Assembly: GCF_900106765.1 (NCBI RefSeq)
Contig: NZ_FNNG01000001.1
Span: 189,774 to 253,773 of the forward strand
DNA length: 64,000 nt
Direction: 5' to 3'
Source of the DNA: Tepidimicrobium xylanilyticum
GTDB lineage: Bacteria > Bacillota > Clostridia > Tissierellales > Tepidimicrobiaceae
Part shown: piece after piece, positions 1 to 64,000 of the stretch
Layout: each line of letters starts with the position of its first letter
Position numbering within the stretch: position 1 is the first letter of the stretch
Notes under the pieces: model-generated
The model's database searches: none
The model's input: the letters and a program-made list of their open reading frames with translations, nothing else
What the model was told of the DNA's origin: nothing
Program-made: the position numbers and the translations under genes

Positions 1-1
1 T

Positions 2-1075
2 GACATAATCTATTTTTTGTCCAATAGATGTTCACAAACCCTAGGTGGAGTGCAAACCATCATTAGGTTGATAGAACAGGCTCTCCCTGAGCAGAAATTT
101 GTAGAAATACCCATAGTTTATAATAAAAAGGATTTAATATTGGATAAACTGCCAAACGTGGAAGTATATAGTATGGCTATAAATAAAAGCGAAAAGATTA
201 AGCGCTACATAAACATATTTGAAATAGATAATGAAGAAATTAAGGAGGAAGTAATAATCCCCAATTCTAAAATTGTAGTTTTTGGGGTTCAAAAATTGAT
301 ATTCTTGTCTAAAAAGGATTTGATTAACAATGAAATAATCATATTCCAATCCAATAGACCAGATATTACCTTTGGAACAGTTGAAAAAGGCAAAGTTCCT
401 TTTATTTTGACGGAGAAGATTAAATATATTGATAAATTCCTATTTTACACGGAAGAAGACAAAAAAGAGATATTGAAAATATTAGGCAATTCAAAGGTTG
501 AATATAATTTCAAATCCTATATTGTCCCTAATCCTTCAAAAACTCCTAGAAATCAAATATGTAGATATACCAATAGTCTAATGTATATGGGTAGATTCGA
601 TATAATTCAAAAAAACATTAAGGAGTATATTAAATTAGCAGATAGACTCTATCCAAAATACAATATTAACGCCTATGGAGATGGAATTAGTAAGGTATTA
701 TTAGAGTTTTCAAAGGTAAATGTTAAAGGGGTTATTAAGGATATTAGCGAAGTAGCTCATGAAAATAGCATATTACTCCTGCTTTCCAACTATGAAGGCT
801 TTGGTAATGTAATAGTAGAGGCCTATTCGGTAGGAATGCCTGTTATAGTATACGACTCATACCCTGCTGCCAAATCCATAGTAACCCACAATGCAGGTAA
901 ATTAGTACCCTATGGTGATCTTGACGGAGTAATAGAGGCAATTGAAGAAATATTAAAAGATGAAGTCACCTTCAAAAAATATTCAAATGGAGCCTTTGAA
1001 GAATCAAAAAAATATATAAAAGAGGACATAATTAGTAAATATATCCATGTAATTATGGACCCATATAAGAATTAA
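2..1075 (+). CDS. Glycosyltransferase, GT4-like (5' truncated by window edge)
   Basis: The frame is open to the left edge of the window, so the true start lies upstream. A TTG at 17 could be read as a start but has no ribosome-binding site and is followed by what looks like an internal N-terminal GT motif (LGGVQTIIRLIEQAL). The C-terminal half has the GT-B nucleotide-sugar signature SNYEGFGNVIVEAYSVGMPVI, with the E-x7-E pair of family 4 retaining glycosyltransferases, followed by a PYGDLDGV segment. The donor and acceptor cannot be told from sequence. It probably belongs to a surface polysaccharide or glycolipid cluster to the left. A hairpin follows the stop. Confidence 0.8.
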   Translation, partial: DIIYFLSNRCSQTLGGVQTIIRLIEQALPEQKFVEIPIVYNKKDLILDKLPNVEVYSMAINKSEKIKRYINIFEIDNEEIKEEVIIPNSKIVVFGVQKLIFLSKKDLINNEIIIFQSNRPDITFGTVEKGKVPFILTEKIKYIDKFLFYTEEDKKEILKILGNSKVEYNFKSYIVPNPSKTPRNQICRYTNSLMYMGRFDIIQKNIKEYIKLADRLYPKYNINAYGDGISKVLLEFSKVNVKGVIKDISEVAHENSILLLLSNYEGFGNVIVEAYSVGMPVIVYDSYPAAKSIVTHNAGKLVPYGDLDGVIEAIEEILKDEVTFKKYSNGAFEESKKYIKEDIISKYIHVIMDPYKN

Positions 1076-1092
1076 CATAATAGAAAATTGAT

Positions 1093-1111
1093 GGCACCAT
1101 TTGATGGTGCC
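1093..1111 (+). terminator. Hairpin after the glycosyltransferase gene
   Basis: GGCACCAT and ATGGTGCC form a perfect 8-bp stem with a 3-nt loop 18 bases after the stop codon. The downstream side is only moderately T-rich, so termination is likely but not certain. Confidence 0.5.
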
Positions 1112-1149
1112 TATCATATTAATTCCAAGTAAATTGTGCTGAACCAGTT

Positions 1150-1300
1150 TTAACAAATCTTTTTTAATTCACACTCAAATACATCTACTCTCAATATTAA
1201 TAGATAATTCTTAGCCAATCTTTGCATAGCATGTACTTGCTCCATTATTTGCGCAAAAAATATATGTTTCATGTCCATAGTGTGTACTAAAAAAATAAGT
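1150..1300 (-). pseudogene. Decayed copy of the unknown gene at 9999-10460 (C-terminal part)
   Basis: Read on the minus strand, this stretch encodes STHYGHETYIF, then after a frame change AQIMEQVHAMQRLAKNY and LRVDVFECE. The intact protein at 9999-10460 reads SEHYGDETYIL, HTMEQVQAVRNWAKNY and CRVDVFEYE at the matching places. The DNA is also visibly similar (for example TAGATAATTCTTAGCC against CGGATAATTCTTAGCC). Only the last ~45 codons remain, with a frameshift, so it cannot make the protein. The rest of the gap 1112-1389 holds only the gltX promoter region. Confidence 0.7.
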
Positions 1301-1330
1301 ATTACTTTAAATAATGCCTTACTTCCATTA

Positions 1331-1359
1331 TTTTAATAAAAACTTAATAGTGATATAAT
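1331..1359 (+). promoter_or_regulatory. Probable sigma-A promoter of gltX
   Basis: A perfect TATAAT at 1354-1359 lies about 30 bases upstream of the gltX start. The -35 position, 17 bases upstream, is a weak TTTTAA. The assignment rests mainly on the -10 box. Confidence 0.45.
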
Positions 1360-1389
1360 ACATATAGTTAAAACGAAAGGAGAAATATT

Positions 1390-2856
1390 ATGGAGGAGAT
1401 TAGAGTCCGTTTTGCTCCCAGTCCAACCGGATATTTGCATATTGGTGGAGCAAGAACTGCACTGTTTAATTACTTTTTTGCTAAAAGATATGGTGGAAAA
1501 TTTATCCTTCGTATAGAAGACACTGATAGGGAAAGGTTTAAGGAAGATTCAGTAAAGCAAATAATATCAAGTTTAAAATGGTTAGGTATTGAATGGGATG
1601 AAGGCCCTGAAATTGGTGGTAGGTATGGCCCCTATTTTCAGTCTGAAAGATTGGAACTTTATAGAAGGGAAGCCCAAAGATTAGTAGAAGAAGGAAAAGC
1701 ATATTACTGCTTCTGTACTGAAGAAGAAACTGTAATGGAAAGGAAAATTCAAAATTCTATTAAAGTTCCTTACAGATATTCTGGCAAATGTTCAACACTA
1801 TCTAAGGAAGAGATAGAAGCAAATATTAAAATGGGCAAACCTTATGTTATTAGAATAAAGCTCCCAAGGAAAGGAATTACAGAAGTATCAGACCTAATAC
1901 GAGGGACAGTAAGTTTTGATAATTCACAATTGGACGACTATATAATATTAAAATCCAACAATATGCCAACATATAATTTTGCATGTGTAGTTGATGACCA
2001 TTGGATGAAAATAAGTCATGTAATAAGGGCAGAAGAACATCTTTCCAATACACCAAAACAAATTTTAATGTATAAGGCTTTAGGATATGAAATTCCTAAG
2101 TTTGCACATATCTCAATGATTTTAGCTCCTGATAGGAGCAAGTTGAGTAAGAGACATGGGGCTACCTCTGTTGAAGAGTTTAAAGAACAGGGCTACTTAA
2201 AGGAAGCTATAGTTAACTATTTAACATTACTAGGATGGGCTCCTGGAGGAAATGAAGAAATCTTCAGCATTGAAAATACTGTGAAAAAATTCTCTCTGGA
2301 TAGGGTCTCAAAAACTGCTGCAATTTATGACATTAATAAGCTATCATGGATTAACGGCAACTATTTAAGAAGCCTTGATATAGACTATATTACAAGGGAA
2401 ACTATTCCTTTTTTCATTGAGAAAGGGCTTATAAGTGAAGATGAAATAGAATATAAATATAATTATATAAAAAGGGTAGTTTCAGCAGTAAAAGAAAAAG
2501 TAAAACTTCTTTCAGAAATTGCAGATGCAAGTGAATATTTCTTTAAGGACATTGACGAATACGATCCAAAAGGAGTAGAAAAGCGATTCAAAAAAGATAA
2601 TGTCGTAGAACTATTGACTAAAGGCAAATTAGCTTTAGAAAAGGCTTCAGATTTTTCTGTAGAAGCGGTAGAAAAAGTATATAGAGATTTAATTGATGAA
2701 CTAGGTATTAAAGGTGGCGACATTATTCATCCAACAAGACTTGCCCTATCAGGTAGAACTGTAGGACCAGGATTGTTTGATATTATATCTATATTAGGCA
2801 AAGAAGAATGTTTAAGAAGAATGGATAAGGCAATTGAATTTATCAATAATCTGTAA
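1390..2856 (+). CDS. gltX: Glutamyl-tRNA synthetase
   Basis: Class I aminoacyl-tRNA synthetase that charges tRNA-Glu. In Firmicutes the enzyme usually also charges tRNA-Gln with Glu for later amidation. The 488 residues match the family length. The HIGH motif appears as HIGG at residues 17-20 and KMSKS as KLSKR at 251-255. Cys107, Cys109 and Cys134 could form the zinc site seen in many bacterial GluRS. The start follows an AAAGGAG site. It is a single-gene unit with its own hairpin terminator, directly upstream of tRNA-Gln and a decayed tRNA-Glu, so enzyme and substrates are neighbours. Confidence 0.97.
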   Translation: MEEIRVRFAPSPTGYLHIGGARTALFNYFFAKRYGGKFILRIEDTDRERFKEDSVKQIISSLKWLGIEWDEGPEIGGRYGPYFQSERLELYRREAQRLVEEGKAYYCFCTEEETVMERKIQNSIKVPYRYSGKCSTLSKEEIEANIKMGKPYVIRIKLPRKGITEVSDLIRGTVSFDNSQLDDYIILKSNNMPTYNFACVVDDHWMKISHVIRAEEHLSNTPKQILMYKALGYEIPKFAHISMILAPDRSKLSKRHGATSVEEFKEQGYLKEAIVNYLTLLGWAPGGNEEIFSIENTVKKFSLDRVSKTAAIYDINKLSWINGNYLRSLDIDYITRETIPFFIEKGLISEDEIEYKYNYIKRVVSAVKEKVKLLSEIADASEYFFKDIDEYDPKGVEKRFKKDNVVELLTKGKLALEKASDFSVEAVEKVYRDLIDELGIKGGDIIHPTRLALSGRTVGPGLFDIISILGKEECLRRMDKAIEFINNL

Positions 2857-2863
2857 TTCTATT

Positions 2864-2897
2864 GCTCATAAGAAGTACAACTTCTTATGAGCCTTTT
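2864..2897 (+). terminator. Intrinsic terminator of gltX
   Basis: GCTCATAAGAAGT and ACTTCTTATGAGC form a perfect 13-bp stem with a 3-nt loop, followed by CTTTTT, 8 bases after the gltX stop. Confidence 0.9.
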
Positions 2898-2906
2898 TGG
2901 ACACTC

Positions 2907-2935
2907 TTGACAACCATAAAAAATGGGTATATACT
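2907..2935 (+). promoter_or_regulatory. Sigma-A promoter of the tRNA unit
   Basis: TTGACA at 2907-2912, a 17-bp spacer and TATACT at 2930-2935. The tRNA-Gln begins 15 bases further on. Confidence 0.85.
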
Positions 2936-2950
2936 AAAAATGTAAATTAT

Positions 2951-3024
2951 TCCGAGATGGTGTAACGGTAGCACCTGTGACTCTGGATCACATGGTTTAG
3001 GTTCGAATCCTAATCTCGGAGCCA
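2951..3024 (+). tRNA. tRNA-Gln, anticodon CTG
   Basis: The acceptor arms TCCGAGA and TCTCGGA pair fully. The anticodon stem TGTGA/TCACA encloses the loop CTCTGGA, with anticodon CTG for the codon CAG. The T loop TTCGAAT is normal, and GCCA is encoded at the 3' end. The U1-A72 pair with G73 is typical of bacterial tRNA-Gln. Confidence 0.95.
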
Positions 3025-3025
3025 T

Positions 3026-3100
3026 GACCCCATAATCAAGCGATTAAGACGTTGCCCCCTCACAACGAAAACAGGAGTTAGAATCTCCTTGGGGCTGTCA
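3026..3100 (+). pseudogene. Degenerate tRNA-Glu, anticodon CTC
   Basis: One base after the tRNA-Gln lies a sequence with the overall order of a tRNA-Glu (D-arm region AATCAAGCGATTAAGAC, anticodon loop CCCTCAC). It is damaged in several places. The anticodon stem has mismatches next to the loop, the T loop reads TTAGAAT instead of TTCGAAT, the acceptor stem has an A-C mismatch and a G-T end pair, and the end is GTCA instead of GCCA. I judge it a decaying tRNA gene. It could still be a divergent working tRNA. Confidence 0.65.
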
Positions 3101-3166
3101 TTTCGTGCTATGCAAAACCCACATTAAAGATAGGTTCGGATTAAAGACAAAGCATAATGAGTTAAT

Positions 3167-3221
3167 AAAAAAAGCAGAAAATACTTAAATTCAAAAAGAT
3201 TTTCTGCTTTTTTGCTTTTTT
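3167..3221 (+). terminator. Intrinsic terminator after the tRNAs
   Basis: AAAAAAGCAGAAAAT pairs with ATTTTCTGCTTTTTT across a 16-nt loop, and the T-rich tail continues (TTTGCTTTTTT). It may work in both directions, ending the ABC-F transcript coming from the right as well. Confidence 0.85.
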
Positions 3222-3320
3222 ACAATAAGTTAGGTGAGGTTAATTGAAATCCTACTTTATTACTATTTTTAACCTTAGTTTTATATAATGATTGAGATAA
3301 TAGAATTATTATAAGTTATC

Positions 3321-5288
3321 TTAATCTAGCTTAACCCATTGTTCCAAGAGCATATCAATTTCTTTTTGCAATTCTTCCTTTTGAGAATATATCTCCATAA
3401 GCTTATTATAATCACTCGAATACTCTGCCAGCTTTATCTCTAATTTTTTTAATCTGCCCTCAAGTTCAGATATTTCTTCTTCAATTTGCTGTTTTCTCTT
3501 TAGTCTTTTCTTTTCTTCCTTTGCTTTATCAATAACTGGATTACTTTTACTTTTTTTGTTTTTTTCTAATTTCTTTTTGTAAATAGTCTTTTCGTTTCCC
3601 AGCTTCAACTTCTCTTCCTTTGCTTTTTCTACATAATAGTCATAATTCCCTTTATAATTTTTTAATTTTTTATCCTTGAGTTCAACTATTTCATCAGCTA
3701 TTTTATTAATAAAATATCTATCATGAGATATGAACAATATGGTCCCTTCAAACTCCATAAGCGCTTGCTCAAGGGCTTCTCTAGAACTTATATCAAGATG
3801 ATTCGTAGGCTCATCTAATATTAGGAGGTTTATATCCTGATGCATCAGCTGGCAAAGTCTTAGCCTGCTTCTCTCACCACCTGACAGCATGCTTACCTTT
3901 TTAAATACATCCTCATCATAAAACATAAACTTTGCTAAAATAGCTCTAATCTGCCCTTCTGGTATTGGCCTTATTTCTCTAAAACATTCAAGTACAGTGT
4001 AGTCTTCATTTTCAAATACGACATTCTGGTCAAGATAGCCTATCCTAACGTTAGCACCTATATTAATAGTACCTTCATCTTCCTTGTAATTAGAAAAATC
4101 CTCTATATACCCTAATATAGAATTCTTTCCCTTTTCCAAAATATATCTATTTAATATCATCTTTAAAAATGTAGATTTACCGCAGCCATTTTCCCCAATT
4201 AATGCTACTCTATCTAAGTATTTCAAATGGAAATCAACCTCTTTAATTAATATCCTATCCTTAAATGATTTGCTAACTTTTGATACACTTATAACATCTT
4301 TGCCACTTCTCTCACTCCCATTAAAGAACAAACCAATTTCCCCATTATCTAGATTAGGTTTCGCTATCTTATCCATTCTTTCTATTCTTTTCCTCATGTT
4401 TTCAGCCTTTTTAAAAAATCTAGGATTATCTGACCTAGCTCCCCAATCTCTAAATCTCCTTATAGCTTCCTCCATAGATTTTATTTTTTTAGTTTGTCTT
4501 TTATACTCCTCTAATCTTTCTAAAATTCTCCTCTCTTTTTCATCAACATAATAGGAATAGTTTCCCAAGTACAGTTCACTTTTGCCATCCACTATTTCAA
4601 TTATTCTAGTAACAACTTTATCTAAAAAGTATCTATCGTGAGAAATAATCATTACAGCTCCATTATATTCCTTTAAGAAATTTTCCAGCCAGTCGATAGC
4701 TTCAAAATCCAGATGGTTAGTAGGCTCATCTAATAATAATATATCTGGATTTTCAAGTAATATCTTTCCTAACATTACAATGGTTTTTTCACCTCCACTA
4801 AGCAATGAGAACTTTTTTTCAAGAAAACCTGCATCAAAATGTAACCCTGTAGATATTCTATTAATCTTCTCTTCTATATCATAGCCTCCATTTACCTCAA
4901 ACTTCTCCTGAAGACAACTATATTTATTCATTATTCTATCTAGTTCTTCACCCTGTATATTTGACATTTTACTTTCAAGCTTCTCCATTTCCCTTTTAAT
5001 TTTATAAACATCTTCAAAGGCCATGTTTAAAACATCAATTACCCTGTATTCCTCTGGATATAAGGGTATCTGTTCTAAAAATCCTATTGTGGCACCTTTT
5101 CTTAAAGTCAGTTCTCCACCATTGTATTCTTCTAATCCAGCTATTATCTTAAATAAGGTTGTCTTTCCAGAGCCATTTCGCCCAATTAAGCCTATTCTCT
5201 CACCTGTCTTAATTTCAAGCGTAACATTCTCAAGTACCTTATTTGCACCATAATATTTGCATAAATTCTTTATTCCTATTTCTATCAT
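3321..5288 (-). CDS. ABC-F family ATPase
   Basis: Two ABC ATPase domains in one chain without membrane segments. Walker A motifs are GRNGSGKTT and GENGCGKST, signatures LSGGEKT and LSGGERSRL, and both Walker B segments end in LLLDEPTNHLDF or LILDEPTNHLDI. A charged linker sits between the domains and a C-terminal coiled coil covers the last ~90 residues. ABC-F proteins act on the ribosome; some relieve stalling and some protect from antibiotics, and I cannot assign the subgroup. I place the start at 5288, where GAGGGG lies 7 bases upstream. An earlier in-frame ATG at 5336 has no such site and sits against the leader terminator. The long leader suggests attenuation control. Confidence 0.93.
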   Translation of the reverse strand: MIEIGIKNLCKYYGANKVLENVTLEIKTGERIGLIGRNGSGKTTLFKIIAGLEEYNGGELTLRKGATIGFLEQIPLYPEEYRVIDVLNMAFEDVYKIKREMEKLESKMSNIQGEELDRIMNKYSCLQEKFEVNGGYDIEEKINRISTGLHFDAGFLEKKFSLLSGGEKTIVMLGKILLENPDILLLDEPTNHLDFEAIDWLENFLKEYNGAVMIISHDRYFLDKVVTRIIEIVDGKSELYLGNYSYYVDEKERRILERLEEYKRQTKKIKSMEEAIRRFRDWGARSDNPRFFKKAENMRKRIERMDKIAKPNLDNGEIGLFFNGSERSGKDVISVSKVSKSFKDRILIKEVDFHLKYLDRVALIGENGCGKSTFLKMILNRYILEKGKNSILGYIEDFSNYKEDEGTINIGANVRIGYLDQNVVFENEDYTVLECFREIRPIPEGQIRAILAKFMFYDEDVFKKVSMLSGGERSRLRLCQLMHQDINLLILDEPTNHLDISSREALEQALMEFEGTILFISHDRYFINKIADEIVELKDKKLKNYKGNYDYYVEKAKEEKLKLGNEKTIYKKKLEKNKKSKSNPVIDKAKEEKKRLKRKQQIEEEISELEGRLKKLEIKLAEYSSDYNKLMEIYSQKEELQKEIDMLLEQWVKLD

Positions 5289-5340
5289 GCTAATCCCCCT
5301 CAATTTTTTTACATTTTCATAAGTCAACTTTCTCATAACA

Positions 5341-5477
5341 AAAAACTCGAGCTTATAATTGCTCGAGTTAGTAGTAGCCTTAATATACTTAGCATATAAT
5401 AATCTATTGTTTTAATTACCTTTTAGTGTTATCTACAAAAAACTAAAAACTCGAGCATATAAATCTACCCGAGTTTA
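5341..5477 (-). promoter_or_regulatory. Putative transcription attenuator of the ABC-F gene
   Basis: In transcript order, hairpin 1 (5447-5476) pairs AAACTCG with CGAGTTT and is followed by a T-rich run. Hairpin 2 (5344-5369) pairs AACTCGAGC with GCTCGAGTT, 9 bp with an 8-nt loop, and is followed by TTTTTTG, a standard terminator about 50 bases before the ABC-F start. The 3' arm of hairpin 1 (GCTCGAGTT) is also fully complementary to the 5' arm of hairpin 2 (AACTCGAGC), so the two folds compete. This arrangement is known for several antibiotic-resistance ABC-F genes; its function here is inferred. Confidence 0.6.
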
Positions 5478-5535
5478 CTTAAAACAATATAACTACATTA
5501 TAAAATCACATTTAAAATATAAAAATAATCTTAAT

Positions 5536-5694
5536 CTATGAAGATGATAGACAGATAGATTTATAAGCATTGGTTAACATAATATTTAATTTTGGACACA
5601 CTTCACCTGCAAACATAGCATTAGTAAATGCTATGCCAAAATATGACATTGGAAGTATATCCAAAATTGTACTAACCAATTGCTCCTTTATCAT
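5536..5694 (-). CDS. Small 52-aa leader ORF upstream of the ABC-F gene
   Basis: An ATG at 5694 opens 52 codons starting MIKEQLVSTILDILPMS and ending KSICLSSS. It has an AGGCGGTG site 5 bases upstream and a sigma-A promoter 40 bases further up. I do not recognise the product. It has two cysteines and no clear membrane helix. Codons for GIAFTNAMF span a perfect 9-bp hairpin (CATAGCATT/AATGCTATG). It lies in the leader of the ABC-F transcript, so it may be a regulatory ORF or a small protein of its own. Confidence 0.5.
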   Translation of the reverse strand: MIKEQLVSTILDILPMSYFGIAFTNAMFAGEVCPKLNIMLTNAYKSICLSSS

Positions 5695-5736
5695 CTTTAC
5701 ACCGCCTGAAGCTAATTTCTAAATACCCACATAACA

Positions 5737-5765
5737 AATATATATTAATTTACATATAGTGTCAA
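5737..5765 (-). promoter_or_regulatory. Sigma-A promoter of the ABC-F leader
   Basis: Minus strand: TTGACA (5760-5765), a 17-bp spacer, TATATT (5737-5742). It would start a transcript with a leader of about 440 bases before the ABC-F start. The stretch 5766-5941 upstream holds no gene; a short open frame ending VEVSFCTGIMIVKKTKY may be a gene scrap. Confidence 0.8.
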
Positions 5766-5941
5766 CTAATATTTTGTTTTTTTAACTATCATGATTCCAG
5801 TGCAAAAGGAAACTTCAACAAATTCAACCTCTTTATCCTGTAGCCTCCCTTTGATTTCCTCTCACAATCACTAGAATTTTGGCGCCTAAATGTTTCAGCT
5901 ATATTTTTATCCCTTTGAATAATACGGCACATATCAGTTTA

Positions 5942-6631
5942 CTAAACATTTAATAATAAATTTGAAATTTGCTCAAATCTTTCATCACTAATACCAAGTT
6001 TCTTCTTAAATGGTTCACCTTCCATTCTTGCAATAATTACCTCATCAGGAGATATCTTCTTAATAATATCCTTTATCTTCTCAACAGATTCTTCATCATC
6101 ATTGTAGCCCTTAATAATAGTAACTTCAAATATGAATTTCCCTTCATATTGCTTATTAAATAAGGCCATATTTGAAATATACTCTTCCAAGGTATATCCT
6201 CCAATTGGTCTTTGGACTTTTTGAAAATCTACTTCAGTTATTACCTTTATCTCTCCAATAACCTCATCGCATTTATTAGCAATTTCCATATATTCATCTT
6301 TACCTAATAAATATCCATTAGATAGCAGTCTTACAGATACTCCCTTACTTTTTATTAGGTCAATTATATCGTTGATTCTGCTATTTAAAAGGGCTTCTCC
6401 CTTTGAATTAATGTAAACTAAATCTATTTCATTATTTTCTATCATATTGTCTAGCTCTTTTAATGAATTATCAATTTCCTTAAATGCTTGTTGTACGTCT
6501 ACCTTATTGTGTGTTCGCCCTATAGGGCAGAAAATACAATCAAAATTACAGTACTTTTCAGGAAGTATGTCCACTTCTAATACTCTTTTACCATCTTCTA
6601 TATAAATTTCTTTATAACTGAAGTTGTTCAT
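5942..6631 (-). CDS. Radical SAM protein
   Basis: About 229 residues with the radical-SAM cluster motif CNFDCIFC (CxxxCxxC) near residue 31, followed by the barrel pattern VYINSKGEALLN and VSVRLLSNGYLL. It lacks a C-terminal SPASM-type cysteine cluster. The family uses a [4Fe-4S] cluster and S-adenosylmethionine to make a 5'-deoxyadenosyl radical; the substrate here is unknown. The second ATG (6631) is preferred because GGAGG sits 6 bases before it and overlaps the first. It is 15 bases downstream of the B3/4 gene and shares its riboswitch-controlled transcript. Confidence 0.85.
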   Translation of the reverse strand: MNNFSYKEIYIEDGKRVLEVDILPEKYCNFDCIFCPIGRTHNKVDVQQAFKEIDNSLKELDNMIENNEIDLVYINSKGEALLNSRINDIIDLIKSKGVSVRLLSNGYLLGKDEYMEIANKCDEVIGEIKVITEVDFQKVQRPIGGYTLEEYISNMALFNKQYEGKFIFEVTIIKGYNDDEESVEKIKDIIKKISPDEVIIARMEGEPFKKKLGISDERFEQISNLLLNV

Positions 6632-6646
6632 ACTCATCCTCCTAAC

Positions 6647-7354
6647 CTAATCTATGGTTATTTCTTTGTGGTTAATATCTAAAATTGAAATCCTGTTAGT
6701 CCCACCTAAATTGTCCTGTACCAATTTTGACAAGTCCTCTAATGCACTCTCAAATTCTTTCAATCTACTTTCATCAATCAGTTCAATACATAAAAAAGCA
6801 TTAGTCGTATCTTCTGTAAGCATTGTCCTTACTGCTTCACGCCAGTTCCAGCATCTGCAAATTGCCCCTTTATCATCCTTATAAACTATTTCACCCTCAT
6901 ATGGTGGTAAATTCTCATCTGCCCCAAGTGGAATAAATTCCTCATTACCAATAGCTGTAGTCAACCTTATATTGCTTACAAACTTGTCTATGTCCTCACC
7001 ACCACATGGTAATGCATACTTTAAAGAAATAGAGTTATAAATGTCAACTAGCGGATTGATATTTCCTATATGGTTCCCCTTATAAACCCTCTTTAACAAT
7101 GCCTCTATAGATGACCTGGCCCCTTTTTTCGTCTTAAATTTCTTAAATGCTTCTCTCCAAACCTTTACTACAGGATTATTGCTAAATTCATCATCTTGCA
7201 AATATCTTAATGCTTCCTTTTCTGCCTTTGAAATCATTTCTACATACTTTTCTCTATCTTTTACTCTATTATCAATGCTTCGACAGATAACAACTCCAAT
7301 TTTAGCGTTTGGGAACATTTCCCAAAAAGAATCTTCAATGATAAATTTTTTCAT
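6647..7354 (-). CDS. Stand-alone B3/4-domain protein (PheT editing-domain-like)
   Basis: 235 residues resembling the solo B3/4 family, relatives of the editing domain of the phenylalanyl-tRNA synthetase beta chain. Family segments include VWREAFKKFKTKKGARSS, NINPLVDIYNSISLKYALP and ICRCWNWREAVRTMLTEDT. Such proteins are candidate trans-editing factors that deacylate mischarged tRNA. One characterised member, CtdA, removes canavanine from tRNA-Arg. The start follows GGGAGGA. It is the first gene behind a guanidine-I-type riboswitch, which agrees with a role against guanidino compounds such as canavanine. The exact substrate is inferred. Confidence 0.85.
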   Translation of the reverse strand: MKKFIIEDSFWEMFPNAKIGVVICRSIDNRVKDREKYVEMISKAEKEALRYLQDDEFSNNPVVKVWREAFKKFKTKKGARSSIEALLKRVYKGNHIGNINPLVDIYNSISLKYALPCGGEDIDKFVSNIRLTTAIGNEEFIPLGADENLPPYEGEIVYKDDKGAICRCWNWREAVRTMLTEDTTNAFLCIELIDESRLKEFESALEDLSKLVQDNLGGTNRISILDINHKEITID

Positions 7355-7385
7355 TTAGATTCCTCCCAAATTACATATTTAAAAT

Positions 7386-7515
7386 AAAAAAGCCTTAAGA
7401 AATATTATTAAATATCTCTCAGGCTTTTATCCTTCCGTGAACACAGTATTTATACTGTGCGTTTTCTCTCGGACCAGCCAGCTATAAGCTGCGGAACCCT
7501 AGAAAACTTAATATA
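7386..7515 (-). ncRNA. Guanidine-I (ykkC-type) riboswitch with terminator
   Basis: Minus strand, in order: CTAGGGTTCCGC, GCTGGTCCGAGAG, a hairpin ACACAGTATaaATACTGTGT, CACGG, AGGATAAAAGCCTGAGAG. These are the conserved blocks of the ykkC class as I remember them. The 3' part overlaps a terminator (AAGCCTGAGAGATATT against AATATTTCTTAAGGCTT, then TTTTTT) ending ~25 bases before the B3/4 ribosome-binding site, so ligand binding would allow read-through. Variants of this fold sense ppGpp or PRPP, so the ligand should be checked against the covariance models. Confidence 0.8.
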
Positions 7516-7551
7516 TATTAAATTGTTACTTCCAAGTTTAGATTGTAGACA

Positions 7552-7580
7552 ATTATAACATAATATCATAAGAAAATCAA
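7552..7580 (-). promoter_or_regulatory. Sigma-A promoter of the riboswitch operon
   Basis: Minus strand: TTGATT (7575-7580), 17-bp spacer, TATAAT (7552-7557), placing the RNA start about 30 bases before the first conserved riboswitch block. Confidence 0.85.
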
Positions 7581-7647
7581 CTATTTGAACCATTTTTATA
7601 TAGACTATATAAACAAGGCAACTTCCATAATATACATTATGTCCCAG

Positions 7648-7683
7648 CTATTTGTATTTGAGAACATCTACTCTACATAACTG
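7648..7683 (-). pseudogene. Very short remnant related to the gene at 9999-10460
   Basis: The minus strand encodes QLCRVDVLKYK followed by a stop, against TICRVDVFEYE and stop in the intact gene. Only about 11 codons match, so chance cannot be excluded. Confidence 0.3.
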
Positions 7684-7709
7684 AACCAATGTAATCGAGG
7701 TCCTACTAT

Positions 7710-9071
7710 TTAAGTAGAGCTAAAATTCAGTTTTTCTTTAATTTTCCAAATAATTAACCCAATGATAAAACCACAAAATGCTGGTATTATCCATCCAAAC
7801 CCATAATCAAATCCAGTTAGATATGAATGAGCAAAGTTAACAATATTTTTTATAATTAAATTATTCTGCAAAGGTTTTGGTAAGGCTTTACATAAATCAA
7901 AAAATGCTGCCATAATTGTTAAAGCAGTTGTCCATCTATATATAATTCTTTCCTTATGAATAAATGGATTTAACAATGACAATGTAATTAAGGTAATTGC
8001 CAATGGATAAAGAAACATGAGCACTGGCACAGATAGCTGAACTATATTATTTAATCCAAAGTTAGCAATTACAAATGAAACTAGCGTAAATACAATAGTA
8101 TACTTGTTATAATCAATTGATTTTGGAAACATTTCACCGAACATTTCTGCACAGGAAGTAATCAGGCCAATAGCAGTTTTTAAACAGGCAGCAGATACTA
8201 TTGCTGCTAATAGAACTTGCCCAACAAATCCATAATAGTAATTGCTTACCATAGATAGAATGATTCCGCCATTATCAGCAGGGCTTAAACTGCCTAAACT
8301 TGTGGCTCCCATGTAGGCTAATGAGGCATAAATAACAGCCATACCAACAACACTTATTAAACCTGATTTAAAGGTTTCAATGGCAATTGAACTTGGGTTT
8401 TTTATACCCAGCTTTCTAACATTAGAAATAATAATAATTGCAAAAGCCAAAGATGCTAAAGCGTCCATAGTATTGTATCCATCCAACAATCCAGTAAATA
8501 ATGGTTCAGTAACATATTTGCCCTGGGGGCTATGCTGATTAATTTGTCCCATGGGATTAACAAATGTAGCTATTAACAAAACAGATAGAAGTATTAAAAA
8601 AATAGGATTGAGATATTTCCCTATCCAATCTATAATTCTTCCAGGCTTTAGTGAAAAATAAAGGGTAATAGCAAAGAAAATAAACGAAAAAATTAATAGT
8701 CCTATACTCAAATAATCTTCCGATATAAAAGGGCGGAGACCTACTTCAAAAGCAACTGTAGCAGTACGTGGGATAGCAAACAGTGGACCAATTGTCAAAT
8801 ACAAAGCACAGGTAAAAAAAATAGCATAACCTTTATTAACAGGTTTAGCCATATAAAATAAACTATCACTTTGTGAAATTGCTGATGCAATAATTCCTAG
8901 CATTGGGAGTCCCACACCTGTAATTAAAAATCCAATTGTTGCTTGTAAAGTATTGCTTCCTGCCATTTGCCCTAATTGTACTGGGAAAATCAAATTCCCA
9001 GCACCAAAAAATAATCCAAATAGTAAGGATCCTACTAGTAAGGTTTCTTTAAAAGTAAGTTTCGTTTTCAT
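7710..9071 (-). CDS. brnQ: Branched-chain amino acid:cation symporter BrnQ
   Basis: 453 residues with about 12 predicted membrane helices. Family landmarks are the N-terminal LLFGLFFGAGNLIFPVQLGQ, ITGVGLPMLGIIA and GLLDGYNTMDALASLAF. LIVCS-family carriers import leucine, isoleucine and valine with Na+ or H+. The start has GGAGGA upstream. It is a single-gene unit with a strong promoter, convergent with nothing on the plus strand. Confidence 0.95.
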   Translation of the reverse strand: MKTKLTFKETLLVGSLLFGLFFGAGNLIFPVQLGQMAGSNTLQATIGFLITGVGLPMLGIIASAISQSDSLFYMAKPVNKGYAIFFTCALYLTIGPLFAIPRTATVAFEVGLRPFISEDYLSIGLLIFSFIFFAITLYFSLKPGRIIDWIGKYLNPIFLILLSVLLIATFVNPMGQINQHSPQGKYVTEPLFTGLLDGYNTMDALASLAFAIIIISNVRKLGIKNPSSIAIETFKSGLISVVGMAVIYASLAYMGATSLGSLSPADNGGIILSMVSNYYYGFVGQVLLAAIVSAACLKTAIGLITSCAEMFGEMFPKSIDYNKYTIVFTLVSFVIANFGLNNIVQLSVPVLMFLYPLAITLITLSLLNPFIHKERIIYRWTTALTIMAAFFDLCKALPKPLQNNLIIKNIVNFAHSYLTGFDYGFGWIIPAFCGFIIGLIIWKIKEKLNFSST

Positions 9072-9134
9072 TGTTGTCCTCCTCTGATGTTTTATAGTGT
9101 ATGGTTTGGCGATTTTTTGAAATTTTTATATTCA

Positions 9135-9163
9135 ATTATATTATATTTTAGCAGTCTTGTAAA
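9135..9163 (-). promoter_or_regulatory. Sigma-A promoter of brnQ
   Basis: Minus strand: TTTACA (9158-9163), 17-bp spacer, TATAAT (9135-9140), about 60 bases before the brnQ start. Confidence 0.8.
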
Positions 9164-9170
9164 TAAAATT

Positions 9171-9202
9171 TCCCCACCTCTATTTGCATTTAGAAGTGGG
9201 GA
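9171..9202 (-). terminator. Terminator after the flavoprotein gene
   Basis: CCCCACTTC and GAGGTGGGG pair (one mismatch) and are followed on the minus strand by AAATTTTATTT. It lies between the flavoprotein stop and the brnQ promoter. Confidence 0.6.
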
Positions 9203-9275
9203 CCTTATGAATAACTATTATGTGTGGAGTCTGCTTTCTTAACAGATTTCTTTTCTTTTTATCCCTTCCCTTGCA

Positions 9276-9845
9276 TTAACTTTTGCTTACTATTTTCTCT
9301 ACAAAATTATCTAATCTATCCCTTATCCCGCTAAATTCAACTAAATTCCCTTTTATAGAACTTGTATTATAATCTTCTGAAGATAACAATACAACTTCAG
9401 GATAAAATCTTCTATTTATAAAGCCATATAGTGCTTCATGAACAGCCATATCTCCCCCAGAAGATAAATTGCCTATGATGATTAAATTAATTTTCTTCAA
9501 AAAAATATTCTCACATTCTTCTTCATCCTTAAACAAGGATTGCGACCTTTCCCAAAATTTAAAATACTGGGAGGTTAAATGGCCGCAAAATGTTGGGATA
9601 GCAAATATTATCTTGTCTGCCTCAAAACACCTATTATATAATTTGTATATGTCATCTTCTTTAACGCACTCTCCGCTGTTAAAGCAGATATAATTACAAT
9701 TTCCGCAGCCCTGAATCTCATATTCAAATATATTCAGTGTTTCAATTTCATAACCCTTATTCTTCATTTTATTTAAACAATATTTTATGGCATTTGAACA
9801 GTTACCATTAGCTCTTGAGCTAAAAACTATTCCTAGAGCTTTCAT
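9276..9845 (-). CDS. Iron-sulfur flavoprotein / NADPH-dependent FMN reductase family
   Basis: 189 residues with a flavodoxin-like fold: the N-terminal FMN phosphate loop SSRANGNCS, IIFAIPTFCGHLTSQYFKFWER and INLIIIGNLSSGG. Four cysteines, Cys47, 50, 54 and 60, lie close together (CGNCNYICFNSGEC) as in iron-sulfur flavoproteins of anaerobes, so a cluster is plausible. The role is probably electron transfer or reduction of quinone-, oxygen- or metal-type acceptors; the substrate is unknown. A structured leader precedes it. Confidence 0.8.
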   Translation of the reverse strand: MKALGIVFSSRANGNCSNAIKYCLNKMKNKGYEIETLNIFEYEIQGCGNCNYICFNSGECVKEDDIYKLYNRCFEADKIIFAIPTFCGHLTSQYFKFWERSQSLFKDEEECENIFLKKINLIIIGNLSSGGDMAVHEALYGFINRRFYPEVVLLSSEDYNTSSIKGNLVEFSGIRDRLDNFVEKIVSKS

Positions 9846-9890
9846 TTTGATTCTCTCCTCTTCATCGAATATAATACTGTAGCTTCAACT

Positions 9891-9938
9891 GCTTGCAAAT
9901 AGTAAGGCTATAAGCCAATATGGATTTACCTTGCAAGC
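9891..9938 (-). other. Possible structured leader of the flavoprotein gene
   Basis: GCTTGCAA and TTGCAAGC form an 8-bp outer stem around an inner GGCTATAAGCC hairpin, 46 to 93 bases before the start codon. It matches no riboswitch class I know. Confidence 0.3.
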
Positions 9939-9998
9939 GGAAGTCCCATATTACATATTCTACCTTTATTTATAAAATCCTTCTTTTAAATTTTCGAA

Positions 9999-10460
9999 TT
10001 ATTCGTATTCAAAAACATCTACTCTGCATATTGTCGGATAATTCTTAGCCCAATTTCGAACAGCTTGTACTTGTTCCATTGTATGTACCAAAATATACGT
10101 TTCATCTCCATAGTGTTCACTAGTAAAAATATCTTCATTTTCTCTTATTAAAGTTAATGTAAACCATTTTATATATCCTTCTTCAGTCAAAAAATTTGTT
10201 AAAATCTCTTCTTTTAATTCAGAAACCATTTTCCCCTTATAAACTATTTCCTTTGTTTCATTGTTAGGTACTTTTTCCCCAAACTTTTCTCCAGATTTGA
10301 TACCTTCTAAGTCATCTTCCCATAGCCTCATTTCAAATTCATCTGCATTTTCAAGAGCTTTTTTGACTAAATCTACCCACCATTCATAACTATCTAAAAT
10401 CGGTGCCATATTGTTAGCAAAATCCTTTTTACGGACCATAAACATTATATTATATTTCAT
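9999..10460 (-). CDS. Unknown protein (parent of two decayed copies)
   Basis: 153 residues from the ATG at 10460, which follows AGGAGG; an upstream in-frame start at 10487 has none. I do not recognise the family. It has no signal peptide or membrane helix, is acidic, and has a regular C-terminal pattern (EQVQAVRNWAKNYPTICRVDVFEYE region) suggesting a small alpha/beta domain. Two fragments matching its C-terminus lie at 1150-1300 and 7648-7683, so it belongs to a locally duplicated family. It stands alone, in the same direction as the flavoprotein gene. Confidence 0.7.
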   Translation of the reverse strand: MKYNIMFMVRKKDFANNMAPILDSYEWWVDLVKKALENADEFEMRLWEDDLEGIKSGEKFGEKVPNNETKEIVYKGKMVSELKEEILTNFLTEEGYIKWFTLTLIRENEDIFTSEHYGDETYILVHTMEQVQAVRNWAKNYPTICRVDVFEYE

Positions 10461-10498
10461 TAACTTCCCTCCTATTTCTTGCCCCAAGTTACTATATA

Positions 10499-10633
10499 TT
10501 ATAAAACAACATGCCTTTTATTCCAAATAAAACAATCATCTATTATGCAATTTTTCCTATCCAGGTTAATTTGCTTAGTGCCAATTGACTTCATAAGCTC
10601 CATTGCTTGTACATTTTCTTCTGTAAATAAAAT
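10499..10633 (-). pseudogene. Possible gene scrap in the gap before the MurNAc operon end
   Basis: One minus-strand frame reads SILFTEENVQAMELMKSIG and on to NKRHVVL and a stop, with a stop just upstream and no ribosome-binding site. It has coding-like composition but no family I can name. The rest of 10634-10724 shows nothing. Confidence 0.25.
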
Positions 10634-10724
10634 GGACTCCTAGCCTATCAGTTGGTGTTGAACATATTGATGAATAACAAAAGATATGGTTTGAAGAGGT
10701 AAGGGGAACTAAGCCTTTAGTTCC

Positions 10725-11777
10725 CTATAGTTTTATAAATTTAATTTTATCCCTATTCTTTATACATTCCATGATATCCAAATAATCGTCATGGACCTTT
10801 CCTATTACATTTACTCTATCGTCTCGAGAAAAGTTTTGTCTTAATATTTGAATTTCCCCAGAGTACCTCTTGTATTTTATATTGTCCATGGTAATAGAAC
10901 CTCTTTTTCTAGGTATACAGTTAAAGGGCTCCTTTAATTCTCCAGGGGTACCATATTCCCTAGACTCCTGCAGGCGCATTAAGCTCCTTGGTGAGTCAGG
11001 CCTAATGGTAAATACTTTATCGTACAGATATTCATACTCAGGTAAAAATTTTACGGGAATGTTTATAATTCCTTCCTTAATATAGTCGGTAATTAGCTTT
11101 CCTTCAAATTTAGATATTTTAACATCCCCAACAAATACCGCATCGACCCCATAATTTACAACTAAATCTAAAAAGGCCACATATGGAGAAATCTTCCTAT
11201 GTTTTTCTAAAGTTGGCAGTCCTTCATATATAGGACCTCGTTTCATCTCATCCCCTGGAATAAAGGCTAAAGTTTTTATCCCCAATTTTTTAAGCCCATC
11301 ATTTATTATATAAAAATCCTCTGGATCTAGTCCCGTCTCGGGTCTAGGATAAAAGTTGTGTAGCCCATAAACAATAGTGCTAATATCCAAAATCTTCTTA
11401 GCCATAACCTCATCTTCCGTTGAAGGATTAAAAGATATTGGATATTCTTTAGCAATTTCTAAAATTTCCTCTTGGCTAAAACCATAATCTAAACGTAAAA
11501 TGTCAATCCCCATATCCTTAGCAAATTCCACTATGGAATGATATTTAAAGAATTCCAGAGTTTTCGACGACACATCTCCAATTATTTTAAAATTCCTTTC
11601 ATTAAGCCATTTACACATTTTCACTGCCTTTTGGAAATAATCCTCCATGCTATTAAACTCCTCCTGCATATGGAAAGAAGTGAATACAAAGTATCCACTT
11701 CCTACATATTGTTCTAACATTTCCTTTTGAATATCGAAGGTGGATAAATAGACTGATAAACCAAATCTATTAAGCAT
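10725..11777 (-). CDS. mupG: MupG-type 6-phospho-N-acetylmuramidase (DUF871)
   Basis: 350 residues of the DUF871 family: N-terminal TIM-barrel start MLNRFGLSVYLSTFD, ILRLDYGFSQEEI, IVYGLHNFYPRPETGL and a C-terminal cyclophilin-like domain. The Staphylococcus aureus member, MupG, cleaves MurNAc-6-phosphate-GlcNAc, the disaccharide delivered by the MurP transporter. It overlaps the end of murP by 8 bases and is last in the murQ-murP-mupG operon, so it probably hydrolyses imported phosphorylated peptidoglycan disaccharide in the cytoplasm. Confidence 0.92.
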   Translation of the reverse strand: MLNRFGLSVYLSTFDIQKEMLEQYVGSGYFVFTSFHMQEEFNSMEDYFQKAVKMCKWLNERNFKIIGDVSSKTLEFFKYHSIVEFAKDMGIDILRLDYGFSQEEILEIAKEYPISFNPSTEDEVMAKKILDISTIVYGLHNFYPRPETGLDPEDFYIINDGLKKLGIKTLAFIPGDEMKRGPIYEGLPTLEKHRKISPYVAFLDLVVNYGVDAVFVGDVKISKFEGKLITDYIKEGIINIPVKFLPEYEYLYDKVFTIRPDSPRSLMRLQESREYGTPGELKEPFNCIPRKRGSITMDNIKYKRYSGEIQILRQNFSRDDRVNVIGKVHDDYLDIMECIKNRDKIKFIKL

Positions 11778-13194
11778 TGTCTACATCCGAAGTTCTTATG
11801 AATATATTGGTTATGATAAATCCACCTATATAGGAAATGAGTATTCCCAGGAAATAGTTTAGCATGGAATCAGGTTGCATAAGGGGGATGGCTACTAGAC
11901 CCGATGGCCCCCAGGCAGTGGCCAATACCTTAGATGCCATAACATATGCTCCTCCAAAGCCTGCTCCTAAGCCTGCTGTAATGAAGGGCTTTCCTAATGG
12001 AAGAGTTACTCCATAAATTAATGGTTCTCCAATTCCCAGAACTCCTGCTGGCAGTGCTCCCGCAATTACCGACTGCAACCTCTGGTTATTAACCCTTTTG
12101 GCTTTAAAATATATAGCTATGGCTGCCCCTACTTGGCCAGCTCCTGCCATAGCAAGTACTGGGAATAAGGATACTCCTCCCATTGATTCTAATTGGATGG
12201 CATAAATTGGAATTAGTCCATGGTGTAATCCCAGCAGAACCATTGGTAAGAATACTGCTGATAGTATATAACCAGATATAATATTTACAATTGTGTTATC
12301 AGAACTTATAAAGATACTTAGAACTTTTACAAGTCCATCGGAAATAAAACCAGATACAGGCATTATAATCAGTACTAAAGCCAATCCTGTAATTAACAGT
12401 GTTATAAGGGGAGTAAGAATTATGTCCAATACGTCTGGTACGATTTTTCTTACTCTCTTCTCAATCTTGGAAAGTAGATATACTCCAAAGATTACACCTA
12501 TGATTCCACCTTTTCCTGTAGTAAGGATCGAATTTAAAGGCACTTCTGCATCATATAATCCAAATAATTGAGAAATGTTGTTAATCTGTGCTCCAATAGT
12601 CATGGCCCCAATCATTCCACCTAATGCTTCCGTTGCTCCAAATCTTTTAGCGGCATTGACTCCCGTATATATAGCAAAATAGCCTAAGAAAGCTGCTCCT
12701 GTTAGAGCAAACATCAACTGAATGAAATTCCAGAAAGTATTAGTAGGTAAATTCCCGTTATTTTGTAGTGTACTTATTAAGGATGCAAATCCATTGAATA
12801 TACCTGCTGGTATAATGGCAGGAATAAGAGGAATAAAGATACCTGCAATAGTTTCCAGCCCTGCTTTAATAGGTCCTTTCTTCTGTTTTGCTTTAATATC
12901 TGCTTTGGTCTCCTGCCAATCTTCTTCTACTTGAGTGTCAACTTCAAATCCAAATTCATCTGCAAATATATCTGCTAGTTTCTTAGCGGTACCTGGTCCA
13001 ACTACTACCTGTAGTGCATCGGTACCTGTAACCCCTAGTACACCTTCCGTGTTCCTTAAATCCTCCATTTTTACCCTCTCCGTATCTTTTACATTAATAC
13101 GGAGCCTTGTCATACAGTTGGTTACGGTAATTATGTTCTCTTCGCCACCAACCAACTCGAGTATCTTTTTAGCTAATTCCTTATTTTTAGCCAT
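11770..13194 (-). CDS. murP: PTS EIIBC transporter for N-acetylmuramic acid
   Basis: 474 residues. The N-terminal EIIB domain carries the phosphorylated cysteine in TNCMTRLRINV near residue 28. About ten membrane helices of the glucose/sucrose-type EIIC domain follow, with the motif ALPAGVLGIGEPLIYGVTLPL. No EIIA domain is fused, so a separate EIIA must donate the phosphate. Its place between murQ and mupG assigns it to MurNAc or MurNAc-containing disaccharide. The start has an AAAGAGGTG site; 18 bases separate it from murQ. Confidence 0.92.
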   Translation of the reverse strand: MAKNKELAKKILELVGGEENIITVTNCMTRLRINVKDTERVKMEDLRNTEGVLGVTGTDALQVVVGPGTAKKLADIFADEFGFEVDTQVEEDWQETKADIKAKQKKGPIKAGLETIAGIFIPLIPAIIPAGIFNGFASLISTLQNNGNLPTNTFWNFIQLMFALTGAAFLGYFAIYTGVNAAKRFGATEALGGMIGAMTIGAQINNISQLFGLYDAEVPLNSILTTGKGGIIGVIFGVYLLSKIEKRVRKIVPDVLDIILTPLITLLITGLALVLIIMPVSGFISDGLVKVLSIFISSDNTIVNIISGYILSAVFLPMVLLGLHHGLIPIYAIQLESMGGVSLFPVLAMAGAGQVGAAIAIYFKAKRVNNQRLQSVIAGALPAGVLGIGEPLIYGVTLPLGKPFITAGLGAGFGGAYVMASKVLATAWGPSGLVAIPLMQPDSMLNYFLGILISYIGGFIITNIFIRTSDVDNA

Positions 13195-13212
13195 ATTTAC
13201 ACCTCTTTCTTT

Positions 13213-14106
13213 TTAAGTTATAATCTTTCTAATATGTCCATTGGCTTCAGCCAATTTTTTCTCGGCTTCTTCTCTATCACAGTTTAATAGAATCATTGTA
13301 ATTGCTAATTTTACACTGCCACCAGCCTTTTCAAGGGTTTCTCTTGCTATTTTCCTATCCACACCTGTGGCGACCACAACAATGTTTTCTGCTCTACTTT
13401 GTAATTTAATATTATTTAGCTGTACATCCACCATAAGGTTTTTATATGCCTTTCCAAGGCCTACCATGGATATGGTGGAAATCATATTAAGCACCAATTT
13501 CTGAGCTGTACCTGCCTTAAGCCTAGTGGAACCAGCCAGAACTTCCGGTCCTACCACCACCTCAATTGCTATATCCGCTATTGCTCCTATTTCAGAGTTT
13601 TTGTTACAAGCAATAGCTACAGTTTTACAACCTATTTCCTTAGCATAGTTAAGAGCTCCTTTTACATAGGGAGTTCTGCCACTGGCTGCAATGCCAACTA
13701 CTATATCCTTTGAATTCAATCCTATATTTTTTAGGTCATCTGCTCCCAATTCCATGCTGTCTTCTGCTCCCTCAATAGCTTTTACAAAAGCTTCTTCTCC
13801 TCCTGCAATCAAACCCTGTACCATCTCCGGTGGAGTCCCAAAGGTTGGAGGACATTCTACTGCATCTAAAACCCCTAAACGGCCACTGGTTCCTGCCCCT
13901 ACGTATATGAGCCTGCCACTATTATTAAAGGTCTCTATTACTGCCTTTACAGCCTTTTCTATCTGAGGAATTTCTTTTTTTACAGCTATTGCTACCTTCT
14001 GGTCTTCCTCGTTCATAATCTCCAATGCTTCCCTGATAGGCAGGATGTCCAAATCCTGAGTCCTTTCATTGATCTGCTCAGTGGACATCTTACTTAAATC
14101 TAACAT
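13213..14106 (-). CDS. murQ: N-acetylmuramic acid 6-phosphate etherase
   Basis: 297 residues with a SIS domain: GRLIYVGAGTSGRLGVLDAVECPPTFG, VVGIAASGRTPYVKGAL, AGTAQKLVLNMIST. MurQ removes D-lactate from MurNAc-6-phosphate, giving GlcNAc-6-phosphate for recycling. The glutamates of EGAEDS and the ECPPTFG region are in place. The start follows AAGGGGAG. It is the first gene of the operon; no murR regulator gene is nearby, but a 14-bp palindrome lies 50 bases upstream. Confidence 0.97.
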   Translation of the reverse strand: MLDLSKMSTEQINERTQDLDILPIREALEIMNEEDQKVAIAVKKEIPQIEKAVKAVIETFNNSGRLIYVGAGTSGRLGVLDAVECPPTFGTPPEMVQGLIAGGEEAFVKAIEGAEDSMELGADDLKNIGLNSKDIVVGIAASGRTPYVKGALNYAKEIGCKTVAIACNKNSEIGAIADIAIEVVVGPEVLAGSTRLKAGTAQKLVLNMISTISMVGLGKAYKNLMVDVQLNNIKLQSRAENIVVVATGVDRKIARETLEKAGGSVKLAITMILLNCDREEAEKKLAEANGHIRKIIT

Positions 14107-14155
14107 TTAATCTCCCCTTCCAAAAACGACTATTGCTATAAATAACTTTCCACTT

Positions 14156-14169
14156 GATTTTCGAAAATC
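14156..14169. promoter_or_regulatory. Perfect 14-bp palindrome upstream of murQ
   Basis: GATTTTCGAAAATC lies 50 bases before the murQ start, where an operator for a MurR-like or other repressor would be expected. No repressor is encoded next to it. The rest of 14107-14331 shows nothing definite. Confidence 0.4.
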
Positions 14170-14331
14170 CTATATGATAGCCTAATAATTAGTTTTCATT
14201 TGTTAATAATATTCAAATCTGTTATTATTTATAATTCTACCCGATTTTATTTCTTATAATCATATGAAATTAAACATAAAATGACCCTACTAATAGCAGA
14301 GTCATAAAAGTTCGTTCATATCGTATGATTA

Positions 14332-14781
14332 TTATCCATCAAATAACTCCAAATACTCACCATAGCCTTCCTTTTCCATATCCTCTTTTTTGATAAATCT
14401 TAAGGCAGCACTGTTAATACAATATCTTAATCCACCTTTATCCCTTGGTCCATCGGGAAATACATGGCCAAGGTGGGAATCTGCATATGTGCTTCTTACT
14501 TCAGTTCTTATCATACCGTGGCTGGTATCTAATTTCTCTTTTATAAATTCCTTATCTATTGGCTTAGTAAAACTAGGCCAACCACAGCCTGCATCATATT
14601 TATCCTTTGAAGAAAATAAAGGCTCTCCACTTACTATATCCACATATATTCCTTCCTCTTCATGATCCCAGTACTCATTACCAAATGGCCTTTCCGTTCC
14701 ATTCTCTTGGGTAACCTTACATTGAATAGGAGTTAACCTCTTCTTTAATTCCTCTTTGCAGGGCTTTTTATATTTTTTCAT
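14332..14781 (-). CDS. msrB: Peptide methionine (R)-S-oxide reductase
   Basis: 149 residues. MsrB reduces methionine-R-sulfoxide in proteins. The family core is complete: [29 protein letters not shown] and the catalytic cysteine in [14 protein letters not shown] near residue 126. The zinc CxxC pairs are absent, as in many Firmicute forms. Its first codon overlaps the end of the fprA remnant by 4 bases. I see no msrA partner. Confidence 0.96.
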
Positions 14782-15206
14782 AGAATCACCTCGAATCTTT
14801 CTCTATATGTAGTATACCCTTTAACACCCATGCTATTATAAACTTTTATCTTTCCAATCTCCAATTCATCTTCAGTTTTAACTTCTACAAAATTCCAATC
14901 CCTATGGAAATGGGCTTTTAAGTTCTTAGCTCCATTAAGACTGCAGTAAATAGGCCTATCCAGAATCTCTTCCATCAACAAAAGTAAAGCTCCACTATGG
15001 TCTATTTCCTTTTTTAAATTCTCAACAAACTCATCTACAAAGGGTTCCAATACCGTATCGATTAGTACAGTACTTTCGTCCCTTATTAGATAAGAATTAT
15101 AAGAAGAACCTCTATGAGTTGAATATTAATCTCCATGGAAACGCCTTAACTCCTAATCTATTTTTCTACCCAACTTACCTTATCCGTCATTTTAACAACC
15201 ATTCAT
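14778..15206 (-). pseudogene. fprA: Remnant of a flavodiiron protein gene (fprA)
   Basis: The minus strand encodes scattered pieces of the N-terminal beta-lactamase-like domain of FprA: TDKVSWVG at ~15165-15188, then STHRGSSYNSYLIRDE, VLIDTVLEPFVDEF and HSGALLLLMEEI with PIYCSLNGAKNLKAHFHRDW. Frameshifts and stops (TGG to TAG, a TAA before YSTHRG) break the first part, the H-x-E-x-D metal loop before HSGAL is deleted, and the C-terminal ~300 residues are missing. The last 90 codons form an open frame that could be mistaken for a gene. FprA reduces O2 or NO in anaerobes. Confidence 0.8.
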
Positions 15207-15357
15207 ATGATTTCCTCCCATAATTTCTTTGTCTTCTGTTATCATCATTTATACTCTAAAATGGGGATTCAAAACGGAATATTTTAAGATTTAACCTAAA
15301 TAGAATTTGAGCTTTAAAATCCATGAATACTATATAAAAGATAAGTTGATTTAAGTA

Positions 15358-15412
15358 TTGACAATTTAAGTATATAAGTATAAACTAGAGGTAGGACGTC
15401 TGTCGTTCTAGC
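15358..15412 (+). promoter_or_regulatory. Promoter and operator of the mtnA-like operon
   Basis: TTGACA (15358-15363), 17-bp spacer, TAAACT (15381-15386). Directly after the -10 box comes AGAGGTAGGACGTCTGTCG, which matches the sequence at the same place in the comB-side promoter (29889-29910). The box contains an imperfect dyad AGGACG-N5-CGTTCT within CTAGA-N17-TCTAG. A GntR-family operator is the simplest reading. The stretch 15207-15357 holds nothing else I can name. Confidence 0.75.
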
Positions 15413-15458
15413 TTTATCTTGTCAATTTATTATAATTTTTCAGATAGGATGTGAAGCT

Positions 15459-16523
15459 ATGGATGCAATTATTAAATCATATATTGAAAAACTTCAAGAC
15501 TACAATTTGATTATGCCAGCTTGGTACGATGACAGAAAAATTGTAATGCTTAATCAGTTGAAACTTCCTAAAGAAGAATACATAGAATTAAGAACTGCAG
15601 AAGAGATAGCACAAGCTATCAAAGATATGGTTATCAGAGGTTCAGGTGCCATTGCTCTGGCTGGTATTTATGGAGTACTAATAGAGGTTTTTAACTCCAA
15701 AGGAAAATTAGACAGATTGGAAGCGATAGGAAATCTTTTAATAAGCACTAGACCTACTGCAGTAAATATGCATAAGACGGTGAGCAATTTAATTACTAGT
15801 CTAAAAGGACTAAAGCCAGATGAAGCATTAGTTGAGGTGCAGAAACTTAGTGTGGATATTATGGAAAAACAATTGGAAGTAGAAAGGCAGATTGGAAAGA
15901 ATGGTGCCAAATTGATTAGCGATGGTGAAACCATTATGACCATCTGCCACGCTGGTGGAGTAGCTGGATTTGGATTTGGCGGAAGAACACTTTCCATATT
16001 TAGAACTGCTGTAGAACAAGGAAAAGATATATCTGTTATCTCCTGCGAAACTAGACCATATTTCCAAGGCGCTAGAATTACTGCATGGGAATTGAAAAAG
16101 TTTGGCATTCCAGTGAAATTGATATCCGACAATATGGCTGGTGCCATTATTCAAAAGAATTTAGTCAATAGGATTATAACTGGATCCGACAGAATTGCAT
16201 TAAATGGAGATACAGCTAACAAGATTGGCACCTATTTATTAGCCTTAGCTGCTCATGATAATAATATTCCTTTCCATATTTCAACTTCTAAATATAATGT
16301 AGAACCTAGGAATAGAACAGGTAAAGAAATTGAAATAGAGTTTAGAAATGGTTCTGAAGTCCTCTATATAGATGGTAAAAATATAAGCGTAGAAGGTGTT
16401 GAAGCTCTCTATCCCGGGTTTGATATTACCCCAAATAGATATATTACATCTATTATCACCGAAGCTGGAGTTTTTACTCCCCCCTATGAAAAGAAACTAT
16501 TTGAAATTTCTAGAGATATTTAG
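15459..16523 (+). CDS. MtnA-like sugar-1-phosphate isomerase
   Basis: 354 residues of the methylthioribose-1-phosphate isomerase / eIF2B-alpha family. Catalytic Cys163 (TICHAGG) and Asp244 (GSDRIALNGD) are present, with RPTAVNM and ETRPYFQGARITAWEL. The family turns 5-substituted ribose-1-phosphate into the ribulose-1-phosphate. It differs from ordinary MtnA around residues 55-72 (VIRGSGAIALAG for VIRGAPAIG), so the 5-substituent may not be methylthio. It is followed after 20 bases by a class II aldolase and shares an operator with the nucleoside uptake unit, so 5-deoxyribose-1-phosphate or a relative is a likely substrate. Confidence 0.85.
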   Translation: MDAIIKSYIEKLQDYNLIMPAWYDDRKIVMLNQLKLPKEEYIELRTAEEIAQAIKDMVIRGSGAIALAGIYGVLIEVFNSKGKLDRLEAIGNLLISTRPTAVNMHKTVSNLITSLKGLKPDEALVEVQKLSVDIMEKQLEVERQIGKNGAKLISDGETIMTICHAGGVAGFGFGGRTLSIFRTAVEQGKDISVISCETRPYFQGARITAWELKKFGIPVKLISDNMAGAIIQKNLVNRIITGSDRIALNGDTANKIGTYLLALAAHDNNIPFHISTSKYNVEPRNRTGKEIEIEFRNGSEVLYIDGKNISVEGVEALYPGFDITPNRYITSIITEAGVFTPPYEKKLFEISRDI

Positions 16524-16543
16524 GATATTTTGGAGGTAATACT

Positions 16544-17116
16544 ATGGATATACAATTGCTTAAAGAAGAATTGGTAAACATCAGCAGAAGATGTTATGAT
16601 AAGAATCTGATCACGGCTACCGGAGGAAATATCAGTTGTAGAATACCAAACAGTAATCAAATTTTGATTAAAGCTTCTGGTTCTGCCTTCAGCGATATGA
16701 CTCCTTCAGATGTAGTACTAATCAATTTAGATGGAAATATAGTAGCTGGAAGCAAACAAATATCAAAAGAATGGCGTTTCCACGCAGGCATATACAAAGT
16801 CCGACCAGATGTAAATGCAGTTATACATGTGCACCCCCCTTTTGCAACTGCAATAGCTGCTAACCATGACAGCTTGCCAATGGTGACCAACCATGCTAAA
16901 GCTTATCTAAAGCACGTACCCACCATTGGCACTGCTCCCTCCGGTTCTGAAGAACTAGCCTATATGGTGATAGAACAGTTTAAAGATCCACAGCGAGTTG
17001 GGATCCTCATGAAAGAACATGGTATTATCACCGTGGGCAAGGATTTCTATCAAGCGTTCTATTTAGCTGAAATGCTGGAGGATACAGCAAAAATAGCTTT
17101 ATTCAGTAAACTCTAA
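16544..17116 (+). CDS. Class II aldolase (fuculose-phosphate type)
   Basis: 190 residues of the aldolase II/adducin family. Zinc ligands are in VIHVHPPFATA, with a third histidine probably in KEHGIITVG. ATGGNISCRIP and SKEWRFHAGIY match the phosphate loop and catalytic acid. Relatives include fuculose-1-phosphate aldolase, the DHAP-shunt aldolase acting on 5-deoxyribulose-1-phosphate, and MtnB dehydratase. No MtnC/MtnD-type genes follow, so aldol cleavage to DHAP plus a two-carbon aldehyde is more likely than dehydration. An AGGAGGT-like site (TTGGAGGTAAT) precedes the start. Confidence 0.87.
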   Translation: MDIQLLKEELVNISRRCYDKNLITATGGNISCRIPNSNQILIKASGSAFSDMTPSDVVLINLDGNIVAGSKQISKEWRFHAGIYKVRPDVNAVIHVHPPFATAIAANHDSLPMVTNHAKAYLKHVPTIGTAPSGSEELAYMVIEQFKDPQRVGILMKEHGIITVGKDFYQAFYLAEMLEDTAKIALFSKL

Positions 17117-17162
17117 ATTTAAAATAGGCCGCATATATTGATATGCGGCCTATTTTAAATTT
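17115..17162. terminator. Bidirectional terminator between the convergent operons
   Basis: A perfect 22-bp stem (17115-17136 with 17141-17162) with loop ATTG; each side ends in an A/T tract. It overlaps the stop codon of the aldolase gene and the last four codons of the deaminase-like gene, so it ends both transcripts with no spare DNA. Confidence 0.92.
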
Positions 17163-18184
17163 AATGATTCTAATTCCCTATTAATAACCTCTTTTAATCT
17201 TTCTTTTTCTCCCTCATCTGCAAAAGAAAATTCAATTCCATTTTGTATAACCCGTATCAAATCCCCATAATTAAAATCTAAAAACTCTATTGCTTTCTTA
17301 TATTCTTGTTCCAGTGTAGTATCGGAAACCGTTAGATTATCGGTATTAATAGTTACTTTCATACCTCGGTCTAAATACTTTTTAATGGGATGAGCTTTGT
17401 ACCCTTCAACAGCCCCCGTTTGCACATTGCTGGTTATACACATTTCCAAAGGTATACCCCTATCCTTTATAAATTGACAAACATCCTCCTTTAAAAAAGC
17501 ATATACACCATGACCAATCCTTTCAGCACCTAGCTCTTTAACCGCGGTTATGATATTTTCAGCAATCCCAACTTCACCAGCATGTACTGTTTTTCTCAAG
17601 CCCAGATTACCAGCCCATTGGAATGCTTCTTTATGTAACTCTGGGGAAAAGTCTATCTCATTGCCAGCCAAATCGATTGCCACAACACCTTTCCCAACAT
17701 ATTTATGGCCTTCTTTAACTATATTTAAACTAATTTCCGGGCTATGATTCCTCATACATATTAATATTAAATTGGAATATATACCTAGATTCTTTCTTGC
17801 CCTATCCATTGCGTTTAATACGCTTTCCAATATTTGATGAAAATCCAACCCCTGCTCCATATGTAAATATGGTGCAATTCGGATTTCCACATATTTTATG
17901 TTTTGCTCCCATAAATCTTCCAACAATTCATAAGTAATCCTATAAAGGTGTTTCTGCTTTTGCATAACCTTTAATGGTAAATCGAATTTTGTTAGATAGT
18001 CTTTTAAAGATTGACAATTGCCAGATACTTGTATGTTCTTTGTAAATATTCCCATATCTTTAGATGGCACTTCTAACCCTTCTTCCAAAGCTATCTCCAT
18101 AATGGTAGCTGGCCTAACGCTTCCACTGAGATGACAATGCAGATCTACTTTGGGTAGTCTTTTCAATAAACTATAATCTACCAC
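17150..18184 (-). CDS. Adenosine deaminase family protein
   Basis: 344 residues. Zinc ligands are HCH at residues 16-18 (KVDLHCHLSGS), the histidine of VHAGE, and the aspartate of TINTDN; ERIGHG supplies the catalytic histidine. The motif is NTDN where adenosine deaminases usually have NTDDP, which may reflect a different substrate. The family deaminates adenosine and, in some members, 5'-methylthioadenosine or 5'-deoxyadenosine. It is last in the operon, together with a phosphorylase that looks suited to 6-oxopurines, so deamination before phosphorolysis is the likely order. Confidence 0.87.
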   Translation of the reverse strand: MVDYSLLKRLPKVDLHCHLSGSVRPATIMEIALEEGLEVPSKDMGIFTKNIQVSGNCQSLKDYLTKFDLPLKVMQKQKHLYRITYELLEDLWEQNIKYVEIRIAPYLHMEQGLDFHQILESVLNAMDRARKNLGIYSNLILICMRNHSPEISLNIVKEGHKYVGKGVVAIDLAGNEIDFSPELHKEAFQWAGNLGLRKTVHAGEVGIAENIITAVKELGAERIGHGVYAFLKEDVCQFIKDRGIPLEMCITSNVQTGAVEGYKAHPIKKYLDRGMKVTINTDNLTVSDTTLEQEYKKAIEFLDFNYGDLIRVIQNGIEFSFADEGEKERLKEVINRELESLNLK

Positions 18185-18237
18185 TTTACCACTCCCAATA
18201 TTATAGTAAAATAAATATTTTTAGCCCATATAACCCT

Positions 18238-19896
18238 CTAATATATTGTTGCTCCTTCTCTAGCTGACGTTACATATTTATGGTATATTTTCAAAAATCC
18301 CTTCAAATTATCTTTAGGTTGGTAAGTCCAATTTTTTAATCTATTTTCAATCTCCTCATCGGAAATTTCAATATTTATAACCCTATTGGGAATATCTATA
18401 TATACTATATCCCCGTCCTCTACTATTGCTAAAGGCCCTCCATCTGCTGCCTCCGGTGTAACATATCCTATGCAAGGACCTCTAGTGGCTCCGGAAAACC
18501 TGCCATCGGTGATTAACGCCACTGAATCACCCAAACCCATACCCACTAACAATGCAGCTGGAATGGACAATTCTCTCATTCCGGGCCCGCCCTTTGGACC
18601 TTCGTATCGAATTACTAATACGTCTCTCTCCTTAACTCTACCTTCCATCAACATATCCCTTACCTCTTCTTCACTATTTGCAACTTTAGCAGGGCCTCGA
18701 TGTACCATCATCTTTTCCGATACACCACTTTGTTTAACCACCGCTCCTAAGGGGGCCAAATTCCCTTTTAATACTGCTATTCCACCTTCTTTGGCTAAAG
18801 GTTTATCCATGGAATAGATTATTTCGTTTTCCACCAAAGGTACATCCTTAATATTTTCAGCAATAGTTTTACCTGTTACAGTTATTATATCGGTAACCAA
18901 AAGAGGTGACAAAACTTTAAGTAAAGCTTGTACTCCTCCCACTTGATGAAAATCCTTCAATGTATATGGTGAGGCAGGTTTAAACTTGGCCAATAAGGGG
19001 GTCGTTGAGCTTAATTCATCAAATACATCCATGGCCAAGTCTATACCCAATTGTTTAGCTATAGCAGGTATATGAAGCACCGCATTGGATGAGCCCCCTA
19101 TAGCTAAAACATATTTTATCATATTGATTAGATTTTCCTTGGTAAGTATTTTAGAAATTCTAAGATCCTCCCTCACCATGTCTACTATCCTTTCGCCAGA
19201 CATTCTGGCCAGCCTCAATCTTGAGGAAGCAACAGCACTAATAGTTCCACAACCAGGCAATGATAAACCTACTGCTTCCACAGCCGTTCCCATAGTATTA
19301 GCAGTTCCCATCATTCCACAAGCACCACAGGTCTGGCATGTATTATCCTCTATCAGTTGAAACTCTTCTTCTGATATAAGCCCTGCTTTATACTGGCCCA
19401 TAGCTTCTTTGACATCGCTTAGTATTAGGTCTGTCCCATTGTGATTGAAAGGCTCCATAGGCCCTCCTGTAACAAAAATGGTGGGCAGGTCTAAAGAGGC
19501 GGCAGCCATTAACATACCAGGCACTATTTTATCACATGAACATAGCATTACCAACCCGTCAAACTGATTTGCCTCCACCATTAGCTCTATAGATGCACAT
19601 ATTATATCCCTGCTGGGCAATATACTATGCATCCCTTTTCCTTGGGCTATTCCATCGCAAGGAGCTATAGTATTAAATTCTACTGGTATACCTCCGTTAA
19701 CCCATATCCCATTTTTAACATATTTGCTCAGTTCCCTCAAATGGTAGTGTCCAGGGTTAGTCTCTGCCCAAGAGTTGACAATTCCAATTAAAGGTTTAGA
19801 AAAATCCCTATCCTGAAATCCCATGGATTTGTACAAACTTCGCGGATATGCTCCAGCAACTCCATCAAATAGTTTGCTACTCCTTCTCGCTTCCAT
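18238..19896 (-). CDS. IlvD/Edd-family dehydratase
   Basis: 552 residues with all Fe-S cluster motifs: [20 protein letters not shown] and [18 protein letters not shown], plus GGPGMRELS and [20 protein letters not shown] near the C-terminus. Family members dehydrate 2,3-dihydroxyacids: dihydroxyisovalerate in valine synthesis, or sugar acids and glycerate. No other ilv gene is present, and the gene sits inside the nucleoside operon, so a sugar-acid or glycerate-like substrate is more likely than an amino acid precursor. The substrate cannot be fixed from sequence. It starts 20 bases after the MoaD-like gene. Confidence 0.88.
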
Positions 19897-19916
19897 ATAA
19901 TCTCCTCCATTACAAT

Positions 19917-20150
19917 TTAACCCCCAATTATTACAGGAAATATCTCAACCTTATCGCCATCTTTTAATAAATAATCCATATGTCCCAATCTTCCATTTAT
20001 CATGAGAAAGCAGTAATCCTTATCTATTCCAAGCATCTTAACCAAATCCTCACCTTTACATCCGAAAGCTATGGACTTTTTCCCTTTAAATCCCGCTATT
20101 GGACTATGGATGAAACTTGAATGGACCTTAACTTCCACTACCAAATCCAT
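19917..20150 (-). CDS. MoaD/ThiS-like sulfur-carrier protein
   Basis: About 77 residues of the beta-grasp ubiquitin-like fold, ending in the diagnostic Gly-Gly (VFPVIIGG) used for adenylation and thiocarboxylation. MoaD supplies sulfur to molybdopterin. Its place directly downstream of an aldehyde:ferredoxin oxidoreductase gene is common in anaerobes and suggests it serves the tungstopterin of that enzyme. The start is either ATG 20150 or GTG 20153; AAGGCAGG lies just upstream. Confidence 0.82.
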
Positions 20151-20158
20151 CACCTGCC

Positions 20159-22021
20159 TTAAATCAACGGTACATGCCTATCATCTAAGTCCAGTTCCTT
20201 TATCTTTTCCTCAGAAGGTATGCCCTCCATCGTCCAACCTCTTATTTGATAATATTCGTATAGCATTTTCCCTAGAGGAGGCAAGTAATCGCCAGTTCCC
20301 CTATCTAATCTTGGTTGAGATAGTATTCTTGGAGGCAGTACATCGTCCTTCCTGCTAATAGAACAATATTCTACATTGTATAGCCTTTGAAGATTGAATA
20401 TCCTTTCTCCTGCCATTAAAAGTTCCTCTACAGTGAAGTCATCCCAACCTATGGTATACTTAATCCATTCTACTATTTCAGTTAATGTAACTTTCCCAAA
20501 TAGTAACATTTTACAGAGTTTTAAAGAGTCTAATATACACATTATATTTTGAGAATGGAATGTAAGCTGTCCTTTTCCTTCTGAACTCAATCTGTCCTGC
20601 ATTTCTGTATATCCCAATTCAGGCATAGTTACACCTTTTTCAAAATAAAATCCACCAGCATGTAAATGGCACGCTCCTCTGTTGCTTGTAGCATACCCTA
20701 CTGCAAGGCTGCTCATGGCTCTTGGATCATGAGCAGGTAATTCCAGTCCCTTTACATGGACTGCAAATTCAGGCGCTATTCCGCCTATCTCCTCAGAAGC
20801 TCTTTTAACTCCTTTACCCAGAAGCTCACCTATACCTTCTTTACTGCCAATCTTTTTGACCATTTCTATCATAGCTTCTCCATTTCCCCAATCGAGTTTC
20901 ACTCCATCAGTATCCCTTTCATCAATTATTCCACGTTCATAAAGTTCCATAGCAAATGCTATAGCACTACCTGTAGATATGCTATCTATCCCCAGCCTGT
21001 TGCACAGTTCATTGGCATAGGCTATAGCCTCTAAATCATCCACCATACAGTTGGAACCTAGGAGGCCTATGGTTTCATACTCAGGTCCTGCACCACTTAC
21101 TCCCTTGTATGGACCTTCTTTTATTTCAATATCCCTTCCACAACCTATGGGGCAACTGCCACAAAAGTATCTTTTCTTCAGAATGGTTTTGGCCATCTTT
21201 TCCCCAGAAATATTCTTGATTGATTCCCAATCACCTCTACTCCAGTTTTTAACTGGTATATCCCCCCATTTTTCAGCCATCACAGCGCCACCAGCAGTAC
21301 CTAATTGTTTCAAGCTTTGAGTGTTGGCAATAATTTTGGGTAATGATTTTTTCAGGCATTCCTTTAATCCCTCTTCATCGGCTACATCCACTTTCCCGCT
21401 ACCAATTACCGCTATGGCCTTTAAATTCTTTGAACCCATTACAGCCCCAAGGCCTGCCCTACCTACAGCCCTTGCATCTTTGCCATCGTGCATTATGCTA
21501 GCTATTAATACTTGCTTCTCCCCTGCTGGACCAATACAAGATGTTACAGTCTTGGGACCATGTGTTTCCTTAAGTTTTTCATCCACTTCTATAGTATCTA
21601 GGCCCCACAGATGTTCACCATCTAATATGCTAACCTGTCCTTCTTCTACCAATATATACACGGGCTTTTCCGCCTTTCCGTGTATTATTATCCCATCATA
21701 ACCCGCTCTCTTCAGATTTACACCCCAGGTACCACCTACATCACCTTCACCAAATATACCAGTTAAAGGAGATTTGGCAGTTATCTCATGCCTCCCCGAC
21801 GATGGTACTCTAGTTCCTGTAAAGGGGCCAGTCATATATATAAGGTGATTTTCTGGCCCTAGTGGATCGGTATTTTCATCGGTTCTATCGTACAATATCT
21901 TAGCCGCTATTCCACTAGCTCCTAAATACTTCCTAAGCATCCTGTCCGGATATTTTTCTATTTCTATATTCCCAGTGGTTAAATCTATGTTTAAAACTTT
22001 ACCAGTATATCCTCCTAACAC
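20159..22021 (-). CDS. Aldehyde:ferredoxin oxidoreductase (tungsten-type)
   Basis: 620 residues, the full AOR length. N-terminal GGYTGKVLNIDLTTG, then DARAVGRAGLGAVMGSKNLKA. The [4Fe-4S] ligands are in FCGSCPIGC plus a distal cysteine, probably in NIMCILDSLKLC. AORs oxidise aldehydes to acids and reduce ferredoxin, using a tungsten-bis-pterin cofactor in the cytoplasm. In this operon the substrate is probably the aldehyde released by the class II aldolase: acetaldehyde, glycolaldehyde or a substituted acetaldehyde. The first codon is 3 bases after the LarA-like gene. Confidence 0.93.
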   Translation of the reverse strand: MLGGYTGKVLNIDLTTGNIEIEKYPDRMLRKYLGASGIAAKILYDRTDENTDPLGPENHLIYMTGPFTGTRVPSSGRHEITAKSPLTGIFGEGDVGGTWGVNLKRAGYDGIIIHGKAEKPVYILVEEGQVSILDGEHLWGLDTIEVDEKLKETHGPKTVTSCIGPAGEKQVLIASIMHDGKDARAVGRAGLGAVMGSKNLKAIAVIGSGKVDVADEEGLKECLKKSLPKIIANTQSLKQLGTAGGAVMAEKWGDIPVKNWSRGDWESIKNISGEKMAKTILKKRYFCGSCPIGCGRDIEIKEGPYKGVSGAGPEYETIGLLGSNCMVDDLEAIAYANELCNRLGIDSISTGSAIAFAMELYERGIIDERDTDGVKLDWGNGEAMIEMVKKIGSKEGIGELLGKGVKRASEEIGGIAPEFAVHVKGLELPAHDPRAMSSLAVGYATSNRGACHLHAGGFYFEKGVTMPELGYTEMQDRLSSEGKGQLTFHSQNIMCILDSLKLCKMLLFGKVTLTEIVEWIKYTIGWDDFTVEELLMAGERIFNLQRLYNVEYCSISRKDDVLPPRILSQPRLDRGTGDYLPPLGKMLYEYYQIRGWTMEGIPSEEKIKELDLDDRHVPLI

Positions 22022-22024
22022 GAA

Positions 22025-23317
22025 TTACACCTCCTGTGCCTTGGAAAAAAGAGTAATATTGCCTTTAAAATCAAATGAGATATCTTTGATCTCTCCTATT
22101 AATTCAATGTCCTCTTTTAACTTAGCTTCTTCGATTAAACTTTCAGATATGAAAATTTCATCTAAATCTCTAGTGTTTTTAATGATGGCAAGCCTTACAT
22201 TTTCTTTATTCTCTATATTCGAAGTTTTTATGGCAGCTTGGATAGCTTCCCTATCATTTTTTAAAACCATTGGAATTTTAACGCTATCAGGTACTGTGGA
22301 AGTTATGGCATTAGGATAAGTTTGTCCCCATTCCATGCTTTTAAACACCTTTTCCGTCGTAAAATCTACTATACCTATCCCATTAGCATTGCCCTGGGTT
22401 CTATGGGTTAAATTGAGTACTGCAATTCTAGTTATTTTAGGACCTCCGTAGGCATATGGAGTATGGTATCTACCTATTACATTGGTATCCATACCAGTGC
22501 CACTAATATCCTTACCTATCTCCTCAATTATCAATACATCTAACTGATCAAAATTTATTTTGCCCATCAAGGCCTTTGCTTCTTTCAATAAAGATGGCTC
22601 TTTGCTTTCTATTTCATCTTTACTTAAAGCGATTATTTTAGCAGTCTCATCGTAAGCATTTTCTATTATGCCTATTGCAAATACAATGTTCTTCTTCTCT
22701 ATAACCACCCTCCCAATGGCAGGCACATTTTTAGCCATAGTACCAAAACCCAATCTATGACAGGTTTCTGCACCTTTCTGTTTCCCCAAACCTATTGCCA
22801 TCATCTTCATTAGTCCGCTTTCGTATTCTCCTCTAAAAGAGGTGTGAAGTTTAATCCTATTGATGACTACTATCCCATCAGCCTCATTGGCATATCTATC
22901 AACGAAGACAGGTACCCCATCTTCCGTATGCCCAATCAAATCTACTTCCATAGAGGATTTAATTGGCGCTTTAATATATTCTTCACTGATACCCATCTTG
23001 TTCAATAAATTGACTTGTCCATCTGCAGTAGCCCCTCCGTGGCTACCCATAGCCGGGATAATGAAAGGATATGCCCTTTGAGCCCTGATATAAGTTACCA
23101 GTTCTTTCATCATTAAAGGCAAATTGGCTATGCCTCTGCTGCCTGCTGTTATGGCTATCCTCTGTCCCGGTTTGACATTGGATAAAAGCCCTTTATCCGT
23201 AAGCTGGTTATAAAGTTCTTTTGAAATATCTTCCACTCTAATCCTTGGAAATATCTGCTTAGCTTTTATGACCCTTGGTATAGGGACGTCCTCTAATAGT
23301 TTGCTAACTATGTCCAT
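22025..23317 (-). CDS. LarA-like protein (DUF2088 superfamily)
   Basis: 430 residues. RIAITAGSRGIANLPLMMKEL, PAMGSHGGATADGQ and NRIKLHTSFRGEYESGLMKMMAIGLGK are conserved blocks of the LarA-like superfamily, whose founder is the nickel-pincer lactate racemase. LarA homologues racemise or epimerise 2-hydroxy acids and related compounds. None of the maturation genes larB, larC or larE is in the window, so cofactor use is uncertain. It lies between the phosphorylase and AOR genes, so it may act on the acid from the AOR step or on a related hydroxy acid. Confidence 0.75.
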   Translation of the reverse strand: MDIVSKLLEDVPIPRVIKAKQIFPRIRVEDISKELYNQLTDKGLLSNVKPGQRIAITAGSRGIANLPLMMKELVTYIRAQRAYPFIIPAMGSHGGATADGQVNLLNKMGISEEYIKAPIKSSMEVDLIGHTEDGVPVFVDRYANEADGIVVINRIKLHTSFRGEYESGLMKMMAIGLGKQKGAETCHRLGFGTMAKNVPAIGRVVIEKKNIVFAIGIIENAYDETAKIIALSKDEIESKEPSLLKEAKALMGKINFDQLDVLIIEEIGKDISGTGMDTNVIGRYHTPYAYGGPKITRIAVLNLTHRTQGNANGIGIVDFTTEKVFKSMEWGQTYPNAITSTVPDSVKIPMVLKNDREAIQAAIKTSNIENKENVRLAIIKNTRDLDEIFISESLIEEAKLKEDIELIGEIKDISFDFKGNITLFSKAQEV

Positions 23318-23379
23318 GGTGGCCTCCCATTAAAATATTGATTCATCACAGCTTACAAACACAAAAGTCTACAAAAAGA

Positions 23380-23404
23380 TTTAGTTGGTTTGAAACCAAC
23401 TAAA
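23380..23404 (-). terminator. Intra-operon hairpin before the LarA-like gene
   Basis: TTTAGTTGGTTT and AAACCAACTAAA pair perfectly around a single base, followed on the minus strand by TCTTTTTG. It could be a partial terminator or mRNA end stabiliser that lowers expression of the downstream five genes relative to the transporter and phosphorylase. Confidence 0.6.
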
Positions 23405-23418
23405 AATAATTGTTAAGT

Positions 23419-24189
23419 TTATTTACTCCTTGCAGCTACTGCTCTATCATATAATTCTTGGCAACGACAAGAACGTTTTTCAGGAATCTCTAGTGCTACT
23501 TTGCAAAGCAAGTTTTGCAGTTTTTCATTATTCTCTTTTACAACGCTTCTATGGGTTTCTAAATCTGGTTCATCTTCAGATAATCCTGCTGCCATATTAG
23601 TTATTATGGCCACTGCTGAATAGCAAATACCCAGTTCCCTTGCTAAAGCTGCTTCTCGTGCATTGGTCATCCCTACCATATCTGCCCCTAATATTTTAAA
23701 TGCTCTTATTTCTGCAGCAGTCTCATAACGTGGCCCATCAAAGGATACATAAGTCCCCGTTGGATACATGTGGTAATCTAAATCTTCAGCAACCTTTATG
23801 AATATATCCCTTAGCTCACTACAATAGGGTTCAGTCATATCCAATGATAACTTCCCATAAGTAGTATGATAAGAATGGAAATCGATAAATTGATCTAATA
23901 ATACCAAATCACCAGATTTATATTTGGGATTAATTCCCCCAGCTGCAACTGTAGCTATTACCCTGTTTACCCCCATCCGTTTAAAGGCCATCATATTGGC
24001 ATGATGGTTTATTTCGAATGCCAATCTGCCATGTTCTACACCGTGGCGAGGTAAGAATAGAATATCCCTATCCTTTAATTTCCCTTTAAACATTTGCACA
24101 TGGCCATATTCAGTCTCTACAGTAATGGTTTCTGCTTTACCAAATAAATCTACACTATAAAAACCTGTTCCTCCAATAATTCCTATCAT
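23419..24189 (-). CDS. MTAP/PNP-family nucleoside phosphorylase, probably for 5'-modified inosines
   Basis: 256 residues. Phosphate site GGTGF (6-10), PRHG (47-50), TVAAGG (80-85); FDGPRYET (150-157). The purine pocket reads IITNMAAG with Asn198 and Ala200, where adenine-specific methylthioadenosine phosphorylases have two aspartates; Asn is used by 6-oxopurine phosphorylases. That points to 5'-methylthioinosine, 5'-deoxyinosine or similar, and agrees with a deaminase in the operon. The product would be hypoxanthine plus the 5-substituted ribose-1-phosphate for the MtnA-like isomerase. CRCQ near the C-terminus is unusual. Confidence 0.85.
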   Translation of the reverse strand: MIGIIGGTGFYSVDLFGKAETITVETEYGHVQMFKGKLKDRDILFLPRHGVEHGRLAFEINHHANMMAFKRMGVNRVIATVAAGGINPKYKSGDLVLLDQFIDFHSYHTTYGKLSLDMTEPYCSELRDIFIKVAEDLDYHMYPTGTYVSFDGPRYETAAEIRAFKILGADMVGMTNAREAALARELGICYSAVAIITNMAAGLSEDEPDLETHRSVVKENNEKLQNLLCKVALEIPEKRSCRCQELYDRAVAARSK

Positions 24190-24225
24190 TATAGCTTCCC
24201 TCTCCTTCTTTGATAGTTTTCTATT

Positions 24226-25146
24226 TTACTCATCATGATATTTCCCTACACCAGCAGGGGCTCGGGAGCTTCTAATGCCTATAGACAATACTATTATGGT
24301 GAGTATGTAAGGCATCATTCTAACAATATTGCTAGGAATAAGTTTCCCTTGAAATATAGTCTGTAGCGATTCAAAGAAACCAAAAAACAGGCTTCCCAAC
24401 AGTGAACCTATAGGGCTAAACCCTCCAAAGGCATTGATAACTATGGCAATATAGCCTCTGCCTCCAGTCATGCCATCTACAAATATATTCAATTGTCCTA
24501 GGGATAGATACGCTCCCCCTAGGCCACATAGTAATCCGCACATTAATACTCCGAAATATTTGTATGCTACCACATTTATCCCAACTGTGTTGGCTGCTTG
24601 TGGATTTTCTCCTACCATTCTCAATCTAAGACCAGATGCAGTTTTAAACATATATATCCAGGACAGCAATACTATCACAAGGGACATATAAAACAAAATA
24701 TTTTGTTCAGCTAACATGTTTCCAATAATGGGCATCTCTTTTAACCAGTCAGCTTGAATTTTTGAAAACGCACTAACTCTAGGCGAATTTCCGTTTCTTT
24801 CCCAAATAATCTGCAACAAAAGTGTAGCTGCTGCTGCAGATAGCAAATTTACGCTCATTCCACTTAAAGTGGCATTAACTTTAAAAGTCACATGTAAAAC
24901 TGCATGCTGTAATGCAAATAGCATTCCAAATACTGCTGCAAATAATAAGCCTATCCAAGGGTTGTCAAAAATGTAGGATCCTAAAACACCAAAAAATGCT
25001 CCTCCTATCATCATACCTTCGCAGCCAAGGTCACTGACTCCGGAACGCATGGAAAAAGTTGCTCCAGTGGAAGCCAATATAAGTGGAACAGACATGCGTA
25101 AAGTAGAAGTAATGATAATTTCTAGAATGTTAAATATTTCCTTCAT
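24226..25146 (-). CDS. Nucleoside ABC transporter permease (second)
   Basis: 306 residues with about eight membrane helices and the BPD_transp_2 signature region (GVSDLGCEGMMIGGAFFGVLGSY; MVGENPQAANTVGINV). It forms the heterodimeric channel with the permease encoded just upstream, overlapping it by 17 bases. Homologues (NupQ/YufQ, BmpC-type) import purine nucleosides. Confidence 0.9.
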   Translation of the reverse strand: MKEIFNILEIIITSTLRMSVPLILASTGATFSMRSGVSDLGCEGMMIGGAFFGVLGSYIFDNPWIGLLFAAVFGMLFALQHAVLHVTFKVNATLSGMSVNLLSAAAATLLLQIIWERNGNSPRVSAFSKIQADWLKEMPIIGNMLAEQNILFYMSLVIVLLSWIYMFKTASGLRLRMVGENPQAANTVGINVVAYKYFGVLMCGLLCGLGGAYLSLGQLNIFVDGMTGGRGYIAIVINAFGGFSPIGSLLGSLFFGFFESLQTIFQGKLIPSNIVRMMPYILTIIVLSIGIRSSRAPAGVGKYHDE

Positions 25147-26260
25147 CGTTGACCACCTCGCCTTCAGCCAAGTTCTGTTGTCTTTTTATAATTTTTTTCT
25201 TTTTAGGAGAAAGCCTATCTTTCAATGATAAAACAGCTTCTATTAAACGAGGTGCAGCCACATATGCAACAACAACAGCTTGTATTGCATCTACAAATTC
25301 TATAGGTACTGAAGTCGTTCTGTTTAATGTAATGGCACCTGACTTTAATATTCCAAATAGGGTTGCTGAGAACAGTATTGATAATGGATTATAAGCTCCT
25401 AACGCTGCTACGGATATTCCACTATATCCATAATTAGCCGATAATCCCTCTACAAATCTTCTATTTACTCCCATAACTAAACTTGAACCGCATAGCCCAG
25501 CTATTGCTCCACTTAGGAAAAAAGTTATCAGATACATTTTAGTTATAGAAATACCAGCAGTTTCTGCAGCTCTTAGATTGAGGCCAGTAACTTGTATTTC
25601 ATATCCTAAAGACGTTTTCTTAATAAGAATATGTATCACAATTGCCACTGCAATAGCGATAAATATGGCGGAACTCAATTGAGAACGAGGCACTAGTCTG
25701 GTTAATTGTGCACTTTCCAGTATGACATTGGTTTGAGGTATTACACTGTCTTCAGGCTTTAATGGTCCGCTGCTCAGATATGAAGTGAATAACATTATGA
25801 TCTCATTTAACATTATGGTAGTAATTATTTCACTTGCCCCAAATTTTACTTTCAAAAACACAACTAGAACCCCTATTAAACCGCCTATAATAGCTCCCGA
25901 TAAAAGGGTTAAGGGTATGTGGACTAAACGAGGCAATCCCGTTATATAAGCACCGACCACAGCTCCTGCCATTGCTCCTAAATAGAGTTGGCCTTCTACC
26001 CCTATGTTTATCATCCTCACCTTATATGCTGTAGCAAATGCTAGGCCAGTGAACATTAAGGGGGTGGCACTGCTGAGAGATAAAATAATTCCCTGTTTTG
26101 AACCTAAGGACCCAACAATAATTGCCTTGTAAGTTTCGACTGGTGAATAACCACTTAATGCAATTACTATACCCCCAGTTAATAGGGCAAACAATAATGC
26201 AAAAAATGATAGTTTGAAAGAGCCTAAACCAGATCCAAACTTCCTTTTGAGATATTTCAT
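25130..26260 (-). CDS. Nucleoside ABC transporter permease (first)
   Basis: 376 residues, about ten membrane helices, with MINIGVEGQLYLGAMAGAVVGA and VTGLNLRAAETAGISI typical of the NupP/YufP type. The C-terminal tail (KDRLSPKKKKIIKRQQN) is cytoplasmic and basic. It starts within the stop of the ATPase gene (ATGA overlap) and so is translationally coupled. Confidence 0.9.
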   Translation of the reverse strand: MKYLKRKFGSGLGSFKLSFFALLFALLTGGIVIALSGYSPVETYKAIIVGSLGSKQGIILSLSSATPLMFTGLAFATAYKVRMINIGVEGQLYLGAMAGAVVGAYITGLPRLVHIPLTLLSGAIIGGLIGVLVVFLKVKFGASEIITTIMLNEIIMLFTSYLSSGPLKPEDSVIPQTNVILESAQLTRLVPRSQLSSAIFIAIAVAIVIHILIKKTSLGYEIQVTGLNLRAAETAGISITKMYLITFFLSGAIAGLCGSSLVMGVNRRFVEGLSANYGYSGISVAALGAYNPLSILFSATLFGILKSGAITLNRTTSVPIEFVDAIQAVVVAYVAAPRLIEAVLSLKDRLSPKKKKIIKRQQNLAEGEVVNDEGNI

Positions 26261-27786
26261 ATTTTATCTCCCTCCAATGCCATCTCTAAATTTCCCCCAG
26301 TCATCAATAGCCCCAATTCTACATCGGTTAATTCGCCTTGTAGACATTCGTATACAATAGCACCTTCGTACAATACCAATATTCTATCGCTTAAAACCAT
26401 GACTTCATCTAGATCTGCAGATATTAGTAATATAGCCTTTCCACTATCTCTAAGTTCTAGCAATTGCCCATGGATATACTCAATAGCACCTACGTCAACG
26501 CCTCTAGTAGGGTGAGCTACTATTAATACATCTGGATCTCTGCTAAAGGTTCTAGCAATAACCACCTTTTGCTGATTGCCTCCAGATAGAGCATTTATAG
26601 GATCTTCAATATGTGATGCTTTAATCCCATATCTTCCCTTTAAAACTTCTGCATATTTTTCGATCGCTTTTTCATGGAGAAATATATTTTTGCAAAAATC
26701 TTTCTCCCTATGATAGCCTAATATTAGATTGTTTTTTACTGACATCTCTTTGACTAAACCCATGGATAATCTATCCTCTGGTACATGTCCAATTCTATTC
26801 CTTAAAAAGGTATTAGCGTCCCCTTCTAACTTCTTACCGTTTAGTTCTAAATCCATTGACTCAGGCTTCCTTAGGCCAGTTAATGCTTCAATCAATTCCG
26901 TCTGCCCATTTCCTTCTACACCAGCAATGCCTAAAATCTCCCCATCACGCAAATCGAAAGAAACATTATCTACCTTATTCCTATTGCCATCTTTAACAAC
27001 TAAATTCCTTACCCTTAATCTTACTTCCCCTATATTTTTAGTAGGCCTTTTAATACCTAGATTTATTTCCCTACCAACCATCATTTTAGATAGTTCGTTT
27101 TCCGTTATGCTTTTAGGGTCAACATTATTAGCAATCATTTTCCCATCCCTTAATACAGATATCCTATCAGCGATAGCAAATGTTTCCTTCAATTTGTGGG
27201 TTATAATGACAATGCTACAACCCTCTTTCCTCAGTTCATCTAATATAACAAATATTTCACCAACTTCAGTAGGTGTTAATACTGCTGTAGGTTCATCTAA
27301 AATTAGAACCTCTGCTTTTCTGTATAGTGCTTTTAATATTTCTACCCTCTGCTGTTCGCCTACTGAAAGCCCTTCCACCTTATCATCAAGGGATATATTG
27401 AAATTAAAACGTCTAATTAGTTCCCCTACTTCTTCCCTAGCTTTTTCCATGTCCAGAAAAACACCTTTGCGAGGCTCAGCTCCTGCCACAATGTTTTCCA
27501 ACACGGTAAAGGCTGGCACCAACATAAAATGCTGGTGAACCATGCCTATACCCATATTGATGGCATCTAAAGGCCGATTAAAACTTATTTTTTGACCTTT
27601 ATAATATATTTCTCCGATATCTGGACTTATCATTCCATAGAGTATTTTCATTAAAGTAGTCTTCCCCGCACCGTTTTCCCCTAAAAGGGAGAGTATTTCA
27701 CCTTTATTTAGATAAAAATCCACACCATCTAAAGCTACTACATTGGGAAAATATTTACTTATATTGGTCATTCTAATTATTTCCAT
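26257..27786 (-). CDS. Nucleoside ABC transporter ATPase (double domain)
   Basis: About 509 residues with two ABC domains: Walker A GENGAGKTT, signature LSVGEQQRVEI, Walker B VLILDEPTAVLTP; then the second domain with degenerate Walker A GVEGNGQTE and signature LSGGNQQKVVI. This is the layout of the NupO/RbsA group. The start at 27786 has GGAGG 8 bases upstream; an in-frame ATG at 27801 overlaps that site. It energises the two permeases in the same operon. Confidence 0.93.
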   Translation of the reverse strand: MEIIRMTNISKYFPNVVALDGVDFYLNKGEILSLLGENGAGKTTLMKILYGMISPDIGEIYYKGQKISFNRPLDAINMGIGMVHQHFMLVPAFTVLENIVAGAEPRKGVFLDMEKAREEVGELIRRFNFNISLDDKVEGLSVGEQQRVEILKALYRKAEVLILDEPTAVLTPTEVGEIFVILDELRKEGCSIVIITHKLKETFAIADRISVLRDGKMIANNVDPKSITENELSKMMVGREINLGIKRPTKNIGEVRLRVRNLVVKDGNRNKVDNVSFDLRDGEILGIAGVEGNGQTELIEALTGLRKPESMDLELNGKKLEGDANTFLRNRIGHVPEDRLSMGLVKEMSVKNNLILGYHREKDFCKNIFLHEKAIEKYAEVLKGRYGIKASHIEDPINALSGGNQQKVVIARTFSRDPDVLIVAHPTRGVDVGAIEYIHGQLLELRDSGKAILLISADLDEVMVLSDRILVLYEGAIVYECLQGELTDVELGLLMTGGNLEMALEGDKI

Positions 27787-27830
27787 TCCAAATGCCTCCA
27801 TCGACTGCCCCTTTTTGTTTTCCTATGTAG

Positions 27831-28904
27831 TTATTTTTTATATTGGTTCTTTGCTGCCCATTCATCCACATCTTCAATCCTATATGGTAGCTCTAATTTT
27901 CCATCTATTATCTCTTGTTTTATATCTTCCACTATTTCTATTATGTCTTCTGGAATCTCCACTTTTAACCCAGAAATATCGTAATCGCACACATTATCAG
28001 CTATGCCATATACAGATGCTCCAGGTTCCCAAGTTCCTTCAACGATTGATTTTACTTCATTATACACCATTTGCTCCGTCTTTTTAACCGAAACTGCCAA
28101 ACTATAATCTACATCAGCAGATTGTCTACTTGTACCAATAACATATTTTTCTCTTTCCCTAGCAGCCTCTATCACGCCCAAACCTGATGCACCTGCATTA
28201 TGGGTGATTATGTCTGCTCCTCTATCGAAGGCAGTTAATGCAATCTCCTTAGCTTTCTCTGGGTCCCTATAGGAGCCGATGAAATTATATATAATCTCCA
28301 CATCGGGATTGACGTATTTTGCACCAGCCATGAATCCAGCAGCAGCTTCTCGTGGAATTGGTGCATCGATAGAAATGGCAAATGCAAGTATATTTTCTTC
28401 GTTAATGTAGGGTAATCTATCGTCTAAAGTTACTAAGCCAGATAAGACACCTGATAAGAAATGTTGTTCCGGATTTCTTGCACTAGATGAGTGAATATTG
28501 TCATAACCTTCAACAACTACGTCAATTATAGAAAATTTTTGATCTGTAAATTCAGATGCTACTAATTTGACAGCGTCTACTTGTGTTGCTCCTACAGCAA
28601 TTACAAGATCATATTCTCCTGACTCAGCAAACATTCTTAACTGGGGTTCAAAATCGTTTACAGACTTTGGCTCTACATAGTCAAATGAAACTCCAAAATC
28701 TTCAGCAGCTGTCTCTAATCCCTCAAAGGCCTCATCGTTAAAACCTAAATCTCCTAAACCACCTTCACCTAATACCATAGCAATTTTAACTTCATCTTCT
28801 TTGGAATTTTCCGATTCTGCCGGACTGGAGCCACCAGAGCAACCGGTTAAGAAAAGAGCAAGTATTAACATTGAAATTAAAAAACACTTAAATTTGGTTT
28901 TCAT
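27831..28904 (-). CDS. BMP-family nucleoside-binding lipoprotein
   Basis: 357 residues. A lipoprotein signal peptide ends in LFLTGC with Cys22 as the lipidated residue. The mature part is a PBP1-like BMP domain (KIAMVLGEGGLGDLGFND, YDLVIAVGATQVDAVKLVA, ADIITHNAGASGLGVIEAA). Family members bind purine nucleosides outside the membrane and hand them to the ABC importer. It is the transporter's binding protein, 44 bases upstream of the ATPase gene. The gap to comB (28905-29019) holds an 11-bp stem near 29005-29037. Confidence 0.93.
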   Translation of the reverse strand: MKTKFKCFLISMLILALFLTGCSGGSSPAESENSKEDEVKIAMVLGEGGLGDLGFNDEAFEGLETAAEDFGVSFDYVEPKSVNDFEPQLRMFAESGEYDLVIAVGATQVDAVKLVASEFTDQKFSIIDVVVEGYDNIHSSSARNPEQHFLSGVLSGLVTLDDRLPYINEENILAFAISIDAPIPREAAAGFMAGAKYVNPDVEIIYNFIGSYRDPEKAKEIALTAFDRGADIITHNAGASGLGVIEAAREREKYVIGTSRQSADVDYSLAVSVKKTEQMVYNEVKSIVEGTWEPGASVYGIADNVCDYDISGLKVEIPEDIIEIVEDIKQEIIDGKLELPYRIEDVDEWAAKNQYKK

Positions 28905-29019
28905 GTTTTTCTCTTCCCCCTTTTAATTGAATTAAATTATGTTTAGCTTTTAAGTCCAGTTTTCTAATTTAATTTCTTGATTCCTCCTTTGCTTTTAGGA
29001 TTATATAAAAGTATTGCCA

Positions 29020-29790
29020 TTAGGAAAATACTTTTATCACAATCAAACCCTCATCATTTATTCCTGCCACCTTTGGAACCGTTTTCGTAATATTGTCCCT
29101 GGCGCATAGAGCAATATCCTGGTGGCAATTGATCTTCCTCATTGTATTTCCACTAGCTGAAGCTTCAAATGCTGTGGCAATATCAAGATAGGAGGCTAGC
29201 AATTTTTCAGCAATTATTACCGAATCTGTAGTTTTTGCTTCAATATTATTATTTCTGGTGGCATCTTTAGCATATTGGACAATTTTTGCAGCACAGTATA
29301 TATCATCTATTGTATAGGTTTTCCCATTGTTTCTGCCAGCGCATACCACATTTATCCCGAAACCTAATTCTGCTGCTAGCGAAACTGCCTCTGTTGCAAC
29401 TTGCTTCGAATTCATCATGCTGCCTATAAAAATATGTTCAAAACCTTGTTCAATTAATTTATGTATCCCTGCAGTCCCATTAGTAGTCTTCATAACTACA
29501 GTAGTATCAGTCAAATCTCCCAAAACATTTATCTCGATTAATGATGGGCTAAAATCAGCTATGTCCAACCTTTCTCCCAATAAATTTTCTGAACATATGA
29601 GTACCTTTGAATTGTTCCTATTTTTAATCTCAACAAGTTTTTCTTCACTGTCGGTAAGCAGTACCTCTTTACACCCTTTATCAAAAAGGCTAACGATAGA
29701 GCTACTTGCTCTCAATACGTCTATGAAAATACATACGGAAGAAAAGTTGTGTTTTAAATCTTGAGGTATAAAAGAAACATAAAACTCCAT
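29020..29790 (-). CDS. ComB-family phosphatase
   Basis: 256 residues of the 2-phosphosulfolactate phosphatase family: CIFIDVLRASSSIVSLFDKGC, VVMKTTNGTAGIHKL, INVVCAGRNNGKTYTIDDIYCA. The characterised ComB is Mg-dependent and releases sulfolactate in coenzyme M synthesis; in Firmicutes the family is scattered and its role is often unknown. No other coenzyme M gene is here. It is the first gene after the operator-bearing promoter, so it is part of the same regulon; it may remove phosphate from an intermediate or act on a nucleotide outside the known route. AAGGTGG precedes the start. Confidence 0.82.
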   Translation of the reverse strand: MEFYVSFIPQDLKHNFSSVCIFIDVLRASSSIVSLFDKGCKEVLLTDSEEKLVEIKNRNNSKVLICSENLLGERLDIADFSPSLIEINVLGDLTDTTVVMKTTNGTAGIHKLIEQGFEHIFIGSMMNSKQVATEAVSLAAELGFGINVVCAGRNNGKTYTIDDIYCAAKIVQYAKDATRNNNIEAKTTDSVIIAEKLLASYLDIATAFEASASGNTMRKINCHQDIALCARDNITKTVPKVAGINDEGLIVIKVFS

Positions 29791-29820
29791 ATATAACCAC
29801 CTTCGCTATCATATTGTTGG

Positions 29821-29858
29821 CCAATCTAGATTAATCTTGAAATGATAACCTAGATTGG
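29821..29858 (-). other. Hairpin in the leader of the comB operon
   Basis: CCAATCTAG and CTAGATTGG form a perfect 9-bp stem with a 20-nt loop in the 5' untranslated region. No T run follows, so it is more likely a stability or control element than a terminator. Confidence 0.4.
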
Positions 29859-29888
29859 CGTATAATAATTATATAAAGGGTTCATGTT

Positions 29889-29939
29889 GCATGACAGTCG
29901 TCCTACCTTTAGCATAGCATATTGTATTTTGATTGTCAA
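29889..29939 (-). promoter_or_regulatory. Promoter and operator of the nucleoside operon
   Basis: Minus strand: TTGACA (29934-29939), 17-bp spacer, TATGCT (29911-29916), then at once AAAGGTAGGACGACTGTCAT (box to 29889). The box and its position relative to the -10 element match the mtnA-side promoter in the same orientation. It would be covered by a repressor bound over the start site. Confidence 0.8.
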
Positions 29940-30028
29940 TAGCCCTTTCCCTTTATAATTAGATTTCTTTTATCTCAAGATTCAAAAAATTAATGAGGAA
30001 TGTGCAATTAAAATAATTCTTCAATTGC

Positions 30029-30090
30029 TTGACTTTTCTTTTAACGTATTACTATAATGTAATTGCCTAAAATAGAAAAAACTGTCGTCT
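30029..30090 (+). promoter_or_regulatory. Promoter of the gntR gene with a partial operator match
   Basis: TTGACT (30029-30034), 18-bp spacer, TATAAT (30053-30058). At 30081-30090 ACTGTCGTCT resembles the core of the two operon boxes in reverse, suggesting weak autoregulation. Confidence 0.55.
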
Positions 30091-30214
30091 ATATGTAGTA
30101 TTATACATCTGATTTAAGGTTTTTTTGGTAGGATAATGCTGGAAAGGGTACAATACGGCTTTAAAATAACACAGAGACGTTAATAATAAAATACAAGAAG
30201 GGGAGGTAATATAT

Positions 30215-30940
30215 TTGAAACTTACAAGAGACAGCCTATATCGTCAAGCTAGAAGTGCAATACTAGATATTATCAAACAGAATACTGAATTCATGAGCAA
30301 ACTGCCTTCCGAACAGGAATTAGCAGAAATGTTAGGCGTCAGTCGAAATACGGTTAGAGAGGCTATTAAATCATTGGAAAACGAAGGATACCTAGTTTCT
30401 CGACATGGTGTCGGTACCTTTATTATCTACGACGGTAAAAATATTAAAACAAATATTGCAGTATTGGAAAGCATTACAAATATAATCGTTAACCATGGTT
30501 ATAAACCTGGCACCAAGAGCATATACTGTCAAAAAAGACAGGCCCCTTCCGTTATTTCAAAAATCCTCAATTTAGAGGAAAATGATGACGTACTATATAT
30601 TGAAAGGGTACGTACTGCTGATGACGATCCTGTAATCTACATAGAGGACTATATTCCCTATATAGATGGCATGTATGAAAAATACCAAGAAAGTAAAGAT
30701 GAGTCCCTTTTTAACTTTTTACAAAATTTTGGACAACGAGTTGCATTCTCTAATTCTACTATACGTGCTGTATTAAGTAGCAAACATATTCAAAACGAGT
30801 TATCCCTCGATGGACCAGAAACGCTACTGCTATTACAACAAGTCCATTATACTGCCAAAGGGGATCCTGTTTTATATTCAGACAGCTATTTTTTAAGTAA
30901 AAAATTTGAATTTAATGTGGTTAGAAAACGTTTAGACTAG
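30215..30940 (+). CDS. GntR-family transcriptional regulator with UTRA domain
   Basis: 241 residues: winged helix-turn-helix LPSEQELAEMLGVSRNTVREAIKSLENEGYLVSRHGVGTFI (about residues 29-70) and a UTRA ligand domain (VLYIERVRTADDDPVIYIEDYIP; QQVHYTAKGDPVLYSDSYF). UTRA domains bind small sugar phosphates or related metabolites. The start is TTG with GGGGAGG upstream. Divergent from comB, it is the obvious candidate to bind the shared box at both operons, with a pathway intermediate as inducer. Confidence 0.92.
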   Translation: MKLTRDSLYRQARSAILDIIKQNTEFMSKLPSEQELAEMLGVSRNTVREAIKSLENEGYLVSRHGVGTFIIYDGKNIKTNIAVLESITNIIVNHGYKPGTKSIYCQKRQAPSVISKILNLEENDDVLYIERVRTADDDPVIYIEDYIPYIDGMYEKYQESKDESLFNFLQNFGQRVAFSNSTIRAVLSSKHIQNELSLDGPETLLLLQQVHYTAKGDPVLYSDSYFLSKKFEFNVVRKRLD

Positions 30941-31001
30941 CTACATATGTTTTAATCATTGTAAAATCCAATGGTTACAACTTTTGTTTTTTCAAGAGGT
31001 T

Positions 31002-31037
31002 TATACTGAGCCAAGTATATTTCCTTGGCTCAGTATA
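31002..31037. other. Perfect 14-bp hairpin downstream of gntR
   Basis: TATACTGAGCCAAG and CTTGGCTCAGTATA pair fully with an 8-nt loop, 62 bases after the gntR stop. Neither side has a T run, so it may be a weak bidirectional terminator between gntR and the broken ybjQ-like gene. Confidence 0.5.
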
Positions 31038-31055
31038 ATAGATGAGCTATTCCAT

Positions 31056-31369
31056 TTATTTGAATTTTACAGCAGTTCCATAGACTATACTTCTGCAGCC
31101 CCTTGCATAATTTCAGCAGAGGAATAACGAATATTTATTATGGCATCTGCACCCAATGCTTTTGCTTCTTCAACCATCCTCTTGGTAGCTAAATCCCTCG
31201 CCTCATTCATCATCTCGTTATAAGCCTTTAATTCTCCTCCAACTAAATGTTTTAGTCCTTGAGCTATATCCTTCCCAATATATTTAGTTTGAATGGTACT
31301 ACCCTTGACTTAGGAAAGAGTTTCTAATTCCTTACCCGTTATGTAATCAGTATTTACTAAGATCATCAT
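31056..31369 (-). pseudogene. Broken YbjQ/UPF0145-family gene
   Basis: After an AAGGGGTG site the frame reads MMILVNTDYITGKELETLS, then a TAA stop, then VKGSTIQTKYIGKDIAQ, LKHLVGGELKAYNEMMNEA, ALGADAIINIRYSSAEIMQ. This is the heavy-metal-binding-domain/UPF0145 fold, ~104 residues. Near the end a one-base loss shifts VYGTAVKFK out of frame after GAAEV. Nonsense plus frameshift make it a pseudogene; the rest of the sequence is well kept, so the damage is recent, or one of the lesions is a sequencing error. Confidence 0.85.
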
Positions 31370-31648
31370 CTACACCCCTTATTTCCTTTATTTTTTTCTA
31401 CTAATACATATATGCTGTTTCCCATCACATGGCTATCCCCCTCTCAAAACTAAAAACCTAGAACTAGACCCAAACAATCGTGCTCCCTGAATTGTATATT
31501 GATAAGAGTTGTCAATTGCTAATGTAATATTTTTATGTTAAAATCCTTTATAATCTGTTACAATTAAATATAGTGAAATTGAATCCAGCTTGGGTATATT
31601 TTTAATATAACATAGATTGTTTTATTTTTATAGCGGGGAGGGTTAGTA

Positions 31649-31876
31649 ATGTTTAGAAATGATATTATAGATCAAAAAATACATGCTTTATTAGAAGCTC
31701 ATAATGATTTTTTAGACGAAACTAAGGATGAAGATATGCTCCTTTATTTCGAATTAAGAGATTTTGCAGAAAAGCATGGAGGACTTCTATACTTTTTTGA
31801 AAATGAAACTTATTTAATTATAAATTTTATCGGAGAAGAAGAGTTCCTATTGATACCTGCTGAATATAGCTTATAA
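31649..31876 (+). CDS. Small acidic protein of unknown function
   Basis: 75 residues starting MFRNDIIDQKIHALLEAH, with no cysteine, signal peptide or clear membrane helix. A GGGGAGGG site and a terminator bracket it, so it is probably real. The hydrophobic strand pattern in the second half (LLYFFENETYLIINFI) suggests a small alpha-beta domain. I recognise no family. The gap 31370-31648 upstream holds no other gene I can see. Confidence 0.65.
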   Translation: MFRNDIIDQKIHALLEAHNDFLDETKDEDMLLYFELRDFAEKHGGLLYFFENETYLIINFIGEEEFLLIPAEYSL

Positions 31877-31878
31877 CA

Positions 31879-31910
31879 TTTAGAGCTGAAGGATTCCCTT
31901 CAGCTCTAAA
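31879..31910. terminator. Bidirectional terminator
   Basis: TTTAGAGCTGAAGG and CCTTCAGCTCTAAA form a perfect 14-bp stem with a 4-nt loop, between the small-protein stop and the chemoreceptor stop on the other strand. Confidence 0.85.
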
Positions 31911-31914
31911 ATAT

Positions 31915-33918
31915 TTAATTAAACTTTACTCGAGATGCCAACTCCTGTAATCTTTTTGATACTTGTTCGTTCTTCTGTATAGTATTGTTAATCTTAGTTA
32001 TGGCTTCCACTATGTTCATATTCTTTTCTGCAATATTATTAGTTGCTAACGCTGAATCTTCTACCGTAGAGGATATTTCATCAATAGATGTAGTAATCTG
32101 ATTTATGGTGGCAGATAATTCTTCTGATGTGGCTGATAAATCCGAAATGATGTTGTTTAGTGCAGAACCATCTTCCTTATACTGATTTACAGCTTCCACC
32201 ATCATTTCATAGTCCTTTATTACATTGGTTTCCAAAAATCCGATTAAATTAGAAGTATTACTTACCAATCGGTTTACCGCTTCAGTTATCCCTTGAGTAA
32301 CCGATTGAATTTCCCCCACCGTTTGATTGGAACTTTCAGCTAGTTTCCTTATTTCATCTGCAACCACTGCGAAGCCCCTACCTGACTCTCCTGCCCTTGC
32401 AGCTTCTATAGCTGCGTTCAATGCTAATAAGCTAGTTTGGTCTGATATTTCCAATATGGCATTGGATAAAATATTTATCTTCTCTACTTCATCGGAAGAT
32501 TTAATAGCCTCCTGAATCTCTTCTCTAGTTTGACTATATGTTTGCATTGTTCTATCCTTCGATTCAATAAACTGTTGACTTAATTCTTCCGCCTTTTCGC
32601 TTATCTCTTTAGCAGTAAAAGCACCTTCTTCAATTTTCTCTGTAAAATCCATTACAGCTTTATTAATCTCATTAGCAGATTCATTTACGGATATAGTAGT
32701 AGAAGATGTTTGCTCCATACCAGCAGATAGCTCTTCTGTGGTAGCCGATGTATCCTCTGCTTGATTAGCTAAAAATTGGATCTCTTTCGTAATATCTTCA
32801 TATATTTCTTTATTAATATTGATAGTGTTTTCCATCTCCTTTAGGAATACCTTTAGATTATCTACTATATTCTTGAAGGAATTATACATTTGACCTGACT
32901 CGTCTTTTCTACTAAGCTCCTTATCATCAAAGGACATGGATAGGTCCAAATTCGCTATTTTCTTAGCAGTTTGCATTACTTTAGCTACTGGCTTAGTAAT
33001 AGAGTTGGACATATATATGGTTATTAATATGAAAATAGCCAATATGATGGCTGTAGCTATTAAGGTATTCTTTATAACTTCATATACAACTCCTATGGCA
33101 TGGTCTTTAGATACTGCAGTTCCTACCTTCCAATTCGATTCAGGTATATCAGCAAAGAAGAAAAGCCTATCGACCCCATCGTAATCGGTAATCTGCCTAT
33201 CTGTCAACTTTGGTTCCGATGCTTCCATTATCCCTATTAACTGGCCATTTAGTATTTCCCTTATATTAGTAGTTTTATCTTCACTAGGCATATATTCCTC
33301 ATTAACATGACTAATAAAGTTATCTTCTTGGTCTACTAAGAATATATGGGAATCCCCAGCTATTTCAGTTGTAGCTATTAAATCTACTAGAAAATCGATC
33401 GTAATATCGCTACCAATGACTCCTTCCATGCCATTTTTAGTTTGAAAAGGCCTTGATACAGTAATTACCATTGCTCCCGTTCTTGCATCTACATAGGGTG
33501 GCGATATGTAGAAATCATTTAGTTCAACAGCCTTAACATACCATTCCCTGATAGTGGGATCATAGGAGCTATCGGGTATCCAACCGCTACCGGATACTAA
33601 GCTTTTGTCAGAAAAAGCTAGATAATACTCGTTCCCCGGATTCCTCTCATGGGCTTCTCTTAAAAACTCATAGACGAACTCATATTCAAAATTATCTACA
33701 ATTACCAAACTTTCAACAATTTCATATAATGAATCCTTTTGCAACTCCAGCCAACTGTTGGCCTCTTGTGCCAAAGCCATAACCTCCAAAGCGAATTTTC
33801 CGTTTACGTTTTCTTTCAGCGTACCAAAGGATACCATATAATTGATTACAGATATGGATAGTATGCTGGTAATGCTAATTAAAATCGTAAACAATATTAA
33901 CTTACTCTTTAATTTCAC
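31915..33918 (-). CDS. Methyl-accepting chemotaxis protein
   Basis: 667 residues: membrane helix ~9-29, extracellular dCACHE-type sensor ~35-280 ([35 protein letters not shown]), second helix ~285-308, HAMP domain, and the signalling coiled coil with the conserved tip [38 protein letters not shown]. It reports ligand binding to the CheA/CheW array. The sensor class often binds amino acids or other small organic molecules; the ligand here is unknown. The start codon is GTG after GGAGGGA. Confidence 0.95.
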
Positions 33919-33951
33919 TGTCTTCCCTCCTTTTCCCTTAAAAATTTAGAT

Positions 33952-33980
33952 TATATAAATATTGCTATGGATAGTGTAAA
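33952..33980 (-). promoter_or_regulatory. Sigma-A promoter of the chemoreceptor gene
   Basis: Minus strand: TTTACA (33975-33980), 17-bp spacer, TATATA (33952-33957). No SigD-type promoter is seen, unlike the flagellar genes at 58.9-61.6 kb. The remainder of 33981-34164 shows no gene. Confidence 0.55.
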
Positions 33981-34164
33981 TCAATACCACACAATTTACT
34001 ATGTATAACATATATATACCTTTTTTTTTGAATTTTATAGTCTTAATATGTCGTTTTATGAAAAATTTTGCATTATTTATATCTTATATAAAAAATTTTT
34101 TGGAATCAGTATACTATTTATATGTTTTAAGCTATATTCATAACCTAGGTGTTTGTAAAAGCAA

Positions 34165-34211
34165 AAGTGCATAGGAATTACTTTTGAAGTAAAGTAAAAC
34201 CCTATGCACTT
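34165..34211 (-). terminator. Terminator of the polyol PTS operon
   Basis: AAGTGCATAGG and CCTATGCACTT pair (11 bp) around an inner TTACTTT-like stem; the minus strand continues TTGCTTTTAC. It follows the aldolase stop by about 60 bases. Confidence 0.8.
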
Positions 34212-34269
34212 ACTTATATAGTCAAAAACTCATAATTTTAATAACTGGCTATTTATTAATGTTATATTC

Positions 34270-34920
34270 TTATCTATTATATATATATCCCCTACTTTCT
34301 AAAATAGCTGCATGTGTATGCACGTACGCGTTTGTCTCAAGTCTTTCAAGCATCTCATTAGCTGAAAATAAATTATCTGATGCTACTATTACTCCATGCC
34401 TACAAAGCAGGGCTGCATAGGCATAAATATCTTCCATTATTAATTCTTTTTCTGTAAATTCTTTGCTGAAACTAGATGTCCAACTACCCACTAGTTCTGC
34501 TAATTCCTTAGTTGTAGCTGGTCTATATGGTAAACAAGGAATCCTTTCTCCTAAAAATTCTAAGGCTTCTGATACAATAGGCATATCTATACCCATACAA
34601 GCATAGATCATCAATTCTTTAGGGTGTGCATGAATTACAGCTTTTACCTTATCATCATTTTTGTATATTTCCATATGCATATTGATTTCTCTTGTTACCT
34701 TACCCTTGCCCTCAATTATATTCAAGTTGTCGTCTACAACTAGAATATTTTCAGGGTCAATATCCCATAGATATTTGGAAGACAAGCCTGAAGCAGTCAT
34801 AATATAATGATTATCACTAACTTTCCATGAAAGGTTCCCTCCAGCTGCATTAGTTAACCATCTATCATACATGGACTTAACTATTTTACACATTTCTCTT
34901 CGCTCTGATTGGTATAACAT
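34270..34920 (-). CDS. Class II aldolase of the polyol operon
   Basis: 216 residues, aldolase II/adducin family: TNAAGGNLSWKV, EINMHMEIYKNDDKVKAVIHAHPKELMIYA with the zinc-binding HxH, and a later LCRHGVIVAS. It would cleave a ketose-1-phosphate to DHAP and an aldehyde. It is last in a PTS-dehydrogenase-aldolase operon. It differs clearly from the aldolase at 16544-17116, so the two act on different sugars. Confidence 0.88.
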   Translation of the reverse strand: MLYQSERREMCKIVKSMYDRWLTNAAGGNLSWKVSDNHYIMTASGLSSKYLWDIDPENILVVDDNLNIIEGKGKVTREINMHMEIYKNDDKVKAVIHAHPKELMIYACMGIDMPIVSEALEFLGERIPCLPYRPATTKELAELVGSWTSSFSKEFTEKELIMEDIYAYAALLCRHGVIVASDNLFSANEMLERLETNAYVHTHAAILESRGYIYNR

Positions 34921-34990
34921 TTTTTCACTCCTTGCTTAATACATTTAAAACTGCTATTCATTTAGATTTATCAATGACCATAGATTTTTA

Positions 34991-36241
34991 TTATCCTATT
35001 ATGGAATGAATCAAACTGATTATAACGTTTGCCAAATTGAAACCAAAGAATCCATCTGTAACAGTACCTTCAACGGCAACTCCTGTAGCATGCATCATAG
35101 CAGTAGCTTCTGGAGCAAATACATTTGCACATACTTCTACTACTAGCAAGAATAATGCACTACCTATCAAGGTTCTCAATAGGTTTCCATTACTTGCCAT
35201 AGCAATTAATGGAATCATATAAACGATAACAGTTAATATGCCAACTGGGAAATATGACATATTAGGTATGATAAAGGCAAATAGTATTGCTAAAGGTATC
35301 AAAATAACTGTGGTAGTTATAGCTGTTGGGTCACCTAAACCTAAGGCAATATCCATTCCAATATAAAGTTCTGAATCTTCACCTATCTTATCCTTCATAA
35401 ATTCTTGGGCTCCTGCTCCAACTGCAGATAAACCTTCCATCATTACTGATACCATTTTAGGCAATAGCACCAAAACTGATCCTATACCTATTCCCATAAT
35501 CAGCACAGTTTGCCAAGATTGTTTCGTAAGAATCCCTAATATAAACCCAACTATCACACCAATTATAGCTGTATCTCCAAAGAATCTAAATTTTTCTCCA
35601 ACACTCTCTAAGGATATATCCACATCCTTTAATCCAGGAATCTTGTCAATAATCTTGTTAACCAGTACCCCAAAAGGATACGCAAAGGTAATAAATGAAA
35701 ATGTTGAACAAGTCGTTCCTTCTAATCCATAGTACTCAGTCCATTTGGGCGCAATTTTCTCTGCTACAAATAGGGTTATTATCGATAAACCAACTGTCAC
35801 AATTAAACCAATAATAGCACTACCACTTAAAGCATATGCCAAAGTTCCTGGTATTAGGAAATGAATATAATTCCATATATCTACGTTTAATACCCTGGTT
35901 CTTTTAGTTAACACCAATAAAATATTCATAATAACTATCAACAATATTGCAGGAGCTGCAAAAGGAACTGACCAAGAAGCTGCACCCATTGCTGCCCATC
36001 CTACGTCCACGGTGGTAAAACCAGAAGTATCTAATCCTTGATAATATGCAATTGCAGGATCTACTGTTGTCATTAGCAACCCGATTACCAGTTGTAAACC
36101 CTTAAAACCAAAACCAACCATCAAGCCAGCTTTTAATGCTCTACCCAATTTCATACGGAATATTAAACCCAATATAGTCATTACTATTGGTAGCATAACT
36201 TCGGCTCCAAGGCCCATTATACCTTGAATAATTTCTAGCAT
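34991..36241 (-). CDS. PTS EIIC, galactitol family
   Basis: 416 residues with about ten membrane helices of the GatC type (LKAGLMVGFGFKGLQLVIGLL; ILLIVIMNILLVLTKRTRVLNVDIWNYIHF). It moves a polyol across the membrane with phosphorylation. The substrate is not necessarily galactitol; the family also takes pentitols. It lies 23 bases after the EIIB gene. Confidence 0.9.
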   Translation of the reverse strand: MLEIIQGIMGLGAEVMLPIVMTILGLIFRMKLGRALKAGLMVGFGFKGLQLVIGLLMTTVDPAIAYYQGLDTSGFTTVDVGWAAMGAASWSVPFAAPAILLIVIMNILLVLTKRTRVLNVDIWNYIHFLIPGTLAYALSGSAIIGLIVTVGLSIITLFVAEKIAPKWTEYYGLEGTTCSTFSFITFAYPFGVLVNKIIDKIPGLKDVDISLESVGEKFRFFGDTAIIGVIVGFILGILTKQSWQTVLIMGIGIGSVLVLLPKMVSVMMEGLSAVGAGAQEFMKDKIGEDSELYIGMDIALGLGDPTAITTTVILIPLAILFAFIIPNMSYFPVGILTVIVYMIPLIAMASNGNLLRTLIGSALFLLVVEVCANVFAPEATAMMHATGVAVEGTVTDGFFGFNLANVIISLIHSIIG

Positions 36242-36264
36242 TTAATTCCCCTCCCTATTTTTGT

Positions 36265-36564
36265 TTATTTCTCCTCAGCAATTTTTTTACATGTTTCAAT
36301 AACTTGTTTTTTAATTTGGTCTTCATTAATACCAGATATTAAGCCAAATACTGATAGCACAGGTTTTGATAATGGTTTATTATACCTTGTTGTTAACATA
36401 ATCACATCAACATCATCTTGTAAATCTGGTACCTGTCCTACTGTTCCCTTAATAATTTTTGCAGGAATTTTTGCTTCACTTAAAATTTCCTTAATCCTTT
36501 CTTGAACTACAGTAGAAGTTGCAATTCCACTTCCACATGCAATTAAAATTTTGACCTCTTTCAT
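36265..36564 (-). CDS. PTS EIIB, galactitol family
   Basis: 99 residues with the phosphocysteine loop ILIACGSGIATSTVV at Cys10. It passes phosphate from EIIA to the incoming polyol. GAGGGAGG sits 7 bases upstream of the start. A long hairpin lies between it and the dehydrogenase gene. Confidence 0.92.
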   Translation of the reverse strand: MKEVKILIACGSGIATSTVVQERIKEILSEAKIPAKIIKGTVGQVPDLQDDVDVIMLTTRYNKPLSKPVLSVFGLISGINEDQIKKQVIETCKKIAEEK

Positions 36565-36677
36565 GCATTCGCCTCCCTCTATAATAGTTTAAATTTAATA
36601 TTTTTTAATGCTGTTAAAAGGAAAACGTTGTTTATTTGATTAAAAAATAAAAGCTTATATGATAATTAAAATATTCC

Positions 36678-36745
36678 AATGATTAGATGAAACGGAGAAT
36701 ATATTTTTATAAAGATGGTTGAACCTCCAGCTTCACCTAATCATT
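36678..36745 (-). other. Long intercistronic hairpin
   Basis: AATGATTAG-x-TGAA on the minus strand pairs with TTCA-x-CTAATCATT (13 of 14 positions) around a 40-nt loop that includes the SD-like GGAGG. It may tune expression between the dehydrogenase and the EIIB-EIIC-aldolase genes, for example as an RNase site or stabiliser. Confidence 0.45.
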
Positions 36746-36772
36746 ATTTGTCAAGTATTCTAAAAAGTTTAA

Positions 36773-37825
36773 CTAATCCTCATTAGGAAGTAGGACTACT
36801 TTTAACGCTTCACCAGTCTTTGTTAATTCAAGTCCTTTGTTAATTTCTTTTAAAGGCAGTACATGTGTTATTATTTTTCTTGCTGGGAAATCTTTAGAAA
36901 TGGCTAATTCAAAAGCTGTTTGTACCTGCATACTATTAGCACCATAGTGTCCATATATCCATAGCCCATTATAATGAATGATATTTGTATCTAACTCAGT
37001 TAATTCTCCTTTTGGTACTCCTCCGAAAAAAACCACTATTCCTGCTTTTTTAGCCATTAAGATTGCTTGTTGTTGTGCTTTCGTTGATGGATTAGCAGAG
37101 ATCACCTTATCTGCACCGACATTATTTGTTAATCTTAATACTTCCTCTACAGGATCTACCTGGCTAGAATTAATCAAATAATCTATGTCAAATTCTGAAG
37201 CCTTGTCCAACCTTGATTGGTTTATATCAATTAAAATAATCTTTCTAGCACCACGCATTCTACTCAATATGGATAGAAATATTCCAATAGGGCCAGCACC
37301 AATTATTACAACCGTATCTCCCAATGTGACATTTATGTTTTCAACACAAGCATAAGTAGAAGACATAGGCTCTGCTAATGTTGCAGCAATAGGATCTAGT
37401 CCATCTGGTATTTCAAAAGTAGCTCCTCTATCAACTCGTTTTTTAGTATAAGCAATATACTGAGCAAAACCACCAGGTCTATCCGTGTAATGTTCTATAT
37501 TAGTGCACTGCTCATGATGACCACTTCTACAATTTTCACATTTTAAACAATGAGCTTCTGGATATACATATATCATTTGACCAACTCTATAATTTTCTAC
37601 TCCAGGAGCAACTTCGTAAACTTCGCCGACTACCTCGTGCCCATATATATGAGGATAATTCCCTTTTCTTGAATCAGTTGTTAAATTTCTAATATCTGAC
37701 CCGCATAGTCCTACTGCCTTTATCTTTACGATAAATCCTCCTTCAGGGCATTCCGGCATATCTACATCTTCATATCTTATATCGTTGGGCCCATACATTA
37801 CTGCAGCCTTCATTTTATTAGCCAT
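36773..37825 (-). CDS. Zinc-dependent polyol(-phosphate) dehydrogenase
   Basis: 350 residues, medium-chain dehydrogenase family. Catalytic zinc ligands in GLCGSDIR and YGHEVVGEV, four structural cysteines in CLKCENCRSGHHEQC, and the NAD-binding GAGPIGIFLS followed by an acidic residue (IDIN). Closest in style to galactitol-1-phosphate and sorbitol dehydrogenases. In this operon it would oxidise the phosphorylated polyol to a ketose phosphate. Confidence 0.92.
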   Translation of the reverse strand: MANKMKAAVMYGPNDIRYEDVDMPECPEGGFIVKIKAVGLCGSDIRNLTTDSRKGNYPHIYGHEVVGEVYEVAPGVENYRVGQMIYVYPEAHCLKCENCRSGHHEQCTNIEHYTDRPGGFAQYIAYTKKRVDRGATFEIPDGLDPIAATLAEPMSSTYACVENINVTLGDTVVIIGAGPIGIFLSILSRMRGARKIILIDINQSRLDKASEFDIDYLINSSQVDPVEEVLRLTNNVGADKVISANPSTKAQQQAILMAKKAGIVVFFGGVPKGELTELDTNIIHYNGLWIYGHYGANSMQVQTAFELAISKDFPARKIITHVLPLKEINKGLELTKTGEALKVVLLPNED

Positions 37826-37873
37826 ATTTTATTCACTCCTTAATTTATTTATTATAGTCGCAGTTTTAAAATG

Positions 37874-38344
37874 TTATATACTACTATTAAAAAAATCATC
37901 TAAAATTTCACTTACTTTATCCTTATCCTTTTCTTTAAACATCTTGCGAAGGACTTCTTGATTCTGCACAAATTTAACTATTTTTCTTAATATCTCGAGA
38001 TGACCATCTGGACTATCTATTGCTAATAGAATAATAATAGAAACTTCTACTTCCTCATCAGGCATGTCCATCCTTCTAAAGGGAATAGGATTTTCCAAAG
38101 TACATAATAAAATTTCAGATTCCTTTACATATTTATGGTCTACATGAGGAATAGCTACATTTATATCGCCAACTAATAGTCCTGTTGGATAGTTTTCTTC
38201 TCTTTCTAATAAGGCTTCCTTAAATCCATCCAATACTTTTCCTTTACGCCTTAATTGTTCTGATAAAAAGATTAGCGCACTTTCATGTTCTTTGAATGAT
38301 TCTTGGATGAATATATTATCCTTCTTAAAAAGCTTTTGATCCAT
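37874..38344 (-). CDS. PTS EIIA, fructose/mannitol family
   Basis: 156 residues; the active histidine is in INVAIPHVDHKYV near residue 66. It takes phosphate from HPr for the EIIB protein. It lies between the regulator and dehydrogenase genes, all in the same direction. Confidence 0.9.
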   Translation of the reverse strand: MDQKLFKKDNIFIQESFKEHESALIFLSEQLRRKGKVLDGFKEALLEREENYPTGLLVGDINVAIPHVDHKYVKESEILLCTLENPIPFRRMDMPDEEVEVSIIILLAIDSPDGHLEILRKIVKFVQNQEVLRKMFKEKDKDKVSEILDDFFNSSI

Positions 38345-38394
38345 TTTGTCACCATACTTTCTAAATTATTTATTGCTTCTTAAAAATTTATATA

Positions 38395-40476
38395 TTAAAT
38401 TAATGTTTTTTCATATCTTTCAATTATATCTGCCATTTCTTTTGGATTACTTGCTCCATCTATTTCATTGCGAAAATCATCTATCTTTAAAAGATTTATC
38501 AAATTGAAGACCGCTTTTAAATGTTTCTTATTGTCAACTGCACTAATAACACATATGAATTTAATCGGGTCTAAACCATCAACATAAAACTTAACAGGAT
38601 TACTTAGTCTTATAAGGCTCATGCCAAGATTTTTACTTCCAGCGTCTATAGGAGCATGGGGTAAAGCAAAGTTAGGTGCTATCACAAAATAAGGGCCATT
38701 TTTGTTATAATTTTCAATCATAGCATGAATATAATCTTCTGTAATAAAGGATTTTTCTAGCAAAATCTTGGATGCTTTCTCTATTGAATCCTTCCAGTCA
38801 TACGCATCCACATCTACTTGGATAAATTCTTCAGTCAATAATGAATGTAAGTAGATTGAATCGGTCAGGTTACTAAAATAGTCATCTATAATAGGCTTAA
38901 TCCTTTCATACAAATCATCATAAGGTTGACAAATGGCTTTAATCTTATTCAATAATATCCTTTGATTCTGCCTATCCCTGCCATTAGCCCCTAAGCTTAA
39001 GGACTCTAGCTTTAATACCATAGAATTTATATTGATAATATCCCTTTCAGTTAATAAAGGATTAATTTTCACATAGGGGAAATCTATATCTAAATCTACG
39101 GTTGAAATTATAAAATCTACATCCTTCAATAGGCCTTCGTTTTTTATCAATTTATGTGCTGGAACGATTTCCTTAATATTAAAGAGAAAATGTTCTTCCA
39201 ATTTATATTTAAGTAATTGACTAGTACCATAGCCACTATTACAAACTATAATTATATTGGCATCAAAAGACTGTTGTTTTAATCTTTCTATACTTGCACA
39301 TATATAGATTACAATATAAGCTATTTCTGCCTCTGTCATAGTAATGTTAAAATGGTTTTCTAAAATTGAAATATTATTGCTTATCACTTCTTTAATATGC
39401 AAATTCTCATTTACTACCTTTTCTACCTCCGGATAGAGTATAATTTTCTCCCTTTTCCTCCCAAATATTCTATCTAGATGAGATGATAACTTTTCAAATA
39501 ATTCATAATCCTTATAAATGGGTAAATTCAAGTCTATAGAAACGCTTTCTATGAATTTCCTGACTATGGTCTGGGTCTCCAAAATATTTTCAATGGAAAC
39601 CTCCAAGCTATCGTGGCTATATCTAAAGTATTGAGCCAGATATTTTAATAAGCATTTTTCTGAAAAGCTTTCTTCAAGTTCAAAATAATCCACTACCATT
39701 GGATATAAATTGTCAATTAAAGTAGAGTTATAGGAATTGAAGCTATTAAAAAATGAGGTGTTATCTACATAGAAGCCCTTTTTCATGCGATAGATTGAAA
39801 ACTTTAGATATTCCTTCAAAATCCAATTACTATATCCTGTTAAAGTCAAGTTGGAGATGGATTCCGCCTCATTTATTATTGTTTGTAAGGTTTTATCATA
39901 TTTACTTAATAGCTTAAATTGCTCTCCCATAATGCTTGTTGGCAATTCTTGATTTAAAAATATCTGTACCAACATTCTTTCTTGGATAAGTAGCTTAATA
40001 TATAACTTCCTAATATTAGATTCTAATCCCTTGATTTTAATTCCATAATTAGACTTACTATACAGTGATAATCCACTTTCAAGTAATCTCTTTTCCAAAA
40101 CTTTTTGATCTCCAATGACAGAAGAACGGGATACATGCATTATGTCTGCCATATCAGACAATATTATCTTCTCTTGAACGAATAGCAATAATAATACTTC
40201 AACGATAATCCTCTCTTCTTTGGTTAGAGTATACTCATAAAAATCTAAGGCTTCCAAATATGCCTTTATATCTACACTATTTCCAGAATAGTTTATATAT
40301 CCGTTTTTAGCTTCAATTACTCCCAACTTATTCTCGAATAAAATTTTATTTAAAATATCTATATCACTATTTAAAGTCCTCTCAGAAATACCTAATTTTT
40401 CTGCTAAAAACTCTATTGAGAGATTCTGGGGATTTTCATAAATATAAAATAAAATATTATACAACCTTCTATTCAT
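38395..40476 (-). CDS. PRD-containing transcription activator (BglG/MtlR family)
   Basis: 693 residues: an N-terminal helix-turn-helix (IEFLAEKLGISERTLNSDIDIL), a second HTH-like segment (LSDMADIMHVSRSSV), two PRD domains, an EIIB-like domain with the cysteine of IIIVCNSGYGTSQLLKYKLEE, and a C-terminal EIIA-like domain with FALPHAP. Phosphorylation by the PTS on PRD histidines and these domains sets its activity. It is first in the operon and is the expected activator of the polyol genes. Confidence 0.93.
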   Translation of the reverse strand: MNRRLYNILFYIYENPQNLSIEFLAEKLGISERTLNSDIDILNKILFENKLGVIEAKNGYINYSGNSVDIKAYLEALDFYEYTLTKEERIIVEVLLLLFVQEKIILSDMADIMHVSRSSVIGDQKVLEKRLLESGLSLYSKSNYGIKIKGLESNIRKLYIKLLIQERMLVQIFLNQELPTSIMGEQFKLLSKYDKTLQTIINEAESISNLTLTGYSNWILKEYLKFSIYRMKKGFYVDNTSFFNSFNSYNSTLIDNLYPMVVDYFELEESFSEKCLLKYLAQYFRYSHDSLEVSIENILETQTIVRKFIESVSIDLNLPIYKDYELFEKLSSHLDRIFGRKREKIILYPEVEKVVNENLHIKEVISNNISILENHFNITMTEAEIAYIVIYICASIERLKQQSFDANIIIVCNSGYGTSQLLKYKLEEHFLFNIKEIVPAHKLIKNEGLLKDVDFIISTVDLDIDFPYVKINPLLTERDIININSMVLKLESLSLGANGRDRQNQRILLNKIKAICQPYDDLYERIKPIIDDYFSNLTDSIYLHSLLTEEFIQVDVDAYDWKDSIEKASKILLEKSFITEDYIHAMIENYNKNGPYFVIAPNFALPHAPIDAGSKNLGMSLIRLSNPVKFYVDGLDPIKFICVISAVDNKKHLKAVFNLINLLKIDDFRNEIDGASNPKEMADIIERYEKTLI

Positions 40477-40591
40477 ATATATCCCTCTATTAAAATTGTA
40501 TTTTAAAGTCGATTATGTTAACTCAATGTCTGTAATTTAAATTATATTTGAAACGCATTCTTTTGAACAGCACAAGATTCTGAATTTTTCG

Positions 40592-40798
40592 TCAGATATT
40601 TGTACTAATTGTCATATAATTTGAAAATTCCAAATTACTTTTTGATTTCTCACTCATTGTTTTATTCATAAAACTCAAAATAGCAGAATTACCCCTACTA
40701 AGCAATTCTTCCCATTCCCACCTCATGTCCAAATACTTTTCATGTATATTTTCATTTTCAGCGCTTCTAAAGTACTTCATATCCATATAAAAATACAT
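40592..40798 (-). CDS. Doubtful 68-codon ORF
   Basis: An open frame of 68 codons beginning at a poorly supported ATG with no ribosome-binding site, lying between the yjfB terminator and the PRD regulator gene. Composition is coding-like (NLEFSNYMTIS), but no family is recognised. The rest of 40477-40931 holds the regulator's promoter region and a terminator. Confidence 0.3.
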   Translation of the reverse strand: MYFYMDMKYFRSAENENIHEKYLDMRWEWEELLSRGNSAILSFMNKTMSEKSKSNLEFSNYMTISTNI

Positions 40799-40828
40799 GG
40801 TTTTGGATTCGTGCTTTTGATAAGAAAA

Positions 40829-40855
40829 AAGAAACTAGAGTTTGTCTAGTTTCTT
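40829..40855 (-). terminator. Terminator of the DUF2920-yjfB unit
   Basis: AAGAAACTAG and CTAGTTTCTT pair across a 7-nt loop and are followed on the minus strand by TTTTC. Confidence 0.88.
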
Positions 40856-40931
40856 ATGTAATATAGCTCCTCCATCATCTCAAAGTATCTTTGTAATTAT
40901 ATAATAACATACCTGATTAAGCTTATACTAT

Positions 40932-41129
40932 CTATAATTTAATATCTATATTCCTTCCAATATGAGGATTTACTGACTGCTCCATCATTTTAGTATTTGC
41001 TTCTAACATTTGTAGCAGATCAATAGATTGCTCACTAGCAGCAGTCATTGCCATTTTCATTACAGAGGTACTAGCCTGAAGTTGTACCTTCATCTGATTA
41101 AGACTTATTGATAATGCTGGTATATCCAC
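40932..41129 (-). CDS. YjfB-family putative motility protein
   Basis: 65 residues from a GTG start after AAAGGAG. It has the family pattern of alternating small and polar residues (LSISLNQMKVQLQASTSVMKMAM) and the C-terminal NPHIGRNIDIKL. YjfB proteins are short, are found with flagellar genes, and have no known biochemical role. Its position next to the flagellin modification genes fits. Confidence 0.82.
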   Translation of the reverse strand: MDIPALSISLNQMKVQLQASTSVMKMAMTAASEQSIDLLQMLEANTKMMEQSVNPHIGRNIDIKL

Positions 41130-41174
41130 TGGACCAGCTCCTTTCTATATTTCATTTTTCTTTTTTGTAGGTAT

Positions 41175-42275
41175 TTATATACCTTGAATCTCTAGTCTAG
41201 GTACTACATTGATATAATCAATGCGATATCTATTTTTGTTTGTATTATATTCAACAGTATCCAACTCTATATTTTTTGCATTGTGGAAATTAAATTTACC
41301 ATTTTCCATAGTATAATCAAATAATTTCAGATGGTCTGAACCTAAGCCATGGTTAGTATTTTTGAAAATTTCTCCATCTACTTTCTCTAAAGATATTTCC
41401 TCATAAACAAAATTATTTATATTTAAGCCAAATTTTTTTTTATCCACATTTGAAATTAAATTATCATCCGTACCGTGGTAACAAATTATATTACACTTAT
41501 TATCAAAATTCTTATATAAGAATTGTAAATTTAATATTTCCTCATCATAATCAATATTCTTAGCTAAATAACTAAACTTTGTGGTTATTAGAACATTATT
41601 ATAATATGTATTCACATACCTATCACTTTTTAAATATGCTGGAAAAAGCCAAGCAGAGTTGTCTATGATAAGTGTAAATAAATCCTTAGTAAATGCATTG
41701 CACAAATAGGCCAAATATGCTCCATGAGAATGGCCATATGCTATTATTTTACCTTCGTCAAACTTGTAATTATTATCTTTTATAATTTCTATAACTGTAA
41801 TTACAGCAGTGATGTTATCGATCGCTTGCATAAGTCCCATATCATTAAAATTTGATAAATCTTCATTTAACTTTTCATCACAAGTAATCGAAAAACCATA
41901 CTTCCCGCATATCTCAATTAATCTTTCAAAATAATTATTGTCCTTGAAGATATAATTTACTTCTTTAGCTGTGAAAATTTGTAATAAACTATCTTTTGAG
42001 ACATTTAGTGTAATATTATTAGGCTTTTGCATAAACTCCCATCCAAAATAATCACATTGCACAACAACTAGATTATGCTTGTCTGCAAAAACGTTTCTCA
42101 TCTTTTTGTATACGTTTGATTGAGAATTACCACCAAATCCAGGTATTAATAAAAGGATTCCAGTATTTTCATTGATTCCTGGCTCTGGTTCAGTAAAATA
42201 AACATGTAATTTTCTTTCCACATCTTTATATATGCTTGGATGCCCATACATAGAAAAATCATATTCTTTTGCCAT
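41175..42275 (-). CDS. DUF2920 alpha/beta-hydrolase-like protein
   Basis: 366 residues with an alpha/beta-hydrolase pattern: ILLLIPGFGGNSQSNVYKKM for the oxyanion region, nucleophile serine in AYGHSHGAYLAYLC, an aspartate in YHGTDDNLIS, and a histidine in TNHGLGSDHLKLFD. DUF2920 proteins are known near flagellin-glycosylation genes in Campylobacter, where their substrate is not settled; an esterase on the glycan is plausible. The gap 42276-42445 holds a weak promoter-like region (TAGTATTATACC). Confidence 0.82.
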   Translation of the reverse strand: MAKEYDFSMYGHPSIYKDVERKLHVYFTEPEPGINENTGILLLIPGFGGNSQSNVYKKMRNVFADKHNLVVVQCDYFGWEFMQKPNNITLNVSKDSLLQIFTAKEVNYIFKDNNYFERLIEICGKYGFSITCDEKLNEDLSNFNDMGLMQAIDNITAVITVIEIIKDNNYKFDEGKIIAYGHSHGAYLAYLCNAFTKDLFTLIIDNSAWLFPAYLKSDRYVNTYYNNVLITTKFSYLAKNIDYDEEILNLQFLYKNFDNKCNIICYHGTDDNLISNVDKKKFGLNINNFVYEEISLEKVDGEIFKNTNHGLGSDHLKLFDYTMENGKFNFHNAKNIELDTVEYNTNKNRYRIDYINVVPRLEIQGI

Positions 42276-42445
42276 AATACTATCCTCCGATAAACTTTCT
42301 AGGTCTATAATTAAAGATTAGATAAATGACTTTATTAATTATGGTCCACCAATGGTATAATACTACATTTTTATAAGGCATTATTCATCTCTAAACGAGT
42401 TAATTACGAATCAAATTGCAGTATCAAATTTAGCACCTCTTAATC

Positions 42446-43321
42446 TTATTTTGATATTATATTCTCTAAAAAAGATATAAATTCATCCTTTAAATCCTCT
42501 CTTTTCAATGCAAATTCCACTGTTGCTTGTAAAAAGCCTAATTTGTTACCTATATCATGCCTCCTACCTTCAAAAATATAAGCATAAACATCTTGTTTTG
42601 TAGACAATTCTTTTAATGCATCGGTTAATTGAATTTCACCACCTGCACCGGCCTTAGTATGTTCAAGAATTTCAAAAATCTCTGGTTCAATAATGTACCT
42701 TCCTAATATGGCAATATTTGAAGGTGCATCTTCTATGCTTGGTTTTTCAACAAGATTGTTTACTTTATATAATCTTTCATCTACCATTTTTCCCGACACA
42801 ATCCCATATTTAGATACATCGGCTTTAGGTACTTCTTGGACTCCAATTATGCTGGTGCCGTATTCATTATATATATCAATCAATTGCTGTAAGCATGGTT
42901 TAGTTTTGGAATCTACAATATCATCGCCTAATAATACTGCAAAAGGTTCATTATTAATGAAAGTCTTTGCACAGTATATAGCATGTCCTAAACCTTTCGG
43001 TTCTTTTTGTCTTATATAGTGAATGTTAGCTAAACTAGAAATATTTCGTACTAAATCCAATAGTTCTCTGTCTTCCTTTTCTTCGAGCGTTAGTTCTAAC
43101 TCCACAGACTTGTCAAAATGGTCTTCTATGGCTCTTTTGTTTCTTCCTGTAATAATTAATATATCTTCAATACCTGATTGAACAGCCTCTTCTACAATAT
43201 ATTGGATTGCTGGCTTATCCACGATGGGCAGCATCTCTTTAGGCTGAGCCTTTGTAGCAGGCAAAAATCTAGTCCCTAATCCTGCTGCTGGAATTACAGC
43301 TTTTTTTATTCTTTTTTTCAT
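42446..43321 (-). CDS. galU: UTP-glucose-1-phosphate uridylyltransferase
   Basis: 291 residues with the GalU pattern: [54 protein letters not shown] and [13 protein letters not shown]. It makes UDP-glucose for polysaccharide and glycan synthesis. It is the last gene of the glycosylation operon. Confidence 0.96.
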
Positions 43322-43342
43322 AATAACACCTCTGTTTGTATT

Positions 43343-44515
43343 TTATCCTGTATACTTGGTTAAAACTTCTCTTAGTTCTCTCCAAGTAAATTTTAAATCC
43401 TCTAAAGATAAACTTGTTCTGTTCAATAACCCCAAATTATGACTTGCATCCATATAGGCTGGAAAATATTCTATGGCTAGTTTCAAATATTTCTCTGCTA
43501 ACTGATTCTTCCCATAATACAAATATATAGCTCCTATATTATTTAAAGCTGCTCCGTGATTTTCTTTTATATTTATGGTCTTTATAAAATAGTCTAATGC
43601 TTTAGCAATATTTTTATGTTTTAAATAATATAATCCTATGTAGAAATATAAATTATAAAAATCATAACCTTCGCTAAGCAAGCTCTTTAGTTCAGTAAAA
43701 CCTTCTTCCCAGTAATCAAGTCTAAATAATACAGAAACAAAGTCTACAACATTTTTTTGAAAGCTTAACTTACGTTTAAATATGGCATTTTTTATAAAAT
43801 CTATGCTATACTGCTTTAATACAGCCCTTTCTGCTCCCAACATTTTGCCAATTTTAGAAGATAGATTACTCCCATGTCTCCTGATTTTTACCAAAGGTTC
43901 ATCCACATAGGCAAATCCTCCATACTGAGCCAACCTAAGCCACAAATCCCAGTCCTCGGAATATCTAATTTCCTCATTAAAGCCACCAGTCTTTAAAAAA
44001 TAATCTTTTTTTATTAGCACTCCAGATGTTGAGATGTAGTTTCTTGTAAGCTGATAACCTAAAATCTCTTCTGGTTCAACTTGTATTCCTCTTACAACAT
44101 CGCTTATTTCCTCGTCCTTTTCATTTACCTGAATATATCCACTAAAACATAGTATGTAATCATCTTCCTTCTTATTTAATTCGTTTAACTTAAATAAATA
44201 CTTCTCTATAAGAAATGGTTCTGCAATATCATCTGAGTCTAAAAAAAGTATATATTCTCCTTTTGAATTTTCTACTCCAAAGTTTCTAGCATAAGAAGGG
44301 CCCTTGTTTGTTTCTAGGTCAATAACTTTAATAACATTAGGATGTTTAACCTCCATTTGTTTTAATACATCTAAAGTATTATCAGTACTAGCATCATTTA
44401 CTAATATAATTTCTAGTGGTTTTATAGTTTGGTTTATTAGACTGTCTACTGTTTTATAGATATAGTCTTGGCAATTATGGCAGGGTATAATACAGGATAT
44501 AGATTTTTTATTCAT
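43343..44515 (-). CDS. Family 2 glycosyltransferase with TPR tail
   Basis: 390 residues. The GT-A domain occupies ~1-230 (SCIIPCHNCQDYIYKTVDSLI, YILFLDSDDIAEPF with the DxD motif, FNEEIRYSEDWDLWLRLAQYG), followed by helical repeats of TPR type (LDYFIKTINIKENHGAALNNIGAIYLYYGKNQLAEKYLKLAIEYFP). It probably adds a sugar to the flagellin glycan or a precursor. Confidence 0.9.
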   Translation of the reverse strand: MNKKSISCIIPCHNCQDYIYKTVDSLINQTIKPLEIILVNDASTDNTLDVLKQMEVKHPNVIKVIDLETNKGPSYARNFGVENSKGEYILFLDSDDIAEPFLIEKYLFKLNELNKKEDDYILCFSGYIQVNEKDEEISDVVRGIQVEPEEILGYQLTRNYISTSGVLIKKDYFLKTGGFNEEIRYSEDWDLWLRLAQYGGFAYVDEPLVKIRRHGSNLSSKIGKMLGAERAVLKQYSIDFIKNAIFKRKLSFQKNVVDFVSVLFRLDYWEEGFTELKSLLSEGYDFYNLYFYIGLYYLKHKNIAKALDYFIKTINIKENHGAALNNIGAIYLYYGKNQLAEKYLKLAIEYFPAYMDASHNLGLLNRTSLSLEDLKFTWRELREVLTKYTG

Positions 44516-44528
44516 GAAATCAATCCTT

Positions 44529-45926
44529 TCAGCTATTTTCCATTAATTCATCAATCAACTTCCATACCCTCTCGCTAGAATTTGCATCTTTATAATGATG
44601 GACTATATTACAAATCGTTTGTCTTTCCTTTTGATAATAACCATTATCATTTAAGCATTTTAGAATCTCTTCAGTTAATTGCTCAAAAGTATAACATTTT
44701 GGTCCCGGAGCCCAGAAATCATAAGGTTCTAATAAAAAACCTCTATTTTTTTCATACTCTTCTAAATCTAACGGCGTAAATATTATAGGCCTTTCTAAGA
44801 GCAAATAGTCAAAATAAATAGATGAATAGTCAGTAATTAATAGATCTGCAGCATTTAAAACTTCGTATAAATCTATTTCTTCATCCCTCAAATGATTATC
44901 TTCAAGTATATATAAATTGTTAACCTTCTTATTTGCAAGAAAGCCTTTAGCTTGTTCAACATGGAATGGATGATATTTCAATATTAAAAGTATGTTATTT
45001 TTTCTCAGAAAATTGTCAAAATCCTTATAATCAAAATCATCTACGTCTAAAATATTAAACTTATCTGCAACACCATTTTCCTGTCCATAAATAGTTTTTC
45101 TGAAAGTAGGCATATAAAACACAATTTTTTTCCCAATTAAATCTACATCTAGCACTTCTGACAACAACTTTTTACCATTTGAATTTAATAACAAATCATT
45201 CCTTGGCATCCCTGTAATAACATATTTATCTCCATTAACCCCATAGCAAGCATTCATTAATGTAGTATAGGTCTGGGAATAAGATACAATTAAGTTTAGT
45301 TTTTCCCACTCTTTTTGATTTGTTTTTTTCTTTTTATCTTCTAAGTAATTACTCATATAAGATAATCCTTTTAAAGGAAAACCATGCCATAGCTGCACAT
45401 TTATTCTATTCCCGTCATATGATGAGTCGTGGGTATAAATAAACATTTTGCTAGTTAATATATTATAATAATAATCCTCATTTTTAACATTTTTATCTAA
45501 AGCAATAATTTCATACTTTCTTAATATATTTTCACTTGCTTTTTTCAATAATGCAAATGTATTAGAGCCAGAATGATTCTCAATTACTAAAGTAATGCGC
45601 TTTGGATTAATGGAAAAATCGTCTATATTAGAGTAATTAAATTTTTTTACTTCAAAATTGTCATTAACTATTTCAAATATAGAAAATTTCTTTACACCAT
45701 ACTCAATTAATTGCTTTACAATCTCTATATCATACATACTACTAATAATTACATTATAATCGTTATCTTTTAATATTTCCGGGTTATATACTTTTAACCC
45801 ACAAAAATTTGTTCCTTGCTTATTTTTATCATTATCAACAAAAGCCACTATATTAATATCGTCTTTTAATTTATCATACGCAACTTGTCCTCTTTTAGAA
45901 GCTCCAAATAAAACTGTTCTTTTCAT
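44529..45926 (-). CDS. CDP-glycerol glycerophosphotransferase family protein
   Basis: 465 residues from the ATG at 45926 (GAAAGGAATG upstream; the earlier ATG lacks a site). The N-terminal ~90 residues are a Rossmann-like module ([27 protein letters not shown]) also found in the neighbouring TylF-like protein. The rest is the Glyphos_transf domain ([38 protein letters not shown]). Such enzymes transfer glycerol phosphate, or another polyol phosphate, from a CDP donor. With tagD nearby, a phosphoglycerol decoration of the glycan is likely. Confidence 0.9.
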
Positions 45927-45962
45927 AAATAACATTCCTTTCATATCGTACTAAACATATAT

Positions 45963-46994
45963 TTATTTGGTTATAACAGCACTTCCAAAATAATCGCTTA
46001 AGGGAACATAATTTATTCCCATTTCATCGCAAAACTTTCTAACTGCCTCTTTTACCCCGCTATATGTAGGAAAATTATAATCATGAACTAGGATATAACC
46101 TCCTTTAGAAAGTCTTTCGTAGAAAAATTTCAACCCTGCATAAGTTGGTTTATATAAATCGACATCAATACTTACAAAAGCAAAATTTATATTTTTTAAT
46201 CTAACAGTACTTTCTGGAAAATATCCTTTTATAATGTAATAGTTATCTATATGCGACAATTTACTAATAACTAAGTCAATATTCGTATCTTCAAGGTGTC
46301 TAGGTTTAGACTTAGAAAAACCTCGTCTATGTTCAAACTCAACATCATCTTTATGAAAACCTTCAAATGTATCAAATAAAAATAAATCTCGGTCAGTAAA
46401 TAACTTGCTGATAAAAGCTGAAAAATCACCCTTATAAACTCCTAATTCTGCAACAGCACCACTTATATTCCTTTCTCTTATTTCTCTAGAAATTAATTCT
46501 ACTGTAGATAATCGAACATAATCAATTCCTTGGAGAATATAATCTGGATAGTTATAAAAATCATAATTTCTTTCATTATAAAATCTGTTCATATCACAAA
46601 TAAAATAATTCTCTATAACATTATGTAACTCTTCATCTATAATTATATTTTTATATTCTTGTCTTTTTAAACAATGTCTATTATACATATTCTTTATTTT
46701 GCTCTTAGAAGCACTCGTATTTAATCCATAAATTTTGATAATTTTACTTTCATGAATTCCCATATTTATCAATTGATAAAATATTTCATTAAAATACATA
46801 CTTGCAAGCAAAATATAATCAAAATTAAACTCATTAATTCTTTCAGGAGGGATTACTTCCTTGCCTTCTATCTTTTGTCCAACTTTTTTTCTATCATTGT
46901 CAACGTATGCTAGTATTTCAACATTATCTTTTCTTAACATTTTTGTGACTTTTCTGCCACCCTCACTAGCTCCAAATATTAGTATTTTTTTCAT
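45963..46994 (-). CDS. TylF/MycF-type methyltransferase with N-terminal Rossmann module
   Basis: 343 residues. The first ~95 (KKILIFGASEGGRKVTKMLR, ILAYVDNDRKKVG) resemble the neighbour's module. The C-terminal domain matches macrocin O-methyltransferase-like proteins (AVAELGVYKGDFSAFISKLF, LFLFDTFEGF, FAFVSIDVDLYKPTYAGLKFFYERLSKGGYILVHDYN), with SAM-binding and metal-binding acidic residues. It probably O-methylates a sugar of the glycan. Confidence 0.88.
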   Translation of the reverse strand: MKKILIFGASEGGRKVTKMLRKDNVEILAYVDNDRKKVGQKIEGKEVIPPERINEFNFDYILLASMYFNEIFYQLINMGIHESKIIKIYGLNTSASKSKIKNMYNRHCLKRQEYKNIIIDEELHNVIENYFICDMNRFYNERNYDFYNYPDYILQGIDYVRLSTVELISREIRERNISGAVAELGVYKGDFSAFISKLFTDRDLFLFDTFEGFHKDDVEFEHRRGFSKSKPRHLEDTNIDLVISKLSHIDNYYIIKGYFPESTVRLKNINFAFVSIDVDLYKPTYAGLKFFYERLSKGGYILVHDYNFPTYSGVKEAVRKFCDEMGINYVPLSDYFGSAVITK

Positions 46995-47011
46995 CTCTAT
47001 CCCCCATTGTC

Positions 47012-47401
47012 TTAAGCATTTTTTAAATCTTCTTTTATCTTAGTAGTAGAAATCCCTTCAGTTCTTGGAAGATATATCACTTCACATAAATCTGTCAAGT
47101 CATCAAATTTCCCTTCCCAATCAGAACCCATTACGAGAATATCAACATTATATTCTTTTATATGTTTCCTTTTATCTTCCCAACTTCTTTCTTCTATAAT
47201 CAAATCTACATATTTTATAGCTTCTAGAAGTATTTTTCTTTCTTCAAAACTATGATAGGCTTTTTTCCCTTTTACTGCATTAAACTCATCTGTAGATAAC
47301 CCTACTATTAAATAGTCGCCTAGTGCTTTAGCTCTTCTTAACAAGTTTATATGTCCTATATGTAATAAATCATAAGTGCCATACGTGAGAACCACCTTCA
47401 T
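47012..47401 (-). CDS. tagD: Glycerol-3-phosphate cytidylyltransferase-like
   Basis: 129 residues, the size of TagD: nucleotidyltransferase motif GTYDLLHIGHINLL, then RTEGISTTKIK. It would make CDP-glycerol for the glycerophosphotransferase two genes downstream. Ethanolamine-phosphate or other alcohol phosphates are alternative substrates. Confidence 0.87.
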   Translation of the reverse strand: MKVVLTYGTYDLLHIGHINLLRRAKALGDYLIVGLSTDEFNAVKGKKAYHSFEERKILLEAIKYVDLIIEERSWEDKRKHIKEYNVDILVMGSDWEGKFDDLTDLCEVIYLPRTEGISTTKIKEDLKNA

Positions 47402-47415
47402 TTATAATCCTCCCC

Positions 47416-48468
47416 TCACTCCACCAAATCCCAACTCATAGGAGTGCCTTTTTTTATATCACATCTAGCTCTTTTCCCCAATATATCATCTATATACTTA
47501 GTTGCCAATCCAAATCCCGGTCTAATACTTTTTACATTTTCATGGGTGAAAACTTCTCCCTTTTTAATATCCTTTACCACAAATAAGGATCTGGAATGTT
47601 CTCTGCTATTTCTTTGTTTTTCTGTTAATTCATAAGTAACTTGTCCTAAAGCTTTTTCTAAATCTCGTATTCTTTCTACCATCTCCTTAAATTCATCTGG
47701 TTCCATGGAAAATTTGGCATCAGGTCCTCCATCTGCTCTATCTAGGGTAAAATGTTTTTCTACGATTTTTGCTCCCAACGCTACTGCTCCTAAAGCTACT
47801 GTATGGCCTAAGGTGTGGTCTGATAGGCCAACTATTGTGTTAAAGGTATCCTTCATATTTGGTATAACTTTCAGGTTTATGTCTTCCATTGGCGACGGAT
47901 AGGCCGATGTACACTTCAAAAGAGCTATTTGACTATTGCCCATCCTTTTACAGGCTGCTAAAGTTTCTTCTATATCTGACAAGGTAGCTATTCCTGTAGA
48001 TATTATAATTGGCTTACCCTTTGATGCTATATACTCAATAAAGGGAATATCCGTTATTTCAAAAGATGCTATTTTATACGCTGGTACATTCATTTCTTCT
48101 AAAAAATCTACAGCAGTATTATCAAAAGGCGATGAGAAAAATATTAACCCTTCTTCTTCCGCTACCTTTTTTAATTTTGGCTGCCATTCCCAAGGGGTAT
48201 ATGCCTCTTCATATAGCTTGTACAAGGTAGTGCCATCCCAAATAGTTCCTTGCTTTATTTGAAAATATTCATTATCACAGTTTATGGTTATAGTATCTGG
48301 TGTATAGGTTTGAAGTTTTATAGCATCTGCTCCAGCCCATTTAGCTTTTCTTATAGTTTCCACTGCTCTATCGTAACTTTGAAGATGATTCGCTGACATT
48401 TCTGCTATTATAAATACTGGATAGCTATCTCCTATTTTTCTTCCAGCTATTTCTATATACTTGTCCAT
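47416..48468 (-). CDS. pseI: Pseudaminic acid synthase
   Basis: 350 residues: NeuB-type TIM barrel (FIIAEMSANHLQSYDRAVETI, DAIKLQTYTPDTITI, PAYKIASFEITDIPF, VEKHFTLDR) and C-terminal antifreeze-like SAF domain. The AEMSANH form and overall pattern favour PseI over NeuB or LegI. It condenses a 2,4-diamino-trideoxyhexose with phosphoenolpyruvate to form pseudaminic acid. Confidence 0.92.
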   Translation of the reverse strand: MDKYIEIAGRKIGDSYPVFIIAEMSANHLQSYDRAVETIRKAKWAGADAIKLQTYTPDTITINCDNEYFQIKQGTIWDGTTLYKLYEEAYTPWEWQPKLKKVAEEEGLIFFSSPFDNTAVDFLEEMNVPAYKIASFEITDIPFIEYIASKGKPIIISTGIATLSDIEETLAACKRMGNSQIALLKCTSAYPSPMEDINLKVIPNMKDTFNTIVGLSDHTLGHTVALGAVALGAKIVEKHFTLDRADGGPDAKFSMEPDEFKEMVERIRDLEKALGQVTYELTEKQRNSREHSRSLFVVKDIKKGEVFTHENVKSIRPGFGLATKYIDDILGKRARCDIKKGTPMSWDLVE

Positions 48469-48533
48469 ATTCTCCCTCCAATCTTTATAGGAAAACGAGA
48501 CTTCTAACTTAGCTTAGAATAACTGTCCATCAA

Positions 48534-49532
48534 CTAAAATAATTTCATAATCTCATCTACTATTCTCTTGCTTCCTTGTCCATCTACCAAACTTAACATC
48601 TGTTTTGAAGTTTTAATTCTATGGCTATAATTCTCAATATTTTTTTCAACTATATTTATAAAATTATATTTTTCAATTAGTAGATCTTTATCAATTAAAT
48701 CCAAATAATCTATTTCCGTTTCTCTAGATACTCCTTGAACAAATTTTATTTGATTATCTGCTATGATTGCTGCTATGGTTGGCGTCCCACAAGCACATAG
48801 TTCGTATAATGTATTGCCTCCTGCAGAAATGGCTAAATCACAATTTAACATTATTCCCGCCATATTATTCGTGTTTATGTAAAAATTAATATTTTCGTGC
48901 CTATAATTCTTAATCATAAAATCTTTATATTTATAGGAGTTACCTAGCACAACATCATATTCTATATCTACATAATTATCCAAAAGCATATCTAAAATAT
49001 ATTTTGTAAAATTGTTCTCATCTCCACCACCTAATGTAATCATTATTCTTTCCACATTAGGTTTTGGTAGTTTATATTTTATTTGTTTAAATTCATCTCT
49101 TAATAAAGCATATTTAGGACCTAACAATTTTTTTGTTTTCCCTTTATATTCAATATTTAAAGCCTCTATACTTGTATTAATTAACAAATCCATATTATAT
49201 TCTTTGAACTTGACTAAATCATCTATGTATACGATTTTTCCTGCTATATTATAGAATTTGTTTATATCATGTTCTTCAATATTATAATCATCTATTATTG
49301 CTAAATCATATATTAGGCTTTTAAAACTCAGCAAGTAGTCCAAGATATTTGCTACATGAATTATATTAAATCCACCATCTTTTACTAACTTTACAGCATT
49401 TTTGTCGCTTCTATCAGTAATATACTCAACTAATATCCCTTTCTTCTTTAATTCCTTAGCTATAGTCAATGTTCTCATTATATGTCCGAGACCAATGGTA
49501 GAAGAACCATTGGCATAGATTACCGCTTTCAT
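48534..49532 (-). CDS. pseG: UDP-2,4-diacetamido-2,4,6-trideoxyhexose hydrolase (PseG-like)
   Basis: 332 residues of the PseG/MurG-like GT-B fold: YANGSSTIGLGHIMRTLTIAKEL at the N-terminus, IDDYNIEEHD, MITLGGGDENNFTKYIL, AISAGGNTLYELCACGTPTIAAI. PseG removes UDP to give the free sugar for PseI. It lies 66 bases upstream of pseI and 9 downstream of pseF. Confidence 0.9.
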   Translation of the reverse strand: MKAVIYANGSSTIGLGHIMRTLTIAKELKKKGILVEYITDRSDKNAVKLVKDGGFNIIHVANILDYLLSFKSLIYDLAIIDDYNIEEHDINKFYNIAGKIVYIDDLVKFKEYNMDLLINTSIEALNIEYKGKTKKLLGPKYALLRDEFKQIKYKLPKPNVERIMITLGGGDENNFTKYILDMLLDNYVDIEYDVVLGNSYKYKDFMIKNYRHENINFYINTNNMAGIMLNCDLAISAGGNTLYELCACGTPTIAAIIADNQIKFVQGVSRETEIDYLDLIDKDLLIEKYNFINIVEKNIENYSHRIKTSKQMLSLVDGQGSKRIVDEIMKLF

Positions 49533-49541
49533 ATTACTCTC

Positions 49542-50276
49542 CTACACTTCTTTCTGCTTAACATCTTTGTTTATATCTGCTATGTTTGAATTCTCATCTA
49601 AAAACTTCACTATTTCTTTAGCTTCCACATATTCATCTTGAAAGTGATTCAATATGGCTTCCACTACTTTAAAGTCTTCTATAGTATCCACTGACAGCCT
49701 ATAGCTTTTACTATAAAATTCACTTCCCTTTACACTGCCTACTTTGAATACATTTGGATTTTCATATATATACAAGGTTACATGTTCTTTGTATCTATTG
49801 GATTCTTCTAAGGAAGAAACTTTTTCCCAAACTTTTAATAAGGTTTCAGAAGTAAATACTTCCACATCAAAACCTCTAATAAAGCTATCTGGAACGTCTA
49901 ATCTAACATAATCATAGTCATTGGACAAAAAATAGGTAATAACATTATCTACAATAATAGGATCTATCAAGGGACAATCTCCCGTTATTCTGACAATAAT
50001 ATCCCCACCATATTTTTCATATGTATCTACAAAACGTTTTAAAACGTTTTTTTCATCCCCTCTAAATATTTTATATCCTTGACTTTTCACTACATTAACC
50101 AATGGATCATCCGCTTTTTCTACACTTGTGGCTAATACCAGTTCATCAATATATTTAGATTTTTTAAGCCTATTTAGAGTATAAATTATCATTGGTTGAC
50201 CTAATATGGGCTTAATAACCTTTTTGGGTAACCTTTCAGAGCCCATTCTTGCTTGGACTATACATAATATCTTCAT
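49542..50276 (-). CDS. pseF: Nonulosonate cytidylyltransferase (PseF/SpsF-like)
   Basis: 244 residues: CIVQARMGSERLPKKVIKPILGQPMIIYTL, VRITGDCPLIDPIIVDNVI, DVEVFTSETL. This is the CMP-sugar synthetase group that activates pseudaminic acid with CTP. Its start overlaps the stop of the HAD gene by 4 bases. Confidence 0.88.
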   Translation of the reverse strand: MKILCIVQARMGSERLPKKVIKPILGQPMIIYTLNRLKKSKYIDELVLATSVEKADDPLVNVVKSQGYKIFRGDEKNVLKRFVDTYEKYGGDIIVRITGDCPLIDPIIVDNVITYFLSNDYDYVRLDVPDSFIRGFDVEVFTSETLLKVWEKVSSLEESNRYKEHVTLYIYENPNVFKVGSVKGSEFYSKSYRLSVDTIEDFKVVEAILNHFQDEYVEAKEIVKFLDENSNIADINKDVKQKEV

Positions 50277-50947
50277 TGTATTTCCTCCAGTATTTTTTCT
50301 AACTCTAACAAAGATTTTATACGATAATCTGCCTCATATTTTTCATCTACCACGATACCCATATAATCTCCTATAGAACGAATTATTCTAACAGAATTAA
50401 TTCCTGATTTTTTACAAGGAATAAAATCTTTATTTGGATTATCACCTATGTAAACAGTTTCTTTTGCTTTCACATCAAAATAATCTAGCATAATTTGAAA
50501 TGGTTTTACACTGGGTTTCCAATAGTCTTTCCCATAGTCATCTGTGACGATAATCTTATCCATATATTTTTCAATATTTAAAGCTCTAATCTTATTCCAT
50601 TGCGCTCCCTTGTATCCATCAGTTATAAGTCCTAATTTATATTTGGTTTTAAATATTTCTAATACTTTATAAGCATCCTCATAAAGGGATATATTTGGAT
50701 TATTATATCTATATAATTCAACCAAATATTCAATTTTCTCCTTTAAATGATATTTTTCGCATATTTGGTCAAAAATTTTTCCCCTTCCTCGAGAATTCAG
50801 AATATTTACCATATCATCAAACAATATATTTTTACTTATTCCATATTTATTAGATAAGTATGTGGCCACTTCCATAAATCCACTATAAACAAAGTCCCTT
50901 TCATTATATAAAGTATCATCTAGATCGAATATTACTAACCTTATCAT
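50273..50947 (-). CDS. HAD-family hydrolase
   Basis: 224 residues with the HAD motifs VIFDLDDTLYNE (nucleophile and acid aspartates), LITDGYKG, and YIGDNPNKDFIPCKKSG. A sugar-phosphate or nonulosonate-9-phosphate phosphatase role fits the neighbourhood, but sequence alone does not fix the substrate. Confidence 0.86.
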   Translation of the reverse strand: MIRLVIFDLDDTLYNERDFVYSGFMEVATYLSNKYGISKNILFDDMVNILNSRGRGKIFDQICEKYHLKEKIEYLVELYRYNNPNISLYEDAYKVLEIFKTKYKLGLITDGYKGAQWNKIRALNIEKYMDKIIVTDDYGKDYWKPSVKPFQIMLDYFDVKAKETVYIGDNPNKDFIPCKKSGINSVRIIRSIGDYMGIVVDEKYEADYRIKSLLELEKILEEIQ

Positions 50948-50955
50948 ATTTCCCC

Positions 50956-51894
50956 CTATATATATACTGCTTCATCATATCTTAACATGGTTAACTCTTT
51001 GAATTCACCTATAATAGGTAGAATCTCCTCGCCTTTAACCATTTTCCTCAATAATTCGGCATAGGCTACTCCTGCTTCAAAAGATAATGGCACGCCGCCG
51101 CCAAACCTTGGGTTTACTTCTATAAACTTTATATTCCCCTTTAAATCTACAATACATTGAATGGTTAGTGGTCCTATTGGTTTTATATTTTCATCAATCT
51201 TTAGCTTATTACATAATTCTAGAGTTCTTTCTATTATAGCCATGTCTTTTACGGTTCTACCCTTTGACACTTCTCCTGCTCTAACTTCTATTCTTTGTCT
51301 TGGCACTATTGAAATTACATTTCCATCTAAATCACACAGTACATCTATTGTGTATTCAGTACCTTCAACAAACTCTTGTATAATTGGATTTTCTATGTAA
51401 TCAATAAAGAAGTTTAGTTCCTTTTCATCCTTTATTTTAAAGACATTTTTACTACCTGCTCCATCTGTTGGCTTAATAATTAACGGGAAATTACAATCCT
51501 TCAACTCCTGTTTGCTATAAGTCATAGGAGTATCTATGTTATTGCTCATAAAGAACTTATAACTTTTCCATTTATCATTAAATGTTTCAATTATTTTTTT
51601 ATCGCTCAATATAAGTGCTGTACCTATTTCATTAAACTTTTTTCTATTTTCACATAATGATATGAATTCCTTTTCAAATAAAGGAATAATCATGTCAACT
51701 CTCTCTTTCTCGCAAATACTTAAAAGAACATCTAAATAATCCTCCTCATTCCATTTAGGAACTTTATAAAAGGCATCTACAAAGTATTTTGCTGGTACTA
51801 ACTCTTCTATATCTACTCCTATAATCCTGTGGTATTCCTTAAAGTGTTTTATCAGTTGGACTCTTCTACCTATAGCTGTAAATAATACTTTCAT
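50956..51894 (-). CDS. ATP-grasp enzyme of the glycan locus
   Basis: About 312 residues with an N-terminal Rossmann segment (KVLFTAIGRRVQLIKHFKEY) and an ATP-grasp core (CNFPLIIKPTDGAGSKNVFKI; KFIEVNPRFGGGVPLSFEAG with the metal-binding E-x-N). ATP-grasp ligases join a carboxylate to an amine, so it may add an acyl or aminoacyl group to the diamino sugar. Placed between pseC and the HAD gene. The start is ATG 51894, or TTG 51903 directly after the pseC stop. Confidence 0.85.
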   Translation of the reverse strand: MKVLFTAIGRRVQLIKHFKEYHRIIGVDIEELVPAKYFVDAFYKVPKWNEEDYLDVLLSICEKERVDMIIPLFEKEFISLCENRKKFNEIGTALILSDKKIIETFNDKWKSYKFFMSNNIDTPMTYSKQELKDCNFPLIIKPTDGAGSKNVFKIKDEKELNFFIDYIENPIIQEFVEGTEYTIDVLCDLDGNVISIVPRQRIEVRAGEVSKGRTVKDMAIIERTLELCNKLKIDENIKPIGPLTIQCIVDLKGNIKFIEVNPRFGGGVPLSFEAGVAYAELLRKMVKGEEILPIIGEFKELTMLRYDEAVYI

Positions 51895-51903
51895 AAACTT
51901 CAA

Positions 51904-53097
51904 CTACCTTCTGTAATATTTTAAAACCTTATCCATAACATTTACTACATCCTCTATGTCCTTATCTTTCATCTTAGGATATAAAGGCAGAGTTATAATT
52001 CTTTCATACAATTTTTCTGCATTAGGACATAATCCTTTTTCATATCCTAATCTTTTATAATAGGGATGGTAGTAGACTGGTATATAATGAACGTTAACAC
52101 CTATATTTTCAGCTTGTAAAGCTTCAAATATTTCCTTTCTACCTACCTTAAACTTTTCCAATTCCAGCTGAATTACATATAAATGCCAAGCTGATTTAGA
52201 AAAGCTTTCCTGATATGGTAGTATAATTCCATCTATATTTTTTAAATACTCATCATACTTTTTTGCAATTTCCCTTCTTCTTTTCAGAAACCCATTTATT
52301 TTATTTAACTGACTAATGCCAAGTGCTGCTTGAATATCTGTCATTCTATAGTTATAACCTAATTCTAATTGCTCATAAAACCATGGACCTTCATCTTTAT
52401 TTTGCAGCATCTCTTTATCCCTTGTTATCCCATGAGTCCTGAACAACTTCAGTTTATTATAAAGTTTTTCATCATTAGTAGTAATCATGCCGCCTTCTCC
52501 AGTAGTAATGTGCTTAACTGGATGAAAGCTAAAAGTGGTTATATCTACTAATGAACCAATTTTCTTGCTCTTGTATTCCGCCCCCAAAGAATGGGCTGCA
52601 TCTTCTATTACCACTAAACCGTATTTCTTTGCAATTTCATTTATTCCATCTATATCAACAGGTTGTCCAGTAAAATCTACTGGAATAATCGCTTTTGTTT
52701 TCTTAGTGATCTTTCTTTCAACATCTTCTATATCTATATTGTAGGTTTTAGGATCTATATCTGCAAATATGGGTTTCCCACCTTGATATAGTACACAATT
52801 AGCAGAGGCAGCAAAAGTTATAGGACTAGTTATTACTTCATCGCCTTCTTTTATACCTGCTGCAAAACAAGCTGCATGTAATGCAGCTGTACCATTGGAT
52901 ATAGAAACTGCATATTTGGCTCCTACATAATCTGCAAAACGCTTTTCAAATTCTTCTATTTTCGGACCTGTAGTGAGAAAATCAGATTTTAGTACCTTTA
53001 CTACTTCCCCAACATCTTCCTCATCTACCCATTGTTGAGCGTAGGGTAAGTAGGTATCCCTTACAGGTTTTCCACCGTTTATTGCTAATGTATTCAT
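51904..53097 (-). CDS. pseC: UDP-4-amino-4,6-dideoxy-altrose-type aminotransferase
   Basis: 397 residues, DegT/DnrJ/EryC1 family: TGPKIEEFEKRFADYVGAKYAVSISNGTAALHAA, DAAHSLGAEYKS and the PLP lysine in TFSFHPVKHITTGEGGM. With pseB, I, G and F around it, it is the PseC aminotransferase that puts the 4-amino group on the keto sugar. AAGGTGATC sits just upstream of the ATG at 53097, which I prefer to the GTG at 53106. Confidence 0.93.
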   Translation of the reverse strand: MNTLAINGGKPVRDTYLPYAQQWVDEEDVGEVVKVLKSDFLTTGPKIEEFEKRFADYVGAKYAVSISNGTAALHAACFAAGIKEGDEVITSPITFAASANCVLYQGGKPIFADIDPKTYNIDIEDVERKITKKTKAIIPVDFTGQPVDIDGINEIAKKYGLVVIEDAAHSLGAEYKSKKIGSLVDITTFSFHPVKHITTGEGGMITTNDEKLYNKLKLFRTHGITRDKEMLQNKDEGPWFYEQLELGYNYRMTDIQAALGISQLNKINGFLKRRREIAKKYDEYLKNIDGIILPYQESFSKSAWHLYVIQLELEKFKVGRKEIFEALQAENIGVNVHYIPVYYHPYYKRLGYEKGLCPNAEKLYERIITLPLYPKMKDKDIEDVVNVMDKVLKYYRR

Positions 53098-53118
53098 TTT
53101 GATCACCTTGTTATATAT

Positions 53119-53922
53119 TTAAAATGCTCTCACCAGTTTAGGTTCATCATATCCTAATTCACCATCTAAAAATCTATCAACAATATCATTATTAAAGGTA
53201 TTATAAATCAATCTTAAATGTTGAGGTTTCCAATCAGAACTGATGAATAGTTTCCCTAAAGTACCCTGTGGTACCCCTTTTAATTTCTTTCCTTCCTCAA
53301 TCAACTTTAATATGGCTATCAAATCTTCTGCAACTTGTATAACAGCTCTACAAGCTACATCGTGTACACCGTCACCTTTAAAAAGTTTAGGTACTGAATG
53401 ATGGATAATGTCTCCACCGTCAATTCTTTCAGTTAAGTAATGAACAGTCATTCCTGCCCAGTTTGGTTTTAGAAAATAGAAAGGCCAAAATAGGGTGATA
53501 TTCCCACGAAACCAAGGAGATAAGCCCCCGTGAATATTAAAAGAATATGCAGGAAGAATAGAAAGAAATTCGTTACTTAACTTGTGAATTCCATAACTTA
53601 ATACTACGTCCGGATTAAAATCACATATCCACTTTTTAACTTTATCGCTATTTAACTGCTCTTTATTCACTTTTATTTTTCGTACAGAATCATTGAAAAT
53701 TACATCTGTAATTTTACCAAAAAACTTTGCCTCGGATTCTTCTCGATCCTTAAAATGTCTTATAAAGTTGTTTTTGTCTAAATCACATAATCCCTCTGGT
53801 GGCTGCGGCACAAAGTTTTCCCTTTTTTCTATTAACAAACCATCTAAATATTGATTGTCATATAGTTTTTTTGCTATATACATATGCCTTGGATGAGAAC
53901 CAGTCAAAAATAATACTTTCAT
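53119..53922 (-). CDS. Sugar N-formyltransferase-like protein
   Basis: 267 residues of the formyltransferase fold: VLFLTGSHPRHMYIAKKL, DVVLSYGIHKLSNEFL, the catalytic Asn-x-His in FNIHGGLSPWFRGNITLFWPF and RIDGGDIIHHS. It resembles enzymes that put a formyl group from N10-formyl-tetrahydrofolate on a sugar amine rather than on Met-tRNA. It overlaps the DUF4910 gene by 4 bases and lies next to pseC. Confidence 0.85.
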   Translation of the reverse strand: MKVLFLTGSHPRHMYIAKKLYDNQYLDGLLIEKRENFVPQPPEGLCDLDKNNFIRHFKDREESEAKFFGKITDVIFNDSVRKIKVNKEQLNSDKVKKWICDFNPDVVLSYGIHKLSNEFLSILPAYSFNIHGGLSPWFRGNITLFWPFYFLKPNWAGMTVHYLTERIDGGDIIHHSVPKLFKGDGVHDVACRAVIQVAEDLIAILKLIEEGKKLKGVPQGTLGKLFISSDWKPQHLRLIYNTFNNDIVDRFLDGELGYDEPKLVRAF

Positions 53923-55268
53923 ATATTCAAACTCCTTTTTGAATAATATGGACCCAATAACACTTTTTTATCTTTTAGCTTTTCGACAATAGGTATAAGG
54001 TCTAATATGCTACAATTACATTTGTCCGCAATATCTATTAATGTATGTTGACCATCAGAATAATTTAAAATCATCAATATACAATTTAACTCAAATCTAC
54101 CATCTCTTTTTCTACGATTGGAATACATACTAGTTGTCGGTCCATTCATATCTGGATATAAATCATACTTATCCAACTTAATTTCCCCATAAGGAAACCT
54201 ATTTATATAGTATCCGTTATACTCATTAGCTTTTAATATCAATTCAATTTCATTTAGGCTTTTATAAATATTTTCAATCCCCATTAACTCTTTGTTATCT
54301 AAAGAGGTGTGATATTCTTTATATGTTCCATACACAAGTCTTGCCATTTGTCCTACTGGCAAGTTAAAACCTGGTGAGCAATATTGCCTTTCATCAGAGC
54401 CATTACAGGGAGTAAACTCTCGAATATGACCCTCAATCTCTCCTTTACTAAATAAATGGTCTGCTAGTTCATCTATAGGTGCATCTCCCCTTCTAGATTT
54501 TTTATAGCTAAGATTAGTAGCTCCTCCTAGGCATGTTAATACCAGTCCAAAATATAAATTGTCCATTAAATGCTTTCCATACTTTGATAGGTAAGCAATA
54601 CTACCAATGGTTTCTGGGTTAAGCACGAATCTATATGTAAAGTTTCTCTTCTCCCAATTTTTTATCCTGTTGTATAAAAACGCTAAAACAATTGGTCCAC
54701 TCAATTCATTATTTGCAAGAGATGGATGACATAAATATGATGATATCAATATTTCCTTTTTACTTTCACCTTCTAACAATGTATGCCCAATACTTAATTT
54801 ACCATCAATAAATTCACTGTCTATGAATACATGGTATTCTCCTGGTTCTAATCCCTCATATTGGGAATGTGTCATGCAAAACCCCCATCTTCTGTTATAA
54901 TATGACGTAACATATGGGATTGCATTTGGCAAACTTGGTTTTGTATAGATATGTGGTAAAAGTTCTTCCAAACTCATTTCTTTATTTATCGAAGCACTAT
55001 AATTAATAATATGCAAATTACATTCATTAAAATCTAATATTTTATTTCCCTTTTCATCTTTAATCCAAGCATCTCTTATTACCCATTCTTGTGGAATTTC
55101 CCAATTAAGGACTTTTTCTCCAGTATTGAATTCCAATATGTTCAAGGGCACATACTCGCTAATAATCTGTAAACTCTTCCTTAATCCCTCTCCTGTTATA
55201 CTTCTGCAAATTGGATATAATTCATCAAACAATTTATCCATTAGCATTATCTCTTCATTATATGTCAT
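53919..55268 (-). CDS. DUF4910 aminopeptidase-like protein
   Basis: About 449 residues. DUF4910 domain with a zinc-peptidase-like pattern: DELYPICRSITGEGLRKSL near the N-terminus, ILISSYLCHPSLANNELSGP, ETIGSIAYLSKYG, CNGSDERQYCSPGFNLPV and YKEYHTSLDN. A winged-helix-like tail follows (HTLIDIADKCNCSILDL). Members lie in polysaccharide loci with no known activity; deacylation of an amino sugar is one idea. I start it at ATG 55268 with GGTGAG upstream. Confidence 0.83.
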   Translation of the reverse strand: MTYNEEIMLMDKLFDELYPICRSITGEGLRKSLQIISEYVPLNILEFNTGEKVLNWEIPQEWVIRDAWIKDEKGNKILDFNECNLHIINYSASINKEMSLEELLPHIYTKPSLPNAIPYVTSYYNRRWGFCMTHSQYEGLEPGEYHVFIDSEFIDGKLSIGHTLLEGESKKEILISSYLCHPSLANNELSGPIVLAFLYNRIKNWEKRNFTYRFVLNPETIGSIAYLSKYGKHLMDNLYFGLVLTCLGGATNLSYKKSRRGDAPIDELADHLFSKGEIEGHIREFTPCNGSDERQYCSPGFNLPVGQMARLVYGTYKEYHTSLDNKELMGIENIYKSLNEIELILKANEYNGYYINRFPYGEIKLDKYDLYPDMNGPTTSMYSNRRKRDGRFELNCILMILNYSDGQHTLIDIADKCNCSILDLIPIVEKLKDKKVLLGPYYSKRSLNI

Positions 55269-55306
55269 TTTACTCACCATTTCAAAATCAAATTCCAATA
55301 TGATTG

Positions 55307-56347
55307 TTATTCCTTGGATACAGCTATCTGTTCAGAATAAGCATCTATTTGAGGCATCATACCTAACTCTATCAACAATTTCCTTAAATCTTCAACATTT
55401 AACCACTCGGTATTAGTTCCTGAATTATATTCAAAGCCTTCTTCAATTGATTTTCCACCATTGGTAAAATGTCTTTCTGAACTCCACCAGTCAAAATGTG
55501 GGTATATTATATAATGTTTCTCATACTCATAGGTCATTCTAGAGTCATCTTTTGCAATCATTACTTCATGAAGCTTTTCTCCTTCTCTAATGCCTACTTC
55601 TTCTAAAATTGCATTAGGGTTCATGGCTTTGGCTAAATCGGTAATTTTAAATGAAGGTATTTTTGAAATATAGGTTTCTCCACCTTTTGCTTCATCTAAT
55701 GCCTTAAATACTAATCCTACACCTTCCTCTAATGTGATCCAAAACCTTGTCATGCGAAAATCTGTTATAGGTAGCTTTTTCTCCCCAGATTCTATGAGCT
55801 GTTTAAAAAAAGGTATTACTGAACCACGGCTTCCTGCTACATTACCATATCTTACTACTGCAAATCTTGTACCCTTTCCACCAGAATATGCATTGGCTGA
55901 TATAAACAGCTTGTCCGATACCAACTTGGTCCCACCATATAAATTTATAGGATTTACAGCTTTATCGGTTGATAAGGCAATAACCTTCTTAACTCCTCTA
56001 TCTAACGCTGCATCTATAACATTTTGAGCACCATGTATATTGGTCTTTATAGCCTCAAATGGGTTATACTCACAAGCGGGAACTTGTTTCATCGCAGCTG
56101 CATGTATTACATAGTCCACCCCATCAAAAGCTCTATATAATCTTTCTTTATCCCTTACATCTCCTATAAAAAACCTTAGATCTTTACTATGTTCCTTAAA
56201 TTTCTTTCTCATCATATCCTGTTTAAATTCATCTCTTGAATATATTATTATCTTCTTAGGTTTATATTTTTTAAAAACCATTTCTACAAACTTATGTCCA
56301 AAAGAACCTGTACCGCCTGTTACAAGTATTGTTTTATCATTTAGCAT
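55307..56347 (-). CDS. pseB: UDP-GlcNAc 4,6-dehydratase (inverting)
   Basis: 346 residues, short-chain dehydrogenase fold: NAD-binding VTGGTGSFGHKF, catalytic residues in STDKAVNPINLYGGTKLVSDKLF, and VRYGNVAGSRGSVIPFF. PseB starts pseudaminic acid synthesis by converting UDP-GlcNAc to the 4-keto-6-deoxy sugar with inversion at C5. The stop of maf overlaps its start by 1 base. Confidence 0.95.
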   Translation of the reverse strand: MLNDKTILVTGGTGSFGHKFVEMVFKKYKPKKIIIYSRDEFKQDMMRKKFKEHSKDLRFFIGDVRDKERLYRAFDGVDYVIHAAAMKQVPACEYNPFEAIKTNIHGAQNVIDAALDRGVKKVIALSTDKAVNPINLYGGTKLVSDKLFISANAYSGGKGTRFAVVRYGNVAGSRGSVIPFFKQLIESGEKKLPITDFRMTRFWITLEEGVGLVFKALDEAKGGETYISKIPSFKITDLAKAMNPNAILEEVGIREGEKLHEVMIAKDDSRMTYEYEKHYIIYPHFDWWSSERHFTNGGKSIEEGFEYNSGTNTEWLNVEDLRKLLIELGMMPQIDAYSEQIAVSKE

Positions 56348-58227
56348 TATAATCCCTCGCTATCTGTGCTTCTATATAAAAATTCTTCTATATCAGTTTT
56401 GATTTCACTATAAACATCATCTATTTTATCTATACCTTCTTTACATAAATCCATAAATCTTTTAAAACTTTCTACTATTCTCCTACCCTTTTCTATTGGA
56501 TTTCTTTCTTCATTTAAACTGTCTATACTATTAGCTAACAACTCATATTGAACTCTATTCATTGGTAAAACAAAAGTTGCAAAATAATCATTTCTCTCTA
56601 TCTTTCTCAGTGCTTTATCAAGTTTTACATAGGTCTTTTCTGCTTGATTAAAGTTTTGATTCTTAATCAATCTTTCAATAGTATTTAATATATCATAATA
56701 TTCATCCATAAGCTTAAAAGCTCTTTTATAAGCTCTGTCCATCTTTTTCGATTGAAGCCTTAAATATTCTTTATCATATTGTGTTCTATTGCCTTCTAGC
56801 CAATCGTCCTCCACAACCTTTTCTTTTAAATATTCTTCCATTACTAATGATAACTCTTTAAAATCTGCTCCTTCTATGTGGGCACCACCCTTTGTAGTAT
56901 TTATTACTTTTATATTTGGTAGGGTTTTTATGTAATGTTCCATCTGCAATCTCATGTTATTATAACCTTCATTGGTCAATACTTCGTTACCATACACATC
57001 CTTAACCCATATGCCCTCTTCAACTTCCTTGTCTGTAACATCCTTACTATAATACACTCCTTCTGAGTGTCGCTTTTTGCCTTTATAGGCTAAATTCTGT
57101 CCTACTAATATTATAGGATTAAAACCTAGTTCATACAATAGCTGCACCGTTACCACCGCAATAGATGGAGCATCATGAACTATGTTTATTGTATTTCCAT
57201 CTTTGCTTTTTAAATAATAATTGGAAACCGGGTCCTGGCTTGTTATCATGTGATATTTTTCCCCAGGATAATCTATTAAAGTTTCATATCCAACACTTGA
57301 ACCAAATATCATTGGAATGTCCTTTATTCCTTTTTCCTTAATTTTTTTAAATACATTATGGTTAAATTTACCAGGGTCATATGTAGTAGCTGCATCTGGA
57401 TATATATTGTGGTATATTAATGTATTTATAGCTGAACCAACGCTAAATATATAAGCTAGTCCCTTTTCCTTTATATATCTTATATTCTCAATCTCTTCAT
57501 TTAAAGAAGGTCCTGCTGCTACAATTATAGCAGGTTTCCCTTTAAAAGCTCCCTTCTTTTCCAGTAAAATATTTGGGGTACTTAGTACTACCTTGAAATT
57601 TTTCATGCTATTTAATATCCATCTTTTTTGAAAAGCTAAATTAATACCAATGCTAGATTTTTTATCTTTTAAAGTTTTCTTGAATAATTCAAGAAACTTT
57701 TCATATTCCTCTGTAAAAATGTTTTTATGGCTACTTAAAACTACGTGTATATATCTACCACTTGCTTTATCTATCAATTGATTAAAAAAATTTCTAGCCT
57801 CAACCTCGTTATCTGCCAATATCAAATCCTTCATTTTTAATGAAGGTAATTTTTTCAATGATTTATGGCTTAAATAGGTGTAAAGTAACTCTGGTATGGG
57901 TTCATATATATAATAGTTTACATCCGGATGTCTTTGCAAAAATAAATCTATGTGATAGCCCATACCAGTTCCATAGAAAATGACTGTAGTATCTGATTCT
58001 ACTTCCTCGTATTCTTCTATAATAGCTTCTGCTTCCTTGATAGGATTATATTTGCTGTGGAGATAAAGTTTCTTATCATCTTTTTCTATCCATATGGTTT
58101 TATCCCCTTTTCTAGCTTCTTCTACATGAATAGGGGAAGTTGTTATGGTGTCCTCTAAAGATTTTAGCCTATTCCATAAATTGGGATAGGCAAGTTTAAG
58201 AATATTTACGTTATCAATTAAAATCAT
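56347..58227 (-). CDS. Maf-type motility accessory factor (DUF115/MptE-like)
   Basis: 626 residues with the DUF115 core: KGAFKGKPAIIVAAGPSLNEEIENIRYIK, AYIFSVGSAINTLIYHNIYPDAATTYDP, and FNPIILVGQNLAYKGKKRHSEG. Maf proteins transfer pseudaminic or legionaminic acid to flagellin in the cytoplasm. Its place between pseB and the flagellin genes and under the SigD promoter supports flagellin as acceptor. Confidence 0.93.
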   Translation of the reverse strand: MILIDNVNILKLAYPNLWNRLKSLEDTITTSPIHVEEARKGDKTIWIEKDDKKLYLHSKYNPIKEAEAIIEEYEEVESDTTVIFYGTGMGYHIDLFLQRHPDVNYYIYEPIPELLYTYLSHKSLKKLPSLKMKDLILADNEVEARNFFNQLIDKASGRYIHVVLSSHKNIFTEEYEKFLELFKKTLKDKKSSIGINLAFQKRWILNSMKNFKVVLSTPNILLEKKGAFKGKPAIIVAAGPSLNEEIENIRYIKEKGLAYIFSVGSAINTLIYHNIYPDAATTYDPGKFNHNVFKKIKEKGIKDIPMIFGSSVGYETLIDYPGEKYHMITSQDPVSNYYLKSKDGNTINIVHDAPSIAVVTVQLLYELGFNPIILVGQNLAYKGKKRHSEGVYYSKDVTDKEVEEGIWVKDVYGNEVLTNEGYNNMRLQMEHYIKTLPNIKVINTTKGGAHIEGADFKELSLVMEEYLKEKVVEDDWLEGNRTQYDKEYLRLQSKKMDRAYKRAFKLMDEYYDILNTIERLIKNQNFNQAEKTYVKLDKALRKIERNDYFATFVLPMNRVQYELLANSIDSLNEERNPIEKGRRIVESFKRFMDLCKEGIDKIDDVYSEIKTDIEEFLYRSTDSEGL

Positions 58228-58840
58228 CTATTTCCACCTCTTCTGCAATCAATTTCTCCAATTTTTTCTTCATGTTTTCAAATAAAGGTATTATTTCATA
58301 AGATAGTATATCTGCTGTGGAAACAAAATCGCTATTTTCTAGAATTTCTTCAAGTTCCTTTAATAGTTCATTCAATCCATATATATCCTTGGCGTACATA
58401 TTCCAATCTTCATAGCTATTGACGACATCTTTTAACACAGAATTAGAATCTATTACTATAAAGGTATCCATTATCCACTTTATCCCTTCTAATAAATCCC
58501 CTAACTTCTCCCAGGACTCCCTAGATGGAGTTTTATAAAATTCATTAGATAGTATCCCTATTTCTGGAATAGCCCTTTCTAGATAATCTATAGTAGATAA
58601 TAGTATTTCTTCATAGGTTTCCTTAACAGTTTTGGTTACCACCTTTACCACTTCAATATTTTTAATATTATCTAGGAAATAATCATAAAAATCGTCATAT
58701 ACTTCCAGCCCATCTATAATTAAATGGCTAAACACAAGATCTGTACTGTTTACTATCTTGCTTATTTCTTTAAACATAGCATCAAGAACATCTTGCCTAT
58801 TTTCATATTCTAAAGTTTTGTCTAATATATGTATTATCAT
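58214..58840 (-). CDS. Unknown protein of the flagellin-glycosylation operon
   Basis: 208 residues, acidic, mostly helical, without membrane segments or cysteine-rich motifs (MIIHILDKTLEYENRQDVL; DSNSVLKDVVNSYEDWNMYA). It overlaps maf by 14 bases and follows GGAGGG. As first gene behind the SigD promoter it is probably a flagellin or Maf partner, such as a chaperone or regulator, but I recognise no family. Confidence 0.75.
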   Translation of the reverse strand: MIIHILDKTLEYENRQDVLDAMFKEISKIVNSTDLVFSHLIIDGLEVYDDFYDYFLDNIKNIEVVKVVTKTVKETYEEILLSTIDYLERAIPEIGILSNEFYKTPSRESWEKLGDLLEGIKWIMDTFIVIDSNSVLKDVVNSYEDWNMYAKDIYGLNELLKELEEILENSDFVSTADILSYEIIPLFENMKKKLEKLIAEEVEIDDFN

Positions 58841-58872
58841 TTAAATTCCCTCCAAAAAATCGTCTATATATA

Positions 58873-58899
58873 TTATCGACAGGGTTTGATGAATATTTA
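58873..58899 (-). promoter_or_regulatory. SigD (sigma-28)-type promoter of the glycosylation operon
   Basis: Minus strand: TAAA (58896-58899), 15-bp spacer, GTCGATAA (58873-58880). Same layout as the flagellin 2 promoter. Confidence 0.85.
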
Positions 58900-58961
58900 T
58901 TGTTTTTTGCGAAAAACTCCTTATTTACATAAGATATGATGCAAGCAATTAACAATAAGAA

Positions 58962-59018
58962 AAAAAGACAAAATTTAAGCCAAGGATTTTCTCTCCTTGG
59001 CTTAAATTTTGTCTTTTT
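58962..59018 (-). terminator. Terminator of flagellin 1
   Basis: A perfect 25-bp stem (58962-58986 with 58994-59018) with a 7-nt loop and a T-rich tail, directly after the flagellin 1 stop. Unlike the other flagellar hairpins, its loop lacks GGA. Confidence 0.95.
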
Positions 59019-59025
59019 AACTTAA

Positions 59026-59850
59026 TTATTTTAATAATTGTAATACCATTTGTGGTGCTTGGTTCGCTTGCGCTAGCATTGATGTTGCCGCTTGTTGTAA
59101 TATGTTAGATTTAACAAAGTTCATCATTTCCTTAGCCATATCTGTGTCTCTAATTCTTGATTCAGCTGCTTGTAAGTTTTCTGCTGAAATGTCTATGTTC
59201 TTAATTGTATGTTCTAATCTATTTTGAACAGCTCCTAGCTCAGCTCTAAACTCTGCAACCTTTATTATAGCATCATTTATAGTTGTAATAGCTTTTTGAG
59301 CTCCTGACTGTGTGCTTATATCAACATCAGCTACTCCTAATTCTGATGCTTTTGCGTTAACCATACTTACTGAGAAAGCATGGTCTTCATTTGGTCCTAC
59401 ATGGAATGTAATTTCACCAGATAAAGAACCGTCTACTAATTTCATTCCATTAAATTCTGTTTTAACTGTTATATCATCAAGCTCTTCAATTAATTGTGCA
59501 ACTTCTTTTTGAATTAATGCTCTATCTTCGTCTTGATAAGTTCCGTTTGCAGCTTGTACTGCTAACTCTCTCATTCTTTGAAGAATAGCATGAGTTTCAT
59601 TTATAGCTCCTTCAGCTGTTTGTATTAATGAAATACCATCTTGAGCGTTTCTAGATGCTTGATTTAATCCTCTAATTTGCGCTCTCATCTTTTCTGAAAT
59701 TGCTAATCCAGCCGCGTCATCTGCTGCTCTGTTAATTCTTAATCCTGAAGATAATTTTTCAACTGCTTTTGATTGAACTCCACCAGTTAATTTTAAAGCT
59801 CTGTGTGCATTAATTGCTAATAAATTGTTGTTAATAACCATGTTACTCAT
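59026..59850 (-). CDS. Flagellin 1
   Basis: 274 residues, a short flagellin with only the D0/D1 domains: NNLLAINAHRALKLTGG, VEKLSSGLRINRAADDAAGLAISEKMR, RNAQDGISLIQTAEGA and the C-terminal AESRIRDTDMAKEMMNFVKS with LQQAATSMLAQANQAPQ. No surface-variable D2/D3 domain. Likely a target of Maf glycosylation and of CsrA control through its leader. AAGGAGG lies 8 bases upstream. No SigD promoter is visible directly in front, so it may rely on read-through from csrA. Confidence 0.96.
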   Translation of the reverse strand: MSNMVINNNLLAINAHRALKLTGGVQSKAVEKLSSGLRINRAADDAAGLAISEKMRAQIRGLNQASRNAQDGISLIQTAEGAINETHAILQRMRELAVQAANGTYQDEDRALIQKEVAQLIEELDDITVKTEFNGMKLVDGSLSGEITFHVGPNEDHAFSVSMVNAKASELGVADVDISTQSGAQKAITTINDAIIKVAEFRAELGAVQNRLEHTIKNIDISAENLQAAESRIRDTDMAKEMMNFVKSNILQQAATSMLAQANQAPQMVLQLLK

Positions 59851-59854
59851 TAAA

Positions 59855-59940
59855 GTTCCCTCCTTAAATTTTTAGTGAGCTTCCTTTCTCACCATAATTT
59901 ATATTAATAGACTCCACCTACCTAGGATTGGTGTCGTCTA
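59855..59940 (-). promoter_or_regulatory. CsrA-type control leader of flagellin 1
   Basis: Minus strand, from the start codon upstream: the SD AAGGAGG (59855-59865), then a hairpin GTGAG-AAAGGAAG-CTCAC (59875-59892) with GGA in the loop, then a hairpin TAGAC-GA-CACC...GGTG-GA-GTCTA (59908-59940). An upstream GGA-loop hairpin plus a second site over the SD is the layout of the Bacillus hag leader bound by CsrA. Confidence 0.7.
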
Positions 59941-59956
59941 CTGTTATCAAAATAAA

Positions 59957-60020
59957 ATGAGTTAATGTATTAGTAATTCCCAGCATCCTGCTGATTTACT
60001 AATAGATTAACTCATCCCTG
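59957..60020 (-). terminator. csrA terminator with GGA apical loop
   Basis: Minus strand: ATGAGTTAAT/ATTAACTCAT (10 bp) and a further 9 bp, separated by one C-C mismatch, then TCAGC-AGGAT-GCTGG with GGA in the apical loop, followed by TTTTATTTTG. At its 5' base lies CAGGGATG, a full match to the CsrA consensus CARGGATG. A transcript end and possible CsrA site. Confidence 0.75.
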
Positions 60021-60041
60021 AAAAAAATCATTTAAATCCAT

Positions 60042-60215
60042 TTATAATGCCTTTTGCAATTTTTCTCTTTCATATAGTTCTCCGCGAATTATTTTAATAT
60101 CTCTTGGTGCGTCAATGGCTAGTCTTAAATCTCCTTCATCTGACCTAACAACCTTTACTATTATATTATCATTAATTACTACATATTGTCCTGGCCTCCT
60201 GCCTATAACCAACAT
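60042..60215 (-). CDS. csrA: CsrA paralogue, short form
   Basis: 57 residues from the ATG at 60215 (GAGGAGG upstream); an in-frame ATG at 60272 is unsupported. MLVIGRRPGQYVVINDNIIVKVV and RLAIDAPRDIKIIRGELY carry the RNA-binding strands. It keeps Arg at the IRGELY position but differs from the usual MLILSRKxGE start (MLVIGRRPGQ). CsrA is a dimeric repressor of flagellin mRNA translation. Lying between two flagellin genes, away from fliW, it may have separate targets or act as a modified partner of the other CsrA. Confidence 0.85.
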   Translation of the reverse strand: MLVIGRRPGQYVVINDNIIVKVVRSDEGDLRLAIDAPRDIKIIRGELYEREKLQKAL

Positions 60216-60262
60216 AGTCACTCCTCCTCGAATAAAATATAAATAAAGTGCGCTGTCGATTA

Positions 60263-60289
60263 TTATCAACAAATGTCAATACCTGTTTA
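60263..60289 (-). promoter_or_regulatory. SigD-type promoter of the short csrA
   Basis: Minus strand: TAAA (60286-60289), 15-bp spacer, GTTGATAA (60263-60270). One base from the GTCGATAA seen at the other flagellar promoters. The gap 60290-60456 upstream shows nothing else. Confidence 0.7.
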
Positions 60290-60456
60290 AATAATAACAT
60301 ATTTTTTGTTAAAAAACCATAGTTTAACATTATTTCTATTATTTAGTACTTCAGTGCTATGTGTATAACATTATAAACAGGTACCAAAGACTTATAAATA
60401 TGACCAATAGCCCTAATTTTTTATAATACTTTTATAATACCTTCTACAAACGAAAA

Positions 60457-60577
60457 GGGACGAATTAATACACCCATTTGCCTCCAGCAAATAAGGTAGT
60501 ATCAACTCGTCCCTGAGTCGAAAATATTAAATTTTCATCTACAATTCGTCCATGAATTGTTTTACATCATCCCTGAT
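60457..60577 (-). ncRNA. Flagellin 2 3'UTR with two GGA-loop hairpins (candidate CsrA sponge)
   Basis: Minus strand, in order after the flagellin 2 stop: CAGGGATG; hairpin ACAATTC-ATGGAC-GAATTGT (60541-60560); CAGGGACG; a 15-bp stem (60457-60471 with 60499-60513) topped by ATTTGC-TGGAG-GCAAAT and followed by TTTTCGTTT. Two of the 15 outer pairs are G-U on the minus strand and would be A-C mismatches on the plus strand, so the minus-strand RNA is the one folded. The last hairpin is also the terminator of flagellin 2. Confidence 0.65.
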
Positions 60578-60596
60578 AATTTATATTAAGTATAAA

Positions 60597-61472
60597 TTAT
60601 CTCAACAATTGTAGTACTGTTTGAGGTACTTGGTTAGCTTGAGCAAGCATTGCAGTTGAAGCCTGTTGTAGTATAGTCTGCTTAGTAAACTCCATCATTT
60701 CCTTAGCCATGTCTACGTCTCTAATTCTTGATTCTGCAGCTTGTAGATTTTCTGCAGCATTGTCTAGGTTCTTTATGGTGTGCTCTAAACGGTTTTGGAT
60801 AGCTCCTAATTTTGACCTTTCTGCTGATACCATATTTATAGCACCATTTATAGTAGTTATAGCATTATTCGCTTTTGCTTGGGTTGTTATTCCAGAACCT
60901 TTAAGTGTGCTAATAGCGGTAAGGCTACCATCTGAACCACTAAAACCTATTTTTGTAGTATTCATACTATTTATTCCTATTCTTATATTTTGATCAGCAT
61001 TAGCTCCTATATGGAATACTAAGCCTCCAGTTTTACCATCGGCACTTAATGCTAAAGAACCACTTAATAATGTCTTATTGTTAAATTGTGTGTCATTTGC
61101 TATTCTATCTAGCTCATCAAGTAGTTGATCTACTTCATTTTGTAAAGCTTGTCTATCAATCTCTTCATTAGTATCATTGGCTGCTTGTACTGCTAACTCT
61201 CTCATTCTTTGTAAAATTGCATGAGCTTCATCTAAAGCACCTTCTGCAGTTTGGATTAAGGAAATACCATCTTGAGCGTTCTTAGAGGCCATGTTTAGTC
61301 CTCTTATTTGCGCTCTCATCTTTTCTGAGATGGATAGTCCTGCTGCATCGTCGCCTGCTCTGTTGATTCTTAATCCTGATGATAGCTTTTCTAAGGATTT
61401 TGACATCCCTGTGTTGTTGATTCCTAATGCTCTGTTGGCATTCATAGCCATAAGATTGTTGTTAATTCTCAT
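60597..61472 (-). CDS. Flagellin 2
   Basis: 291 residues with D0/D1 sequence (ALGINNTGMSKSLEKLSSGL, AESRIRDVDMAKEMMEFTKQ, LAQANQVPQTVLQLLR) and a slightly longer middle (SADGKTGGLVFHIGANADQN). It is about 60% alike flagellin 1 by eye. SD AAGGAGG lies 8 bases upstream. Own SigD promoter and a leader with two GGA-loop hairpins. Confidence 0.96.
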   Translation of the reverse strand: MRINNNLMAMNANRALGINNTGMSKSLEKLSSGLRINRAGDDAAGLSISEKMRAQIRGLNMASKNAQDGISLIQTAEGALDEAHAILQRMRELAVQAANDTNEEIDRQALQNEVDQLLDELDRIANDTQFNNKTLLSGSLALSADGKTGGLVFHIGANADQNIRIGINSMNTTKIGFSGSDGSLTAISTLKGSGITTQAKANNAITTINGAINMVSAERSKLGAIQNRLEHTIKNLDNAAENLQAAESRIRDVDMAKEMMEFTKQTILQQASTAMLAQANQVPQTVLQLLR

Positions 61473-61480
61473 TGCTCATT

Positions 61481-61583
61481 CCTCCTTGAATTTTTGTTTT
61501 TTGGCATCCATGCCAGTTGTCAACAAAGTTGACGGAATTTTAAATTGTGAATGTCCAATTGTGAATCATTCCGATTCACAATT
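61481..61583 (-). promoter_or_regulatory. CsrA-type control leader of flagellin 2
   Basis: Minus strand: AATTGTGAATC-GGAAT-GATTCACAATT (61557-61583, perfect 11 bp, GGA in loop); GTCAAC-TTT-GTTGAC; TGGCA-TGGA-TGCCA (61502-61515, GGA in loop); SD AAGGAGG (61481-61487). Confidence 0.7.
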
Positions 61584-61605
61584 AAAGTTTTTACACTCAG
61601 TTATA

Positions 61606-61632
61606 TTATCGACAGTTTGTACTATTACTTTA
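61606..61632 (-). promoter_or_regulatory. SigD-type promoter of flagellin 2
   Basis: Minus strand: TAAA (61629-61632), 15-bp spacer, GTCGATAA (61606-61613). Confidence 0.88.
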
Positions 61633-61678
61633 ATATTTTTTATAAAATTTTTTTCTTTTTATTTGAAAGACATCAAAA

Positions 61679-63259
61679 TTATAATTCAAAATTAGAAATT
61701 TCCAGCTCTACCCCATCATCATATTTTTCTTTTATCTCAATAAATTCGTCTAAATTATCAAAAAGTATGTCTACCAAAATTGGATCAAAATGTTTGCCTC
61801 TTTCTTCTTTGAAATAACTTAAAATATCATTCATTACCCAGGCTTTTTTGTATACTCTTGGTGAGCCTAGGGCATCGAAGACATCGGCTACTCCTACTAT
61901 ACGGCCAAATATGTGGATTTCTTCTCCTTTTAGGCCTCTTGGGTAGCCTTTACCGTCGTAGCGTTCGTGGTGTTCATGAGCTATTATGGCTGCAGATTTT
62001 AACACATCTCTATTGGAGTTTTTAAGGAGGTTGTATCCAATAGTAGTATGGGTTTTAACTATTTCGAATTCTTCCGGGGTAAGTTTTCCTGGTTTTAACA
62101 ATATGCTGTCCGGGATACCTACCTTCCCTACATCATGGATAGGGGCTGCTAAGGTAATAAGCATAACATCCCTTTTGGATAATCCATATTTTTCAGCTAA
62201 TATTTGGCTATACTTTGAAACCCTCTTAGCATGGTTACCAGTTTCATCAGAACGGGCCTCCATTACTTCTCCCAGGATATATAGGATTTCCTTTTGGGTT
62301 TCTTCTATCTCCTTATTAATACATAGGATTTCAAAGGCAGCAGTAATGTTCTTATGGAATATGTCTAATATTTCTACGTCCATATAATCGATACTACCCA
62401 TTGGTTCAATGAAGATTATCCCTTTTATTCCACTAGAACTTTCATAACATGAAACATACTTGTCATTGGTTATTATAAGGTTCCCAGTCATACATACCTT
62501 TTTTACCATATAGTAATCCATTTTGGAAATAGAGTCTGTTAAAAGCTTTCCAACGCAATTTTCATATCTACCATAGCCAACCACAACCCTAAAGGAATCA
62601 CCATTAAAATCCTTAATTGCAGCCAAACCGTTGATAGGAAGATCCGAGGTTTCTTGACAGGAATTGATAATAGCATTTAAATTATAGAAACTTGTTGACA
62701 AAAAGTTAGTAATGGAATTAGTTTCAAATAGTCTGCTAGAAGAAGCTGCAATTTGCTCCATAGCCTTTCGATTGTTATTTATATACATAATATCCCTATA
62801 GGCTCTAAGGGATGAAATTACCACAGTATGTAATTTTTTAGATAATAACTCGTTTTTTTCTTCATAACCGTTTATATCATAGTTTAAAATTGCATCCTTT
62901 TCTAATCTGCCATTTTCCAAACTAGTCATAAGCACTATTCTTACCGCTGAATTCTCTATAACTTCTCTTATATACCTTGTAAACTTTAAACCAGCAGCTT
63001 TTCCTCCTATATATAAATCCAATATGACCAAAGCAATATCCTTATTTTTAGATAGTATTTTTAATGCTTCGGGACCAGAATAGGCACTAAAAATAGATAA
63101 AGGCTTGTCCTCAAATTTAAAATCCTTCAGGACTTCCTTTATCATCACATGGACAAAATTATCCGTATCCACTACTAGTATTTTCCACGAATTTTTTGCT
63201 TGATCATTATTGTCTATAGAACTGTTGCCTTCACCTTTTGTCAAGTCCATTCCTCCCAT
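61679..63259 (-). CDS. Response regulator with HD-GYP domain (REC-DUF3369-HD-GYP)
   Basis: 526 residues. Receiver ~27-150 (ILVVDTDNFVHVMIKEVL; phosphoacceptor in LVILDLYIGG), a DUF3369 middle with GAF-like pattern, and an HD-GYP domain ~345-510 with HDVGKVGIPDSILLKPGKL and HHERYDGKGYPRGLKGEEI. HD-GYP proteins hydrolyse cyclic di-GMP, so it may link a phosphorelay to motility. Next to csrA, 1 base after its stop. The start is uncertain: ATG 63259, or a TTG near 63244 that has a better-spaced GGGAGG. Confidence 0.92.
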   Translation of the reverse strand: MGGMDLTKGEGNSSIDNNDQAKNSWKILVVDTDNFVHVMIKEVLKDFKFEDKPLSIFSAYSGPEALKILSKNKDIALVILDLYIGGKAAGLKFTRYIREVIENSAVRIVLMTSLENGRLEKDAILNYDINGYEEKNELLSKKLHTVVISSLRAYRDIMYINNNRKAMEQIAASSSRLFETNSITNFLSTSFYNLNAIINSCQETSDLPINGLAAIKDFNGDSFRVVVGYGRYENCVGKLLTDSISKMDYYMVKKVCMTGNLIITNDKYVSCYESSSGIKGIIFIEPMGSIDYMDVEILDIFHKNITAAFEILCINKEIEETQKEILYILGEVMEARSDETGNHAKRVSKYSQILAEKYGLSKRDVMLITLAAPIHDVGKVGIPDSILLKPGKLTPEEFEIVKTHTTIGYNLLKNSNRDVLKSAAIIAHEHHERYDGKGYPRGLKGEEIHIFGRIVGVADVFDALGSPRVYKKAWVMNDILSYFKEERGKHFDPILVDILFDNLDEFIEIKEKYDDGVELEISNFEL

Positions 63260-63260
63260 T

Positions 63261-63491
63261 CTACTTTTTTTTCTTCCAAATTTGGCTTACCTGATCCATA
63301 TCCAGTTTAATATTTGCTGCTTCAATATTTTCCTCTTGTATACTTTTATATAATTCTTTGCGAAAAATGTCAACGTTTTTAGGGGCGTCTATGCCTATTT
63401 GTACTTTTCCGTCTTGGATTTCTAGCACCTTTATCTCGATGTTTCCATCTATTATTATGGATTCTCCTTTTTTTCTCGAAAGTATAAGCAT
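63261..63491 (-). CDS. csrA: CsrA, main form with FliW
   Basis: 76 residues from ATG 63491 (AGGGGTGA upstream). Classic [48 protein letters not shown], plus a C-terminal tail ([18 protein letters not shown]). It represses flagellin translation and is antagonised by FliW. It starts 1 base after the fliW stop, so it is translationally coupled. Confidence 0.95.
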
Positions 63492-63492
63492 A

Positions 63493-63945
63493 TTATTCAC
63501 CCCTATTTTCTTTATTCTGTCTGAATACAAAATGTTTTGTAGTATATCTATCATCGTCTAATACAACCTGCTTCCCTAGTTTTTCCTTAGTGTTGATTAT
63601 GATGGGACCTAAAAGATTGGCAGTCATCTTTTCAATATCTTCTGGTACCACCACAATGGAATATACAGCTACATCTTTTTCATCCTTTAATTTCAATTTT
63701 TCCTGAGCAGTTTCTGGAATAACAATCTCATAATTAGGATATACAAAGAAGGGGTTTATTATTACAAAAGCTAAATCCGGATTCGCAACCGATTGAAGCC
63801 ATTGGAATGGATTTTCTTCATCTTCATTGTTAATTATTACGAATTGTTTTTCATCTTCAAAGCCCAATATCCCTTCTGGAAAATCAATAATCCTTTCCTC
63901 ATTTATTTCTATTTCCCCAAAATGTTTTGTATGTAGTAGCATCAT
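63493..63945 (-). CDS. fliW: Flagellar assembly factor FliW
   Basis: 150 residues from ATG 63945, with GGAGGGG 5 bases upstream; an earlier ATG at 63984 lacks a site. Family pattern [33 protein letters not shown] and [21 protein letters not shown]. FliW binds CsrA to free flagellin mRNA, and is itself bound by free flagellin. Any further upstream part of this operon lies beyond the window. Confidence 0.95.
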
Positions 63946-64000
63946 TTCTTCCCCTCCAATTCTCATTTCTCGTTTAACATCCATAATACAGAATTGGCGT

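What the first reader, a model, noticed from the sequence alone, without database searches (positions are those of the whole stretch)
6647..7515. Guanidine-I-type riboswitch controls a B3/4 trans-editing-like protein and a radical SAM protein
The leader has the ykkC blocks and an overlapping terminator. Known guanidine-I targets are exporters, carboxylases and transporters. The solo B3/4 protein CtdA removes canavanine from tRNA-Arg, and canavanine breakdown yields hydroxyguanidine. A riboswitch sensing a guanidino compound and inducing a tRNA-proofreading protein would be a logical detoxification circuit. The radical SAM partner is unexplained.
Basis: partly seen in the sequence, partly recalled or inferred. 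Interest (0 to 1): 0.76.

Follow-up and report, generated by a model that had tools for sequence, protein, structure and literature searches.

The report
Guanidine-riboswitch canavanine-defence operon with radical-SAM enzyme
A guanidine-sensing RNA switch in a Clostridia-type bacterium controls a protein that strips the plant poison canavanine from arginine tRNA; that link is already published, but the switch also controls a strongly conserved radical-SAM enzyme of unknown role that seems not to have been described in this setting.

Summary
Window 7414-7513(-) is a Guanidine-I aptamer (RF00442, 86.9 bits, cut-off 63), with a terminator overlapping its 3' block. It precedes a solo B3/4 protein (6647-7354) whose best PDB relative is CtdA, and 9 nt later a radical-SAM protein (rSAM, 5942-6637). 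Hauth et al. 2023 showed that CtdA deacylates canavanyl-tRNAArg, including a Clostridium homologue under a guanidine-I riboswitch, and that hydroxyguanidine also triggers such a switch; C. difficile ctdA is likewise catalogued. What is open is the rSAM. In related genomes a 66-80% identical rSAM follows ctdA by about 20 nt in 38 of 72 assessable loci. It also sits in riboswitch-gdx-rSAM operons without ctdA in three genomes. Its neighbours include guanidine/drug exporters and a relative of the canavanine acetyltransferase LcGNAT. I infer an anaerobic enzyme of canavanine/guanidino detoxification; its substrate is unproven, and a tRNA- or protein-modifying role is not excluded. I found no paper linking this rSAM to guanidine riboswitches. 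Known circuit, with one apparently unreported conserved component.

The parts
7552..7580 (-). candidate promoter TTGATT-17-TATAAT with TG before the -10
   Evidence: consensus scan, 10 of 12; a match is not proof
7414..7513 (-). Guanidine-I riboswitch aptamer
   Evidence: RF00442, 86.9 bits vs cut-off 63; subtype-1 marker A present
7388..7428 (-). intrinsic terminator overlapping the aptamer 3' block (expression platform)
   Evidence: hairpin plus T run, -18.2 kcal/mol, z -5.2
6647..7354 (-). ctdA-like solo B3/4 protein, 235 aa; RBS GGGAGG at 7367-7362
   Evidence: PF03483 100 bits; 9f7e CtdA E 1.3e-28; sequence
5942..6637 (-). radical SAM protein, 231 aa (probably 229 aa from ATG 6631), CxxxCxxC C30/C34/C37
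   Evidence: PF04055 49.4 bits; 34-member alignment with invariant cluster motif; model pLDDT 85

Best explanation
This is a canavanine-defence operon of a Tissierellales-type anaerobe under a guanidine-I ON switch. Guanidine (or hydroxyguanidine) released from canavanine binds the aptamer, the overlapping terminator does not form, and a two-gene message ctdA-rSAM is made. CtdA hydrolyses canavanyl-tRNAArg so that canavanine does not enter proteins. The radical SAM protein is inferred to be an oxygen-sensitive enzyme of the same detoxification, most likely acting on canavanine or a guanidino breakdown product (about 0.5 for this part alone). Shown here: aptamer class, overlapping terminator, gene identities, tight gene pairing across genomes, rSAM under guanidine-I with and without ctdA. 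Shown by others on homologues: CtdA activity and guanidine/hydroxyguanidine response. Inferred: the same activity and ligand here, and everything about the rSAM's substrate.
For: Aptamer and terminator; A at the guanidine marker position where this genome's purL-linked aptamer has C (marker from PMC6031431). CtdA is the best PDB match; orthologues of 74-76% identity in three C. difficile genomes lie behind guanidine-I aptamers and are followed by an intact rSAM in two of the three; published catalogue entry for C. difficile ctdA. rSAM directly behind ctdA in 38 of 72 assessable loci, 32 of these with guanidine-I upstream. Riboswitch-gdx-rSAM without ctdA in three genomes. A PaiA/LcGNAT-type acetyltransferase near ctdA in 11 of the 80 loci, 78-90% alike in five Clostridium loci, matching 8osp, the canavanine acetyltransferase structure, E 3e-36. 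Exporters gdx, EamA-type and MATE in the same clusters.
Against: No activity was measured. The rSAM is absent from about half of the ctdA loci and decayed in three, so it is dispensable for CtdA. Six ctdA-rSAM clusters have no recognisable guanidine-I aptamer within the sequence held. The riboswitch-rSAM association (Fisher p 3e-6) ignores shared ancestry; the tree-aware test had too few resolved pairs to decide.
Confidence: 0.8

Rival explanations
1. The rSAM modifies a macromolecule (tRNA, as TYW1 does, or a protein, as PFL activase does) to support translation during canavanine stress, rather than acting on a small guanidino molecule.
For: Nearest folds are PFL-AE and TYW1; partner CtdA acts on tRNA; a 47% relative on a Thermovirga plasmid lies beside a PP-loop protein.
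Against: It occurs with gdx but without ctdA in three operons; no Cys upstream of C30, hence no TYW1-type second cluster; no glycyl-radical enzyme in the operon; scores far below the TYW1, NrdG2 and PFLA cut-offs.
Confidence: 0.2
2. The B3/4 protein edits another mischarged tRNA and guanidine only reports general guanidino stress.
For: B3/4 domains also serve PheRS editing; activity is untested here.
Against: Closest solved relative is CtdA; a distant Clostridium homologue under guanidine-I control prevents canavanyl-tRNAArg accumulation; canavanine-acetyltransferase-like genes beside ctdA.
Confidence: 0.08
3. The aptamer is a ppGpp or PRPP variant of the ykkC fold.
For: The fold is shared among subtypes, and this genome does carry a subtype-2-like aptamer before purL.
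Against: 86.9 bits to Guanidine-I and the A marker in CCGAGAG; the purL aptamer has C and 62.7 bits.
Confidence: 0.01
4. The rSAM is an unrelated passenger carried downstream of ctdA.
For: Lost or decayed in several genomes.
Against: Conserved start-to-stop at 66-80% identity; found under guanidine-I independently of ctdA in three genomes; gene order reversed (rSAM before ctdA) in Acetoanaerobium, so the association is not one frozen arrangement.
Confidence: 0.08

Closest known systems
Guanidine-I riboswitch-controlled ctdA of Clostridium perfringens and C. difficile (Hauth et al. 2023, PMC10018355; PMC11477304)
   Same: Riboswitch class, gene order riboswitch-ctdA, solo B3/4 protein; two of three C. 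difficile genomes examined here also carry an intact rSAM behind ctdA
   Different: The published accounts that I could read do not mention the radical SAM gene; a gdx search of this genome found none, so its only strong guanidine-I switch drives ctdA-rSAM
Guanidine exporter operons (guanidine-I before gdx/sugE)
   Same: Same riboswitch; gdx is inserted ahead of ctdA or rSAM in many relatives
   Different: No exporter in this operon
LcGNAT, canavanine acetyltransferase (8osp, PMC10416765)
   Same: A related acetyltransferase joins the ctdA clusters of several Clostridium and Bacillus genomes and of a Lactococcus plasmid
   Different: Absent from this operon; substrate of the clostridial relatives untested
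Radical SAM families TYW1, PFL activase, viperin
   Same: Fold and CxxxCxxC cluster motif
   Different: 14-19% identity; below all NCBIfam cut-offs; one cluster motif, 229-231 aa, no accessory domain

Membership tests
Guanidine-I riboswitch (RF00442, ykkC subtype 1) | covariance-model score above the curated cut-off | tested here: met
   86.9 vs 63 bits
Guanidine-I riboswitch (RF00442, ykkC subtype 1) | adenosine at the position equivalent to A46 (pyrimidine in ppGpp/PRPP types) | tested here: met
   CCGAGAG in window vs CCAAGCG before purL (marker)
Guanidine-I riboswitch (RF00442, ykkC subtype 1) | ligand-dependent ON switching through an overlapping terminator | tested here: inconclusive
   terminator overlap met; ligand response cannot be measured here
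CtdA, canavanyl-tRNAArg deacylase | stand-alone B3/4 domain without synthetase | tested here: met
   235 aa, PF03483 alone; the genome's long (810-aa frame) B3/4 protein is elsewhere
CtdA, canavanyl-tRNAArg deacylase | sequence relation to characterised CtdA | tested here: met
   9f7e E 1.3e-28 over residues 64-208
CtdA, canavanyl-tRNAArg deacylase | deacylation of canavanyl-tRNAArg but not arginyl-tRNAArg | not testable with these tools
   needs biochemistry
Radical SAM superfamily | CxxxCxxC motif in a partial TIM barrel | tested here: met
   C30-C34-C37 invariant in 34 rows; Foldseek to radical SAM enzymes, E 1e-8
TYW1 (4-demethylwyosine synthase) | family score and N-terminal cysteines for a second cluster | tested here: not met
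   35.6 vs 318 bits; no Cys before C30
PFL/glycyl-radical activase | family score and a glycyl-radical partner gene | tested here: not met
   34 vs 232 bits; no such gene in the operon

The most novel reading that the evidence does not exclude
The radical SAM protein is the uncharacterised anaerobic enzyme that breaks canavanine down to guanidine (the old E. faecalis activity cited in PMC10018355 has no known gene), so the operon would make its own riboswitch ligand and the guanidine riboswitch would be a canavanine-degradation sensor in anaerobes.
Probability: 0.12. Interest if true: 0.75.

Novelty: new member of a known kind. Interest (0 to 1): 0.42.

Why it matters
The circuit links a guanidine sensor to proofreading of tRNAArg against a plant toxin. 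That link is known; this locus adds a widely conserved, apparently undescribed radical SAM enzyme as a regular member of the guanidine-I regulon of clostridia. Identifying its substrate could show how anaerobes handle canavanine, where free guanidine comes from, and why guanidine is a sensible signal, which are open questions in riboswitch biology.

Tried and rejected
ppGpp/PRPP aptamer: rejected. TYW1, PFL-activase and viperin membership: scores far below cut-offs. Solved homologue of the rSAM by sequence: none. Function from neighbours of distant rSAM relatives: uninformative or single cases. A PLP gamma-lyase (methionine-gamma-lyase family, below the equivalog cut-offs) precedes a second rSAM in C. 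muellerianum, and a remnant of such a gene follows the rSAM in Tepidibacter; tempting as a canavanine gamma-lyase, but no close orthologue was found in 43 other related genomes, and the 62% identity of the remnant is no higher than for ordinary family members in that segment, so it counts only as a hint. PLP genes near ctdA in L075 and L078 look like cystathionine-lyase types and are probably chance. Tree-aware test of the riboswitch-rSAM association: too little resolution. No paper found for radical SAM together with guanidine riboswitch or canavanine in this sense.

Full report
The observation. On the minus strand of the window lie, in order, a promoter-like site (7580-7552), a Guanidine-I aptamer (7414-7513, RF00442, 86.9 bits, cut-off 63), a terminator hairpin whose 5' arm is the conserved 3' block of the aptamer (7428-7388, -18.2 kcal/mol, z -5.2), a 235-aa solo B3/4 protein (6647-7354) and, 9 nt on, a 231-aa radical SAM protein (5942-6637). 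No terminator-like site was found between the two genes, so one message is likely.

Which ykkC subtype. Published structures give a simple marker: guanidine-I aptamers have an adenosine where ppGpp and PRPP aptamers have a pyrimidine (PMC6031431). The window reads CCGAGAG (A); the genome's second ykkC aptamer, in front of a gene that I read as purL and scoring 62.7 bits, reads CCAAGCG (C).

The B3/4 protein. The best solved relative is 9f7e, named CtdA Canavanyl tRNA Deacylase (E 1.3e-28). Eighty loci in other genomes encode relatives at 66-83% identity or so. Hauth et al. 2023 showed canavanyl-tRNAArg deacylation by CtdA, prevention of canavanylation by a Clostridium perfringens homologue that is under a guanidine-I riboswitch, frequent control of such genes by guanidine-I and -IV riboswitches, and triggering of a guanidine-I riboswitch by hydroxyguanidine. 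A 2024 review lists C. difficile ctdA behind a guanidine-I riboswitch.

The radical SAM partner. Of 72 loci with enough flank to judge, 38 have an intact rSAM behind ctdA (median gap 19 nt); 32 of the 42 loci with a guanidine-I aptamer and 6 of the 30 without have it (Fisher p 3e-6, not corrected for ancestry). The 33 loci with an aptamer pattern that I sent to Rfam were all confirmed. The Bacillus and Brevibacillus loci have neither aptamer nor rSAM; these are aerobic or facultative genera by general knowledge. On a ctdA tree the two traits need at least 17 and 18 changes, and the pairs on well-supported branches are too few for a test. In an even sample of 291 genomes of the class, the closely related rSAM occurs in six; five of these lie in a guanidine-I operon, four with ctdA and one as riboswitch-gdx-rSAM without ctdA; five of the six belong to one family. 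Two Sedimentibacter genomes show the same riboswitch-gdx-rSAM order, away from their ctdA. So the rSAM belongs to the guanidine-I regulon in its own right.

Company kept. Between riboswitch and ctdA, relatives insert gdx (SugE-type guanidine exporter) or an EamA-type transporter (the EamA assignment is my reading). Three clusters without aptamer have a MATE-type transporter next to ctdA and rSAM (family assigned by reading the sequence). A PaiA-type acetyltransferase, related to the canavanine acetyltransferase LcGNAT (8osp, E 3e-36; PaiA 1tiq scores slightly better), is near ctdA in 11 of the 80 loci and on a Lactococcus plasmid in the order MarR-GNAT-ctdA-MFS. These look like canavanine/guanidino detoxification neighbourhoods, and the rSAM is a regular member in the clostridial ones.

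What the rSAM might do. Thirty-four members share invariant C30, C34, C37 and C123 and conserved NSKGEA, LLSNGY, GEIK, QRP and KGYND segments. The AlphaFold model (pLDDT 85) is nearest to PFL activase, TYW1 and viperin at 14-19% identity. Membership in those families fails: scores are far below the curated cut-offs, there is no second-cluster cysteine set, and no glycyl-radical partner. I commit to a small-molecule role in canavanine/guanidino detoxification (about 0.5 for this part), with macromolecule modification as the main rival (0.2). The oxygen-sensitive chemistry of radical SAM enzymes would fit its restriction to anaerobes, which is inference.

This organism. A search of the genome with a clostridial Gdx found nothing (an empty answer is weak evidence), so its one strong guanidine-I switch seems dedicated to ctdA-rSAM. 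Overall: a correct observation, a correct but published interpretation, and one conserved gene that appears undescribed in this context. The literature searched is limited to openly licensed papers; Nelson et al. 2017 and the supplements of the riboswitch papers could not be read, so an earlier mention of the rSAM cannot be excluded.

Noticed in passing
L002 1501-1603(-) (G000:C1:56092-56194, outside the window): A ykkC aptamer just under the Guanidine-I cut-off (62.7 bits) in front of what reads as purL: a likely PRPP-type riboswitch.
   Followed up: partly
L193 5007-7895(-) (Clostridium muellerianum): A second rSAM copy behind an EamA-type transporter and a PLP gamma-lyase, divergent from a guanidine-I-gdx-ctdA-rSAM operon; the lyase could be a canavanine gamma-lyase.
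   Followed up: partly
L173 256-1814(+): An rSAM relative 27 nt behind a formate/nitrite-transporter-like gene, without ctdA or aptamer.
   Followed up: no
L208 2851-4654(+) (Thermovirga lienii plasmid): A 47% rSAM relative beside a PP-loop ATPase, a hint towards tRNA modification.
   Followed up: no
L207 3539-6434(+) (Acetoanaerobium noterae): Order MATE-rSAM-ctdA, reversed relative to clostridia and without a guanidine-I aptamer.
   Followed up: partly
window 9999-10487(-): A 162-aa protein without Pfam match; a protein of similar length and look appears in a Tissierellales genome (L116 6891-7376).
   Followed up: no
window 10725-14106(-): Three genes that read as a PTS transporter, MurNAc-6-phosphate etherase (MurQ-like) and a DUF871-like protein: probably ordinary cell-wall sugar recycling.
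   Followed up: no
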